A stretch of 46,120 nucleotides of DNA from Candidatus Saccharimonadota bacterium (GTDB lineage: Bacteria > Patescibacteriota > Saccharimonadia > Saccharimonadales > Saccharimonadaceae): assembly GCA_017447485.1 (NCBI GenBank), contig JAFSNI010000024.1, positions 1-46,120 of the forward strand, in the 5' to 3' direction. The notes under the pieces were generated by a model. It was not told the origin of the DNA, made no database searches, and saw only the letters and a list, made by a program, of their open reading frames with translations. The position numbers were made by a program, and so were the translations under genes. Positions 1 to 46,120 of this stretch are shown here, piece after piece. Numbering within the stretch: position 1 is the stretch's first letter; each line of letters starts with the position of its first letter.

Positions 1-1847
1 AATCTTGCCAAGTTTAACTTTAGCAAATCCTCATCTTAATGATGGGGCAGTCCTTATTCCGAAGTTACGGACGCTTTTTTGCCGAGTTCCTTAGCGAAGG
101 TTCTCTCGTAGGTCTTAGTCTACTCGACTCGAGCACCTGTGTTGGTTTGCGGTACGGTAGGCAATAGCCTAAGTTAACCAGCTTTTCTGGCCATCACTTT
201 ACCCAGAATCGACACTCTCGAGAGAGGATCTTTTATTCATTTCTCGTTCCCGAGAAACTTAAACGGTTATATACCATGAAACCGCTCCGGTCACATAATG
301 TGAACTGTTAACAACTATTACCTGTACAGGAATATTAACCTGTTGTCCATCGCCTACGCTGATACGCCTCGGCTTAGGACCGACTAACCCAGGGACCATT
401 AGGGTGGCCCTGGAAACCTTGCTCTTACGACCGACAGGATTCTCACCTGTCTTAAGGTTACTGATTCCAGCATTCTCACTTGATAACGCTCCACCGTACT
501 TTACAATACGACTTCACCGCGATATCAACGCTCCTCTACCGATCCTGCAAAGCAGAATCCCATGTCTTCGGTTTAACACTTAGCCCCGTTACATTTTCCA
601 CGCAAAATCTCTTGATTAGTGAGCTGTTACGCACTCTTTAAATGAATGGCTGCTTCTAAGCCAATATCCTAACTGTTTAAGAAATCTCACCTTGTTTCCC
701 ACTTAGTATTAATTAGGGACCTTAGACGATGATCTGGGCTGTTTCCCTTTTGAGCGACGAGCTTAGCCCCGCCGTTCTGACTGCCTAGATTCCGCATCTG
801 GTATTCGTAGTTTGATAAGGATGGGTACCGTTGCCGGCCCCAGACCTTTTCAGAGCTCTACCCCCAGATGTTACTACTAAACGCTAGCCCTAAAGCTATT
901 TCGAGGAGAACCAGCTATCTCCGAGTTCGATTGGCATTTCACCGCTAACCACAAGTCATCCAAGCACTTTACTGCGTACCCTGGTTCGGTCCTCCACGAC
1001 GTGTTACCGTCGCTTCAACCTGCTCATGGTTAGGTCACCCGGTTTCGGGTCTAATACTGCCGACTTGTCGCCCTATTCAGGCTCGCTTTCACTGTGGCTC
1101 CGTCAACTGACTTAGCCTCGCCGACAACATTAACTCGCTGGATCGTTCTACAAAAAGCACGCCGTCACCCCCGAAGGGGCTCCGACACCTTGTAGGCACT
1201 AAGTTTCAGGATCTATTTCACTCCCCTCCCGGGGTTCTTTTCACCTTTCCATCACTGTACTAGTTCGCTATCGATCAATCAATATATTTAGCCTTGGCAG
1301 GTGGTCCTGCCGGATTCAAACAGGGTTTCTCGTGCCCCGTTCTACTTGAAAAAAGATATATAAAGCCTAAGACCGTTTCGCGTACTGGGCTTTCACCATC
1401 TTTGGCGCTCCATTCCAGAAGCTTCTGCTACGATCTAAAGGATTTTCTCTTTATCCACTCAGTTAACGCTGTTGGTTTTTATGCTGAAAAGCCTCTAAAA
1501 GCTCCTCAGCATAAAAATTATCTAATTTCGCAACCCCTTAATCATATAGGTCGTTAAACCACTAAAATCTTAAGGTTTAGGCTATTCCAATTTCGCTCGC
1601 CACTACTTTCGGAATCATTAGTTATTCTCTTTTCCTGGGCCTACTAAGATGATTCAGTTCGGTCCGTTCCCGTTTTCTACCCTATGTGTTCAGGTAGCAA
1701 CAATACAACATGACTTGTATTAGGTTTCCCCATTCGGCAATCTCCGGATCATTTCTCGTTCTCAGATCCCCGAAGCTTATCGCAGAGTCCTACGGCCTTC
1801 ATCGGTATTGATTGTCAAGGCATCCACTATCAGTGCCCTTAATTACC
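1..1847 (-). rRNA. rrl: 23S ribosomal RNA, 5' part (3' part beyond the window)
   Basis: The complement reads as domains I to about III/IV of bacterial 23S rRNA. The 5' end lies near 1847, where the minus strand begins GGTAATTAAGGGC and soon reads GTGGATGCCTTGACA, the conserved 5' region of 23S. Other conserved blocks are easy to see, such as the complements of CCGAAGTTACGG (near 58) and CACCTGTGTTGG (near 135). The gene runs off the left edge, so about a third is missing. No 16S gene precedes it: the next gene upstream is a helicase at 2099-3778. It contains an extra domain I helix (1476-1517). Confidence 0.95.
1476..1517 (-). other. Hairpin expansion in 23S domain I
   Basis: A perfect 12-bp inverted repeat (1476-1487 TTTTTATGCTGA and 1506-1517 TCAGCATAAAAA) closes an 18-base loop inside the 23S gene. 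By comparison with E. coli from memory, this lies in the length-variable region of domain I (near helices 16-18), and the surrounding segment looks several tens of bases longer than in E. coli. It is an expanded rRNA helix, not an intron with an ORF. Confidence 0.55.
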
Positions 1848-2044
1848 TTTTTATGCATTGACATAACTAGCAATCGAAGTTCAATTTGAATTCAACTGCA
1901 GCCGTCAATTAAAATCTTTTCATCGTTAATTCAAATTGTTAATCAGAGAGTCGTAAAGAATTATTTCGGACGCTTTAAAGCGACCTCAATTTTCCTCGCT
2001 TTCTTCACTATTTGTAGAGGTCGCAAAGGCGACTTGCTTAAACT
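1848..2044 (-). other. 23S precursor leader, no coding potential seen
   Basis: This is about 195 bases between the predicted transcription start and mature 23S. It contains GTCGC-AAAG-GCGAC (2020-2033) and a competing pair GCGACCTC (1980-1987) with GAGGTCGC (2017-2024), so two alternative hairpins can form. It probably serves rRNA processing or antitermination. No 16S, tRNA or ORF is visible in it. Confidence 0.5.
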
Positions 2045-2050
2045 TCCCTT

Positions 2051-2079
2051 ATTATATCGCACATTTCCTGCCGTGTCAA
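2051..2079 (-). promoter_or_regulatory. Consensus promoter of the 23S gene
   Basis: On the minus strand, TTGACA (2074-2079), a 17-bp spacer and TATAAT (2051-2056) form a perfect sigma-70-type promoter. Transcription would start near 2044, about 195 bases before mature 23S. It shows that the 23S gene has its own promoter. Confidence 0.88.
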
Positions 2080-2098
2080 CACCTTTTTTCGACTTTTT

Positions 2099-3778
2099 TC
2101 ATAAAATTTCTTCCATTTTCTCCACCCCCCGCCCCAAAAACTTAATAAACCCATCGTTGCCTGGTTTATGTATAATATATAGTCGCTTTTTCGCTCGCGT
2201 CATCGCCACATAAAACAACCGCTTCTGGTCATCTAGCGCCACTTTTTCCGTCTCCCCGAACATACTATATAATATAGTGTCTGGATGCGTCTTCGGAATC
2301 ACCCCTTCATCCGCCTCAAGAATAATCACCACCTCCGCCTCTAACCCCTTCGATTTATGCATCGTCATGATCTTTACTTTTTCGTCAAACTCATCTTTTT
2401 TCATGATTTTTCGCTTCACCACCTCTTTTTTCAGCGCTCTCAAAACCTCAGTCAAGCTCCCGTCTCTCTGCGTCTCGTTATTTCGGTGCAAAATCAAGAT
2501 ACTTTTCGCCTTTTTCTCCCGTTTGATTAGCTCATATAGCTTTGTTTCTCGCGGGTTCACAATCACCACTTTCCCCGCCCGCCAACTCTTCGCCTTAAAA
2601 TGCCCTTTTTCACGCATAGATTTCTGCATAAATTTCCGCGCCGTATCCACAATCACATAATTACACCGGTAGTTCGTCGAAATCTCAAACCGCCGACAAT
2701 CCTCCGGAAAATATTTCTCAAATTCCTTGAAATATTCCACATCGCTCCCCGCAAACCGATTTATTGCCTGCCAGTCATCTCCCACCACAAATAATTTCGC
2801 ATCCCTCGCCACCTCCCTTACCGCCATCACCGCTGCCAGAAATAACTGTGAAAAATCTTGGTATTCGTCTATTAATATATATTTCTTATTTGCTAGCAAG
2901 CTTTCAATCTTATCTCCACCCCTTAAAATTATTCTGCTCGCCCACGACACGATTAAGTTGAAGTCCGTCCCATATTTTTCAAACCCCGCTAGCCTATTTT
3001 TGCCTTTCTCGTCCAGCAAAAACCAATGATATCTCTTGAAACATTCCATTCCAATTTCAATAAACTGCCGCCCCCTAGCGTCCACTGCCACATTCCCTAA
3101 ATATTTCTCCGCACATTCCGCCAGCGTCTCCCCGCCACCCAAAAATCTCTGTTGCGCCCGGTTAATAAACGACGCCATCATCCGCGAAAAATGTAGCACC
3201 TCCTCATCTGTCAACTTTTTCTCTTCTGCCTCCGGCCCAAGCATAAATTCGCGTATCTTCTCGCCCCATTTCTTATCTTTTATCATCCGGCAAACAATCG
3301 CCAGCACAAAATCGTCTTTCTTCTCCGCCAAAATTTCCCCGCACTTTTCCTTTCCCTCGCTCACTTCATAAATAATTTTACGCGAAAACGCATGAAACGT
3401 ACTCGCAATCTTAACATTCTTCTCAACCTTATCATTAGCCGCCTTCTCGTCCTCTCCGCGCGCCCCCATCACCGGCTCCCCATCCACCCGCATTTTCGAG
3501 AGCCGCTCGTTAATCTCTTTCGCTGCGTTCGCATTAAACACAAACGCCATAATCTCTTCCGGCTTCACTCTGCACTTCGCCACGAGGTACACGATTTTCG
3601 CCACAATCGTCCGCGTCTTCCCTGACCCCGCTCGCGCCACCACAATCGCATTTTTCGACTCATCCGCCACCGCCGCGGCCTGCTCCAAATCAATCACATA
3701 CGCCTCCCCCTCATACGTCACTTTCTCCTTAAACCACCTCTGTACCTCCTCCGCTTTAGATTTTTTATTTCTCACCAC
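2099..3778 (-). CDS. UvrD/Rep-family superfamily 1 DNA helicase
   Basis: 559 aa. An ATP-dependent 3'-5' DNA translocase/helicase by family. Visible motifs in order: Q-motif glutamine near residue 33, Walker A ARAGSGKT (48-55), Walker B LIDEYQD (near 300), VGDDWQAINRF, the STNYRCN motif, MTMHKSKGLE and a C-terminal YVAMTRAKKRL. It is shorter than housekeeping UvrD or PcrA (about 700 aa). The start is GTG, with a second GTG directly after it, and overlaps the stop of the upstream HTH gene by 7 bases, so the two are co-transcribed and probably translationally coupled. It could be a repair helicase or, given its neighbours (HTH, NYN, HEPN), part of a defence module. The helicase call is firm; the role is open. 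Confidence 0.88.
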   Translation of the reverse strand: MVRNKKSKAEEVQRWFKEKVTYEGEAYVIDLEQAAAVADESKNAIVVARAGSGKTRTIVAKIVYLVAKCRVKPEEIMAFVFNANAAKEINERLSKMRVDGEPVMGARGEDEKAANDKVEKNVKIASTFHAFSRKIIYEVSEGKEKCGEILAEKKDDFVLAIVCRMIKDKKWGEKIREFMLGPEAEEKKLTDEEVLHFSRMMASFINRAQQRFLGGGETLAECAEKYLGNVAVDARGRQFIEIGMECFKRYHWFLLDEKGKNRLAGFEKYGTDFNLIVSWASRIILRGGDKIESLLANKKYILIDEYQDFSQLFLAAVMAVREVARDAKLFVVGDDWQAINRFAGSDVEYFKEFEKYFPEDCRRFEISTNYRCNYVIVDTARKFMQKSMREKGHFKAKSWRAGKVVIVNPRETKLYELIKREKKAKSILILHRNNETQRDGSLTEVLRALKKEVVKRKIMKKDEFDEKVKIMTMHKSKGLEAEVVIILEADEGVIPKTHPDTILYSMFGETEKVALDDQKRLFYVAMTRAKKRLYIIHKPGNDGFIKFLGRGVEKMEEIL

Positions 3779-4257
3779 CTCACCACCCTTGCAATCGCAT
3801 TCTCTCCCATCTTAAACATCACCTGCGCTCGCGCTTCAGTCTCAAATTTGTCATAAATCCGCCCCGCCGACCGCGTCCCCCGCACCACCGTTTCCACCGA
3901 ATTCGCCACCGTCATCGCCTTTTCATCCAGCACCTCGCCGCTCAAAACATCAATCTTCTGCGCCGCAATCGCCTCATCATCAGTCTCATTCCCATAATCT
4001 TTCTTCAAAATCACATAATCCCCGACATCCACGCCGCCAGCACCAACCAGCGTCACGTACACTGGCTCCGGCTCCCGCGTCACATCCTGCGCCAGATATA
4101 GCCTCTGGATGTCTTCCGTCAAACATTTCTGTGGCTTCGTCCGCCCGTTTAGCCACGAATTCACCGTCGCAAAACTCACCCCCAACTTTGCCGCCAGCTG
4201 TTCCTGCGTCCACCCTGACGCCTTCAGCACCTCTTTTAACATTTTTTGATAATTCAT
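3772..4257 (-). CDS. HTH (XRE-like) protein with uncharacterised C-terminal domain
   Basis: 161 aa. Residues 1-60 form a helix-turn-helix of the XRE/Cro type (key stretch WTQEQLAAKLGVSFATVNSW). The remaining 100 residues are rich in Val, Gly and Asp, include GDYVILKKDYG and end in ARVVRW; I do not recognise this part. A good ribosome site (GAAAGGA) precedes the ATG. It is first of a two-gene operon with the UvrD-like helicase. It is likely a DNA-binding regulator or partner of the helicase; this is inferred from the domain and operon only. Confidence 0.72.
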   Translation of the reverse strand: MNYQKMLKEVLKASGWTQEQLAAKLGVSFATVNSWLNGRTKPQKCLTEDIQRLYLAQDVTREPEPVYVTLVGAGGVDVGDYVILKKDYGNETDDEAIAAQKIDVLSGEVLDEKAMTVANSVETVVRGTRSAGRIYDKFETEARAQVMFKMGENAIARVVRW

Positions 4258-4302
4258 ATTTTCCTTTCAAAACTCTTGCCTTTATAAATATTTGTGTTAT
4301 AC

Positions 4303-5016
4303 TTAAGGCACAGGGGATGCATTCCCCACCCTCGAGGACGCACTTTCGGGATCGTCCTCATTTTTTATCGAAATCTTATCTTTTATGTCCTCAATATTAA
4401 AAAGTTTATACCGCTCAGAAAATTCTCTATTCAACTCTTTTAATCTGGTCGATAACGTATTCTTACCAAAATCTTTAACATAGGGAGTTACCATCATCGT
4501 TATTTTAATTCTTGGATTTTTCATTGCAATCCTTACCGCCTCCGCATAATCTCCATCACAAGAAACAACAATAATATGCCTATCTTTCCTCGCGCGAAAC
4601 GCGACCTCCAGCATCTCCGATGCTAAATACACATCTACATTAGATTTCAATACCCTAGTTCTCGGTAAAACCGTTACAATGTTTTTATGGCCACATTTCT
4701 TACACACAAAACTTCTCTTTACGGCGTCTTTAATATAAGCCTTTCTCTCTAGTGTTTTAATACTATATCCGGCTTCTTTCAATTCTTCCAAAATCTTAAC
4801 CTTACCGCCATCGCCCTTCGCCAAACCCTCATAATAGCTCATTTTTCTTAACTTTGGATATTTTGTTTGAAAATATTGTGCCAATTTGGCAAAGTCAACC
4901 TGAAATCCGCAAGTCTTCAAGCACGCCGCCCGAATATTACTTACATCAATAAAAATATACGTTTCTAAATCCGCGTTTTTCCTCCGTCTTTTTAATATTT
5001 TATTTATTAAAAACAT
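4303..5016 (-). CDS. NYN-domain (LabA/DUF88-like) protein, putative RNase
   Basis: 237 aa from the ATG at 5016. The open frame extends upstream to 5073, but the promoter at 5041-5070 lies inside that extension, and GGAG (5022-5025) precedes the 5016 ATG. The NYN core shows the acidic motifs expected of PIN-like nucleases: YIFIDVSNIR near the N-terminus, SNVDVYLASEM in the middle and VVSCDGDYAEAV. A CKKCGHK pair between them suggests a small zinc-binding insert, although only one CxxC is seen. NYN proteins are known or predicted RNases. It sits between the HTH-helicase pair and an ApeA-like HEPN gene. The family is fairly sure, the substrate unknown. Confidence 0.75.
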   Translation of the reverse strand: MFLINKILKRRRKNADLETYIFIDVSNIRAACLKTCGFQVDFAKLAQYFQTKYPKLRKMSYYEGLAKGDGGKVKILEELKEAGYSIKTLERKAYIKDAVKRSFVCKKCGHKNIVTVLPRTRVLKSNVDVYLASEMLEVAFRARKDRHIIVVSCDGDYAEAVRIAMKNPRIKITMMVTPYVKDFGKNTLSTRLKELNREFSERYKLFNIEDIKDKISIKNEDDPESASSRVGNASPVP

Positions 5017-5040
5017 TTTTACTCCACTATCACTACAACC

Positions 5041-5070
5041 ATAATACACTCTCGCCGCCCAAAAAGTCAA
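5041..5070 (-). promoter_or_regulatory. Promoter of the NYN gene
   Basis: Minus strand TTGACT (5065-5070), an 18-bp spacer and TATTAT (5041-5046). The predicted start near 5034 leaves an 18-base leader with GGAG before the ATG at 5016. The promoter decides the gene start. Confidence 0.7.
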
Positions 5071-5127
5071 CACTTTTTTATAAAATCATCAAAAATAATC
5101 TGTAAAAACTTTTATAAAATAAAAACT

Positions 5128-6381
5128 CTAGTTACTCCACTCCGTCGACCAACGCCAAATCATAATTTGCGTTGTCATGGCTAACCATATATAATAACGC
5201 CCAAAATTTCCCCCAATTTCTTTTTTCATGGCCCCAAAAGCCCCTCGGTGCGAAAGGTTATTGCGCACTTTGTGTGAAATTGTTACACACTCTTCAAAAG
5301 TCAACTGGCCGTCTATCGCGCCATCTTTATAACCAGCTTTTTCGCATAGACGCCTAATTTTAGTACTAAAATCCACTCTATCATTCACAAAATCGCTTTT
5401 GGTGCGAATAATCGTCTTTAACTTAGTATTGCTAATGTTGTCTCCGCCATCTTTAATGCATCTCTTCAACAATTTCACCATCTCGTCATATTGAGCTTCA
5501 CGCTCCGCTCTACTCTTCTCCCCCTCAAAACACAAAGTATATACTAAATCCAACGCGACCAATAAATTCTTAAACCTATCTTCCAAGAACCCAGTTCTAT
5601 CACTATACGACAGTATAAAACTTCGCCACAATTTCAACGGCCCCAACTCTTTACCTAAAATCCCGTTTAGAAGCCCTGCTGGTGCTCCGCCCTTATTCAT
5701 AATCACTGCACTAAAACCGCCACTGAACTTCTCGGTATATTTATAAATAGGTTCCCTGCCAGATTCAATCTCTTTGCAGAAAACACTCTCCCCCTCTTTC
5801 CAAATCGCAAAAACCGACTTTTCCACAACCGGTCGCCAAAACGACAAACTCATACCCAAATTAATTTTATCCACTATCCCACTCACTCTGTCTCCTCCGC
5901 ACAAAATATCGCCTTTTTTCTTAAAAATCTCGACATTCAGCCACTTTGTCGTAGTCTTTTTCCAACCCATCTCAACAACATTATGATCAATCAGTTTCGT
6001 CAGGCAAGCCGTCTCTTCATTCAGTTCAATCATCTTATCATCTATCACCCCAGCCAACGCCGTCGAAGGGTATTCAATCTGAATTTTCTCTATAAAATTA
6101 CCATTCACATATTCATCTGGCAAAACAACCCCATTTTCACTAATCGCCCAAGCTACCTCATATTCTTTTTCCGCAAAAAAGTCCACGGTATTCTTATCGT
6201 CTATCTTAATTGCAAATTCTTTATCACCAAAAGTACTGATCGTATGCACGAATTTATTCTTGTCAAACCTGCCAAATACCTTCACTTTCATCGCGCCTTC
6301 ATTTTCCAACCACAAAGTCCCGGTAATCCCCCCTTGGACTACGACCATCGGCTGCTTTTTCAACATTTCTCGCAATTTCAT
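5128..6381 (-). CDS. ApeA-like HEPN-domain protein, putative abortive-infection nuclease
   Basis: 417 aa from the ATG at 6381. An ATG at 6387 is in frame but abuts the -10 box, so the leaderless start at 6381 is preferred. The N-terminal half is beta-rich with a G-x-L-W and KVFGRF pattern like the ApeA N-terminal domain. The C-terminal quarter holds HKVRNNLSHRG near residues 370-380, giving the R-x4-H signature of HEPN RNases (about R373 and H378). ApeA-type HEPN proteins are established anti-phage proteins in other bacteria. The gene is a single unit next to the terminator of the surface cassette. HEPN membership is good; ApeA kinship and the defence role are inference. Confidence 0.62.
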   Translation of the reverse strand: MKLREMLKKQPMVVVQGGITGTLWLENEGAMKVKVFGRFDKNKFVHTISTFGDKEFAIKIDDKNTVDFFAEKEYEVAWAISENGVVLPDEYVNGNFIEKIQIEYPSTALAGVIDDKMIELNEETACLTKLIDHNVVEMGWKKTTTKWLNVEIFKKKGDILCGGDRVSGIVDKINLGMSLSFWRPVVEKSVFAIWKEGESVFCKEIESGREPIYKYTEKFSGGFSAVIMNKGGAPAGLLNGILGKELGPLKLWRSFILSYSDRTGFLEDRFKNLLVALDLVYTLCFEGEKSRAEREAQYDEMVKLLKRCIKDGGDNISNTKLKTIIRTKSDFVNDRVDFSTKIRRLCEKAGYKDGAIDGQLTFEECVTISHKVRNNLSHRGAFGAMKKEIGGNFGRYYIWLAMTTQIMIWRWSTEWSN

Positions 6382-6387
6382 TACCAT

Positions 6388-6396
6388 ATTATACCA
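6388..6396 (-). promoter_or_regulatory. Extended -10 promoter, leaderless HEPN gene
   Basis: TGGTATAAT ends 6 bases before the ATG at 6381, so the predicted transcript begins at the start codon. No good -35 box is seen. Confidence 0.65.
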
Positions 6397-6397
6397 T

Positions 6398-6426
6398 AAA
6401 ATACCGCCCCTCTCAGGACGGTATTT
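6398..6426 (-). terminator. Terminator of the left surface cassette
   Basis: The minus-strand RNA forms an 11-bp stem (arms 6416-6426 and 6398-6408, one G-U pair) followed by a T-rich run. It lies 15 bases after the stop at 6442 and directly before the HEPN promoter. Confidence 0.75.
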
Positions 6427-6441
6427 CGTTGTATATTTATA

Positions 6442-7407
6442 TTATTCTGTTTCAATTCTTTTTCTACTGTTTTTCCTGGACTTGGCGCGCATGACGAAAT
6501 AAATGGCAACAACTGCAATCGCAAAGATGATTATAAACAGCAGCCAAATCGGGCATTTAATTACCATCTTGGAGACTTGCTGGGTGACGCCTTCAAATTC
6601 TACCGTGTAAACTACATTGAAAATACCGAAAGTCGGGGTATTGTCCATAACTGTTTTACGAAGCAAAGTCCTATCTGGTAAAATTACGGCACTAGCCGGA
6701 TCTTCCTCATTAGTGTATAGCTCTTCATCTGAAAATAGAGGGTAAACTTTTAAAGTATAATATGCACGACTGTGCACATTGCCGGTATTTTTTATAGACG
6801 CCGTTCCAGCAATGTCGCCAGATAAAATAAAGCCAGGTACATCTACATTGATTATTTCACCTTGTCTGATGGTCTTGCCAGTGACTTCGGCATAAACTAA
6901 ATGTCCGATGGCAATTTTCTCGCCAAGAGCTGCACCATTTCCGCTCTCATCGCCATTACTAATAGCTGCGGATGATACTCTAATATCTGCATATTGACCA
7001 CCAGCCGGTGCATCTGCTGGAACATTAATTGTAAATAATATTTCCGTGACATCATTCGGCGACAATGTTCCACTTTTTGGCGAATCTATCGTTATCCAAT
7101 CAGTGATCAGATTTCTGCTGCTAGCCACGCCAAAAACATTATTATAATTCTCATCTACATAAAAAGCTTGCACATCTACTTCATATTTAATATCTACAGT
7201 TTGCGTTCCTGGACAGGAAATTTTAAAAGAACTTCGATAAGTATCTCCCGGATTTAAAACAATATCTTCCCTTAGCGGAGAAAGCGTAAAGCCTGCTGAG
7301 CCTTCCGCAATTGCAAATGTCTTAGGTACTCCTATGGTTAAAATTGTAAAAGTGGCTATAGCAATAATAGCCAACATGTGCCAAAATTGTTTTAAATTTT
7401 TTTTCAT
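6442..7407 (-). CDS. Cassette L gene 3: secreted DUF916/WxL-interacting-like membrane protein
   Basis: 321 aa from the ATG at 7407, which has AAGGAG in front; an in-frame ATG at 7422 overlaps the stop of the previous gene. The protein has a signal peptide (hydrophobic residues about 12-32), an extracellular beta-sandwich region beginning FTLSPLREDIVLNPGDTY, a long middle part with DAPAGGQYADIRV, then one membrane helix near the C-terminus (WLLFIIIFAIAVVAIYF) and a basic tail rich in Arg and Lys. The layout resembles DUF916-type cell-surface complex proteins of Gram-positives. Its homologue is at 10971-11939 (322 aa). The C-terminal 60 residues of the two are almost identical in protein but differ at many silent sites, while the outer domains have diverged. 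Confidence 0.75.
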   Translation of the reverse strand: MKKNLKQFWHMLAIIAIATFTILTIGVPKTFAIAEGSAGFTLSPLREDIVLNPGDTYRSSFKISCPGTQTVDIKYEVDVQAFYVDENYNNVFGVASSRNLITDWITIDSPKSGTLSPNDVTEILFTINVPADAPAGGQYADIRVSSAAISNGDESGNGAALGEKIAIGHLVYAEVTGKTIRQGEIINVDVPGFILSGDIAGTASIKNTGNVHSRAYYTLKVYPLFSDEELYTNEEDPASAVILPDRTLLRKTVMDNTPTFGIFNVVYTVEFEGVTQQVSKMVIKCPIWLLFIIIFAIAVVAIYFVMRAKSRKNSRKRIETE

Positions 7408-7418
7408 TAGTCTCCTTT

Positions 7419-7994
7419 TCATGACTCTTCGTTAATAATTTTGCAATTAAAACCTTTGTTCTCATAGAGGTATTTTATCTCATCAAAAGTATATGTTCCA
7501 TCTGTGCTAGTTTTTTCAAGCATAAAATATTTTGCACTTTGATTATTGATTTCTGATTTTTTAGCATATAGACTCATTTTTAGGCTGTCCTGAAGCTTAG
7601 AGAAACTCATTCCTAAACTTTCAGCATCCAAATCATTATCGGCAAAACTCAGTCCCATAGAAGCATGATTAATGGCCTCACTACTAGCAATCGCATTTTC
7701 TGTATCATAGTATAGCGTGTTTATAAGCGCTATTGAATACAGATTGTCGTTATTAAAAATAATGTTAATCTTAATATTCTTTTTAGTGGATTTATCGTAA
7801 GTAAAAAATGGATACGCGAAATTATCAATTTCGCAAGTAATTGATTGTGAAGTTTCCAGTTCAGGCCAATTGCCAGATATAGTTGTTTCACCCTTCACTA
7901 AAAACCAAACCAAAAAAATCCCAGCAATCAATACTAGGAAAATTCCAATATACCTAAACCAATCTGTATTCCCACCGTTATAGATTTTCCGCAT
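7419..7994 (-). CDS. Cassette L gene 2: N-anchored exported protein
   Basis: 191 aa. A short cytoplasmic N-terminus, one membrane helix (about residues 14-34, GIFLVLIAGIFLVWFLV) and an outer domain with two cysteines (SITCEID and FNCKI near the end), possibly disulfide-bonded. AAAGGAG precedes the ATG. The stop overlaps an upstream ATG of gene 3 (ATGA). Homologous to 10394-10978, sharing the pattern GE/STT-GN-P-ET and the order of motifs. Family not recognised. It probably forms an envelope complex with the other two cassette products. Confidence 0.72.
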   Translation of the reverse strand: MRKIYNGGNTDWFRYIGIFLVLIAGIFLVWFLVKGETTISGNWPELETSQSITCEIDNFAYPFFTYDKSTKKNIKINIIFNNDNLYSIALINTLYYDTENAIASSEAINHASMGLSFADNDLDAESLGMSFSKLQDSLKMSLYAKKSEINNQSAKYFMLEKTSTDGTYTFDEIKYLYENKGFNCKIINEES

Positions 7995-8033
7995 ATTACT
8001 CCTTTACTTTTATCTTAAACGGCGTCCCCCTAT

Positions 8034-8060
8034 AGAAAAGCCCCTATGTGGGGCCTTTCT
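8034..8060 (-). terminator. Hairpin between cassette L genes 1 and 2
   Basis: 11-bp stem on the minus-strand RNA (arms 8050-8060 and 8034-8044, one G-U pair) with TTTTCTAT on its 3' side. It lies between gene 1 and gene 2 and probably lets only part of the transcripts continue, giving more gene 1 product. The right cassette has a hairpin at the same place. Confidence 0.65.
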
Positions 8061-8075
8061 AGTAGTCGCGTCTAA

Positions 8076-8642
8076 TTAGACCGTAGTACCAGTCAATTCA
8101 TAAACAGCGGCCGAAGCGTTAGTGTATACGCCATATGGCTGGTTGTTTAAAGTGCCGACGGAATACTTTACAGTGAAAGTATCACCCGCAGCTGGAGTTT
8201 CGGAGTCGCTCGTTTTTACAGTTTGCCCAGACGTTACGTATGCAGCTGCGCCGTCAGTAACCAAAGCGGACCATTTGCCGTCGTTTGCGGCAGCGGCGCT
8301 GGTCTTATAAGTGATTTCATCACCACCAGCATCCGTCAAAGTGCCGAAAGTGCCAGTCACGGTGTAACCAGCGGTATCATTGCAGTTGACCGTGAAGGAA
8401 CTCGTACCAAGGTCTTTAAGTTGGCCAGCGAGCATAGTACCAGAGTACGTGCCGCCGTTATAGGCAGCGCTAGTTGCGGCATTGTCACCAGTGGCAGCCG
8501 TACCAGTGCGAGTAAGCGTACAAGACTTCTCGATGGTAACTGTCAACACGTCAGTGACGGTATCATCCACTGCAAACGCACCCAAGACTGGCATCGCTGC
8601 GAGAGCTACAGATGCTGCACCTGCGATTAATGCTTTTTTCAT
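8076..8642 (-). CDS. Cassette L gene 1: small secreted two-cysteine surface protein
   Basis: 188 aa. A clear signal peptide (lysines, an alanine-rich core, likely cleavage after GAFA). The mature part is rich in Thr, Ala and Gly, with one Cys in the motif KSCTLTR and another in FTVNCNDTAGYTVTG, probably a disulfide; the fold is likely all-beta. The first 18 codons, ribosome site and upstream 49 bases form part of a 105-bp inverted repeat shared exactly with the gene at 9722. After that the two proteins diverge strongly but keep both cysteines and the GY-TGTF pattern. This is the promoter-proximal gene and currently faces the consensus promoter at 8715-8743. It is probably an abundant surface or appendage subunit; this role is inferred. 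Confidence 0.8.
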   Translation of the reverse strand: MKKALIAGAASVALAAMPVLGAFAVDDTVTDVLTVTIEKSCTLTRTGTAATGDNAATSAAYNGGTYSGTMLAGQLKDLGTSSFTVNCNDTAGYTVTGTFGTLTDAGGDEITYKTSAAAANDGKWSALVTDGAAAYVTSGQTVKTSDSETPAAGDTFTVKYSVGTLNNQPYGVYTNASAAVYELTGTTV

Positions 8643-8691
8643 AATTTTTCTTCTCCTCTGCTATAAGCAGAATTAACTTATATTTGTGTTA
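8587..8691 (-). repeat. Inverted repeat, left arm (105 bp)
   Basis: Perfectly inverted copy of 9673-9777 (position x pairs with 18364 minus x). It spans part of the 5' leader, a small CTGC-TTATA-GCAG palindrome, the ribosome site AGAGGAGAAG, the ATG and the first 18 codons (signal peptide) of the cassette gene. Matching stops sharply at both ends. It is the likely substrate of the recombinase encoded between the arms. Confidence 0.95.
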
Positions 8692-8714
8692 AAATATGAC
8701 CTTTAACATCTTCT

Positions 8715-8743
8715 ATTATACGTAACCGTAATGTGATTGTCAA
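8715..8743 (-). promoter_or_regulatory. Switch promoter, now driving the left cassette
   Basis: Minus strand TTGACA (8738-8743), a 17-bp spacer and TATAAT (8715-8720). The predicted start is near 8708 and gives a leader of about 66 bases that crosses the repeat arm. It is one of the few full -35/-10 consensus promoters in the window and the only one found in the invertible segment. Confidence 0.88.
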
Positions 8744-8754
8744 GCAATTTTTTC

Positions 8755-8797
8755 AAGTTTTTTTAAGTTTTTCCACGTCCCCGTCTTAAACAAACTT
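8755..8797. other. Imperfect inverted repeat after the recombinase gene
   Basis: AAGTTTTTTTAAG (8755-8767) and CTTAAACAAACTT (8785-8797) pair at 12 of 13 positions across a 17-base loop. It sits between the recombinase stop and the switch promoter. It may be a weak terminator separating the two, or a protein-binding site. Confidence 0.4.
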
Positions 8798-8806
8798 TTC
8801 CACAAA

Positions 8807-9640
8807 TTATTCATATTTCTCAAATAATTCTCTTAATTTTCCATCAAATCCATGCAGATATCTCTCAGTTGTCGCAATGCTGGCATGGCCCATCATTTCT
8901 TTAATCTCCGCAATCGAGGCGCCTTTGCTTTGCAGGTTCGTCGCAAAAGAATGGCGTAGCGCATGCGGATAAAAATCTTTAAACCCCGCTTTTAAAAACG
9001 CTCTCTTTAACTTTTTTCTAATCGTGCTCGGCGTCGGCGGCTCGCCATTCAGGGTCTTCCCCCATAAAGAATTTTGAATCTTGTATTTTTTTATAAAATC
9101 TTGAACTTTTTCAAACGTTCCTTTCTTAATATAAACCTCGCGCAGCTTTCGGCCCTTGCCGATAAACTGGATTTTCTGCCACTGAAAATCCGTAACTTTG
9201 AGTTTTGTAATTTCCGCAATCCTCATCCCGGTCTCAAACATAATTTCTATAATGAGCCCAGTTTCCTGATCGGCGGCTTTAATTACTCGCCCAATTTCCT
9301 TCGCAGTATAAAATTTTCGCTCAGTCTTTTTCTCCTTTTGCTTCTGAACCAGGACCGGCTTGAAAGGAATCACCAGCCCAAGCTCCTGATAATATTTGAC
9401 AAAAGAGATGATTGTTGCGCTGTAAGTGTTAATGGAGCGCCCACTGGTTTTATTTTGGACCATTTTGGCGATGTATTGGTTGAAAATGTAGTTTGATAGT
9501 TTATATAAATCCCTTAATCCTGTTTCATCGGCAAAACGAATTAGAGTGTAGCGTTTCGTTCTTAAAGTCACCTCGCTCATTCTTCTAACTTTTTGACAAT
9601 ATGTCAAATAACTTTCAATTTGTTTGTAAATTGCTTTCAT
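8807..9640 (-). CDS. Tyrosine recombinase, putative invertase of the surface switch
   Basis: 277 aa, full length for a XerC/D-type recombinase. An N-terminal SAM-like DNA-binding domain (about 1-100) precedes the catalytic domain with all expected residues: R140 (ETGMRIAEI), a lysine in IGKGRK (162 or 165), H226 and R229 (HALRH), H252 (GHAS) and nucleophile Y261 (ERYLHG). AAAGGAG precedes the ATG. The gene lies alone between 105-bp inverted repeats that start two surface operons; no phage genes or att-tRNA are nearby, so an on-site invertase is the best reading. Cell-wide Xer function is less likely because of this setting. Confidence 0.9.
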   Translation of the reverse strand: MKAIYKQIESYLTYCQKVRRMSEVTLRTKRYTLIRFADETGLRDLYKLSNYIFNQYIAKMVQNKTSGRSINTYSATIISFVKYYQELGLVIPFKPVLVQKQKEKKTERKFYTAKEIGRVIKAADQETGLIIEIMFETGMRIAEITKLKVTDFQWQKIQFIGKGRKLREVYIKKGTFEKVQDFIKKYKIQNSLWGKTLNGEPPTPSTIRKKLKRAFLKAGFKDFYPHALRHSFATNLQSKGASIAEIKEMMGHASIATTERYLHGFDGKLRELFEKYE

Positions 9641-9672
9641 TTCACTCCTTTAAGCTTAATTTTGAAATATAC

Positions 9673-9777
9673 TAACACAAATATAAGTTAATTCTGCTTA
9701 TAGCAGAGGAGAAGAAAAATTATGAAAAAAGCATTAATCGCAGGTGCAGCATCTGTAGCTCTCGCAGCGATGCCAGT
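9673..9777 (+). repeat. Inverted repeat, right arm (105 bp)
   Basis: Perfect inverted copy of 8587-8691. It covers leader, ribosome site, ATG (9722) and 18 codons of the right cassette gene 1. It contains a partly symmetric TAAC-(10)-GTTA block (9673-9690), a possible core site for a tyrosine recombinase; this last point is a guess. Confidence 0.95.
9697..9705 (-). promoter_or_regulatory. Possible recombinase promoter inside the repeat
   Basis: TGCTATAAG on the minus strand is an extended -10 box with 5 of 6 core matches; transcription would start near 9690, about 50 bases before the recombinase ATG. Because it lies in the repeat, a copy would face the recombinase in either orientation. No convincing -35 box. 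Confidence 0.4.
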
Positions 9778-10327
9778 GGTTGGGGTGTTTGCAGTAGACA
9801 ATACTGCCATCACTGATAATTTCTCGCTTACAATCGCCCCGACATGCGCGTTGTCTCGTGCCGCAACCAATACTGATGCAACTTTAAGTGGTGTAACAGC
9901 TGGCGAATCCGTAACGGCTGCAGCCACATACACTAAATCTGATGCCGTAGCTAACCAAAAATATACAATGGGCACAAGTACGCTTAAAGTAATCTGCAAT
10001 AACCAGACTGGTTATAAGCTTACTGGCACCTTCAGCCCCCTCACTAACAGCTTAAAAGCGTCAGATGGTAGCGACATTACTATCCCTTACAGTGCTGCCG
10101 CCGTTGAAGCCGGTACTGCGGGTTGGACTGCTTACACTAGCTCTAATTATTATACGAGCGCTGCTTCTGGCAATATCTTATCTAGCAACACAGTTTCGGC
10201 CGCTACTGGCGACACGAAAGCTGTCACTTACGATGTGGCAACTGCTTCAAACCAGGCTGCTGGGACCTACACAGGCACCGCAAGCTACAATCTAGCTGCA
10301 AATGCCGCCTACACTTCAGGGTCTTAG
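9722..10327 (+). CDS. Cassette R gene 1: small secreted two-cysteine surface protein
   Basis: 201 aa. The signal peptide starts with the same 18 residues as the left cassette gene, encoded by identical DNA, with likely cleavage after GVFA. The mature part is Thr/Ser/Ala-rich with Cys in APTCALSR and KVICNNQTGYKLTG, matching the two-cysteine pattern of the left protein, but otherwise the sequence is quite different. It is first of three genes. In the present orientation no consensus promoter is seen upstream, so it may be silent until the segment inverts. It is probably an alternative surface subunit. Confidence 0.8.
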   Translation: MKKALIAGAASVALAAMPVVGVFAVDNTAITDNFSLTIAPTCALSRAATNTDATLSGVTAGESVTAAATYTKSDAVANQKYTMGTSTLKVICNNQTGYKLTGTFSPLTNSLKASDGSDITIPYSAAAVEAGTAGWTAYTSSNYYTSAASGNILSSNTVSAATGDTKAVTYDVATASNQAAGTYTGTASYNLAANAAYTSGS

Positions 10328-10339
10328 CCTGAACATCTT

Positions 10340-10379
10340 AGTAGCCCCCCCCAAAAAAAGAGGGGGGAGCTACTGATTT
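10340..10379 (+). terminator. Strong hairpin between cassette R genes 1 and 2
   Basis: The arms AGTAGC plus a C-run (10340 onward) and a G-run plus GCTACT (to 10374) form a long GC-rich stem, followed by GATTTTTA. It mirrors the hairpin in the left cassette and probably lowers expression of genes 2 and 3 relative to gene 1. Confidence 0.75.
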
Positions 10380-10393
10380 TTAGGTAGGCATAA

Positions 10394-10978
10394 GTGAGCG
10401 AAAGTGGAGGTATGAAAAAAATTAATATAGCTAACTTAACAAGATGGGCAGGAATGACCCTTATTTTTATTGCAATTATATTAACCTTGATATTTTTTAT
10501 GCGAGGATCCACAACAGTTATCGGCAATTACCCAGATCATGAAACTCTCGATTCGCTCTCCTGTGTAGCTGAGGGCATAGACTATCCAACTTATGTTTAC
10601 GATAATTCAAAGCGGAAAAGCACTAAGATCAACGCAACTTTCAACGATAACAAGCTGACGACAATCTCGTTAGTACACATATTATATTATGATGACAGTA
10701 GAAAAGTCACGGATAGCGAAGCTTTGAATCACGCTGCAGTAAATATCGACTCACAAAATGCAGATATCTTTAGCGCACACTATTCCAAATTTTCCGATGC
10801 AATGTCAATGACCATGTACGCTGAACTGAAAGATATAACTAATTCTACAAAAAAATACATGATGTTAAATTTAATATCTGCGGATAATTTGACAAAGGAA
10901 TCCGTAAAATGGAACTATGAAACTCAAGGATTTGTCTGTAATATTAGCAAAATTAATGAAGGAGCACAAAGTGAATAA
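10394..10978 (+). CDS. Cassette R gene 2: N-anchored exported protein
   Basis: 194 aa from GTG 10394, which has a weak TAGG ribosome site; the ATG at 10412 (188 aa) is an alternative. One membrane helix near residues 20-37 (TLIFIAIILTLIFFM), then an outer domain with Cys in LSCVAEG and GFVCNIS, the same layout as the left homologue at 7419-7994 (shared TTV/ISGN-P-ET region and SEALNHA/ SEAINHA motif). Its 3' end overlaps the GTG start of gene 3 by 8 bases. Function unknown; likely a partner in a surface complex. Confidence 0.72.
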   Translation: MSESGGMKKINIANLTRWAGMTLIFIAIILTLIFFMRGSTTVIGNYPDHETLDSLSCVAEGIDYPTYVYDNSKRKSTKINATFNDNKLTTISLVHILYYDDSRKVTDSEALNHAAVNIDSQNADIFSAHYSKFSDAMSMTMYAELKDITNSTKKYMMLNLISADNLTKESVKWNYETQGFVCNISKINEGAQSE

Positions 10979-11939
10979 GCTATCAAAATTCATAAAATTA
11001 GTCATTGCCGGAAGTCTGCTTTTACTTTCAGTATTATTATTTAGCCCAATATTCAAGGTTAAAGCTTTAGAAAATGGCAACTATGTACCAGCCCTCTCAG
11101 TCTCGCCTATGGCCGAAAGTATCGTTTTAAACCCAGGTGATACATACTCAAGCTCAATCAAAGTTAGCTATCCACAAAACGCAAGCAGTAGCACGCACTA
11201 CAAAGTTGCGATTCAGCCATTTTACGTCGACGAAAATTACAATAACGTCTACGAAAAACTCGACAATTACAGTTTAATCGTGGATTGGGTTAACTTTGAT
11301 TCTCCAGAAACTGACGAAGTAAAACCAGGCGAAATCAAAGAAATCTACTATACTTTTCGCATCCCATCAGATGCCCCGGCGGGCGGTCAATATTTTGCTA
11401 TTACCGTCGCATCTGACACTTCAGAGACAGAGATTAAAGGCGACGCAATCAATGTCACAGAAATACTTTCCGTTTCGCATCTTGTTTTCGTAGAAATCAC
11501 CGGCACCACCATACGGCAAGGCGACATCACCAGTATTAATGTACCAAGTTTCATATTATCAGGAGACGTATCCGGATCTTCTACCATAAAAAACACTGGC
11601 AACGTGCATAGCGATGCAACTTACAAATTACAAGTGTTCCCATTGTTCTCCAATGAAGAAGTATACACGAACGAAGAAAAACCAGACATAAGAAGAATTA
11701 TGCCAGATAGATCATTTTATAACGAAACCATTTGGTCCGACACCCCCGCTTTTGGCATCTTCAATGTCGTTTACACAGTGGAATTTGAGGGTGTTACCCA
11801 GCAGGTTTCCAAAATGGTCATTAAATGCCCGATCTGGCTCCTCTTTATTATTATCTTCGCTATCGCGGCCATCATCATTTACTTCGTCATGCGCGCCAAA
11901 TCTCGCAAAAACAGCCGCAAACGCATCGAAACCGAATAA
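10971..11939 (+). CDS. Cassette R gene 3: DUF916/WxL-interacting-like membrane protein
   Basis: 322 aa from the GTG at 10971, which has AAGGAG (10959-10964) at good spacing; an earlier in-frame ATG at 10917 lies deep inside gene 2 and is rejected. Signal peptide (about 10-33), outer beta-rich region beginning LSVSPMAESIVLNPGDTY, DAPAGGQYFAITV in the middle, a membrane helix near the C-terminus and a basic tail. Homologous over its full length to 6442-7407 (321 aa), nearly identical over the last 60 residues including FEGVTQQVSKMVIKCPIW. The conserved tail suggests docking to the same cell component from both cassettes. Confidence 0.78.
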   Translation: MNKLSKFIKLVIAGSLLLLSVLLFSPIFKVKALENGNYVPALSVSPMAESIVLNPGDTYSSSIKVSYPQNASSSTHYKVAIQPFYVDENYNNVYEKLDNYSLIVDWVNFDSPETDEVKPGEIKEIYYTFRIPSDAPAGGQYFAITVASDTSETEIKGDAINVTEILSVSHLVFVEITGTTIRQGDITSINVPSFILSGDVSGSSTIKNTGNVHSDATYKLQVFPLFSNEEVYTNEEKPDIRRIMPDRSFYNETIWSDTPAFGIFNVVYTVEFEGVTQQVSKMVIKCPIWLLFIIIFAIAAIIIYFVMRAKSRKNSRKRIETE

Positions 11940-11947
11940 TACAACCA

Positions 11948-11982
11948 AGGGCTCAATTTTATGAGCCCTCTCCGTATTTTTT
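11948..11982 (+). terminator. Terminator of the right surface cassette
   Basis: AGGGCTCA (11948-11955) pairs with TGAGCCCT (11962-11969), followed by a T-run at 11976-11982. It also covers the 3' end of the convergent gene 11959-12333. Confidence 0.8.
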
Positions 11983-12333
11983 CATAGCGCTGATAAAAGC
12001 TTCTTTATTCTTCCCGCGCCCGACAGAAAACCACTTTGCCAACATCATGAAGCCAATCGCAATAGATAAAAACGTCGCAATCCAAAATATCGTGCTTAAG
12101 TTTAAATTAATACCAAAAATATTTTGCGTCCTATCAGGATCGCAAGTTGAAGCTGCGATAAAAAACGTTACCGAATAGCCAAACGGACTTAGCGCCGTGG
12201 ATAATTTTGGCGCCTCAACAAAGTCGTGATAAATATTTTCGGCCTTTGATACACTGATGCCAATAGTCTTGTCACTCGTATTGTCATAGTCCACTGGTTG
12301 TGAACTACTCAATATAATCTTCTTATTTCTCAC
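11959..12333 (-). CDS. Small membrane protein, two predicted helices
   Basis: 124 aa, no family recognised. A polar N-terminus, then hydrophobic stretches near residues 52-62 (YSVTFFIAAS) and 82-102 (IFWIATFLSIAIGFMML), and a basic tail. The start overlaps the end of 12323-12706 by 11 bases, so the two form an operon convergent with the right cassette. Any link with the cassette is only positional. Confidence 0.6.
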   Translation of the reverse strand: MRNKKIILSSSQPVDYDNTSDKTIGISVSKAENIYHDFVEAPKLSTALSPFGYSVTFFIAASTCDPDRTQNIFGINLNLSTIFWIATFLSIAIGFMMLAKWFSVGRGKNKEAFISAMKKYGEGS

Positions 12334-12706
12334 AATTCTTCTCCTTCTCCAAATACACAGTAATATCTAAAATTGGCAACCCATCCTTTGGTTTACTCAT
12401 GGCAAACAACGTCAAAATGTTTCGATCATTATACTTGCCGACATTTATCGGCGTTTTCACGTAACTTCCTAACTCTGTCCCAAAGTTGATCATCACAAAT
12501 TCAATAGTAAATTTGTCATCTTTCTCGATAGGGCGAAACTTCACATCCGTTGCTCCGCCATCAAAGTTTATATTAAAGGCAAAATTAATCGTCTCGCCAT
12601 CCGGCATCTTCACCGGAACCATCAAATCGCCACATTTTGCCATATGAATTCGGTTATTATAAATCAATTCCAAATCCTCATTGACTATTCTGCTATATTG
12701 TGCCAT
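12323..12706 (-). CDS. Hypothetical soluble protein, beta-rich
   Basis: 127 aa with no signal peptide or membrane helix. The alternating hydrophobic pattern and the segment FVMINFGTELGSYVKTP recall DUF6864-type proteins, but this is a weak resemblance from memory. The AAAAGGAG ribosome site and an extended -10 promoter (12749-12757) support expression. It is first of a two-gene operon with a small membrane protein. Confidence 0.6.
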   Translation of the reverse strand: MAQYSRIVNEDLELIYNNRIHMAKCGDLMVPVKMPDGETINFAFNINFDGGATDVKFRPIEKDDKFTIEFVMINFGTELGSYVKTPINVGKYNDRNILTLFAMSKPKDGLPILDITVYLEKEKNCEK

Positions 12707-12748
12707 TGCACTCCTTTTTTATCTTTATCACTCTACCCACTCGCCCCC

Positions 12749-12757
12749 ATTATACCA
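12749..12757 (-). promoter_or_regulatory. Extended -10 promoter (TGGTATAAT) of the 12706 operon
   Basis: TGGTATAAT on the minus strand, with a leader of about 36 bases containing AAGGAG before the ATG at 12706. Confidence 0.65.
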
Positions 12758-12883
12758 TACGATATCAATCTACCTAAATTTTATAAAACGGATAAGCCCC
12801 GCCAAAATGCAAGCCTACTACGACCAATTCGTCTCCCTTGTCCGCTAATAACTCGCCAGCCCCTCGCAACCTACACCCAAAAG

Positions 12884-12892
12884 TGTTATAAT
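12884..12892 (+). promoter_or_regulatory. Extended -10 promoter (TGTTATAAT)
   Basis: TGTTATAAT, with a second overlapping TATAAT at 12892-12897. Transcription would begin near 12899-12905, inside the long open frame, so the true start of the following gene must lie downstream of it. Confidence 0.6.
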
Positions 12893-12946
12893 ATAATCAC
12901 GAACATCTTATCTTATTCTAAAGGTGTCGAAAAACTCGTCGACCCT

Positions 12947-13207
12947 ATGATGGTCGGCAAAACCCACTATCTTCAAACCAAACTTAAAAAACTCCCCGTC
13001 TACCTCCAACGCAAAATCATCAAATCCGCCACCAAAACCACTGGCCACTTCGGCGCCGTACTCGACAAAGTCCTTACCTTCCCCTTCGCCCAACATATGC
13101 TCTCCGACGCTCCCGGCGTCCACACTCATTATGGTAGCGAAGCTGCTTTAAGAAAAGCGGTCGAATCTGTCGATTTTTCCAAAATCAAAACTCTCGGCTC
13201 AAAATAA
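12947..13207 (+). CDS. Small basic hypothetical protein, start uncertain
   Basis: 86 aa from the ATG at 12947. The frame is open from 12644, but the promoter at 12884-12897 rules out the earlier part. Coding-like sequence continues back to about 12905 (ATC), right where transcription should begin, so an ATC start of a leaderless mRNA is possible; no ribosome site precedes the 12947 ATG. The product is rich in Lys, His and Thr with KTHYLQTKLKKLP near the N-terminus. No family recognised. The end lies 9 bp from the convergent nuclease gene. Confidence 0.5.
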   Translation: MMVGKTHYLQTKLKKLPVYLQRKIIKSATKTTGHFGAVLDKVLTFPFAQHMLSDAPGVHTHYGSEAALRKAVESVDFSKIKTLGSK

Positions 13208-13216
13208 GCCCCAAAC

Positions 13217-13990
13217 CTAATCTGGAATCGTAACTCCCACCGCCTTTTCGCTCGGACATTTCTCTAAAACTCCGGCAATCGCCTCCTTCTCGGCCGCCGT
13301 CACCCAAAGCCCATATTTATACTTCACCGACACTTGTCGCGCCACATATTGACACCTAAACGCCTTATTCGGAGGCAGCCACGTCGCCGCATCTCCGTCC
13401 GATTTTCCCTGATTCGCCGACCCATCCACCGCGAGTAGATTCAGCGGGTCCGTCGCAATTGCATTCCTCATCTCATAATCCATATATTGCGCCCCCTTCT
13501 GCCACGCATCCGACAGCGCCACCACGTGGTCAATCTGAATCTTAGACACTTCCGACTTCTCGGTTAAAACCATATGCTTCCCAGTATATGGCTCATCATA
13601 CTCCCCAGCAATCACCGTACAACCATCGAGAACCGCCGAATCTCCCAGTTCCCGTTTCAAAATCCGTTGCCGAAGATTACACCCGTCCACCGTCGGCCAC
13701 CCCGAATAAAACATCTCACGCGAGTACCCCGTCTTCGGCGCCCGCCCCTTAACCTCCAAAAGTTCCAAAACCTGCTTCGCCAGCGGCGCGCTAGAATCAA
13801 CATCAGCACCAGAAACCTCAGAACCGTCCCCCGACGCCGCCGCCTCGACATCCGACCCTACCGCCGAAACACCATCCTCCCCCGACCCCACAAACACCGT
13901 CTCATAACTCTCCGGATTTACCACCAGCCAAGCCACCACCCCAAGAACCGCAACTACCGCCGCAATCAGCCTCCGCACTCTCAATTTCAT
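13217..13990 (-). CDS. Secreted HNH (DUF1524-type) nuclease
   Basis: 257 aa. A signal peptide or anchor (residues 1-25: basic, then AAVVAVLGVVAWLVV), an Asp/Ser/Ala-rich linker, and a C-terminal HNH-like nuclease domain with IDHVVALSDAW (catalytic His in DHV), NLLAVDGSANQ, the KSDGDAATWLPPNK block and a final EKC. The same block is seen in exported nucleases of Actinobacteria. It is leaderless from an extended -10 box at 13997-14005. For a nucleotide-auxotrophic epibiont it may degrade external DNA for uptake; this role is inferred, the family call is strong. Confidence 0.85.
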   Translation of the reverse strand: MKLRVRRLIAAVVAVLGVVAWLVVNPESYETVFVGSGEDGVSAVGSDVEAAASGDGSEVSGADVDSSAPLAKQVLELLEVKGRAPKTGYSREMFYSGWPTVDGCNLRQRILKRELGDSAVLDGCTVIAGEYDEPYTGKHMVLTEKSEVSKIQIDHVVALSDAWQKGAQYMDYEMRNAIATDPLNLLAVDGSANQGKSDGDAATWLPPNKAFRCQYVARQVSVKYKYGLWVTAAEKEAIAGVLEKCPSEKAVGVTIPD

Positions 13991-13996
13991 GCCACT

Positions 13997-14005
13997 ATTA
14001 TACCA
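13997..14005 (-). promoter_or_regulatory. Extended -10 promoter, leaderless nuclease gene
   Basis: TGGTATAAT ends 6 bases before the ATG at 13990. Confidence 0.68.
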
Positions 14006-14013
14006 CGACGCTC

Positions 14014-14142
14014 TTATTTTCTCGCATTCTTAGCCCAAAAAATAATATATAAAATTAAATAAATCACCACCATAACCCCAAGCATAATAATTGCCAACCA
14101 AATCGCACTCGCACAGAAAAACAGTAAACAACCCAGAATAAT
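14014..14142 (-). CDS. Possible 42-aa hydrophobic peptide with ATT start
   Basis: The open frame reads as a nearly continuous pair of membrane helices ending FWAKNARK then TAA. The only ATG in frame gives 23 aa. The longer form would start at ATT (14140-14142), two bases after the start predicted from the TGATATAAT at 14151-14159. No ribosome site. Composition is membrane-like and the promoter is good, but size and start make it tentative. Confidence 0.35.
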   Translation of the reverse strand: MILGCLLFFCASAIWLAIIMLGVMVVIYLILYIIFWAKNARK

Positions 14143-14150
14143 ATAAGCTT

Positions 14151-14159
14151 ATTATATCA
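14151..14159 (-). promoter_or_regulatory. Extended -10 promoter (TGATATAAT), minus strand
   Basis: Perfect TGATATAAT facing the small hydrophobic ORF and, beyond it, the nuclease gene. It is back to back with the ychF promoter. Confidence 0.55.
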
Positions 14160-14182
14160 TAATTTCAAAACCTACCAAAATA

Positions 14183-14191
14183 TGATATAAT
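14183..14191 (+). promoter_or_regulatory. Extended -10 promoter of ychF
   Basis: TGATATAAT on the plus strand. Transcription from about 14198 gives a 23-base leader with AAAGGA just before the ATT at 14221. Confidence 0.7.
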
Positions 14192-14220
14192 AACGGATAG
14201 CAACTAACGAAAGGATCCCC

Positions 14221-15210
14221 ATTAATCTTAAGATTGGCATCGTCGGGTTACCGAATGTAGGCAAATCTACACTATTTAACGCTTTAACAAACGCTGGCGC
14301 GCTCGCCGCGAACTACCCTTTTGCTACCATCGAGCCGAACGTTGGCATCGTTCCCGTCCCGGATGAACGCCTAGACACGCTCGCCAAAATGTACGAAACC
14401 GAAAAAGTCGTTCCGGCCACCGTCGAATTTGTCGATATCGCCGGTCTCGTCCAAGGCGCCTCAAAAGGCGAAGGCCTCGGCAACAAATTTCTCGCCCACA
14501 TCCGCGAATGCCAAGCCATCTGTCACGTCGTCCGCGCCTTCAAAAACGATGATATTTTAAGAGCCGATCAAAAGCTCGTCACCGACATCGTCGCTCAGGC
14601 CAAAGACGACATCGACATCATCAATCTAGAGCTCCAACTCGCCGACGAAGAGACAAAAGCAAAAGTTGAAGCTAAAAGAAAAAAAGATCCAGCCGACGAA
14701 AATATCCCATATTTAACTGAAAAACCAGTTATCTACATGTTTAACGTCGATGAAAACGGTCTCACCGATGAAAATCTAAAGTCCAAGCTCTGCGAACTCG
14801 TAAAACCCGCCGAAGCCATTTTTGCTAATGCAAAACTCGAAGAGGAAATGTCCGGCATGGACAGAAACGAGCGCAAAGAATTCCTAGAAAGTTACGGCGT
14901 GAAAGAAGACGCTCTCGGCGAACTCATCAAAGCCGCCTACAAAACTCTCGGCCTCCAATCTTTCCTTACTGCCGGTAAAAAAGAATGCCGCGCCTGGACT
15001 ATTCATAAAGGCGCTACTGCCCCTGAAGCTGCCGGCACCATCCACACTGATTTTCAAAGAGGCTTCATCGCCGCAAGCATCTGCAATTTTGACGATCTAA
15101 AAACTCTCGGTTCAGAAAAAGCCGTGAAAGAAGCCGGTAAACTCAGAACCGAAGGCAAAACTTACGTCATGCAAGACGGCGACGTCGTTGAATTCAAGTT
15201 TAATGTTTAA
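14221..15210 (+). CDS. ychF: YchF/OLA1-family ATPase/GTPase with apparent ATT start codon
   Basis: 329 aa if translation starts at ATT 14221. The N-terminus then reads [19 protein letters not shown], exactly the P-loop start of YchF, with G3 [17 protein letters not shown] and G4-like FNVDEN further on, and the C-terminal TGS-like domain ending [13 protein letters not shown]. No ATG, GTG or TTG lies in frame between the stops at 14188-14193 and codon 57, and starting at that ATG (14389) would remove the P-loop. AAAGGA sits 5-6 bases before ATT. YchF binds ATP and the ribosome and acts in translation or stress responses. The gene identity is certain; the ATT start is strongly implied unless there is a sequence error. 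Confidence 0.92.
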
Positions 15211-15241
15211 AAAGCCGCAGGCAAAACCCGCGGCTTTTTTG
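15209..15241. terminator. Bidirectional terminator
   Basis: AAAAAGCCGC (15209-15218) and GCGGCTTTTT (15230-15239) form a perfect 10-bp stem with A- and T-runs on both sides. It serves ychF and the convergent surface gene 15253-16746. Confidence 0.88.
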
Positions 15242-15252
15242 TTATACTACGT

Positions 15253-16746
15253 TTATTCTAACCCTTCAACGCTCGAAATCTCATCCACTCCAATATTTTC
15301 ATTCGTTGCATCAAGCCCAGTCGCTGAAACCGTCACCGTCGCCCCGTTCGAGCCAACTGTTCCCCATTCGCTCGTACCCGAAGCCAACACAAAATACCCA
15401 TCTTGATAAAAGCTCGCCGTCACATCCGTCAGCGTAATCTCTGCCTCTGTATTCGTCACGAAGAAGAATGGCGCCGTCGTATAAACACTCGAGGATGGCA
15501 AAATCGTCAAAGTCGAATCCGTCGCCGTAAATGAGCCCTTACCCACCGAAGCGTCACCTGACATCGACTGATAAATCATTACTGCCGCATTGTCAACATT
15601 GTTCCGATTCCCGATGCCGTTCGTCGAGAAATTACAGCCATCAAGCGTAATCGAATTCTTGCCTTCCACTACCGCAATTTGCGCCCCGTTCGCTGTACCA
15701 GTTGAGCTCGAAACCGTAATATCACCAGTCGAATAAATCAACGGTGAACCAGCTCCTTCTGTCGAAAGCGTCATATTCGTAGCTGTCACCGTCCCAGCTC
15801 CACGATCCGTCGCCAGCGATGCCGAAGAGCCACCCTGCGTTGCAATCGTCACCGTATCAGCCGTAATTGTACCACCATAAGTCGCATGGAGCCCCCGTGA
15901 ACCATTTAGCGAAGTTGCAATTGACGCATCCTGAATGTCGACCGCACCCCCGTTCGTTGCTACCACCGCATTCGCGCCAGAAGCATTAGTCGTGATCGTC
16001 GCGCCATTAATCGTCGCCGTTGACCCCTCGCCAACCACCACGATCGCCGAATTCATGCCATAAAAACTATAATCGTCACCTTGTCCCTGAAAATCCGCCG
16101 CACCAGTCTTACTGATATTCACATTCCCCTGAATCGTCAAAGAGCCACCATTCGCGACCAAGAACACTACCTGATTATCCGCCAGTGATTCGTAAGTCCC
16201 CGACCCAATCGTCGCCTCAATCCCATCTACCAAATAAGCCGCCGTATAAGTCACCGCCTGGCCGCCAATCGTCGTCGTCACCGTCCCCGCCGAAAGCTCT
16301 GTATTTTCTAACGGTTCCTCATCCTCTTCTTCGTCAGTATTGTCACTCACTGCACCACTACCAGAATTACCGCTATTATTTCCACTGCTAGATTTTGGCA
16401 AATTCATCACCACTAGAACCGCAGCCACCGCAATAACGAGCACTCCCACTACTGTCGCCAAAATTATCGTCATTTTATTATTTTTCTTCGGCTTTTCCGC
16501 TTGTGCCATTTGTTGCTCGGCTACCGCCACCGGTTCCTGCATCGCCGCCTCCATCGCCGCCTCCATTGACGCCGATTCTGGCTGCCCATTTATCATCGGC
16601 TGGTCAACTGGTTGTTCAGCTGGCTGCGAAATCACCGGCTGAGTCGAAGCAGGCTGTTCAGGCGCTGGATTCGGCACCGAATCCGGAGTTGGGTTCGGTG
16701 GTGTTACGTTATTATTCAAGTTATTCTCAAAATTATTACCATCCAT
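15253..16746 (-). CDS. Membrane-anchored surface protein with beta-helix-like outer domain
   Basis: 497 aa with no signal peptide. The cytoplasmic N-terminus (about 1-90) is rich in Asn, Pro and Gln; one membrane helix follows (about 93-115, MTIILATVVGVLVIAVAAV), then a Gly/Ser/Asn linker with an acidic DEEEDEEP patch, and 340 residues of repeated short beta strands rich in Thr, Ser, Ala, Gly and Val. The patterns TINGATITT, VDIQDASIAT and TVTATNMTLS fit a right-handed parallel beta-helix like those in adhesins. It is leaderless. The same Pro/Gln-rich tail plus helix layout is seen at 26729-27469. It is possibly an adhesin for host contact; fold and role are inferred. Confidence 0.72.
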   Translation of the reverse strand: MDGNNFENNLNNNVTPPNPTPDSVPNPAPEQPASTQPVISQPAEQPVDQPMINGQPESASMEAAMEAAMQEPVAVAEQQMAQAEKPKKNNKMTIILATVVGVLVIAVAAVLVVMNLPKSSSGNNSGNSGSGAVSDNTDEEEDEEPLENTELSAGTVTTTIGGQAVTYTAAYLVDGIEATIGSGTYESLADNQVVFLVANGGSLTIQGNVNISKTGAADFQGQGDDYSFYGMNSAIVVVGEGSTATINGATITTNASGANAVVATNGGAVDIQDASIATSLNGSRGLHATYGGTITADTVTIATQGGSSASLATDRGAGTVTATNMTLSTEGAGSPLIYSTGDITVSSSTGTANGAQIAVVEGKNSITLDGCNFSTNGIGNRNNVDNAAVMIYQSMSGDASVGKGSFTATDSTLTILPSSSVYTTAPFFFVTNTEAEITLTDVTASFYQDGYFVLASGTSEWGTVGSNGATVTVSATGLDATNENIGVDEISSVEGLE

Positions 16747-16753
16747 AATATCT

Positions 16754-16784
16754 ATTATACACTAAAAAGCATAAAAAGTATCAA
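16754..16784 (-). promoter_or_regulatory. Promoter of the beta-helix surface gene
   Basis: TTGATA (16779-16784), a 19-bp spacer and TATAAT (16754-16759), 7 bases before the ATG at 16746. It lies in the end of rnhB-yraN. Confidence 0.55.
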
Positions 16785-17746
16785 ATAATCGGAAACCAAT
16801 TTAAAACTTCATAGTTCCCATCCACATCTGCCACCGCCAGCACCGGGTCAAACGCAACATATTGTTTCTGATATTTCAAAAAACTTTCCGCCGCAAACCG
16901 CATTCGTTTTATTTTCGCCGCGTCCACCGCTGCTAATCCTCCGCCAAAATCCCGCGACGTTCTTGTTTTTACTTCCGTAAAATAAATCTTTCCTTCAAAA
17001 ATCGACACCACATCAATTTCATAAAATTTCGTTTTAAAATTTCGCGCTACAACCTTATGCCCCAGCCTAGACAAATATTCACAAACCGCCGTCTCTCCAC
17101 GCCCACCAATCAATGTTGTATTTTTTACAACATTTACCATACCATCGCCATTCCGATCAAACCCCACCATGCTCTTAATCGGCTCAAAACTCTTCCGATG
17201 CTCCGCACAAACCCCAATCTCACAAATTGCCTTAAGATGCACGGCAGTTCCATATCCCATATTCTTCTCAAACCCATACCCTGGGAACTTCCCAGCAACT
17301 TCTTTCATATAGTTATCTCTTGCTACCTTCGCAATAATCGACGCCGCCGAGACCTCTTTAATCAAATCGTCCGCTTTCACCGCCGTCGAAACAAACTGCG
17401 CGAGAGAAGTCCCGCTTAGAAAATTTACCTTCCCATCAATCACAATTTGCAAAAACGCCACTTTCCGTTTCTGCACCTCTTCCACCGCTCGCCGCGTCGC
17501 TAGTCTCAGCGCCTCCGAAATTCCCACCGAGTCCAATTCTTCTGGAAACACCCAACCAAACCCATAGGCCGGCACCTCCGCCAAAATTATCGCCGAGAGC
17601 TCTTCTCGCTTTTTCATCGACAACTTCTTAGAATCCCGCAGCGAAAAAACCCACTCTGGTTTTTCTTCCGGCAAAATTACCGCCCCCACAACAAGCGGAC
17701 CCGCTAGGGGTCCGCGTCCAACTTCATCTATTCCCAGAATCGCCAT
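16781..17746 (-). CDS. rnhB: RNase HII fused to a YraN/UPF0102 domain
   Basis: 321 aa. Residues 1-200 are RNase HII, which cuts RNA in RNA-DNA hybrids: IDEVGRGPLAGP with the first two catalytic acids (D7, E8), RDSKKLS, and SAASIIAKVARD. Residues about 212-321 form a UPF0102/YraN nuclease-fold domain: RGETAVCEYLSRLGHKV, ARNFKTKFYEIDVV and YFTEVKTRTS, i.e. the D-(x)n-E-x-K pattern of restriction-like nucleases. rnhB and yraN are often neighbours in bacteria; here they are one chain. The ATG shares its A with the stop of rplS (TAATG), so translation is coupled. Confidence 0.9.
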   Translation of the reverse strand: MAILGIDEVGRGPLAGPLVVGAVILPEEKPEWVFSLRDSKKLSMKKREELSAIILAEVPAYGFGWVFPEELDSVGISEALRLATRRAVEEVQKRKVAFLQIVIDGKVNFLSGTSLAQFVSTAVKADDLIKEVSAASIIAKVARDNYMKEVAGKFPGYGFEKNMGYGTAVHLKAICEIGVCAEHRKSFEPIKSMVGFDRNGDGMVNVVKNTTLIGGRGETAVCEYLSRLGHKVVARNFKTKFYEIDVVSIFEGKIYFTEVKTRTSRDFGGGLAAVDAAKIKRMRFAAESFLKYQKQYVAFDPVLAVADVDGNYEVLNWFPII

Positions 17747-18207
17747 TAAGCTTCCGCTGGTGTTTCAGCTTTTTCTTCCACCGGGGCCTCATTAGCTTCA
17801 GTAGCCGGTTCTTCCACCACTTCAACTTCTTTCACATCGTTCACCGCTGCGCGGTCAAAATCACGACCCGTTAACCTTGCCGACTTACCAGAACGCTCGC
17901 GAAGATATGAAAGATTATTGCGACGCACTTTCGAACGCTTTGTAATCTCAATCTTTTCAACCAAAGGAGAATGAATCAGATAAGACTTTTCCACACCAAC
18001 GCCAGAAGTCACCTTGCGCACCACAATTCGTGCCGTATGCGACTCCTTACGGTCAACCCGAATCACTACGCCTTCAAAAGTCTGCAACCGGAATTTCTCA
18101 CCTTCCTTAATTTTCTGAGTGACTTTCACGGTATCACCAGAGCGCACGTCAACCACCGCCTTTTTCTTCTGCGCATCACCGATTTGTTTTAGAATCGAAA
18201 AACTCAT
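17746..18207 (-). CDS. rplS: Ribosomal protein bL19
   Basis: 153 aa. The conserved L19 body is clear: SGDTVKVTQKIKEGEK, RLQTFEGVVIRV, GVEKSYLIHSPLVEKIEI and RSKVRRNNLSYLRERSGKSAR. About 35 extra C-terminal residues are acidic and rich in Glu, Pro and Ala, not part of the usual 115-residue protein. AAAGGATA precedes the ATG and an extended -10 box lies at 18237-18245. It is co-transcribed with rnhB-yraN. Confidence 0.95.
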   Translation of the reverse strand: MSFSILKQIGDAQKKKAVVDVRSGDTVKVTQKIKEGEKFRLQTFEGVVIRVDRKESHTARIVVRKVTSGVGVEKSYLIHSPLVEKIEITKRSKVRRNNLSYLRERSGKSARLTGRDFDRAAVNDVKEVEVVEEPATEANEAPVEEKAETPAEA

Positions 18208-18236
18208 ATTATCCTTTTATTACACAATTACCTGTA

Positions 18237-18245
18237 ATTATACCA
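18237..18245 (-). promoter_or_regulatory. Extended -10 promoter of rplS
   Basis: TGGTATAAT on the minus strand; a leader of about 23 bases with AAAGGA. Confidence 0.68.
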
Positions 18246-18273
18246 CGCTTATCCTACTTTAGCAAGTAGATTT

Positions 18274-18849
18274 TTAGCTTTTTAGCGCCAACCGCACCCT
18301 TTCTTCCACCGGCAGACTACTATCAATTCCCTCCAGCGCCGCCGTTGCTTCCTTCAGCGGGAATCCCAGCGCCATCAACGCATCCAGCGCCTCATCGGAA
18401 GCCTGAGTTACCGTCGCAAATTTCGCTTCCGTCGCCCCATAATGCGACGGTATCCCCACCTTGTCCCGAAGATCCACGATCACCCTTTCCGCCGACTTCT
18501 TCCCGACGCCTGACGCTTTTGAGATAAACGCCGTGTCGCCATTCGCAATCGCATTTCGCACTTCCTCCGCTTCCGCAAGTGACAAAATTGCAATTCCCGC
18601 CTTTGGCCCAATCCCTTGCACTGAAATCAAAAGCTCAAAAATCTTCTTCGCCATCAGCGACGAAAACCCATACAACTCTTCCGAGTTCTCTCGCACCGCA
18701 TGATACGTGAAAAACTTTCGCTCCTCTCCAAGCATTGCGTTCTCAAAATCCGGCGTCGGCACTAACATCTCATACCCCACCCCTGAGACGTCCACAATCA
18801 CCGAGTTTCCAAATTTTTCCGAAACCACTCCTCTAATATGCGCTATCAT
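18274..18849 (-). CDS. ruvA: Holliday junction branch migration protein RuvA
   Basis: 191 aa, normal length. OB-fold N-terminal domain (GNSVIVDVSGVGYEMLVP), two helix-hairpin-helix motifs (LLISVQGIGPKAGIAIL and ISKASGVGKKSAERVI), and a C-terminal domain III (DEALDALMALGF) that contacts RuvB. RuvA binds four-way junctions and loads RuvB. The ATG overlaps the ruvC stop (ATGA). No ruvB is in the window. Confidence 0.95.
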   Translation of the reverse strand: MIAHIRGVVSEKFGNSVIVDVSGVGYEMLVPTPDFENAMLGEERKFFTYHAVRENSEELYGFSSLMAKKIFELLISVQGIGPKAGIAILSLAEAEEVRNAIANGDTAFISKASGVGKKSAERVIVDLRDKVGIPSHYGATEAKFATVTQASDEALDALMALGFPLKEATAALEGIDSSLPVEERVRLALKS

Positions 18850-19370
18850 CGTTTCCCCTTTCTTGAATTGGAAAACTTATAATCATCATTTTTACCAGCC
18901 AAATATAGAAAACTACACGTAATTGCCGCCGCTAATGCATCCGCCGCATCATCCGGTTTCGGCTTTTTTTCTAAGCCAAGATGCACTCTCGCCATCTCCG
19001 AAATCTGCGCCTTCGTCGCCGCTCCATATCCCGTTAAACTTTTCTTAATCTCGTTTGGCGTATATTCATAAACCGGCAGTTTCTTTTGCGCCGCGATAAG
19101 AAGCACAATCCCCCTCGCTTCCGCCACCGCAATTCCCGTCGTAATATTTTTTGCAAAAAACAACTTTTCAATCGCCACGATTTCCGGCTTCGTCTCTTCA
19201 AACACCTGAAGAACCGAATCATATAATTCTAAAAGCCGCGACGGCAAATCTAAATCCACCGTCGTCGTTACCACCCCAAAATCTAGTGCCCTCGCTCCTG
19301 CCCGCGAAGCCGTTTCAATCAATCCAAACCCGCACCTTCCAAGCCCCGGGTCAATTCCTAAAATCCTCAT
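18846..19370 (-). CDS. ruvC: Holliday junction resolvase RuvC
   Basis: 174 aa. RNase H-fold endonuclease that cuts Holliday junctions. Acidic catalytic residues are seen in ILGIDPGLGRCGFG (D7), VAIEKLFFAKN (Glu) and KPDDAADALAAAI (C-terminal Asp pair). It overlaps radA upstream and ruvA downstream by 4 bases each, giving a coupled radA-ruvC-ruvA operon for recombination. Confidence 0.95.
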   Translation of the reverse strand: MRILGIDPGLGRCGFGLIETASRAGARALDFGVVTTTVDLDLPSRLLELYDSVLQVFEETKPEIVAIEKLFFAKNITTGIAVAEARGIVLLIAAQKKLPVYEYTPNEIKKSLTGYGAATKAQISEMARVHLGLEKKPKPDDAADALAAAITCSFLYLAGKNDDYKFSNSRKGKR

Positions 19371-20716
19371 TTCACATACCTAATTAAAGTTTCTCTCAAA
19401 TCTTTCGCCGGTATCACAAATTTATCATGCACCGTAGAAGGCCCAATCGCGTGCAAGAAACCTAGCTTCCGTGCCTCCGCAATTCTCTGATCCGCCCGAA
19501 ACGCCGACCTAATCTCACCGCCAAGCCCCACTTCTCCAAACACTACATATTCCTCACCTAGTTTCCGCCCCGCCACTGCCGACGCAATCGCCATACAAAT
19601 TGCGAGATCCGCCGCTGAGTCATTCAGTTTCATTCCACCCACCACATTCACAAAAATGTCTTTATCCGATAGTTTTAATTTCGTTCTTCGCTCCAAAACC
19701 GCAATTAAAAGATTTAACCGATTAAGATCAAATCCCGAAGCCGTCCGCTTCGGATAACCAAAGTTCGTCGGAGTTGCAAGCGCCTGAATTTCAACCAAAA
19801 TTGGCCGATTCCCCTCAAGCGTCGCCAAAATCACCGATCCGTCCGTATTCGTCCTTTCCGCCAGCAACGCCGCCGATGGGTTTTGCACTTCCTTCAACCC
19901 AGATTCCGCCATCTCAAAAATCGCCACTTCGTTTGTTGATCCAAACCGATTTTTCACCGCCCGCACCGTCTTAAATCCACCGTACCGATCCCCCTCAAAA
20001 TTTAGCACCACATCCACCAAATGTTCCAAAACCTTCGGCCCCGCCAAAGTCCCGTCCTTCGTCACGTGCCCCACAATCACCACCGCCGTATCCGTCGCCT
20101 TTGCCGCCCGAATAATCAAATTCCCGCAGTTTGTCACCTGCGAAACTGTCCCTGGCGCGCTAGAAATCTCATCCATCGCCAGTGTCTGAATTGAATCCAC
20201 AATCACGAGATCAAACTCGCCCGTTTCAATTGTCTTTGCGATATCATTACCAGAAGTCGACGCCGCAAAGTTCAATCTCTCCGAATCCGCCCCCAGCCTT
20301 TCCGCACGTAATTTCACTTGCCCCGCGCTCTCCTCACCCGAAACATAAAGCACGTCATGTCCTTTTGAAATCTCAGCGCAAATTTGCATCAGAAGCGTTG
20401 ACTTTCCAATCCCCGGCTGCCCCGCCAGAAGCATTACCGACCCCATTAAAATCCCACCTCCAAGCACCGTATTTAAGTCCGAAAACTCCGTTAAAAGTCT
20501 TGCTTTCGCGTCACTCGGCACCACCGTCTTTAATTTTACAAAATCCAACTTCTTTCCCGAAACTTGCCCCTTCGACACCGCCGACTTCCCCGCCCCCGCA
20601 GTCTCTAAAGCTTGTTCCACCAAAGAATTCCACGCATTACAATTCGTGCATTGTCCCATCCATTTTGCATATGTCGCCCCGCACTGCTGGCAAACAAATT
20701 GGCTCCGACTCTTCAT
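19367..20716 (-). CDS. radA: DNA repair protein RadA
   Basis: 449 aa. N-terminal zinc finger (CQQCGATYAKWMGQC, then C), RecA-like ATPase with Walker A GQPGIGKST, the RadA-specific KNRFGSTNE motif, and a C-terminal Lon-protease-like domain (VNVVGGMKLNDSAADLAI). RadA is a branch-migration helicase in recombination. The promoter TGATATAAT (20723-20731) ends 6 bases before the ATG, so the operon is predicted leaderless. Confidence 0.95.
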   Translation of the reverse strand: MKSRSQFVCQQCGATYAKWMGQCTNCNAWNSLVEQALETAGAGKSAVSKGQVSGKKLDFVKLKTVVPSDAKARLLTEFSDLNTVLGGGILMGSVMLLAGQPGIGKSTLLMQICAEISKGHDVLYVSGEESAGQVKLRAERLGADSERLNFAASTSGNDIAKTIETGEFDLVIVDSIQTLAMDEISSAPGTVSQVTNCGNLIIRAAKATDTAVVIVGHVTKDGTLAGPKVLEHLVDVVLNFEGDRYGGFKTVRAVKNRFGSTNEVAIFEMAESGLKEVQNPSAALLAERTNTDGSVILATLEGNRPILVEIQALATPTNFGYPKRTASGFDLNRLNLLIAVLERRTKLKLSDKDIFVNVVGGMKLNDSAADLAICMAIASAVAGRKLGEEYVVFGEVGLGGEIRSAFRADQRIAEARKLGFLHAIGPSTVHDKFVIPAKDLRETLIRYVK

Positions 20717-20722
20717 AGAGTT

Positions 20723-20731
20723 ATTATATCA
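20723..20731 (-). promoter_or_regulatory. Extended -10 promoter, leaderless radA
   Basis: TGATATAAT ends 6 bases before the ATG at 20716. It overlaps the last codon and stop of the upstream Mur ligase gene. Confidence 0.7.
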
Positions 20732-21949
20732 CAAGCCCAGCTTTTCTCGTAGCCACCCGTCTGCTGGCCCCGCCGTCATCAAAATTACAAGATACCCCGC
20801 GTCGCGCCACTCCAAAATCTCATCAAACAGGCCATCATTAAGCTCCACCGTCTCCGCCACGTCAATCCCCTTATATAATTCTTCTGGCTCTAAAACCCCC
20901 AGCTTCGGATTTTCCCGCGTCAAATACGTCGGCAACCAAAAAATCTTCTTCGCCCCATCAAATGCATGCAAATACCCATCACGCACCTCATGCTGCCTCG
21001 TATTTTGGTGCGGCTGATAAACCACTACCACCCCATTAAGACCATCTAGCTCCGCCTGTTCCCGCGCCACGTCCATCGTCGCTTTCACTTCCTCTGGATG
21101 ATGTGCGTAATCCGTATAAATCCCATCCGCCAGCCGTTCAAACCTCCGCCCCACTCCCGGAAATTCATTCAGCACATTAATCACTTTTTTAAAACCTGTC
21201 ACCTTTTGCCGCATCATCACAACCGCCCCCATGGCGAGCGTCGCATCGCCACGCCTTGCTTCTCCCGCCAATTTAAAACTCCCGGTCTCCAATTTTCCAT
21301 CCTCGGCCACTTCCAGCACATTCTCACTCTGGTCCCTAAATTGCTCAAAAGCCGCCTTGTAGTCCTCTTCCGTCGAATAAATATCCGGATGATCATAACT
21401 CACGCACGTGATCACCGCTAGCCACGGATGATATTTCAAAAAATTCCGATCATATTCATCCGCCTCATATACAAAATATTCATCCCCCTTATGATATGCT
21501 CCGCTCGGCGCAAAGCCCAACGTCGTTCCCACTACATACGAAACCGGCATCCCCAGCTTCAAACTCGCCCAAACAATCATTGAAGTCGTCGTAGTCTTTC
21601 CGTGCGTTCCCGCCACCGCCACCATCTTTAACCCCAATTTGTCAACCAAAAACGCCGTAAAATCATCTCGTTTCGTGCACTTCACCCCAGCCTTGCGCGC
21701 CACCAAAAGCTCCGGATGATTCTCCGGCAACGCCGACGTATAAACAAACCAGTCTAATCCTTCCAGATTCTTCTTCAAAAACTCTCCGTCTTGCTCTCCG
21801 ACAGAAACTTCAATTCCCGCATCAGCTAGCTCTTCATAAATCGCCCCCTTGGCAAGGTCCGAACCTAGAACTTCAAATCCCGCATCTTTTGCCATCAGCG
21901 CCAACGGCCCCATCCCCGTCCCTGATATCCCCGAAATATAGACTTTCAT
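20729..21949 (-). CDS. MurC/Mpl-type UDP-N-acetylmuramate peptide ligase
   Basis: 406 aa from the ATG at 21949; an ATG at 21964 lies upstream of the -10 box and is rejected. N-terminal Rossmann-like UDP-binding domain (YISGISGTGMGPLALMAK), central ATP site AGTHGKTTTTS, then YEADEYDRNF and CVSYDHPDIY typical of MurC, and a C-terminal domain with YTDYAHHPEEV. MurC adds L-alanine to UDP-MurNAc in the cytoplasm; Mpl adds recycled peptide. The protein is shorter than usual MurC (about 450-490 aa) and its N-terminus has some Mpl flavour, so I leave the symbol blank. Confidence 0.85.
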   Translation of the reverse strand: MKVYISGISGTGMGPLALMAKDAGFEVLGSDLAKGAIYEELADAGIEVSVGEQDGEFLKKNLEGLDWFVYTSALPENHPELLVARKAGVKCTKRDDFTAFLVDKLGLKMVAVAGTHGKTTTTSMIVWASLKLGMPVSYVVGTTLGFAPSGAYHKGDEYFVYEADEYDRNFLKYHPWLAVITCVSYDHPDIYSTEEDYKAAFEQFRDQSENVLEVAEDGKLETGSFKLAGEARRGDATLAMGAVVMMRQKVTGFKKVINVLNEFPGVGRRFERLADGIYTDYAHHPEEVKATMDVAREQAELDGLNGVVVVYQPHQNTRQHEVRDGYLHAFDGAKKIFWLPTYLTRENPKLGVLEPEELYKGIDVAETVELNDGLFDEILEWRDAGYLVILMTAGPADGWLREKLGL

Positions 21950-21961
21950 GATATAATTATA
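21949..21961. promoter_or_regulatory. Overlapping divergent -10 boxes, both genes leaderless
   Basis: Plus strand: TGATATAAT (21949-21957), six bases, then the tsaE ATG (21964). Minus strand: TATAAT (complement of 21956-21961), six bases, then the Mur ligase ATG (21949). Only 14 bp separate the two ATGs and the -10 boxes share two bases. Confidence 0.72.
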
Positions 21962-21963
21962 CA

Positions 21964-22362
21964 ATGAGAATCAATTCCGAGCAAGAAATGTTAGCGCTTG
22001 GCGAATCCTTCGCTAAAAACTCGCCCCGCATCATTGAGCTAATCGGCGACGTCGGCGCCGGCAAGACTACTTTTGTTCGCGGCCTCGCTAAAGGTCTCGG
22101 CATCAAAGAACCAGTGACCAGCCCCAGCTTCACCATCTCCAAATCCTATGCTTGTCCAAACGGCCAAACCCTTGTCCACTACGATTTTTATCGCCTCGCT
22201 GACCCCGGCCTGATGCAAGACGACTTAAAAGAATCTATCGACAGCCCAAACAACATCACCGTCATCGAATGGGCCGAATCCGTCTCAAACATTTTGCCTG
22301 AAAATCGCACCATTATCAGCATAATCTATAACGACGACGGCTCGCGCGAGGTAACTTTATGA
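21964..22362 (+). CDS. tsaE: tRNA t6A biosynthesis ATPase TsaE
   Basis: 132 aa. Walker A GDVGAGKTTFVRG, SPSFTISKSY, YDFYRL and the final IEWAES motif define TsaE (YjeE), the ATPase of the TsaBDE complex that makes t6A37 on ANN-decoding tRNAs. It overlaps tsaB by 4 bases (ATGA). Confidence 0.93.
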   Translation: MRINSEQEMLALGESFAKNSPRIIELIGDVGAGKTTFVRGLAKGLGIKEPVTSPSFTISKSYACPNGQTLVHYDFYRLADPGLMQDDLKESIDSPNNITVIEWAESVSNILPENRTIISIIYNDDGSREVTL

Positions 22363-22691
22363 AATTATATCTAGACACCAGCACCCCTACCACCATTCTA
22401 AAACTCGACGATAAAACTTACGAATGGGAATCCGGCCGCGATCTCGCCGAAAATCTTCTCGATTTTATTCATAAAAAACTACAAGAAAATCACAAAACTT
22501 GGCAAGATCTCGAAGAAATTACTTTCATGTCCGGCCCCGGCTCTTTCACTGGCCTTCGCATCGGCGCCACCGTCGTGAACGCCCTCGCGAGCGAACTAAA
22601 CATCCCATTAAAAAACCACAAGGGCGAACTCCAAAAAATTATCGTTCCCGATTATGGCCGCGCCGCCAATATCTCACAGCCGCGCAAATAA
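22359..22691 (+). CDS. tsaB: Short TsaB (YeaZ)-like protein
   Basis: 110 aa, about half the usual 220-230. The N-terminal ASKHA lobe is present: LYLDTSTPTTILKL and the family signature SGPGSFTGLRIG. The chain ends soon after IPLKNHKGEL, so the second lobe is missing. The reading frame is clean and coupled to tsaE, so this may be a natural minimal form rather than decay. The last 53 bases overlap the convergent gene at 22639-23532. Confidence 0.82.
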   Translation: MKLYLDTSTPTTILKLDDKTYEWESGRDLAENLLDFIHKKLQENHKTWQDLEEITFMSGPGSFTGLRIGATVVNALASELNIPLKNHKGELQKIIVPDYGRAANISQPRK

Positions 22692-23532
22692 TCACCCCCG
22701 CCGCTATCGCAATCATCCCAAACGACAGCCCCTTAACCACATTCGCTGTCGCCATTATTTTACTCTGATTCAGCCCCACCACCAAGCTCTCCCCTAGCGG
22801 CGCCATATACCCCGGATTCGTCGGGTCATATGCCACCATCTCCGTCCCCTCAACCGTATTAAGCACCATGTTCGCTATCCGCACCGAAAACACCGAACTT
22901 TTACTATCCCGGTTCGCATGAAACACTCGCACCACCCCCTCTTGCGCTTCTTTCAAATTCACCCCCGTATAAGCCAAACTTTCTTTCTCCACCCCAGCAT
23001 AGACCTCGCCTTTCTCATTAATCACAAATCGCCCCGTCGTCGCTCCGTGGATCCCGCCCATGTCAATCACCAGCTTATTTCCCACAAACACAAACGTATC
23101 ATCGTCCGCCGTAATCTCAAATTTCTCTTTTCCATTCGCTAGCACCATAAACGGCAAGCCAAAGCTCATCGTAAACAGCCCTTCCACCGGTTGAAAATCT
23201 GTCACCTCAAAAACTAAACCATCACCAACCTCAGAAAGTGTAATTTCTCCGCTTTGCGCCGCGCTAACGCCTTCAACATTCTTGAACCACCGCCGAAAAT
23301 TCTCCCCGGCAACCCCACGGTTCGTCGTCAATTCTCCCCCCACCGCCACCGGCAAATACTCATCATTTAATTCCCACTCCACTAAACCAGTTTCAACCGC
23401 ATCATAATACCCACCACAATCCGTCCATTCAAACTGCCGATTCTTCAGCGCCGCTCGCGCCACCGCCGAACTGTCGTAAAGATTTACGCATTCATCCGCC
23501 ACTTGCGAATAATACAAAACCGGAACTTTCAT
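22639..23532 (-). CDS. Fibro-slime/PA14-like domain protein with C-terminal membrane anchor
   Basis: 297 aa from the leaderless ATG at 23532. The central stretch DDDTFVFVGNKLVIDMGG with IHG after it is the fibro-slime/PA14-like signature. A membrane helix lies near residues 268-288 (GMIAIAAGVIICAAV), followed by a basic tail. No signal peptide is visible at the N-terminus (MKVPVLYYSQ), odd for a domain that is extracellular elsewhere. Either it is exported without a cleaved signal or the export part is lost. Promoter at 23539-23568. Confidence 0.65.
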   Translation of the reverse strand: MKVPVLYYSQVADECVNLYDSSAVARAALKNRQFEWTDCGGYYDAVETGLVEWELNDEYLPVAVGGELTTNRGVAGENFRRWFKNVEGVSAAQSGEITLSEVGDGLVFEVTDFQPVEGLFTMSFGLPFMVLANGKEKFEITADDDTFVFVGNKLVIDMGGIHGATTGRFVINEKGEVYAGVEKESLAYTGVNLKEAQEGVVRVFHANRDSKSSVFSVRIANMVLNTVEGTEMVAYDPTNPGYMAPLGESLVVGLNQSKIMATANVVKGLSFGMIAIAAGVIICAAVRYWRRGHNRER

Positions 23533-23538
23533 ACCCCC

Positions 23539-23568
23539 ATTATACAACTTATGCAATAATTTCGTCAA
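23539..23568 (-). promoter_or_regulatory. Promoter of the fibro-slime-like gene
   Basis: TTGACG (23563-23568), an 18-bp spacer and TATAAT (23539-23544), 6 bases before the ATG. The -35 box lies in the last codons of clpP. Confidence 0.65.
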
Positions 23569-24154
23569 TAATCCCGTATGCTTTCGCCTCTTCCGCGCTC
23601 ATCCAATTATCGCGGTCCATATCCTTCTCAACTTGCGCCAGCGACTTCCCCGTATTTTTTGCAAAAATCTCCGCCAGCCGCTTCTTCAGGAAAATCCCTT
23701 CCTTCAGCATAATTTCCTGGTCGGTAATTTTCCCCTCGGTCCCCGACGACGGCTGATGAATCATCACCCGCGCGTTCGGAAGACAATACCTTTTCCCCTT
23801 CGCCCCGCACGACAAAAGCATCGCCCCCATGCTCGCCTGCAGCCCAATTCCGATCGTCTCCACATCCGGCTCAATATAATTCATCGTATCAATAATCGCC
23901 AGACCATCATACACGCTCCCGCCCGGCGAATTAATATAAAGCTTAATTGGTTTCTTCGGGTCTTCGTGCGCCAAATACAAAAGCTGCGCCACCACGAGGT
24001 TCGCCGTATGCGCATTTACGTCCTCGCCCAAAAACACAATCCGGTCGTTTAAAAGCCGCGAGTAAATATCATACGCCCGCTCGCCTTTGTTCGTTTCCTC
24101 GACCACCGTCGGTACTAAATAATCTTGTGCCATCTTATAATTTTCCTTTTTCAT
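23549..24154 (-). CDS. clpP: ATP-dependent Clp protease proteolytic subunit
   Basis: 201 aa from ATG 24154 (194 aa from 24133; both have AAGGAAAA-type sites). Catalytic triad by position from the first Met: S108 (QASMGAM), H133 (MIHQP) and D182 (DRDNW). [14 protein letters not shown] is the oxyanion region. Forms the barrel protease fed by ClpC, encoded 35 bases upstream on the same strand, so clpC-clpP is probably one operon under the CIRCE-controlled promoter. Confidence 0.95.
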
Positions 24155-24188
24155 CTTATGATTTTTCCTTTCCCTGTTAAATCGCGTT

Positions 24189-26657
24189 TTATGATTTTTC
24201 TAGCACCAGTTGAGATTTTTTGAGTTTCAAAATCGGAATATCGCCTTTTACGAGCTCCTCGGCAATAATTTTTTCCGACAACATCGACTCCACCTCATCT
24301 TCAATACACCGCCGGAGAGGCCGCGCCCCGTTTTTCGGATCATAGCCTTTCTCAATCAAATAATTTTTCGCTGCTTCGTCCACGCGCAGCCCAATTCCTT
24401 TCGTTGCAAGTCGCCGCCTTAAATCATCAATCAAATTATCAAAAATCTTCTCTACATCTTTTCGCGTCAACGCGTGAAATACTAAGATATTATCAAGCCG
24501 ATTGATAAGCTCAGGCCGCATCACTTTTTTCAGCGCCTTCATTGCATATTCTTTATTTTCCTCATATTCCTGCTCCAGCGCCTTTTTATCCTTCGCCGTC
24601 TTCGCCGTAAATCCAAGTTCGCCTTCGCGATACATATCCGCCGACCCAAGGTTCGACGTTAAAATCACAATCGTATTATTAAACTTAATTTTATTTCCTT
24701 GCCCATCCGTCAGCACCCCATCTTCCAAAATCTGAAGCAACAAATTAAACACGTCCGGGTGCGCTTTCTCGATTTCATCAAACAAAATCACTGAATACGG
24801 TTTTCGCCGCACCGCCTCCGTCAACTTCCCACCATCGTCATAGCCAATATAGCCCGCCGGCGCCCCGACCAGCCGCGACACATTATGTTTCTCGCCGAAT
24901 TCGCTCATGTCGATTTTAATCAAAGCATTCTCCCCACCAAACACTTCTCTCGCAATCACCCGCGCGAGCTCCGTCTTTCCCACGCCCGTCGGCCCCATAA
25001 ACAGGAACGAACCAATCGGCCTTCTTGCGTCCGCAATCCCGCTCCGCCCCCGCCGAATCGCCTTAGAAACTGCTCTCACTGCTTCTTCCTGCCCAATCAC
25101 CGACTTGTTAAGTTCGTCTTCAAGCCCCATCAGCATCTTCATCTCACTCCCGTGTACCTTTGACACCGGAATCCCGGTCTTGAGAGACACCGCCGTCGCG
25201 AGATTCTCCTCCGTCAGCACCGGATTTTCCTCTTCCTTTACCCCTGCCTTCTCGAGCGCTTTAATTTCTTTCTCCAACTTCGCGAGCTCCGTCTTAAACT
25301 TCGCCGCCTTCTCAAAATCTTCCGCCTCCGCCGCTTCCGTAACCTTATCTTCCAGTTGCGACTTCTCGATTTTCATTTTTTTATACTTCCCGCCGCCCTT
25401 TTTATCCGCCGCCACCTTACAAATCGCCGAAGCCTCGTCGACGATATCAATCACCTTATCCGGCATAAACCGATCATTAATATATCGCTGCGACATCGTA
25501 ATCGCCGTCTCCAAAATCTCGTCCGGAATCACCACACCGTGATGATTTTCGTAATGCTTCTTAATGCCCTTAAGAATCCGGAGCGTTACCACCGGCGACG
25601 GCTCTTCCACCATTACCGTCTGGAACCGCCGCGACAATGCTTTATCTTTTTCAATCGTCTTCCGGTATTCATCCAGCGTCGTCGCACCAATCAAGTTAAT
25701 CGAGTTTCGCGCTAGCGCTGGCTTCAAAATGTTCGCCGCATCCATCGAACCCTCACTCGACCCCGCCCCGCACAGCAGATGAATCTCGTCAATAAATAGT
25801 AACACCGTATCATCTGACACCGCCTCGTCGATAATCCCCTTAATTCTTTCCTCAAACTCCCCGCGGAACTTCGTCCCCGCCACCACCGACGACAAATCCA
25901 CTTGATAAATATGCTTCCCAATCAGGCCACCCGGCACCTCATTTTTCACAATCCGCGTTGCGAGGCCCTCTACAATCGCCGTTTTCCCAACCCCCGCCTC
26001 GCCAATCAAGACCGGGTTCGATTTTGTTCGCCGGCTCAGAACCGTCACTACCCTCTCAATCTCATTTTCGCGCCCAATCACCGTATCAAGTTTTCCTGCC
26101 CGCGCTTCTTCCGTTAAGTCCTTCCCATATTTTTTCAAAAACCGCAACCCCGACGATTTAATATACTTTGCCTTCTCCGCTTTGTTTTGTTCATCTTTAC
26201 TTTGCCCTTCAATCAAATCCTCAATCTCATCTAGAACTTTATCCACGTCCACATCTAGCCCATTCAAAATCAAAGACGCCCGCGAATTTGGCTGGCTCAG
26301 CAATGCATATAATATATGCTCCGTCCCAATCACCGTGAGGCCATTCTCTTTCACAAAGTTCTGCGCCATCCTGAGCGTTAAAATCACCGCTTCCGACAGC
26401 GACATCATCGCCATATCGCTCCCCGGCACTTCCACTGCCACCTTATTCAAAGACTTCTCTACATCATCAATCGTCGCCCCCGCCGCGCGGAGCATCTTCG
26501 CTCCTGTCGACATATCAATCGACATCAGCCCCATCAAAAGATGTTCCGTCCCCATATAGCCATTATTATACCGCTTGCTATAAAAGTCCGCTTTCTGGAG
26601 CGCAAACCGCGCATTTTCGGACAATTTATTCATAATTTCACTAAATTCTTCTTGCAT
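24189..26657 (-). CDS. clpC: ClpC-type AAA+ unfoldase
   Basis: 822 aa from the ATG at 26657; the frame extends to 26681 but that part is promoter/operator. The N-terminal repeat domain is present ([31 protein letters not shown]), followed by AAA+ domain 1 with Walker [14 protein letters not shown], a UVR-like coiled middle segment ([19 protein letters not shown]) as in ClpC, AAA+ domain 2 with [12 protein letters not shown], and a C-terminal D2 region. It unfolds substrates for ClpP. An alternative start is 26633. The mRNA is predicted leaderless and repressed by HrcA. Confidence 0.94.
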
Positions 26658-26663
26658 ATCCCC

Positions 26664-26692
26664 ATTGTAACAAACTAGCACTCTCGCGTCAA
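26664..26692 (-). promoter_or_regulatory. clpC promoter
   Basis: TTGACG (26687-26692), a 17-bp spacer and TACAAT (26664-26669), 6 bases before the ATG at 26657. The -35 box falls in the spacer of the CIRCE element. Confidence 0.75.
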
Positions 26693-26701
26693 GAGTGCTA
26701 G
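26675..26701. promoter_or_regulatory. CIRCE operator (HrcA site)
   Basis: CTAGCACTC (26675-26683), nine bases, GAGTGCTAG (26693-26701): a perfect 9-9-9 palindrome, matching the CIRCE consensus except for the outermost base pair. It covers the -35 box and spacer of the clpC promoter, so HrcA binding would block transcription until heat or misfolding stress. Confidence 0.92.
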
Positions 26702-26728
26702 TTTAGATTTTCAGCCAATTTTAAACGT

Positions 26729-27469
26729 TTACTTTAGCATCGAGCTATTAAACTCTACCAAGCTTCCGTCTTGAAGTACAAACACCGATGAAAGCGCGCC
26801 GCCCGGATTTTCTTCCGTTGGTGCAATATCAATTTTCAGCGAGTCCACCACATAACCACTCACACTCAGTGGTCCTCTCACCGCAAAGTTATTATTCTCA
26901 ATTGCGTTCATCGTGTTCACATAATAAACCGTTCCGTCCGTCATAATAAACCCAAGATTAAAATCTTCTGGCGAAATCCCCTGGCCAAATTCCACAATCT
27001 TATAAATATCTTTCGTCAACCCGCTCACCACACATTCCGTCGTTGCGCCTTCCGTCATCGTTCCTTTGCCATCTTCCGTCGGCACTTCCACTAGCCCTTG
27101 AATCTGACAAGAATCTACCTCGCCATTTTTCACAATCATCTCTACCGTCTTCGTCCCATCCACATAAAGTCGTGAAGATTCATAATACTCGCTCCAAGTA
27201 TTCGTCCCCGTTGGGTCTTCCACCACCGGATTCGTAAAGCTCCCACCCAAAGTTCCGCCACTCTTACCACCGTTCAGCATCATCACAATCCCAAACGTCA
27301 CCCCAGCCACTGCCAAAACAGCAAGCACAATCATCACGATCAAGTTACCCATTTTTTGCTTTTGTCCAGCCGGCGCCTGTGCCGCTTGTGCTGGCTGTTC
27401 CGTCTGCACCGGCGCAAATTCTTGTGTCGGCTCTAGTGCTTGAGTATTCAAATTATTTTCTGGCTGCAT
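26729..27469 (-). CDS. Membrane-anchored exported protein, family with 43413-44105
   Basis: 246 aa. The cytoplasmic tail (1-40) is rich in Gln, Pro and Ala; one membrane helix (about 42-65, LIVMIVLAVLAVAGVTF) and a globular outer domain follow. The outer domain has two Cys (VDSCQIQG and TECVVSG), GLTKDIYKIVEFG, LGFIMTDGTVYYV and a final VFVLQDGSLVEF. The protein at 43413-44105 shares this order of motifs, so they form a local paralogous family I cannot name. GAAAGGA precedes the ATG. The outer face and disulfide suggest an envelope role. Confidence 0.7.
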   Translation of the reverse strand: MQPENNLNTQALEPTQEFAPVQTEQPAQAAQAPAGQKQKMGNLIVMIVLAVLAVAGVTFGIVMMLNGGKSGGTLGGSFTNPVVEDPTGTNTWSEYYESSRLYVDGTKTVEMIVKNGEVDSCQIQGLVEVPTEDGKGTMTEGATTECVVSGLTKDIYKIVEFGQGISPEDFNLGFIMTDGTVYYVNTMNAIENNNFAVRGPLSVSGYVVDSLKIDIAPTEENPGGALSSVFVLQDGSLVEFNSSMLK

Positions 27470-27490
27470 AAAAATCCTTTCATTATTCTT

Positions 27491-27499
27491 ATTATAGCA
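27491..27499 (-). promoter_or_regulatory. Extended -10 promoter (TGCTATAAT)
   Basis: Minus-strand TGCTATAAT, 22 bases before the ATG at 27469, with GAAAGGA in the leader. Confidence 0.68.
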
Positions 27500-27505
27500 T
27501 AAGAA

Positions 27506-29221
27506 CTATGATTTTTCTTCAGCTATTTCTTTTGCCATCCGCTCCAATTTTCTAAAATCGGTTTTATTCGCTCGCGTCAAAGGCAGCTCGTCCAAAAACA
27601 CTACTTTTTTCGGTATTTCATACGGCTTCAAAGTAATGCGTCGCTTGCCAAGATAAAACGGCTCCGTCGCGATCTTCATAATCTCCCGCCTTGTGTCACG
27701 ATTCCGCCCCACTCCCTCTTTCACAACCACAAACGCGCATGACGAAAATCCAAGTTTCTTGTCTGGCATCTTCACCACATAACATCGCGACACCAACTCG
27801 CTTTTTGCCACCGCCGCGCGCACTACTTCATAATATACTTTCGCCGGCACCGTGTTAATAAAGAACGTCGCTCGCCCCACTAACGACACAAATCCCGTCT
27901 CACTCACCGACGCGAGGTCCCCCGTCTTCACAAATTTTCGCCGCCCCACCATTTTAATTTTCTCCTCATCCAGTTCCGGCCGATTAAAGTAACGTGACAA
28001 AACATGTTTCCCCGAAACATACAAAATTCCCGTTTTCGCAAATCCAACTTCTTCATTCGTTTCTGGATCTAAAACCATCACGTGCGCCCCTGGCACTACC
28101 TTTCCCACCGTATCTGGCCGATAAGTCGCCCCGACCGCTACCGTAATCGACCCGAGACACTCCCCCACACCATAGCCATTACACATCTTCACTGTCGCAC
28201 TATGCGCCGCAAAGAAATTCGCCGTATCTTCCGAAGCCTGTTTCTCTAGCCTCTCCCCACCCGAAATGCACATTTTCACGCTCGACAAATCAAAATCTTC
28301 CGGCAAGACTTTCGGTAACAAATCAAACAAAAGCGGCACCGCCTGCACCACGCTAATATCTTTCGCAAAATAATACTCCATGTTACGCTCGTCAATATCT
28401 GGCGTCAAAATCACACTCGACCCCCCGATAATCGGCGTCATCACGCTCGTCCAAAATCCATACGGACAATCAAACTTCACAAACGAAAACCACGTCCGAA
28501 CTACTTTATCCCACATTTTAATCCCGCTCGCCGCTTTAGAAAACAGCGCCGCCGCGATTAAATTCGTGTTCGTAAATACCATCGGCTTCGGCCCGCTGGT
28601 CGAACCCGATGTAAACGAAATCAGCGCCTCCTTCTTCCCGCCAAAAATCCCCAGTGGCACTCGTCCGTGATATTTTTCCGCCACTTTCAAAATCGTCTGC
28701 TTCCCCACGAAAATATGATCCAGTGCCGACATCATAATCACTTCCGTCTGCTCCTCGTCCACATCTCCCGCGTCAATTATCGCCCCATCATAATTTATCA
28801 CCGTCTTCACAATTTTCGCATCGCGCTTCAATTCTTTAATTCTTTTATCACTATATTTATATGTCACCACCACTTTCGCCTGGAACTCTTCGATATAATG
28901 CAGCAAAGTTTCTCGCGGCGTTTTCTCGTCCAAAAATGAAACCAGCGCCCCGATTTTATTCGCCGCGAGGAATATCAGCACATTTTCATACATGCTCCGT
29001 CCCGTCGCCACCAAAATCACATCACCTTTTTTTACGCCAAGCGCCAGTAGCGCTCGCGCTACCACTTTCCGATCATGTTTCAGCTCGGCCCGTGTAAAAT
29101 CAAACTCTTTCTGATTCACCACCACATTTTTCTGATGCCGAAAACTCGACAAATCATACAGCGCCGAGATTGTTAGTGGTGGGACAATCGGATCTTTTTT
29201 CTGGCCTTTAATTTTTAACAT
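27506..29221 (-). CDS. Adenylate-forming (ANL) acyl/aryl ligase
   Basis: 571 aa from the ATG at 29221 (GGAG in front; an in-frame ATG at 29236 inside galU is rejected). ANL superfamily motifs: SFTSGSTSGPKPMVFTN (A3, ATP loop), GYGVGECLGS (A5), YVSGKHVLSRY, KTGDLASVSETGFVSLVGR (A7/A8 hinge) and the C-terminal catalytic lysine region TRANKTDFRK. It activates a carboxylic acid as an acyl-AMP, perhaps to acyl-CoA. It follows galU by two bases. The substrate is unknown; fatty acid activation for membrane lipids taken from a host is one guess. Confidence 0.85.
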   Translation of the reverse strand: MLKIKGQKKDPIVPPLTISALYDLSSFRHQKNVVVNQKEFDFTRAELKHDRKVVARALLALGVKKGDVILVATGRSMYENVLIFLAANKIGALVSFLDEKTPRETLLHYIEEFQAKVVVTYKYSDKRIKELKRDAKIVKTVINYDGAIIDAGDVDEEQTEVIMMSALDHIFVGKQTILKVAEKYHGRVPLGIFGGKKEALISFTSGSTSGPKPMVFTNTNLIAAALFSKAASGIKMWDKVVRTWFSFVKFDCPYGFWTSVMTPIIGGSSVILTPDIDERNMEYYFAKDISVVQAVPLLFDLLPKVLPEDFDLSSVKMCISGGERLEKQASEDTANFFAAHSATVKMCNGYGVGECLGSITVAVGATYRPDTVGKVVPGAHVMVLDPETNEEVGFAKTGILYVSGKHVLSRYFNRPELDEEKIKMVGRRKFVKTGDLASVSETGFVSLVGRATFFINTVPAKVYYEVVRAAVAKSELVSRCYVVKMPDKKLGFSSCAFVVVKEGVGRNRDTRREIMKIATEPFYLGKRRITLKPYEIPKKVVFLDELPLTRANKTDFRKLERMAKEIAEEKS

Positions 29222-29223
29222 TT

Positions 29224-30051
29224 TTATTCTCCACAAACCACTTGGTTAGCATGTAACCACCCCTCAACCGAACCACCATCCAGATATTCCCCCGTCGTTG
29301 GCGCCACTTTCATCACGCCACCTTCACGAATAAATTCATCGATCGGATCTGTCACCATATACTCCTGATCCTTCGGCCCAAAATCATTTTCATTCACATA
29401 CTTCACAATCCGGCGTAATAATTCTGGCGTCATAATGTATTTCGACACATTAATTAAGTTCGACGGCGCTTCTTCCGGCTTCGGTTTTTCCACCACGCCC
29501 ACCAAATTCCCGTCTTTTTCCGACAGCACACCATATTTCTCGACATTTTTTTTATCAATCTCCACCCCCAGTATCGCCGCCGTGTTTCCGCCTGACGCTT
29601 TCACCAGCGCCTCAGCTGCCGATTCACCCCCCGGATTCCAAATAAAGTCATCGCCCATAAACACCAACACTGGCTCATCAATTTTAAATTCTTCCACCGC
29701 CATCGCAATCGGCACCGCCGTCCCGTATTTCGCCGACGGGTCTTGCGCCACATAATGAATCCGCACATCATCCGGCAACGTCTTCGCCTTTTCCAATTTA
29801 TCCGCCTTCCCGCGATCCACCAAATACCGATTGAGCGCTAAATTATCCTGATAAAACGCGCGCACTTGGCACGGTTCCACATTCGATACCACCATATAAA
29901 TATCTTTCACGCCCGCCTTAATCAAATCCTGCACCGAATAATCCACCAGCGGCCGATTCCCCACCGGCAACATCGATTTCTCCACCACTTTCGTAATCGG
30001 AAGCCTCCGCGTGCCCCAACCAGCCACCGGAATAATCGCTTTCGTAATCAT
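29224..30051 (-). CDS. galU: UTP-glucose-1-phosphate uridylyltransferase
   Basis: 275 aa. Nucleotidyltransferase signature PVAGWGTRRLPITKVVEKS with the Mg/UTP-binding loop, then VDYSVQDLIKAGVKDIY, DDFIWN (metal Asp) and GVVEKPKPEEAP. It makes UDP-glucose for glycolipids or surface sugars. The leader has GCGAGGA. Its promoter overlaps the end of gpmI. Confidence 0.93.
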   Translation of the reverse strand: MITKAIIPVAGWGTRRLPITKVVEKSMLPVGNRPLVDYSVQDLIKAGVKDIYMVVSNVEPCQVRAFYQDNLALNRYLVDRGKADKLEKAKTLPDDVRIHYVAQDPSAKYGTAVPIAMAVEEFKIDEPVLVFMGDDFIWNPGGESAAEALVKASGGNTAAILGVEIDKKNVEKYGVLSEKDGNLVGVVEKPKPEEAPSNLINVSKYIMTPELLRRIVKYVNENDFGPKDQEYMVTDPIDEFIREGGVMKVAPTTGEYLDGGSVEGWLHANQVVCGE

Positions 30052-30080
30052 AGAATTTTCCTCGCTTATATATAATATAT

Positions 30081-30089
30081 ATTATAGCA
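30081..30089 (-). promoter_or_regulatory. Extended -10 promoter of galU
   Basis: TGCTATAAT on the minus strand, overlapping the gpmI stop; a leader of about 23 bases. Confidence 0.66.
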
Positions 30090-31719
30090 CAGAAATTAGT
30101 GGCGCATCCCATTTGCTAGGATAATCATTTAGCCCTAGCATCGTTGCAATCGTTGCCGCCACGTTCGAGAGCCCCGGCTCCGCCAAATCGCCCAGCCGAT
30201 ACTTCTCGCGATTTTCTGTATTATCATAGATAATAAACGGCACCTTATTTGTCGTGTGTGAAGTTTTCGGCTGCCCCGCCGCGTCCAAGAGCTCTTCCGC
30301 ATTCCCATGGTCCGCTACAACCAGCAACGCCCCGCCCAGTTTATCCACTTTTTCCGCGAGCCGCTTCAAAGACAAATCAATCGCCTCCATCGCAATCGTC
30401 GTCGCTTCCATATTCGCCGTATGCCCGACCATATCTCCCCCCGGATAATTAATCCTCACAAACCGAAAGTCCTGCATCCGCCGTAGCACCGCATCCGTAA
30501 TTTCTGCACTCTTCATCCACGGCCGCGTCTCAAACGGCTCCGCATAAGACTCTACTTCTACAAATTCCTCCCCCTCAACCTTATCATAACTATTACCTTT
30601 GAAATAATATGTCACATGCCCAAACTTCACCGTTTCCGAAACCGCCAGTTGTGAAATCCCACATCGCCCCAAAAACTTGTCCAAGGTCTCATCAAATTTA
30701 AGCGGCTCAATTAGCCGATGCTCCGGCACGTGCGTGTCTGAATTATATTCCGTCATCCCCACAAAATAAACTTGGTCCGGCGTATAAGCACCACGATTAA
30801 AATATGGAAAGTCCCAATACGTAAACGCTTGCGCAATTTCAATCGCCCGATCCGCCCGAAAGTCAAAATAAATCAGCGCGTCGCCTTTCTTCACCGTCCC
30901 CACCGGCCGCTCTTCCGCATCCACAATCACAAACGCCGGCAAATACTGGTCTTGCATTTCTGGATCAATCCGCCGGAGCATATTCAATGCTTCCGTCACT
31001 GACTTAAAATAATAATCTGCCTCGCCATTCACCATCGCGTCCCAGCCTCTTGCCACCATCTGCCAATCATTCTCATACCGATCAGCCACATAGACCATCC
31101 GCCCACCCCCATCCGCAATCTTAATATCTGCATCCACAAACCGTCGCGCAAACTCTTCAAATTTCTGCACATAAACCATTGCCGACTGCGGCGCTACGTC
31201 ACGCCCGTCAAACACCGGATGCACCCTTATCCGCCTTACCCCTTCTTGATAAGCTCGCGCAATCATCTGCATCAAATGCTGAATATCGCTATGCACCCCA
31301 CCGTCAGAAAATATACCCGCAAAGTGAAGCGTTGCAGGCCCTATCTCCTCATTATAGCACACTTCTCCATTTTTGTCAAGCATATCCGCTTTCAGAACAT
31401 GTTTAATCGCCCCCTTCCAAGCCTCCGTCTCAAAAATCTCACCACCAGAAAATGCCTCGTTCACCTGCGCAATTCCATGGTGCATCGCTCTTCCTGCCCC
31501 CATCGTATTATGACCAACTTCCGAATTGCCCATCTGCCCTGGGACTAACCCCACCGACTCGCCCGAAGCATTTAGCGCCACATGCAAATAATCTCGCGCC
31601 GCTCGCCCCAAAAAATTCGTCCGCGCTTTCGAAACCGCATTCCCCGGCCCATCCGGCGCCAACCCCACCCCGTCAAGAATGGCCAAAACTATCGGCCCAT
31701 CATACGATAATTTATTCAT
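30082..31719 (-). CDS. gpmI: 2,3-bisphosphoglycerate-independent phosphoglycerate mutase
   Basis: 545 aa, usual length. Alkaline-phosphatase-type metal sites: LAILDGVGLAPDG, the phosphoserine region GNSEVGHNTMGAGR, VHPVFDGRDVAPQSA, YFDFRADRAIE and C-terminal VVADHGNAEEL. It interconverts 3- and 2-phosphoglycerate in lower glycolysis. The ATG overlaps the aguA stop by 4 bases, tying it to the agmatine genes. Confidence 0.95.
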   Translation of the reverse strand: MNKLSYDGPIVLAILDGVGLAPDGPGNAVSKARTNFLGRAARDYLHVALNASGESVGLVPGQMGNSEVGHNTMGAGRAMHHGIAQVNEAFSGGEIFETEAWKGAIKHVLKADMLDKNGEVCYNEEIGPATLHFAGIFSDGGVHSDIQHLMQMIARAYQEGVRRIRVHPVFDGRDVAPQSAMVYVQKFEEFARRFVDADIKIADGGGRMVYVADRYENDWQMVARGWDAMVNGEADYYFKSVTEALNMLRRIDPEMQDQYLPAFVIVDAEERPVGTVKKGDALIYFDFRADRAIEIAQAFTYWDFPYFNRGAYTPDQVYFVGMTEYNSDTHVPEHRLIEPLKFDETLDKFLGRCGISQLAVSETVKFGHVTYYFKGNSYDKVEGEEFVEVESYAEPFETRPWMKSAEITDAVLRRMQDFRFVRINYPGGDMVGHTANMEATTIAMEAIDLSLKRLAEKVDKLGGALLVVADHGNAEELLDAAGQPKTSHTTNKVPFIIYDNTENREKYRLGDLAEPGLSNVAATIATMLGLNDYPSKWDAPLISVL

Positions 31720-32810
31720 ACCCTAGGCACCTGCTGTGTTATGCAGTGGATATTGCCACCGCCAAGCAAAATCTCCCGAGCATAAATCGGCTCAATTTTC
31801 CGATCCGGGAACAACCCTTGCAATACAGCAATCGCATCTGCATCATGCGGATCATTAAACACCGGCAAAATTATCGCACCATTGCAGTTATAATAATTCA
31901 CATACGATGCCGGCAAACGGTCGCCTTCGCGTCGCGGGAATGTCCCCTCAACCGAATCTACCCCTTCCGCTTCTTCTTTCGTAATCGTGATTGGATTCGG
32001 TACATGCATTTTATGTACTTCCAGTTTTCGCCCCTTCGCATCCGTTACTGATTCTAAGTACTCCAGATCAGCAACCGAACGCTCATGTTGCGGGTCATCC
32101 GGATTATCTTCCCAGGCCAAGACCACTTTCCCTGGCGCCACAAATTGACAAATGTTATCTACGTGCCCATTCGTATCTTCATCTTTATAAACCCCATACG
32201 GAATCCACAAAACTTTTTCTGCCCCACAATAATCCAGCAAAAACTTTTCAATTTCTTCTTTTTTAAGATCCGGGTTACGACCTTGATCAAGACAAGTTTC
32301 TTCTGTTACGAGCAACGTTCCCTCGCCATCTGAGTGTACCGAGCCACCTTCCAGCACAAAACCTTCCGCTCGATAACGGTCTACTTTTTCAATCGCCGCC
32401 ATTTTCGCTGCAATCGCATCATCTAAATCCCACGGGAAATAAATCCCATTATAAAGACCACCGTAGCCGTTAAACTCCCAGTCCACGGCCCGCATTTCGC
32501 CTTGACCATTCACCACCATCGTCGCACCAGTATCCCGAATCCACGAATCGTTGTTAGAAATCTCCACCACCGACACGTTTTTCATGTTCATGCCAAGCAC
32601 GTGCAAATATTGCGACTGATTCACACCTAAAACCACTGGCTCATATTTCGCAATCGTTTCCACAACTTGCCGAAACGCCCTTTGTGCTGGCTTTGCCCCA
32701 TCGCGCCAGTTATCCGGTCTTTCCGGCCATAATAAATAAGTACATTTGTGTGGTGCCAATTCTGATGGCATATAAAATCCGTCTTGTTTCGGCGTCGAAT
32801 TCAACCTCAT
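31716..32810 (-). CDS. aguA: Agmatine deiminase
   Basis: 364 aa, standard length. Hydrolyses agmatine to N-carbamoylputrescine and ammonia. Family marks: GFYMPSELAPH near the N-terminus, TYLLWPERPDNWR, NDSWIRDTGATM, EGFVLEGGSVHSDGEGT, DTNGHVDN and GGGNIHCITQQ with nucleophile C356. This is the agmatine enzyme, not arginine deiminase. AAGGAGA precedes the ATG. It lies directly after the antiporter and putrescine carbamoyltransferase genes, forming a complete pathway. Confidence 0.95.
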   Translation of the reverse strand: MRLNSTPKQDGFYMPSELAPHKCTYLLWPERPDNWRDGAKPAQRAFRQVVETIAKYEPVVLGVNQSQYLHVLGMNMKNVSVVEISNNDSWIRDTGATMVVNGQGEMRAVDWEFNGYGGLYNGIYFPWDLDDAIAAKMAAIEKVDRYRAEGFVLEGGSVHSDGEGTLLVTEETCLDQGRNPDLKKEEIEKFLLDYCGAEKVLWIPYGVYKDEDTNGHVDNICQFVAPGKVVLAWEDNPDDPQHERSVADLEYLESVTDAKGRKLEVHKMHVPNPITITKEEAEGVDSVEGTFPRREGDRLPASYVNYYNCNGAIILPVFNDPHDADAIAVLQGLFPDRKIEPIYAREILLGGGNIHCITQQVPRV

Positions 32811-32827
32811 AAAATCTCCTTGATTAA

Positions 32828-32855
32828 AATTAGTGGGGTTTTCACCCCACTAATT
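32828..32855 (-). terminator. Hairpin between antiporter and agmatine deiminase genes
   Basis: AATTAGTGGGG and CCCCACTAATT form an 11-bp perfect stem with a 6-base loop, then TTTAATC. No -10 box follows before aguA, so it is probably a partial terminator or RNA stabiliser inside the operon. Confidence 0.65.
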
Positions 32856-32863
32856 CATTCTTT

Positions 32864-34354
32864 TTATTTCCTTAATGCTCTCTTCGCTTTCGCTGCGAGT
32901 TTTTTCTGTTTGTCTTTGCGCGACATATTAAGTACCATCACTTCGCCAATCACAATACAAACCACCGACGAAATAATCAGCACATTGTTTTCTTCCCATG
33001 TCAGCGCGAGATCATCTGGATAAATCACCAGCGTAAAGAACAGCGACACGAACAGTAGGATTAGTGGCACCAAGCCCATAATCCAGCGCATCACCGGACC
33101 AATCTTTAGCCAGTAACCATCTTTAACTTGTTGACCTTTCTTGTGCAATTTGATAAATGCTGCAAACATTGGAATGTACGAAAGGAGCAGACATACGAGA
33201 GATAGCGAGAAGAATGCCCAGAACATATTCGAGAACCCTTCCAGCACTTCTTCCGACACGCCCATATCTGGCAAAATGTAGCCAATGAAGATACCGGCAA
33301 ACGCCAAGACCGCCGCAACAATCCCAGTCCAAATGCCGACCATATATGGTACACCGTCTTTATTGCGCTTCTTCCAAGACTTCGGGAACATCCCGTCTTC
33401 TGCCGCATAGGCAATCACCGAGTACACGCCAAAGTTCCAAGACGACACGTTTGAAATCAGCGTCAAAATGAACAGACCGCCAACCGTAATTAAAATTGCT
33501 TGGATTACTTCCGTTGAAGCCCCTGCATTTGCCAGCAAAATCTGCCACGCGTCAAGAAGCCCCGTATCAGTTGAGATTTCCGAGAACTGCGTCCCCACAC
33601 CAAGCGCGAACGACGGCAAAATGTAAAACACTGCAATCAAAATCCCACCAAGGATAATCGCTTGCGGAATCTGCTTTTTCGGTTTATCCATATCATCATA
33701 GAACGTGCCGACCACTTCAAAGCCGAGCATATTAAAGATGATAAGCGATACGAACGAAAGCCCGGCCCAATCAAATCCGCCATCCGCCCCGACTAGTGGG
33801 ATAAAATCGGTCCAAGATTCGACCGGATTCGCCGTTCCTTGTGTGAACAAAATGTAAAACCCGAGGAAACCAATCCCACCGAGAATCACGATTTTAATAA
33901 TCGCCCCGATATTCGCCACCCAGTCCGATTGCGAAATGCGAAGCATCCCGAGTACTGTAACCAAAACGATATAAACCGCTTGGATAATCAAAACCGCCGC
34001 AAGGCTCAGCTCAATCCCAAACATCGTCATGATAAGCGACGTAATAAGATCCGCGAGCGATGCAATCCAGAGTGGATAGTTTACCCAGTAGAACCACGCA
34101 ACCCTAGAGGCCCACTTCTTGCCAAAAGCCTTCTTCACCCAGGTATACATCCCACCTTCCGATGGATACTGCGTCCCGAGCTCTGCGGAGATAAGCGCAT
34201 ATGGCACGAAGAACCCGATTAACATGATCGCCCACCAGATATACTGGGAGTGTCCGATCGAAGCCGTCGGCGCCACCGCGTCCGCCACGAGAATTATACA
34301 GACCGTCGCGAGAACTGCGCTAAACAGCCTGAACTTATATTTCTTTTTTGGCAT
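32864..34354 (-). CDS. aguD: APC-family amino acid/polyamine antiporter, likely agmatine:putrescine exchanger
   Basis: 496 aa with about 12 membrane helices and a lysine-rich C-terminus. APC features include the early ATVCIILVADAVAPTAS helix, ISAELGTQYPSEGGMYTWV, and FNMLGFEVVGTFYDD. It lies between putrescine carbamoyltransferase and agmatine deiminase, the position of AguD in lactic acid bacteria, so agmatine uptake in exchange for putrescine is the best guess. Substrate is inferred from context; arginine/ornithine exchange cannot be excluded. AAAGGAGG precedes the ATG. Confidence 0.82.
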   Translation of the reverse strand: MPKKKYKFRLFSAVLATVCIILVADAVAPTASIGHSQYIWWAIMLIGFFVPYALISAELGTQYPSEGGMYTWVKKAFGKKWASRVAWFYWVNYPLWIASLADLITSLIMTMFGIELSLAAVLIIQAVYIVLVTVLGMLRISQSDWVANIGAIIKIVILGGIGFLGFYILFTQGTANPVESWTDFIPLVGADGGFDWAGLSFVSLIIFNMLGFEVVGTFYDDMDKPKKQIPQAIILGGILIAVFYILPSFALGVGTQFSEISTDTGLLDAWQILLANAGASTEVIQAILITVGGLFILTLISNVSSWNFGVYSVIAYAAEDGMFPKSWKKRNKDGVPYMVGIWTGIVAAVLAFAGIFIGYILPDMGVSEEVLEGFSNMFWAFFSLSLVCLLLSYIPMFAAFIKLHKKGQQVKDGYWLKIGPVMRWIMGLVPLILLFVSLFFTLVIYPDDLALTWEENNVLIISSVVCIVIGEVMVLNMSRKDKQKKLAAKAKRALRK

Positions 34355-35365
34355 TTATTTGCCTCCTTTCTTTATGTAATCCAAAGTAGCTTCCGCTACA
34401 TTGCCAAAGTAAAGCACGAGGCCACGCTGCGCGGTCAACCGGTTCTCCGCCTCGTCCCAGGCCACTGAATGTGGACCATCGAGAACCGAATCCGTTACTT
34501 CTTCATTCCGATTTGCTGGCAAACAATGCAAAAACTTCACGTTCGGATTTCCCGTCGCGTTCAACAACTCATCGTTCACTTGATATTTCGGATAAAAATC
34601 TGCCATATAAACTTCTTTTGGCGTTTCCTTATCATAAAGCCCATACCAAACATCTGTATAAATAAAATCTGCGCCAAAAAGACACGCCGGATCATCCGAC
34701 CAAATCGCCGACCCACCATACTTTCTTGCGTTTTCTTGGCCTTTTCTTAGCCATTCATCCGAAATCTTATGATTTTCTGGCCCATAATGCACAAAATGCA
34801 TACCCATTTTTGTCGTTATTTCACAAATCGTATTACAAACCTGCGTCGCATCACCTACAAAAACCACCTTAACATCATTCGACTCTTTTCCGGCCGGCCA
34901 ATGATCAAAAATCGTAATCATATCACCTACGCCTTGCGTTGGATGCACCCGATCGCTCATTCCATTTATCACTGGGCACTTCGCATATTTCGCCAACGCC
35001 TCAATCGATTCATGCCGATCCACCCGCGACATAATCATATCGCACATCCGCCCAAGCACCTGCGCCGTGTCCTCAATCGTTTCATGCTTTCCAAGCTGAA
35101 TCGCACCTGGCGCCAGATTCAATGCATGGCCACCTAATTGTTCCATCGCCACTTCAAAACTAACTCTCGTCCGCGTCGATTTCTGTTCAAATAGCATCGC
35201 TAGCGACTTGTGATAAAGCGAGTTCAAATACCCGCCTTTCTTAATATAATCTCGCACCGTCCTAGACAACTTAATAATATCCAGCATTTCAGACTGGTCA
35301 AAATCTGCCGTATCGAGAAAATCTTTTTTAGTTGGTGTTTTATGTGTTAGTGTATACCCATCCAT
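34355..35365 (-). CDS. ptcA: Putrescine carbamoyltransferase (or ornithine carbamoyltransferase)
   Basis: 336 aa from the ATG at 35365; the ATG at 35374 overlaps the -10 box. Carbamoyl-phosphate binding site KSTRTRVSFE, HPTQGVGDM, VVFVGDATQVCN and HCLPANRNEEVTD are present. Where ornithine enzymes carry an SMG loop, this has YTDVWYGLYD, as in enterococcal putrescine carbamoyltransferase. It converts carbamoylputrescine and phosphate to putrescine and carbamoyl phosphate. The C-terminal extra helix of the enterococcal enzyme seems missing. Genes on both sides support the agmatine route. Confidence 0.85.
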   Translation of the reverse strand: MDGYTLTHKTPTKKDFLDTADFDQSEMLDIIKLSRTVRDYIKKGGYLNSLYHKSLAMLFEQKSTRTRVSFEVAMEQLGGHALNLAPGAIQLGKHETIEDTAQVLGRMCDMIMSRVDRHESIEALAKYAKCPVINGMSDRVHPTQGVGDMITIFDHWPAGKESNDVKVVFVGDATQVCNTICEITTKMGMHFVHYGPENHKISDEWLRKGQENARKYGGSAIWSDDPACLFGADFIYTDVWYGLYDKETPKEVYMADFYPKYQVNDELLNATGNPNVKFLHCLPANRNEEVTDSVLDGPHSVAWDEAENRLTAQRGLVLYFGNVAEATLDYIKKGGK

Positions 35366-35372
35366 ACTATAC

Positions 35373-35401
35373 ATTATATATAATTTTTAAGCTTTTTTCA
35401 A
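35373..35401 (-). promoter_or_regulatory. Promoter of the agmatine operon
   Basis: TTGAAA (35396-35401), 17 bp, TATAAT (35373-35378), 7 bases before the ATG at 35365. It lies in the end of the carbamate kinase gene, so ptcA-aguD-aguA-gpmI can be transcribed apart from pgi and arcC. Confidence 0.75.
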
Positions 35402-36331
35402 TATAATCGTTCCTGCTTTACCAGCCAGTGCTTCTTCTAGATTTTCAATATCGGTAATAATGCCGATTCTATTTTTCTTGGCAAAAGCCGTCGCCGCTTC
35501 CATTTTCGGTAGCATCGACCCCGCCTTAAAATATCCCTCTTTAATATACCCTTCCGCTTCTTTCGCACTAATTTTTTCAAGCGCTTTTTGCTCAGGTGTA
35601 CCATATAATATATATGCGTTCGGCACCGCCGTCACCGACACGAAAATATCTGCCTTGACTAATTCCGCTAACTTCTCCGCCGCAAAATCTTTATCAATTA
35701 CAGCATCAACGCCCTTGATTCTGCGTAAAACTTTCGTCCGGTAGACCGGAATCCCGCCGCCGCCCGCCGCAATCACAATCGCACCATCTTCCACTAGATT
35801 CACAATCGACTTTTTCTCCACAATATCTACCGGCTTTGGCGAAGCCACCACACGCCTATAGCCGCGCCCCGCATCTTCTTTCACTACCCAACCTTTCTCT
35901 CGCGAAAGAGCCAATGCTTCCTTTTCCGAATAAAACTGCCCAATCGGTTTAGTCGGGTCCTTAAACGCCGGGTCATTTTTATCAACCACCACTTGCGACA
36001 CCACCGTCACCACTTTCGGCGTTTTCCCACGCCGAATAAACGCGTTACTAATCGCCTGTGAGAGCCAATATCCAATCTGCCCTTGGCTCATCGCCACCGC
36101 CGTCTCGAGCGGCATCGCCGGCGCCTTTTCCGTCGCGCCCGTCTCTTCATGAATCAAAATATTTCCCACTTGCGGCCCATTCCCGTGCGCAATAATAATC
36201 TCATACCGCGAAGACAATTCCGCCACCATCTCCCCGACTTCCACTGCAATTTTCTTCTGCGCTTCCGCCGTCGCCTCGCCATTTTTCTGCAACGCGTTTC
36301 CGCCTAGCGCCAATACCACCCGTTTTTTCAT
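35387..36331 (-). CDS. arcC: Carbamate kinase
   Basis: 314 aa, normal length. Amino acid kinase fold with ALGGNALQKNGE, IIAHGNGPQVGNI, GAIVIAAGGGGIPVY and VIDKDFAAEKLA. It turns carbamoyl phosphate and ADP into ATP, CO2 and ammonia, the energy-yielding last step of the agmatine pathway. Its ATG overlaps the pgi stop by 4 bases. Confidence 0.95.
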   Translation of the reverse strand: MKKRVVLALGGNALQKNGEATAEAQKKIAVEVGEMVAELSSRYEIIIAHGNGPQVGNILIHEETGATEKAPAMPLETAVAMSQGQIGYWLSQAISNAFIRRGKTPKVVTVVSQVVVDKNDPAFKDPTKPIGQFYSEKEALALSREKGWVVKEDAGRGYRRVVASPKPVDIVEKKSIVNLVEDGAIVIAAGGGGIPVYRTKVLRRIKGVDAVIDKDFAAEKLAELVKADIFVSVTAVPNAYILYGTPEQKALEKISAKEAEGYIKEGYFKAGSMLPKMEAATAFAKKNRIGIITDIENLEEALAGKAGTIILKKA

Positions 36332-37455
36332 TTTGCCTCCAACAATTTTTTAAGTTCTAATTTATACGCTTCCACCCCCGGCTGGTCAAACGGATTCACT
36401 CCCATCAGCTTCGCCGAAATCGCGCAGCTCATTTCAAAAAAGTAAATCAATTGTCCAAATCCATTTTCATCAAACGACGGCACTTCCAAAGTCAAAACCG
36501 GAATCCCGCCCGCTACGTGTGCACGCTTCACCGCTTCCACCACTTTCATATTCATCTCATCGGTCGGAAAATCAATAATCGTCTCCCACAAGTTTCTCCG
36601 CCCATCTTGCATAAACTGCCCCAAAGAATGTAAGTCTGTCGAGTAAATCACGCTCGCCGGAAAGACCCCTTGTCGATTTTTTCCCTCACTCTCGCCGAAT
36701 AACTGCTTCAGCCATTCATTAAAATACATCGTCGAAGGCTCAAAGCTCGCAAACACTTCCGTGTCATACCCGCGCTTACTCAGCCCATACCGCATCCATC
36801 CATATTGTATCATCGGTTGCACATTCCCCGCCATCTCTTTCGCACCTAAAAGCAACTGGTCAATATCCACCCCCGCCGCCGCCAGTGGCAACAGCCCCAC
36901 CGCCGTCAAAACCGAGTATCTCCCGCCAATATTGTCCGGTACCACAAACCTCGTATATCCTTTCGCCACCGCCTCGTCGTGCAAAGTTCCTTTCTCGGCA
37001 TCCGTCGTCGCATAAATCCGCCGCGCCGCTTCTTCCTCACCATATTTTTCAACTAATTTTTGCTTAAATACATTAAAAGCTAACGCCGGCTCCAACGTCG
37101 TTCCCGATTTTGAAATCACGTTCACCGAAAAGTCTTTTTCGCCCACCTCGTTCAGCGCATTCAAAAGTTCTCGCTGGCTTAAAGAGTTTCCCGCATAGAC
37201 AATTTCCACCCCCTTCGGTCTTAAAGCTTCAATTATTGCCCGATGCCCGAGATATGACCCACCAATCCCAATACAAACCAAAACTTCCGAATCCTCTTGG
37301 ATTTTCGCCGCCGCCTGTTTAATCCGCGCCAGTTCCCCCGCATCAAAATTATTCGGTAAACTCGCCCATCCCCCCATCGGGTCTGCCATAATTTCGCTCA
37401 AAATCTCTTGCGCCTGCTTCTCGTTAATTTCCGTTTCAAAATTCACCGTTATCAT
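36328..37455 (-). CDS. pgi: Short glucose-6-phosphate isomerase
   Basis: 375 aa against 450-550 in most bacteria. The sugar-phosphate fold is clear: VCIGIGGSYLGHRAI, VISKSGTTLEP, PDNIGGRYSVLT, and the C-terminal NPFDQPGVEAYK. It interconverts glucose-6-phosphate and fructose-6-phosphate. A strong AGGAGG ribosome site and an extended -10 promoter precede it. First gene of the block with carbamate kinase. Confidence 0.93.
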   Translation of the reverse strand: MITVNFETEINEKQAQEILSEIMADPMGGWASLPNNFDAGELARIKQAAAKIQEDSEVLVCIGIGGSYLGHRAIIEALRPKGVEIVYAGNSLSQRELLNALNEVGEKDFSVNVISKSGTTLEPALAFNVFKQKLVEKYGEEEAARRIYATTDAEKGTLHDEAVAKGYTRFVVPDNIGGRYSVLTAVGLLPLAAAGVDIDQLLLGAKEMAGNVQPMIQYGWMRYGLSKRGYDTEVFASFEPSTMYFNEWLKQLFGESEGKNRQGVFPASVIYSTDLHSLGQFMQDGRRNLWETIIDFPTDEMNMKVVEAVKRAHVAGGIPVLTLEVPSFDENGFGQLIYFFEMSCAISAKLMGVNPFDQPGVEAYKLELKKLLEAK

Positions 37456-37475
37456 TTTACCTCCTGATTATCTCC

Positions 37476-37484
37476 ATTATATCA
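37476..37484 (-). promoter_or_regulatory. Extended -10 promoter of pgi
   Basis: TGATATAAT on the minus strand; a short leader with AGGAGG before the ATG at 37455. Confidence 0.7.
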
Positions 37485-37508
37485 TCTATTGCTTTTTTCA
37501 CCAAAGTA

Positions 37509-37517
37509 TGGTATAAT
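37509..37517 (+). promoter_or_regulatory. Extended -10 promoter (TGGTATAAT)
   Basis: TGGTATAAT with a partial -35 TTGCTT (37489-37494) 17 bp upstream. The leader of about 30 bases has GGAGGTG before the ATG at 37555. Confidence 0.68.
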
Positions 37518-37554
37518 AGAAAGAGAGGGTAGTATCTTTACGGAGGTGGTGTAT

Positions 37555-37836
37555 ATGTATTACATTTCATTAGAACTGGATACTTCTTGTTCGTCCGAGT
37601 TTAAACAGCAGCTTTTGGAGCGTGGCTTCCATATTGCCCTCGTCGGCAATCTTAGTCTCGAGCGCATTCCAGTCACCAGCCCCAACATCCTATTCCTGCC
37701 AGGAGAAAAGAGCCATTATGAGTGCGTCGCCAATCTTAAAGGCGAACACAACTTTCCAAGTCTCAAAATGCTCTATTTTCTCTTCAAACACCGTGCGAAA
37801 TTTAAGCACTGGAATCTCGGCTCTTTACCCTTTTAA
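37555..37836 (+). CDS. Hypothetical 93-aa protein
   Basis: 93 aa from the ATG at 37555, chosen for its GGAGGTG site; the frame is open from 37489 but that part holds the promoter. It has no signal peptide or membrane helix. There are two Cys (TSCSSEF and YECVAN), and the C-terminus is aromatic and basic (MLYFLFKHRAKFKHW). Its own promoter and terminator mark it as a monocistronic gene. Family unknown. Confidence 0.65.
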   Translation: MYYISLELDTSCSSEFKQQLLERGFHIALVGNLSLERIPVTSPNILFLPGEKSHYECVANLKGEHNFPSLKMLYFLFKHRAKFKHWNLGSLPF

Positions 37837-37849
37837 TCCCCCTCTCTAG

Positions 37850-37877
37850 CCCTCGAGTTTACCTCGGGGGATTTTTA
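37850..37877 (+). terminator. Terminator after the 93-aa gene
   Basis: CCCTCGAG (37850-37857) and CTCGGGGG (37864-37871) form an 8-bp stem with one G-U pair, then ATTTTT. Confidence 0.8.
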
Positions 37878-37878
37878 T

Positions 37879-37887
37879 GCTATAATT
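37879..37887 (+). promoter_or_regulatory. Extended -10 promoter of tRNA-Leu
   Basis: TGCTATAAT; with 17-bp spacing to TTTACC. Transcription starts about two bases before the mature tRNA. Confidence 0.7.
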
Positions 37888-37895
37888 GAATTATG

Positions 37896-37981
37896 CCCGG
37901 TTGGCGGAATTGGTAGACGCGCTAGCTTCAGGTGCTAGTGACCGCAAGGTTGTAAGAGTTCAAATCTCTTACCGGGCACCA
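37896..37981 (+). tRNA. tRNA-Leu (CAG anticodon)
   Basis: 86 bases with the 3' CCA encoded. Acceptor GCCCGGT pairs with ACCGGGC, the anticodon arm is CTAGC-TTCAGGT-GCTAG, there is a long variable arm (class II), and the T arm has TTCAAAT. Its last 13 bases are antisense to the end of the aminopeptidase gene. Confidence 0.95.
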
Positions 37982-40335
37982 TCAACTTGTTTTAGGACCG
38001 CGAAAACTTTCGCTTGGTCTTTTTTGATGAGTTTTAATCTCGCCCGAATTTCATTCTCCCCCACCTCGATTGCTCGCTTCAAAGCCAAATCCTCACGCAG
38101 CGGCTCAAAGAAATCCCGCCAAGCCTTAAACTCTTCCTCCGTCCTCACCGACCCCGCCGTATAACGCGGATAATTCTCAATCGACTTGTCCCCCGACATT
38201 TCCTTCACATACTCCCAATTTTTCGTCATCCACTCAAAAACCTCACGCTTTACTCTCGGGTTTCGATAAAGATACAAAAACAAATAAAATTGGTCTTGCG
38301 GCTTTACCACTTCCGGCTGATTCAAAAGTTTCATCATCTCATGAAGCTTTTCTTCGTCCCGCATCAACGTCCCCGCAAACAAAAGCTCAAACTTAATCTC
38401 CGGGTCCGCCTGTTTTTTATAATTCTCAATATATTCGTGCAACATTTCCGGCTCTAAATATATCTTTGCGTCTAAAACATCATCCCGAATTTCTGCATTT
38501 ATCGTCTCAAAATCTTCCGTATACATCGCCGCGAGTTTCTTAAGATTTTCCTCGTCTTCCGCATAAAAATCTAGCGCCAGCAGTATCGACCTGAGCCTCA
38601 AAATATTCTCATCATCACCTTCCCGTGGTTCAATCCCAATCTCATTAAGTTTCGGTCGCACCAAATCCCCCACAAATTTCTTAAACTTCTTCTCTTCCGC
38701 CGACTGATAATCAAAGAAAACCTTTAGCCCCGACACAATCGCAAGAATTATGTCCCAAACCGCCGCACTATTTTCATTTTTGAACTTCGCGACTAAAGGA
38801 ATTAGCGACGCCGCCGGCGCCAAATCAGTTTTCGAAACTAGGTCACGGTCAATCAGAAGCCGAAGCTTCTCCTCCAAATCCAGTCCATCAAATCGCGCCA
38901 ACCTTTCCTCAAACTCCTTCTCTGACAAATTTAAAATATAATGCCCACTCATATCTTCCGTGACTTCCGCTAGCGACCACTCTTCATCAACCATTTCCCC
39001 ATCTAGCAAAAACCGCCGCTGTTTACCATCCGTAATCACCGGATATCCCGGCCGGTCGATAAACGCGTGCATCATTTTCTTCACATCAAAATCCGCATAC
39101 TTATTTAGCGCTCGCCACAAATCATCCCCCACCGTATTTTGATATTGATGTCTCTCAAAATAATCCCTCAAGCCTTTGCAAAACTTCTCCCAGCCCATCG
39201 CTCGCACCACCATCAGCATCAACCGCGCCCCCTTCGCGTACACAATCGCCCCGTCAAACAGCGTCGCAATCTCCGCCGGATCTTCCACATCCTGATGCAC
39301 CGACTGCACACCAGAAAGACAATCCCGTCTGAGCGCCGCCAACGCATCGCCCGTAAAGAATCCCTCAAAAATCTTATATTCCGGATGAATAAAGTCCACC
39401 GCAAAATATTCCATCACGCTCGCAAACGACTCATTCAGCCACAAATCGTCCCACCACTTCATCGTCACCAAATCCCCAAACCACTGATGCGAAAGTTCAT
39501 GCGCGACAGTCAGCGCAACCGACTTCTTTGTCGAGAGCGTCGCATTCCTGCCCGCGAGCAGCATCGACTCGCGATATGTCACCAGCCCCCAGTTCTCCAT
39601 CGCCCCCGCCTCAAAATCCGGCAGCGCCACCTGATCTAATTTCTTAAGCGGATACGGCACGCCAAAATTATCATCATAAAATTCTAGACTCTTCGCCGCA
39701 ATCTCATTCGCAAAATCCACCGCATCAACATCCTGATTCAGCGCCGCATAAGTCGTAATCTCCGTCCCATGTTCATTCACCACCGTCTTCCCGTGGAATT
39801 TCCCAATCACAAACGCGAGCAGATACGTCGACATTCTCGGCGTCGGCTCACCCGCCGGCACGTTCATCAAAACCAAATCATCCTTATCTGGCGTCGTAAT
39901 CGCAAGCTTGAACACCGCCTTCGCCGCCGGCTCATCAATACAGACAAACGCCTCCCGCGCATAATGACTCTCAAATTGCGTCGCCACAATCATCTCCGTC
40001 TTGCCCCCATATTCATACGTCGAAAGATATGCCCCCTCCATATTTTCATTCAGCTTTCCATCGTAAAAAATCGTAATCCGGAGCTTGGAAAGTTCAACTT
40101 TAGATTTCAAAGACTTAAGATTCAAAATTAGCAAGTTTTCTCTCTGTAAAAACTCCGCCTCAAAATTTTCAATCAAAACTTTAGAAATCTTAAGACCGAC
40201 TGCGTGAAACTTAATCTCGTCCGCCTTCGCCGCGCCAACCACCGTCACCTTCCCGCCAATATACTTTTTGTGCTTATCAACCGTCAAATCCAACACATAT
40301 TTTTCCGGCACAAAATAATCTAAAAGTCTCTCCAT
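37969..40335 (-). CDS. pepN: M1-family aminopeptidase
   Basis: 788 aa. Zinc metallopeptidase that removes N-terminal residues from peptides. The substrate-binding GAMENWGLVTYRE and zinc site HELSHQWFGDLVTMKWWDD, with NESFAS supplying the third ligand, are intact. An N-terminal beta domain (about 1-190) and a helical C-terminal domain complete the M1 layout. No signal peptide, so cytoplasmic. GGAGGTGAG precedes the ATG with only about 7 bases of leader. The final codons (GAR and stop) are read from the antisense of the tRNA-Leu acceptor end. Confidence 0.93.
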   Translation of the reverse strand: MERLLDYFVPEKYVLDLTVDKHKKYIGGKVTVVGAAKADEIKFHAVGLKISKVLIENFEAEFLQRENLLILNLKSLKSKVELSKLRITIFYDGKLNENMEGAYLSTYEYGGKTEMIVATQFESHYAREAFVCIDEPAAKAVFKLAITTPDKDDLVLMNVPAGEPTPRMSTYLLAFVIGKFHGKTVVNEHGTEITTYAALNQDVDAVDFANEIAAKSLEFYDDNFGVPYPLKKLDQVALPDFEAGAMENWGLVTYRESMLLAGRNATLSTKKSVALTVAHELSHQWFGDLVTMKWWDDLWLNESFASVMEYFAVDFIHPEYKIFEGFFTGDALAALRRDCLSGVQSVHQDVEDPAEIATLFDGAIVYAKGARLMLMVVRAMGWEKFCKGLRDYFERHQYQNTVGDDLWRALNKYADFDVKKMMHAFIDRPGYPVITDGKQRRFLLDGEMVDEEWSLAEVTEDMSGHYILNLSEKEFEERLARFDGLDLEEKLRLLIDRDLVSKTDLAPAASLIPLVAKFKNENSAAVWDIILAIVSGLKVFFDYQSAEEKKFKKFVGDLVRPKLNEIGIEPREGDDENILRLRSILLALDFYAEDEENLKKLAAMYTEDFETINAEIRDDVLDAKIYLEPEMLHEYIENYKKQADPEIKFELLFAGTLMRDEEKLHEMMKLLNQPEVVKPQDQFYLFLYLYRNPRVKREVFEWMTKNWEYVKEMSGDKSIENYPRYTAGSVRTEEEFKAWRDFFEPLREDLALKRAIEVGENEIRARLKLIKKDQAKVFAVLKQVDGAR

Positions 40336-40348
40336 CTCACCTCCATAT

Positions 40349-40354
40349 ATTATA
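40349..40354 (-). promoter_or_regulatory. Likely -10 box of pepN
   Basis: TATAAT in an AT-rich tract; transcription near 40342 keeps the GGAGG ribosome site. No clear -35 box. Confidence 0.5.
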
Positions 40355-40356
40355 TA

Positions 40357-42285
40357 TTATTTGTAAAGTTTCGCAGTTTCTGGCAACTTCGCGTCTTTCA
40401 AAATCGGCTCCAGCTCCTTTTCTTCCAACGTTTCATGTGCAAGTAACTCTTCTGCTAATTTATCCAAAACCTTCTTGTTTGCTTTCAAAACCGCTTCCGC
40501 TCTAAATGCCGCCTCATCTGATAACTTCTTCACTTCCGCATCAATCAATTCCGCCGTTTTTTCCGAATACGGCTTCTCAGTTGTAATCGTGTAGTAGCCA
40601 GTTGCTTCCGACGGGAATACCACATTGCGAAGCGAAGAGCCCATACCTTCTTCCACAATCATCGACTTCGACAACTCCGCTACGTTCTTCAAATCCGAAG
40701 ACGCCCCAGTCGTAATCGCGTCCGTGCCAAAAATCAACTTCTCGGCCACGCGTCCGCCCATCGCCCGCGCCAAAATATCTTTCAACTCATAAATGTTCTT
40801 ATAACTTCTATCTTCCGGCGGCAAGAACCACGTCACCCCGCCCGTCGAACCTCGCGGAATAATCGTCACCTTGTGTACCGGGTCCGAATCCGGCAGCACA
40901 TGCCCAACAATCGCGTGTCCCGCCTCGTGATAAGCCGTAATCTTCCGCTCCTTATCATTCATTACCTTCGACTTTCTTTCCGGCCCAATCGCCACTCGCT
41001 CAAACGCCTCGGTCACATCCGCATTTGAAATTGCCTTATGACCTTCGCGCGCCGCCGTAATCGCCGCTTCATTTGCAATATTTGCTAAATCAGCACCGCT
41101 CGACCCCGCCGTCTTCTTCGCCAGCGCCTCAAGATCCACATCTGCTTCCACCGGCTTGCCCTTAAAATGCACTTTCAAAATCTCCAGCCGGTCTTTCCTC
41201 TCCGGCAAAGTTACATTCACGTGCCGGTCAAACCGCCCCGGCCGCAGCAAAGCCTTATCAAGCATATCCACCCGGTTCGTCGCCGCCATTACAATCACGC
41301 CGCTATCATTATCAAACCCATCCATCTCAACCAAAATCTGGTTCAAAGTCTGCTCATCCTCGCGCCCCGCACCACCCCGCGCGTCGCGCTTATGCGCCAC
41401 CGCATCAATTTCGTCAATAAAGATAATCGACGGCGCATTTTTCTTCGCTTTCGAAAACAAATCACGCACCCGGCTCGCCCCCACCCCCACAAACATTTCC
41501 GCAAATTCCGACCCCGAAATCGAGAAGAACGGCACGTCCGCCTCGCCCGCCACGGCCCGCGCCATTAAAGTCTTACCCGTCCCCGGGTCACCAGCTAAGA
41601 GCACCCCGCGCGGAATTTTCGCGCCCAGCTTTTCATATTTCTTCGGATTCTTCAAAAAGTCTACAATCTCGGTTAAATCTTGCTTCGCCGCTTCATTCCC
41701 CGCCACGTCGTTAAACGTCACTTTTTTCTTATCCGGCCCATAAAGTTGCGCCCTAGCCTTCCCAAACGACATTGACTGATTATTCGCCGCCGTCGCCTGC
41801 CGCATCATCCATGACAAGAAAATCACAATCGCAATAATCGGCAGAATCGTCAGCGCCACATCCAGCACAATCCCCCAAACATTCACATCCTCTTTATATT
41901 CAATCACCGGATACGCCTGCTGGCATTTCGTTAAATCCTCTCCAGACGCCCCCTCGCAAAACTCATCCAGCGTTTTCAGCCCCATATCATAAAGCGTCCC
42001 GCTTCCGTCTTTCCTAGACGTCTCCGTCGCCACCGTCTCACCCTTCAGTGTTACATCCACCGTATTTCCCGAAACTGTAATCTTCTCAATATTCCCCTCC
42101 GGGTCATTCGCCCGCTGAATCACATCCGAAATCGCCACCTCCGCCTTCACCGCCGTATTCTGATTCATGTTCGATACGAACAACATCACAAGACACGCCA
42201 CCAAAAACATAAAAATCATACTTCGCACCGCATTCGATCGGCTCATATTCGGGTTCATATTCACATTCGGTTTCTTTTCCGCCAC
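40357..42285 (-). CDS. ftsH: ATP-dependent zinc metalloprotease FtsH
   Basis: 642 aa from GTG 42285 (AAGGAGAT in front). Two membrane helices (about 22-38 and 142-162) flank an outer domain; then AAA+ ATPase with Walker A GDPGTGKT, Walker [10 protein letters not shown] and RPGRFDRHV, and the protease domain with zinc site HEAGH. It degrades membrane and some soluble proteins. The outer domain has a Cys pair (EFCEG and LTKCQQ). Confidence 0.96.
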
Positions 42286-42308
42286 TTTTTTATCTCCTTA
42301 TCTTCTCA

Positions 42309-42336
42309 ATTTTATCACATCAAATCGCTTTTTCAA
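42309..42336 (-). promoter_or_regulatory. Promoter of ftsH
   Basis: TTGAAA (42331-42336), 16 bp, TAAAAT (42309-42314) preceded by TGA (extended -10). Confidence 0.65.
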
Positions 42337-42340
42337 AACG

Positions 42341-42361
42341 AAAAAGACTCCGCTAGGAGTC
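42341..42361 (-). terminator. Terminator after tRNA-Pro
   Basis: On the minus strand GACTCC-TAGC-GGAGTC then TTTTT, five bases after the tRNA-Pro(UGG) CCA end. Confidence 0.85.
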
Positions 42362-42365
42362 CTCG

Positions 42366-42441
42366 TGGTCTGGGTGACAGGACTTGAACCTGCGACCTCG
42401 ACTTCCCAAAAGTCGCGCGCTACCAACTGTGCTACACCCAG
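42366..42441 (-). tRNA. tRNA-Pro (UGG anticodon)
   Basis: 76 bases including encoded CCA. Acceptor CTGGGTG pairs with CACCCAG; the anticodon arm CGACT-TTTGGGA-AGTCG gives TGG; T loop TTCAAGT. Extended -10 promoter at 42450-42458. Confidence 0.95.
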
Positions 42442-42449
42442 ATATCTAT

Positions 42450-42458
42450 ATTATATCA
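42450..42458 (-). promoter_or_regulatory. Extended -10 promoter of tRNA-Pro(UGG)
   Basis: TGATATAAT, 8 bases before the mature 5' end, in the 24-bp gap between the two tRNA-Pro genes. Confidence 0.65.
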
Positions 42459-42465
42459 TACTTTG

Positions 42466-42541
42466 TGGTCAGGGTGATCAGACTTGAACTGACGACCTCA
42501 GCGTCCCGAACGCTGCGCGCTACCAACTGCGCCACACCCTG
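42466..42541 (-). tRNA. tRNA-Pro (CGG anticodon)
   Basis: 76 bases including CCA. Acceptor CAGGGTG pairs with CACCCTG; the anticodon arm CAGCG-TTCGGGA-CGCTG gives CGG. Closely similar to the neighbouring tRNA-Pro(UGG), consistent with a tandem duplication. Confidence 0.95.
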
Positions 42542-42551
42542 ACACACCACT

Positions 42552-42560
42552 ATTATATCA
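42552..42560 (-). promoter_or_regulatory. Extended -10 promoter of tRNA-Pro(CGG)
   Basis: TGATATAAT, 10 bases before the mature 5' end, overlapping the stop of the 42558-42890 gene. Confidence 0.65.
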
Positions 42561-42890
42561 CATTTCTTCTAGAATGCCCAGCTTCTCGTCTGAAAGTGCC
42601 TCCGCCCCAAATGGATCACTATAGCTATCCAGCGCTTTCACTTCTACTTCCAAATTCTCAAGATAGTCCTCTAACACCTCTTTCGTAATCACTCCTGTTT
42701 TGCTAAACTCATAATCCTCTTCCTCATCTTCCGAAATCTCTTCCTCGTCCGGCAAAAACCCTGGCCGCGACCGATCAAGATAAATATCCCCTGAATTATG
42801 ATAAACCGCCAGTGACACCGAAGTCGTTGCCACCGCTATCACCACCGCCATAGTCCCCAAAATCGTCAAATTCCTTCCACCAGTCGTCAT
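42558..42890 (-). CDS. Small N-anchored acidic exported protein
   Basis: 110 aa. One N-terminal membrane helix or uncleaved signal (about 8-28, ILGTMAVVIAVATTSVSLAV), then a very acidic outer region (DEEEISEDEEEDYE) and a short helical tail. It overlaps the preceding gene by 4 bases, so the two are co-translated. Family unknown. Confidence 0.62.
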   Translation of the reverse strand: MTTGGRNLTILGTMAVVIAVATTSVSLAVYHNSGDIYLDRSRPGFLPDEEEISEDEEEDYEFSKTGVITKEVLEDYLENLEVEVKALDSYSDPFGAEALSDEKLGILEEM

Positions 42891-43399
42891 AGGCTAGCCT
42901 CCAGCTCTTGCACTAACTTCACCTGCACTCCCGCCAGCTTCTTCAACTTCGCCGCCTTCTCCGCTACTTTCGCCCGCTTCGTCCTCACTTCCACTAATTT
43001 TTCATAAAACTTCTCCGGTTCTGCCTTACAATCAAACAAAGTCAAGTCCTCCAGTCCTTTCTGGTAATCAATATAGCTATTCACAAAATCCGCCCGCGTC
43101 ACATTAAAATCATTTTGATTATTAATCAACCCTGTCCCTGGCAAATTATTTTCCACTAGTCTTACATTTAGCGGCATAATAAATTTCGACAGAATCGTCT
43201 CATAATACCGCCCCAAATATACCCGCACCCGCGAATCACTACGCTGCAAATCCCGCAAGTTATCATGAATAATTTCGCAACGATCATAAATTGCATTTTT
43301 TTGCGTCTCAGAAATCGCATTAACAGGGGTAGCAGCACCGAAAACTTGCAAAATTAGCATAAGTATGATATAATGAGAAGACATAGCCTTTTTCTTCAT
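42887..43399 (-). CDS. Secreted coiled-coil protein
   Basis: 170 aa. Signal peptide (cleavage likely after PVNA near residue 28), then a mostly helical charged mature part with two Cys (DRCEIIH and LFDCKAE) and a heptad-like C-terminus (KRAKVAEKAAKLKKLAGV). It is leaderless, first of a two-gene operon with the acidic anchored protein; opposite charge suggests they might bind each other. Family unknown. Confidence 0.65.
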   Translation of the reverse strand: MKKKAMSSHYIILMLILQVFGAATPVNAISETQKNAIYDRCEIIHDNLRDLQRSDSRVRVYLGRYYETILSKFIMPLNVRLVENNLPGTGLINNQNDFNVTRADFVNSYIDYQKGLEDLTLFDCKAEPEKFYEKLVEVRTKRAKVAEKAAKLKKLAGVQVKLVQELEASL

Positions 43400-43406
43400 A
43401 TTCTAT

Positions 43407-43415
43407 ATTATATCA
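43407..43415 (-). promoter_or_regulatory. Extended -10 promoter, leaderless secreted-protein gene
   Basis: TGATATAAT ends 7 bases before the ATG at 43399 and overlaps the stop of the next upstream gene. Confidence 0.65.
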
Positions 43416-44105
43416 CATACCCTCAAGCATTGCGGCGTCTAGCCCCAAAACCTTGCCACTCCGGAGGACAAACAACACAGACCAGTCGCTCCCTTCAAGA
43501 TATTCATTCGCCTTTACTTCCGCCCCAATCGCGTCAATCACAAAACCGTCAATATGCAACGTCCCCGCCACCGCAAAATTGTTCCCGCTGTTACCCGCAA
43601 GTGGCACATATTTCACCGTTCCGTCTGTCATAATCAGCCCCAGTCCACCCCTAAAACCTTCTATGCTAGTATTATTTAGTTGCACTGCTTTATAGATCTT
43701 CCCCACCACGCCGCTAATCTGGCAACTGCTCGCGCTATAATCGCTACCATTTCTCGTCATCACCTCACATTCAGAAATCGCACCGTCCCTCAACTTCAAG
43801 TTTAAATATGCCAAGTTGCCACCCGTATCAAAAGTTGCTGAGCTCACATTTATCGTATAGACTTCCGGTGCTTCCGCCACTAGTATCGGATTCATCACCG
43901 CCGTACCATCATCACAAGTCGGGATTTCATCCCCGCTCGCCGCCGCGCACTCCGCCTTTACCGTCGCCACTTCATTATTTTTCACCACCAGCATCACCAC
44001 AGCAAAAATCAAACTCGCCACCGCTACTGCTGCCATCACAATTCCAAAAATTCTCCAGCTAAAACTGTTCCGCTTTTTGCCCCCTAAAATAATATCATCC
44101 TGCAT
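43413..44105 (-). CDS. Membrane-anchored exported protein, paralogue of 26729-27469
   Basis: 230 aa. A short cytoplasmic tail, one membrane helix (about 17-42, IFGIVMAAVAVASLIFAVVML) and an outer domain with four Cys (KAECAAA, IPTCDDG, ISECEVM, SSCQIS). GKIYKAVQLN, LGLIMTDGTVKYV, NNFAVAGTLHIDGFVIDAI and VLFVLRSGKVLGL line up with the protein at 26729-27469. Function unknown; probably on the cell surface. Confidence 0.7.
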   Translation of the reverse strand: MQDDIILGGKKRNSFSWRIFGIVMAAVAVASLIFAVVMLVVKNNEVATVKAECAAASGDEIPTCDDGTAVMNPILVAEAPEVYTINVSSATFDTGGNLAYLNLKLRDGAISECEVMTRNGSDYSASSCQISGVVGKIYKAVQLNNTSIEGFRGGLGLIMTDGTVKYVPLAGNSGNNFAVAGTLHIDGFVIDAIGAEVKANEYLEGSDWSVLFVLRSGKVLGLDAAMLEGM

Positions 44106-44128
44106 AAAATTGCCCTTCTTATGCTTTA

Positions 44129-44137
44129 ATTATAACA
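44129..44137 (-). promoter_or_regulatory. Extended -10 promoter (TGTTATAAT)
   Basis: Minus-strand TGTTATAAT between the lepA stop and the ATG at 44105; the leader has AAGGGC. Confidence 0.62.
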
Positions 44138-44139
44138 TA

Positions 44140-45909
44140 CTAGTCGCGTTTTAACATTACCGTAAACGCCTCGCTCGGGATGTCAATTTTCCCAAACCGC
44201 TTCATCCTCGCCTTACCGCGCTTCTGCTTTTCGAGGAGTTTCGCCTTCCGGTCTCGGTCGCCCGTGTGGATTTTTACCGTCACGTCTTTCCGATACGCCC
44301 CAATCGTCTCGCGCGCAATAATTCTCGCCCCAATCGCCGCCTGAAGCGCCACTTCCCAGTTCTGCCGCGGAATCACCTCTTTTAGCTTCTTCGTCGTCTC
44401 CCGCCCCAGCGCATCCGCCTCACTCCTGTGGCACATTACCGACAGCGCATCAATTTTATGCCCGCCCACCAAAAAGTCCACCCGCACCAAATCTTCCGCT
44501 CGGTAACCATTCAACTCATAGTTAAACGACGCATAGCCACTCGTCACCGACTTCAACTGGTCGTAAAAATCCGTCAGTAAATTCGCCATCGGCGCCTCAA
44601 AGTCAATCACCGCCCGGTCCTCGATATAAGACAAGCTCGTCTGGTGCCCCCGTTTTTTGTTAATCAAATCAAGCACATTCCCAATCATCGACTTCGGTAA
44701 AATAATCTCGCCCTTTACCCACGGCTCCCGAATCTCCGCAATTTCGCTCATGTCCGGCAGGTCCGCCGCCGATTTTATCTCCAAAATCTCCCCGTTATTC
44801 ATTACTACCTCGTAATTCGTCGACGGATTCGTCACGATTAAGTCTAGTCCGAACTCCCGCTCCAGCCGCTCCTTAATAATATCCATATGGAGCAGTCCAA
44901 GGAATCCAATCCGCAGCCCGAATCCGAGCACCGGCGAATTTTCCGGCTCAAACGCCAGCGCCGAGTCAGACAGCGACAGCTTCTCAATCGCCTCTTTCAG
45001 CTCCTTATATTGGTCATTCGACACCGGAAAAAATCCCGCATACACAAACGGCAAAACGTGCTTGTAGCCAGGCAAAGCCTGCGAAGCCGGATTCTTCGCG
45101 ATCGTCACTGTATCGCCAACCCGCGCCTCGCGCGTGGTTTTCAAATTCGTCACAATATACCCAATTTCCCCCTCAGACAACTTCTCTCGTGGATTCATTT
45201 TCGGCGTCAAAACTCCAACCTCAAGCGCCAGCCCCTTTGTCTCCGCCGCCATCATCAAAATCTCGGCATTTTTCTTAATTTCCCCCTCAAACACTCTCAC
45301 ATACAGCACCACCCCCCGATAATCATCGAAATACGAATCGAATATCAGAGCCTTAGTTTTATCAGAATCATTATTTTTAATATCATTTAAGCTAATAATT
45401 CTGTCTAAAATCAAATCAATATTATATCCAGTTTTCCCAGAAACCTCAATAATCTCTTCACGCGGGCAACCAAGCAAATTCATAATCTGTGCCGCCACGC
45501 CCTCGACATCCGCCGCCGGCAAATCTACTTTATTAATCACCGGAATAATCTGGAGATCCTGTTCAATCGCAAGATACACATTCGCGAGCGTCTGCGCCTG
45601 AATCCCCTGCGTCGCATCGACCACCAGCACCGCCGTTTCCACCGCTTGTAAACTCCGCGAAACTTCATACGAAAAATCTACATGCCCCGGCGTATCAATC
45701 AGATTCAGAGTATAGCCCTTCCACTGCATCGTCACTGGCGCGAGCTTGATCGTAATCCCCTTTTCACGCTCCAGCTCCATCGAATCGAGCAGTTGCTCCT
45801 TCATTTCGCGCTTCTCCACCGTCCCAGTAAGCTCCATCATCCGATCCGCAATCGTGGACTTCCCATGATCAATATGCGCAATAATGCAAAAATTCCGTAT
45901 TTTATCCAT
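44140..45909 (-). CDS. lepA: Elongation factor 4 (LepA)
   Basis: 589 aa, about the usual 600. GTPase domain with IAHIDHGKSTIADRM, DTPGHVDFSYEV and NKVDLPAADVE, an EF-G-like middle, and the LepA-specific C-terminal domain (GDRDRKAKLLEKQKRGKARMK, shown here in parts). It back-translocates stalled ribosomes. Starts 3 bases after the pnp stop, so translation is probably coupled. Confidence 0.96.
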   Translation of the reverse strand: MDKIRNFCIIAHIDHGKSTIADRMMELTGTVEKREMKEQLLDSMELEREKGITIKLAPVTMQWKGYTLNLIDTPGHVDFSYEVSRSLQAVETAVLVVDATQGIQAQTLANVYLAIEQDLQIIPVINKVDLPAADVEGVAAQIMNLLGCPREEIIEVSGKTGYNIDLILDRIISLNDIKNNDSDKTKALIFDSYFDDYRGVVLYVRVFEGEIKKNAEILMMAAETKGLALEVGVLTPKMNPREKLSEGEIGYIVTNLKTTREARVGDTVTIAKNPASQALPGYKHVLPFVYAGFFPVSNDQYKELKEAIEKLSLSDSALAFEPENSPVLGFGLRIGFLGLLHMDIIKERLEREFGLDLIVTNPSTNYEVVMNNGEILEIKSAADLPDMSEIAEIREPWVKGEIILPKSMIGNVLDLINKKRGHQTSLSYIEDRAVIDFEAPMANLLTDFYDQLKSVTSGYASFNYELNGYRAEDLVRVDFLVGGHKIDALSVMCHRSEADALGRETTKKLKEVIPRQNWEVALQAAIGARIIARETIGAYRKDVTVKIHTGDRDRKAKLLEKQKRGKARMKRFGKIDIPSEAFTVMLKRD

Positions 45910-45912
45910 ATT

Positions 45913-46120
45913 TTATTCTACGCCAATCATCGACAGGCTCAATTTCCCATGTTCAATCGCCACTAGCCTTACCCGCACTTTGTCGCCCACATGCAAAACT
46001 TCCTCCACCGACTTTAGTCGCTTACCCTCGCGAATTTGCGAAATGTGCAGCATCCCGTCAATCCCTGGCATGATGTTCACAAACGCCCCGAAATCTTTAA
46101 TCGTCACCACCGTTCCATTA
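45913..46120 (-). CDS. pnp: Polynucleotide phosphorylase, C-terminal S1 domain (5' part beyond the window)
   Basis: The visible 68 codons encode an S1 RNA-binding domain: VVTIKDFGAFVNIMPGIDGMLHISQI and VGDKVRVRLVAIEHGKLSLS (given in parts). The frame is open to the window edge. The wording fits the C-terminal S1 of PNPase, the phosphorolytic 3'-5' exoribonuclease; another S1 protein (e.g. RpsA) is possible because the rest is not visible. Confidence 0.7.
   Translation of the reverse strand, partial: NGTVVTIKDFGAFVNIMPGIDGMLHISQIREGKRLKSVEEVLHVGDKVRVRLVAIEHGKLSLSMIGVE

Follow-up and report, generated by a model that had tools for sequence, protein, structure and literature searches.

Organization of the locus

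The stretch of DNA analysed here (hereafter the window) covers 46,120 nt from a Candidatus Saccharimonadota bacterium, a tiny gut inhabitant (GCA_017447485.1, JAFSNI010000024.1:1-46120), and lies within a 612-kb genome in 24 contigs, whose named relatives (Candidatus Saccharibacteria) were recovered from metagenomes, those of goat and yak among them. A 981-bp centre (8692-9672) separates two divergently oriented, homologous three-gene cassettes with the same gene order and with left-right identities of 43% for gene 1, 36% for gene 2 and 55% for gene 3. This centre is flanked by perfect 105-bp inverted repeats (8587-8691 versus 9673-9777), themselves located within a 143-bp inverted pair that is 92% complementary. 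Each 105-bp arm includes the 5' leader and the signal-peptide codons of gene 1 of its cassette. A perfect repeat of this length cannot be due to chance, and its position recurs across species. The features of the locus are the following:

6442..7422, minus strand: left gene 3, with a signal peptide, two Ig-like domains, a C-terminal TM helix and a basic tail; predicted WxLIP/PapD-chaperone-like fold
7419..7994, minus strand: left gene 2, small protein with an N-terminal hydrophobic segment and no known family
8076..8642, minus strand: left gene 1, predicted pilin-like surface protein, secreted, whose signal peptide hardly differs from that of right gene 1
8587..8691, no strand: left arm of the perfect 105-bp inverted repeat (candidate recombination site, leader and gene 1 signal-peptide codons)
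8678..8691, minus strand: core site TAACACAAATATAA, promoter-bearing (ON)
8692..9672, no strand: predicted invertible segment, with promoter and recombinase
8715..8743, minus strand: promoter TTGACA-N17-TATAAT, directed toward the left cassette; in relatives, one site per locus has a promoter in the equivalent position
8807..9640, minus strand: tyrosine recombinase, 277 aa, catalytic residues intact (Pfam Phage_integrase PF00589, E=9e-29)
9673..9686, plus strand: core site TAACACAAATATAA, promoterless (OFF)
9673..9777, no strand: right arm of the perfect 105-bp inverted repeat
9722..10327, plus strand: right gene 1, predicted pilin-like surface protein
10412..10978, plus strand: right gene 2, ATG start at 10412
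10974..11939, plus strand: right gene 3, GTG start preferred over the ATG at 10917

For right gene 3 the probable start lies near 10974, not at 10917, and for right gene 2 at 10412. Among 19 promoter-like sites in the region (15.7 expected by chance), the TTGACA-N17-TATAAT promoter is the sole 12/12 match, and no match of at least 9/12 is found on the plus strand from 8829 to the right cassette. Its -10 box is separated by 23 bp from the repeat, which should therefore fall within the transcribed leader. The paired cassettes, the perfect repeats, the recombinase with its full catalytic set and the lone left-facing promoter had all been described in an earlier note on this DNA, and each stands as described.

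Predicted products of the cassettes

The gene 1 product is secreted and beta-rich, with two invariant cysteines, and searches of Pfam and PDB with its sequence returned nothing significant. Its structural model resembles archaic chaperone-usher pilins, with VIA Z-scores of 7.3 for CsuA/B versus 8.9 for a plant hexosaminidase domain; as the model is of moderate quality (pLDDT 72), the best Foldseek E is 0.004 and Z is 7-9, a pilin-like fold is proposed only tentatively.

The gene 3 model (pLDDT 82) comprises two Ig-like domains and a C-terminal membrane helix, and its top structural match is an Enterococcus faecium WxLIP (E 2e-12, Z 14.0, rmsd 7.9, 228 aligned), with PapD-like chaperones also among the best matches. 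The modelled architecture is of the WxLIP type, and sharing this fold is no proof of WxLIP membership. The order of signal peptide, two Ig-like domains and TM helix is likewise that found in WxL/WxLIP clusters (PMC10599100), but none of 11 gene 3 members has a Pfam-level match to DUF916/DUF3324 (WxLIP), and gene 1 has no Pfam match. A function in binding WxL surface proteins and stabilising them has been proposed for WxLIP (PMC10599100), and the gene 3 product may similarly anchor or chaperone that of gene 1.

Strong hairpins are present between gene 1 and gene 2 in the left and right cassettes alike, and may favour gene 1 output. An outer-membrane usher is absent from the locus, the putative switch consisting of two three-gene cassettes and a recombinase only; the predicted resemblance to chaperone-usher systems is one of fold, in genes 1 and 3 alone.

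The recombinase

The enzyme encoded in the centre belongs to the tyrosine recombinase superfamily, as it combines the integrase domain with the catalytic R-K-H-R-H-Y set (R140, K162, H226, R229, H252 and Y261), invariant among its relatives, and matches XerC-like, XerA and XerD structures by sequence. It scores below the curated cut-offs of the FimB/FimE NCBIfam models (NF007371, 30.8/222 bits; NF007370, 28.2/221 bits) and of the XerC and XerD equivalog models (136.8/335 and 110.2/329.6 bits, respectively). Being a tyrosine recombinase, it is not a serine invertase of the Hin/Gin type. An integron or phage-integrase identity was also rejected, given that the nearest Xer/integron models are far below cut-off and that no comparable flanking repeats occur at the cassette-free loci of enzyme relatives. 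Only distant relatives of the enzyme were found in the viral collection, from which the promoter-site junction is absent.

Relatives of the recombinase are found at E<=1e-30 in 38 of 174 genomes of the genus. Twenty of these form a close set (about 50-59% identity), the others being more distant, and loci of the same kind recur around the close-set enzymes. The earlier note had emphasized that the recombinase is carried inside the inverting piece; this holds for the window and some other species and is not general, since the position of the gene shifts repeatedly on the recombinase tree.

A core site shared by related loci

Alignment of leaders revealed a core of 14-15 bp, TAACACAAATATAA or TAACACAAAATATAA, immediately upstream of gene 1 in each cassette. 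It is conserved in the gene 1 5' leader in 19/20 close-set genomes, the exception being G197, whose contig ends inside the locus; as an informal control, an altered core pattern gave scattered matches in 10/174 genomes. Exactly one site per locus is promoter-bearing in all 16 species that have the recombinase and at least two sites. This site is preceded by the promoter and by a conserved stretch starting with GTTAAAGG, while the DNA upstream of the other sites is unrelated. In four genomes that lack the recombinase (G025, G116, G056 and G057), every site is promoter-bearing and a promoterless partner is absent. In G196 both sites are kept with an interrupted recombinase frame. Two distant relatives with cassettes (G024 and G043) have long repeats that span the recombinase and a different site sequence, and in G035 a degenerate site (site 2) is present at a third cassette. 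Across the close-set genomes, the recombinase clade and the cassette site occur together.

The two kinds of site could be compared in 14 loci with intact promoter-bearing and promoterless sites on one contig, and each of the 14 contains a pair on opposite strands. Identity between paired sites ends 0-10 nt inside the core, beyond which it is 18-40%, i.e., at chance level. The common tract can be as short as 19 bp (G039 and G131), 20 bp (G018) or 21 bp (G191), so that signal-peptide codons are not needed within it; their inclusion in the repeats, also stressed in the earlier note, is a property of the window and is not general.

Core variants comprise two lengths, plus a base variant in G191. 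Core length agrees within 17/17 species with at least two sites, and none of 100,000 shuffles, which ignore kinship, did as well; on the recombinase tree, core length probably shifted some three times, a single shift being less likely. Tyrosine recombinases require equal spacers at both partner sites, and cores of equal length within a species are what such an enzyme would need.

Both promoter orientations occur among related loci. Where the recombinase lies outside the piece, next to one of the cassettes, the promoter is directed toward this nearer cassette in G048 and G196, and toward the distal one in G018, G039, G131 and G191.

Contig ends and same-species contigs

Additional traces of the site come from the way in which assemblies break. 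In G143, cassettes X and Y (contigs C7 and C5) have 15 nt in common from the start of the core, and C7 begins 126 nt upstream of the core of the promoter-bearing site; its start is therefore exactly 141 nt (126+15) ahead of the base at which the two cassettes diverge. Contig G143:C5 ends 7 nt short of the core with a promoter-type flank, CATATTT. Contigs G035:C10, with a promoterless flank, and G035:C5, with a promoter flank, end at the same base, 75 nt past the core start, which is the point of cassette divergence. The overlap between G119:C5 and G035:C10 is exactly 141 nt, beyond which G119:C5 runs into a cassette. The contig ends in two species fit a de Bruijn graph that branches from a single flank into two or more cassettes; the type of assembler and the value k=141 are deduced from the exact overlaps. 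Strains with different cassette alleles could produce part of these breaks, as the right cassette described below illustrates. The contig ends of G009, G163 and G059:C20 also fit a branch at the site and were left out of the inversion evidence, as a different right-cassette allele explains G059:C20, and G009 and G163 come without a second contig.

With regard to the window's own species, two contigs were found, both in foreign bins. G119:C11 aligns with 4039-8805 and has the window's orientation; 4 differences fall in the 4653 bp that lead up to the repeat edge, versus 8 in the 114 bp immediately within the repeat (Fisher p=4e-11). G059:C20, also in the window's orientation, matches 9655-9794 perfectly, then continues into a different right cassette, whose body is replaced directly after the signal peptide, and regains the flank at 12802. 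These breakpoints identify the repeat as a recombination boundary between strains. Neither contig contains an inverted junction, and no contig of this species in the opposite orientation is present among the 174 genomes. The comparison with related genomes suggested in the earlier note thus yielded both promoter orientations across related loci and a single one for the window's species, and the promoter inversion that it had proposed draws its strong support from the cross-locus comparison.

A predicted inversion switch and its alternatives

Together, these data make it highly likely that the locus is a site-specific inversion switch choosing which surface-protein operon is transcribed. The recombinase would pair two inverted copies of the core TAACACAAA(A)TATAA, located in the 5' leaders of both cassettes, and invert the intervening DNA. 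The piece inverted in the window would consist of the promoter and the recombinase gene, and the promoter would be moved from the left to the right cassette in an ON/ON exchange. With a crossover within the leader, the ribosome-binding site, the leader hairpin and the signal peptide would stay with each cassette. We infer that such inversion takes place in the window's species, is catalysed by the window's recombinase and switches transcription; the switch might then serve attachment to the host bacterium, or evasion. The piece very probably flips to choose between two sets of surface proteins.

A static inverted duplication, in which the cassettes were duplicated, gene conversion maintains identity between the repeats and the recombinase has ceased to invert DNA, could by gene conversion alone explain an identical tract that covers coding sequence in the window, and the single orientation seen in its species is what such a duplication would show. 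Yet G039, G131 and G191 have a common tract of only 19-21 bp, roughly the core, whose variant is identical at the two sites, and the association between site and enzyme and the assembly breaks at the site would be left unexplained, which makes this reading very unlikely. Alternatively, the enzyme or homologous recombination at the repeats might mainly swap cassettes between strains, the promoter flip being secondary. The cassette body swapped right after the signal peptide in G059:C20 and the jump in divergence inside the repeat in G119:C11 agree with this; nonetheless, the inverted site pair is always present, favouring inversion over excision or integration, one promoter is kept per locus, and cassette exchange through repeats can be a by-product. 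Exchange as the main function is accordingly rated as highly improbable indeed. Finally, a single cassette at any time has a promoter and some third cassettes have degenerate sites (such as site 2 of G035), as would be expected of an ON/OFF switch of one cassette with the other as a silent reservoir, unexpressed even when facing the promoter; but both cassettes of the window have complete leaders, ribosome-binding sites and intact genes, and an ON/OFF arrangement appears extremely improbable.

Comparison with known inversion systems

The closest working analogue of the predicted switch is the vpma/Xer1 system of Mycoplasma agalactiae, together with M. bovis vsp and M. pulmonis vsa. In vpma, a tyrosine recombinase encoded in the locus sets a unique promoter before one of several surface genes by inversion, which was shown experimentally, the recombination sites lie in the 5' leader, where a block of 21 bp is identical, and the signal peptide is conserved (PMC2268961). 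A leader-located site with a common signal sequence has its precedent there; the earlier note had described the signal-peptide codons in the repeats as unlike classic fim switches. Compared by locus layout, the window shares with vpma the leader-located sites, the common signal peptide, the one promoter and the recombinase in the locus, and the loci examined here have the Vpma/Vsp/Vsa-type features, namely homologous surface genes with a common leader and signal peptide, and one promoter among several leader sites in each of the 16 species. They differ in that vpma genes are single lipoprotein genes encoding other surface proteins, whereas the window has three-gene cassettes.

In the Salmonella Hin/fljBA system, the recombinase and the promoter are inside the inverting segment and two surface antigens alternate, as is proposed for the two surface sets of the window. 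Hin is a serine recombinase, in contrast to the tyrosine recombinase found here, and one promoter together with a repressor governs a distant second gene. The fimS element inverted by FimB/FimE and the Bacteroides invertible promoters are ON/OFF systems with the recombinase outside the element and short repeats upstream of the gene. They share with the window a tyrosine recombinase and, as predicted for the window, an invertible promoter with surface structures as the output (for an example, see PMC4747536), but the window is proposed to be ON/ON and has its recombinase inside the segment. The locus differs from known systems in its multigene cargo, in being self-contained and in the phylum of its host. 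The literature searched, whose coverage is incomplete, contained no report of inversion-based phase variation or promoter inversion in Saccharibacteria or Patescibacteria, and papers mentioning both Patescibacteria and antigenic variation dealt with different mechanisms or proteins.

A possible family of surface selectors

At least 16 related species carry versions of the putative switch. A broader reading is that these loci form a genus-wide family of recombinase-driven selectors in Saccharibacteria, in which modules of a pilin-like subunit and a membrane chaperone or anchor would be exchanged behind one promoter by inversion, with topologies that include promoter flips, cassette-pair flips and gene-1-only swaps; we give this reading an even chance of being correct. 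Saccharibacteria in culture grow on other bacteria, and little is known of the ways in which their surface is varied. If the proposal is true, an ultrasmall parasite could diversify its contact with the host bacterium or with phages within one clone, and a programmed switch of surface modules would offer a 0.6-Mb genome a route to host-contact variation, phage escape and immune evasion. Relatives of gene 3 were found in 90/247 genomes sampled from the order, indicating that the cassette type is common and that the switch is an elaboration of it.

RNA elements of the cassettes

The Shine-Dalgarno sequence of gene 1, the pilin-like gene that opens each cassette, is adjoined by a hairpin present in nearly all leaders compared (those of the window and 49 leader sites of relatives), with paired changes in its stems: CTGC/GCAG, CCAC/GTGG, CTGG/CCAG and CCGTT/AACGG. 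In G039, G117 and G196, three of the genomes, this hairpin is unlike between the two sites of the same locus, which argues that it is probably an RNA element rather than a component of the DNA site. Two further strong hairpins lie between genes 1 and 2 and, as predicted structures, are possible attenuators.

Hairpins in the window:
8643-8691 and 9673-9721, leader hairpin adjoining the Shine-Dalgarno sequence (leader comparison)
8017-8075, minus strand, gene 1/gene 2 gap, left cassette
10328-10385, plus strand, gene 1/gene 2 gap, right cassette

Variation in cassettes and layout

A contig of the same species (L171, G059:C20, 1-4846, compared with window 9655-13041) carries a repeat and signal peptide identical to the window's, followed by a wholly different right cassette; by this comparison, cassettes are replaced between strains. 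Layouts also differ among relatives.

L173 (G151) 9348-12257, a convergent pair of alternative copies of gene 1, flanked by inverted sites
L174 (G121) 3075-11284, three-site locus
L103 (G117), three-site locus

The G151 segment precedes a single gene 2-gene 3 pair and apparently swaps gene 1 alone. In G121, inversion at the inverted sites could turn a pair of cassettes instead of the promoter. In G196 (L111, 7074-7901), two TAA codons break the recombinase reading frame, both sites being kept nonetheless; this is possibly a locked switch. Within the predicted inverting segment of G111, a gene-1-like protein (L067, 5817-6809) has a long, low-complexity C-terminal tail.

Distant recombinase relatives

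Loci L045 (G024) and L046 (G043) encode distant relatives of the recombinase, spanned by long inverted repeats. They also contain cassettes with gene 3, and their site sequence is a different one; judged from sequence, these loci represent a second form of the switch. Viral collection contigs (IMG/VR, L192-L194) carry recombinase genes whose products share 42-43% identity with the enzyme of the window, suggesting exchange with phages of Saccharibacteria.

Follow-up and report, generated by a model that had tools for sequence, protein, structure and literature searches.

Why would a small bacterial genome set two divergent operons back to back around a recombinase gene, and why do the first genes of these operons begin with exactly the same DNA and then diverge strongly? 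Here, we address this question for a stretch of 46,120 nucleotides (the window; contig JAFSNI010000024.1, positions 1 to 46,120) from a Candidatus Saccharimonadota bacterium (assembly GCA_017447485.1). We consider it very likely that the 1-kb segment between the operons, which carries a promoter and a recombinase gene, is a DNA-inversion switch that alternates two surface-protein operons. This reading draws on the anatomy of the locus, the one-sided promoter, the recurrence of the layout in relatives, the concerted evolution of the repeat arms, the opposite orientation in syntenic relatives and the strain mosaics. The source organism is a tiny gut-dwelling Saccharibacterium, which would switch antigens if the segment flips.

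The segment is flanked by two divergent three-gene operons, operon A on the minus strand (8642 to 6442) and operon B on the plus strand (9722 to 11939). Their first genes, A1 (8076–8642, minus strand) and B1 (9722–10327, plus strand), start within the arms of a 105-bp inverted repeat. Arm A (8587–8691, minus strand) and arm B (9673–9777, plus strand) are exact reverse complements with a mismatch at each end, and each contains the predicted recombination core, a 5′-UTR hairpin, the ribosome site and the first 56 nt of gene 1. These 56 nt, counted from the ATG, hold signal-peptide codons and are identical at every codon position. Under looser matching, the repeat grows to 143 bp at 92% identity. 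By comparison, when the same 8 kb was shuffled 40 times with its dinucleotides preserved, the longest exact inverted repeats were 12–16 bp. Identity between the two sides is 23% in the 60 nt inward of the arms and 69% in the 32 nt outward. Further out, the mature gene-1 proteins are 33% identical and the gene-3 proteins 53%; in the conserved C-terminus of gene 3, 61 of 65 residues are identical, 32 of these 61 with different codons. The initial annotation had described arms that contain leader, ribosome site and signal-peptide codons and match at third codon positions, strongly diverged genes beyond them and silent differences at the gene-3 C-termini, and all of this is borne out. The 612-kb assembly holds no further copy of the arm. 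With exactly two sites, the source genome differs from a shufflon, which has at least three sites and several invertible blocks.

The predicted invertible segment comprises the 981 bp between the arms (8692–9672). Immediately inside arm A lies a sigma-70 promoter, TTGACA-17-TATAAT (8715–8743, minus strand), which matches the consensus at 12 of 12 positions, a prediction from consensus in a phylum with little promoter data. The promoter, which was absent from the initial annotation and was added by our follow-up analysis, reads out through arm A toward operon A and has no counterpart on the side of arm B; inversion of the segment would therefore move it to operon B. The segment also contains a gene for a Xer-type tyrosine recombinase of 277 aa (8807–9640, minus strand; Phage_integrase, 9.2e-29, positions 2–168 of the 172 in the profile). 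Its nearest solved chains are the XerC-like 4a8e and the XerA 5hxy, with which the R, HxxR, H and Y residues align, and its catalytic domain is that of a tyrosine recombinase (R..K..HxxR..H..Y). The protein scores below the NCBIfam equivalog cut-offs for XerA (145 versus 220 bits), XerC (137 versus 335) and XerD (110 versus 330) and does not qualify as an orthologue of these housekeeping enzymes; a separate Xer-like gene lies elsewhere in the source genome (G000:C10). Three features by which an inverton is recognised are present: inverted repeats flanking the segment, a linked site-specific recombinase and an outward promoter on one side.

We suggest that the recombinase recombines two inverted TAACACAAATATAA cores, core A (8678–8691, minus strand) and core B (9673–9686, plus strand), both predicted from the sequence that arms still share when they have diverged elsewhere, and that the 981-bp segment would flip as a result. 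The single strong promoter beside one core would then drive operon A in the orientation of this assembly and operon B in the opposite one. With the core in the 5′ leader, both proteins would always remain intact, and each mRNA would receive the same leader hairpin, ribosome site and signal peptide. That inversion would leave both proteins in frame had been proposed before, and it agrees with a likely crossover core upstream of the ATG and an otherwise identical arm. Each operon would supply its own version of three proteins: from gene 1 a secreted pilin/WxL-like protein, from gene 2 a membrane-anchored one, and from gene 3 a WxLIP-like one that combines two Ig-like domains with a membrane helix. 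The cell would thus alternate between two surface coats. From the sequence, we infer that the segment-encoded recombinase is the enzyme acting at the cores, that inversion occurs within one strain and that expression follows the orientation of the promoter.

In an alignment of gene-1 leaders, the core reads (T)TAACACAAA(A)TATAA and is followed by the hairpin, the ribosome site and the signal peptide. The hairpin, CTGC..GCAG, precedes the ribosome site of A1 (8658–8670, minus strand) and recurs before B1 (9694–9706, plus strand). All of the 41 leaders have such a stem, and its variants are compensated (CTGC/GCAG, CCAC/GTGG, CCGT/ACGG, CTGG/CCAG and CCATC/GATGG). Because the hairpin is also found in single-operon genomes, we assign it to the mRNA and not to the recombination site; it may serve as a translation or mRNA-stability element. 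The leader alignments also bring out an inverted repeat, TGTTAAA-N8-TTTAACA (8687–8708), which is half promoter-side flank and half core. This repeat lies downstream of the −10 box, is restricted to the promoter-bearing site and would re-form at whichever arm gains the promoter; it may function as an operator or, in the mRNA, as a 5′ hairpin. Promoter-bearing leaders also have an upstream TTGTGGAAAAGTT box in common.

The same layout recurs in Saccharibacteria of the same genus, with up to three sites per locus. The core pattern is found at ~40 sites in the genus, and a reversed control pattern at none. Each of the 15 complete multi-site loci (G000, G007, G012, G018, G035, G039, G048, G109, G111, G115, G122, G140, G143, G163 and G187) has exactly one promoter-bearing site. 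Three of these loci (G109, G163 and G187) have three sites. In G109, the three sites accompany three operons; in G163, an inner block holds two convergent gene-1 variants that face a single gene 2-gene 3 pair, so that a nested inversion would swap gene 1 alone. Homologues of the recombinase with 45–59% identity occur in a subset of same-genus genomes, including Candidatus Saccharibacteria from goat and yak gut as well as other MAGs, and in several relatives the gene lies outside the invertible segment and its arms. The promoter side itself varies: G048 and G018 are syntenic (recombinase, operon, operon), and the promoter points to the near operon in the former and to the far operon in the latter, with the promoter elements aligning in inverse orientation; G039 resembles G018. 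This opposite facing is a difference between species, seen in assembled MAGs; it was not seen within one strain or population.

Conservation of the core follows the recombinase. The exact core is present at 40 of 44 recombinase-linked sites versus 2 of 15 sites in single-operon loci with no close recombinase found near the site (Fisher 5e-8; 7e-5 per genome, both without correction for kinship). Seven of the single-operon genomes were searched whole and have no close recombinase, and the others were judged from the region around the site; in the single-operon genome G149, there is only a distant recombinase (38%) on another contig. In G140, both cores are the same variant, TGACACAAATATAA, one with a promoter and one without. 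From the identity of the arms, the initial annotation had proposed an active site, against which related genomes with diverged arms but conserved flanks would speak. This is partly the case: G039, G018 and G140 have arms that part immediately past the core, yet the 14–19-bp core is shared and the promoter is one-sided. The part of the proposal concerning recombination is supported, but these three loci place the site at the core and not over the whole arm, and long arm identity is not required. The predicted core site is ~14–19 bp, and the long arm identity appears to be a by-product that is missing in some relatives. The recombinase gene of G143 (L163, G143:C9) has two stops, the arms are 71% identical, and in the promoterless operon gene 2 is missing and gene 3 is broken; judging by these lesions, G143 is a natural knock-out with a decayed switch. 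In most loci, the promoterless operons are intact. Contig ends lie no more than ~130 bp from a core in at least ten cases, which fits loosely with an assembler meeting repeats or mixed orientations.

Why, then, are the arms of the window identical far beyond the core? Across operons in same-genus genomes, the best match of an arm is its partner in the same genome in 18 of 24 cases, versus a mean of 1.1 under label shuffling, in which none of 5000 shuffles reached 18; when the contig L153 from a near-identical strain is included, the count is 17 of 24. By contrast, the best match of gene 3 is its own partner in only 4 of 19 cases because orthologues in other species are closer. For instance, gene 3 of the plus-strand operon of G048 is 72% identical to its orthologue in G018 and 39% identical to its own partner, while the arms of G048 are 92% identical. 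This contrast between arms and gene 3 separates conversion from recent duplication and from purifying selection. A leftover of a recent inverted duplication is rejected, as gene-3 orthologues across species are often closer than the copies within a genome, and purifying selection on leader and signal peptide alone is rejected, as arms are alike within genomes and not between them. The recombination or conversion between arms that had been proposed from the window is, in this respect, strengthened by the comparison of relatives that the initial annotation had advised. To explain the identity of the arms past the core, we suggest conversion or branch migration at the active site.

The length of the arms also brings in the main rival, which is that homologous (RecA-type) inversion or conversion operates between the 105-bp arms and the recombinase gene is a passenger or a mere helper. 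In favour of this rival, the homogenised arms extend further than a tyrosine-recombinase site plausibly would, and a same-species strain, L153, has swapped a whole operon, with the left junction at the arm. In L074 (G007), sequence away from the core is homogenised as well, in a second stretch around the beginning of gene 2 (7355–7593 and 11503–11738), which suggests gene conversion elsewhere in the operons. However, where arm sharing is short (~19–22 bp in G039 and G018 and ~21 bp in G140), one-sidedness of the promoter and linkage to a close recombinase persist; the core is conserved at loci with a linked recombinase and has drifted at loci without one; and in G143 the arms have diverged along with the breakage of the recombinase. 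We regard RecA-type inversion as an improbable substitute for the recombinase, although it may act alongside it.

Two contigs come from strains of the same species as the window. L147, binned in G154, is 99.75% identical to window positions 4039–8805. Eight of its differences fall in 8710–8775, inside the segment and by the promoter, and four in the other ~4.7 kb, i.e., the two strains are ~99.9% identical outside the segment and ~12% diverged just inside it. L153 (G059:C20, 1–4846) matches window 9655–9794 at 100% over its positions 1–140, covering inner flank, arm B and signal peptide, and window 12802–13041 at 98.75% over its positions 4607–4846; between these ends, it holds a different operon and extra genes. 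Because it matches both window flanks, L153 is an allele of the window locus in which B1 after the signal peptide has been exchanged, with the stretch 9795–12801 swapped for another operon cassette. The left junction lies where the signal-peptide codons end, 17 bp beyond the exact arm, and the right junction at window 12802. The 140-bp match is close to a common assembler k-mer length, and the contig end marks a branch of the assembly graph; a k-mer across the junction must exist in the data. Both L147 and L153 show mosaic junctions at the arms. We suggest that the arms also act as junctions for whole-operon swaps between strains. Beside the right junction, window 12932–13207 carries a fragment like part of a ~300-aa gene. 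Relatives have this gene at full length (e.g., L146, 1274–2185); in the window, it is apparently truncated.

A static locus, in which an old inverted duplication left two operons with leaders kept alike by selection, A being on and B silent or read from another promoter, and nothing flips, is very improbable. It would account for the single orientation seen in the window and in L147, and the leader hairpin and signal peptide are indeed conserved for other reasons, as they also occur in single-operon genomes. We also looked for the opposite orientation within the species: of 174 same-genus genomes, none comes from a near-identical strain in which the segment is assembled, and the only same-species contigs that reach the arms are L147 and L153. 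However, selection cannot make arms closer within a genome than between orthologues, third codon positions included; the side of the promoter differs between syntenic relatives; and promoterless operons are mostly intact, with decay seen in G143 where the recombinase is broken. Finally, a mobile-element remnant, with an integrase and terminal repeats inserted between two operons, would explain a tyrosine recombinase between repeats but is extremely improbable, as the arms consist of gene leaders, ribosome site and signal peptide included, are inverted instead of direct repeats, do not enclose the recombinase in several relatives, and have a core found on no contig of the searched viral collection.

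If the segment is an inversion switch, what would it switch? Gene A2 (7419–7994, minus strand) and gene B2 (10412–10978, plus strand) encode proteins with an N-terminal membrane segment and form a paralogue family that is also present in relatives. For gene B3 (10971–11939, plus strand), an AlphaFold model (pLDDT 83), built from window and named-collection sequences, has as its best PDB match the WxLIP of Enterococcus faecium (9i1y, E 3.5e-11), and gene A3 (6442–7422, minus strand) is assigned by the fold of this paralogue. In the model, gene 3 has the WxLIP architecture of two Ig-like domains and a C-terminal membrane helix; by sequence, it stays under the Pfam gathering score, with weak WxLIP_PGBD matches in 4 of 11 gene-3 members (best E 0.016). 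Gene 3 is present in 142 of 147 same-genus genomes, often in 2–6 copies, and thus is a core surface family of the genus. For WxLIP, binding both to WxL on peptidoglycan and to host cells has been proposed (PMC10599100). Gene 1 matched no sequence family by which it could be named, and A1 has no Pfam match. The model of B1 (pLDDT 63), from which the fold of A1 is also taken, has an Ig-like pilin fold resembling self-complemented FimA and Csu pilins (Z ~8), a likeness that may reflect a common fold arrangement. WxL chains are absent among the fold matches listed for gene 1, and in place of the dual W-x-L motif A1 and B1 contain only YxL. A surface role for the operon products is suggested by their signal peptides, membrane helices and modelled folds.

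Switches of this kind are known. In Campylobacter fetus, surface-layer genes of the sap locus are switched by homologous (RecA-type) inversion. In Lactobacillus acidophilus, inversion sets one promoter before one of two surface-protein genes, slpA or slpB (PMC7858073). The window locus shares with both of them one promoter, two alternative surface genes and inversion, but differs in having a linked dedicated recombinase, a three-gene operon as the unit and another protein family. Invertons of gut bacteria, e.g., at Bacteroides surface loci, have a promoter between inverted repeats and a tyrosine recombinase (PMC11892184, PMC4747536). The window locus resembles them in these respects and in its surface genes; however, invertons turn genes on or off, whereas the promoter here would alternate between two flanking paralogous operons, the arms, which would be portable, include leader and signal-peptide codons, and the phylum is Saccharibacteria. 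Shufflons and other systems in which inversion involves several sites, among them R64 Rci (PMC11852207) and PsrA-hsdS of pneumococci (PMC12324116), are resembled by the three-site relatives G109, G163 and G187, and in G163 the nested block would swap gene 1 alone; the window, by contrast, has two sites and would move a promoter and not coding ends. The operons are like the WxL/WxLIP clusters of Gram-positive bacteria (PMC10599100) in the two Ig-like domains and C-terminal membrane helix of gene 3, but gene 3 scores under the curated Pfam threshold and gene 1 has no WxL motif, only Y-x-L. In the literature searched, which covered subscription papers in part, we found no relevant report of an invertible-recombinase switch, WxL or phase variation in Saccharibacteria.

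Saccharibacteria are reduced episymbionts that live on other bacteria. To our knowledge, how they recognise their hosts is largely an open question. If the proposed switch is real, a genome of ~0.6–0.9 Mb still keeps a dedicated machine for surface variation. With recombinase, core site, promoter and alternative proteins named, its part in host attachment and phage escape can be tested directly, and the genomes with two sites, with three sites and with one fixed operon, together with the one that has a broken recombinase and a decayed silent operon, make a natural comparison set. We tentatively extend the model to recombinase-driven antigenic variation across the genus, a proposal to which we give a little less than even credence. 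The universal 5′ arm, with core, hairpin, ribosome site and signal peptide, would be a socket; inversion would pick one of the two or three surface operons, or gene-1 variants, that a genome carries, and homologous exchange at this same arm would plug in the operons of other strains, possibly shifting the host that is recognised or evading host or phage defences.

Two further sets of loci are worth recording. In L154 (6313–7305; G115) and L155 (8045–9190; G163), the invertible segment contains extra proteins of 330 and 381 aa, respectively, which are weakly similar to gene 1. In L081 (G024:C9, 8110–9391) and L082 (G043:C3, 7664–8977), a distant recombinase lies between perfect inverted repeats of 149 bp and 66 bp, respectively, and in L082 the gene has an in-frame TAG. 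These recombinases have 32–37% identity, and a promoter matching the consensus at 11 of 12 positions lies inside the repeats and faces one side; the two loci probably represent a second branch of the same type of switch.
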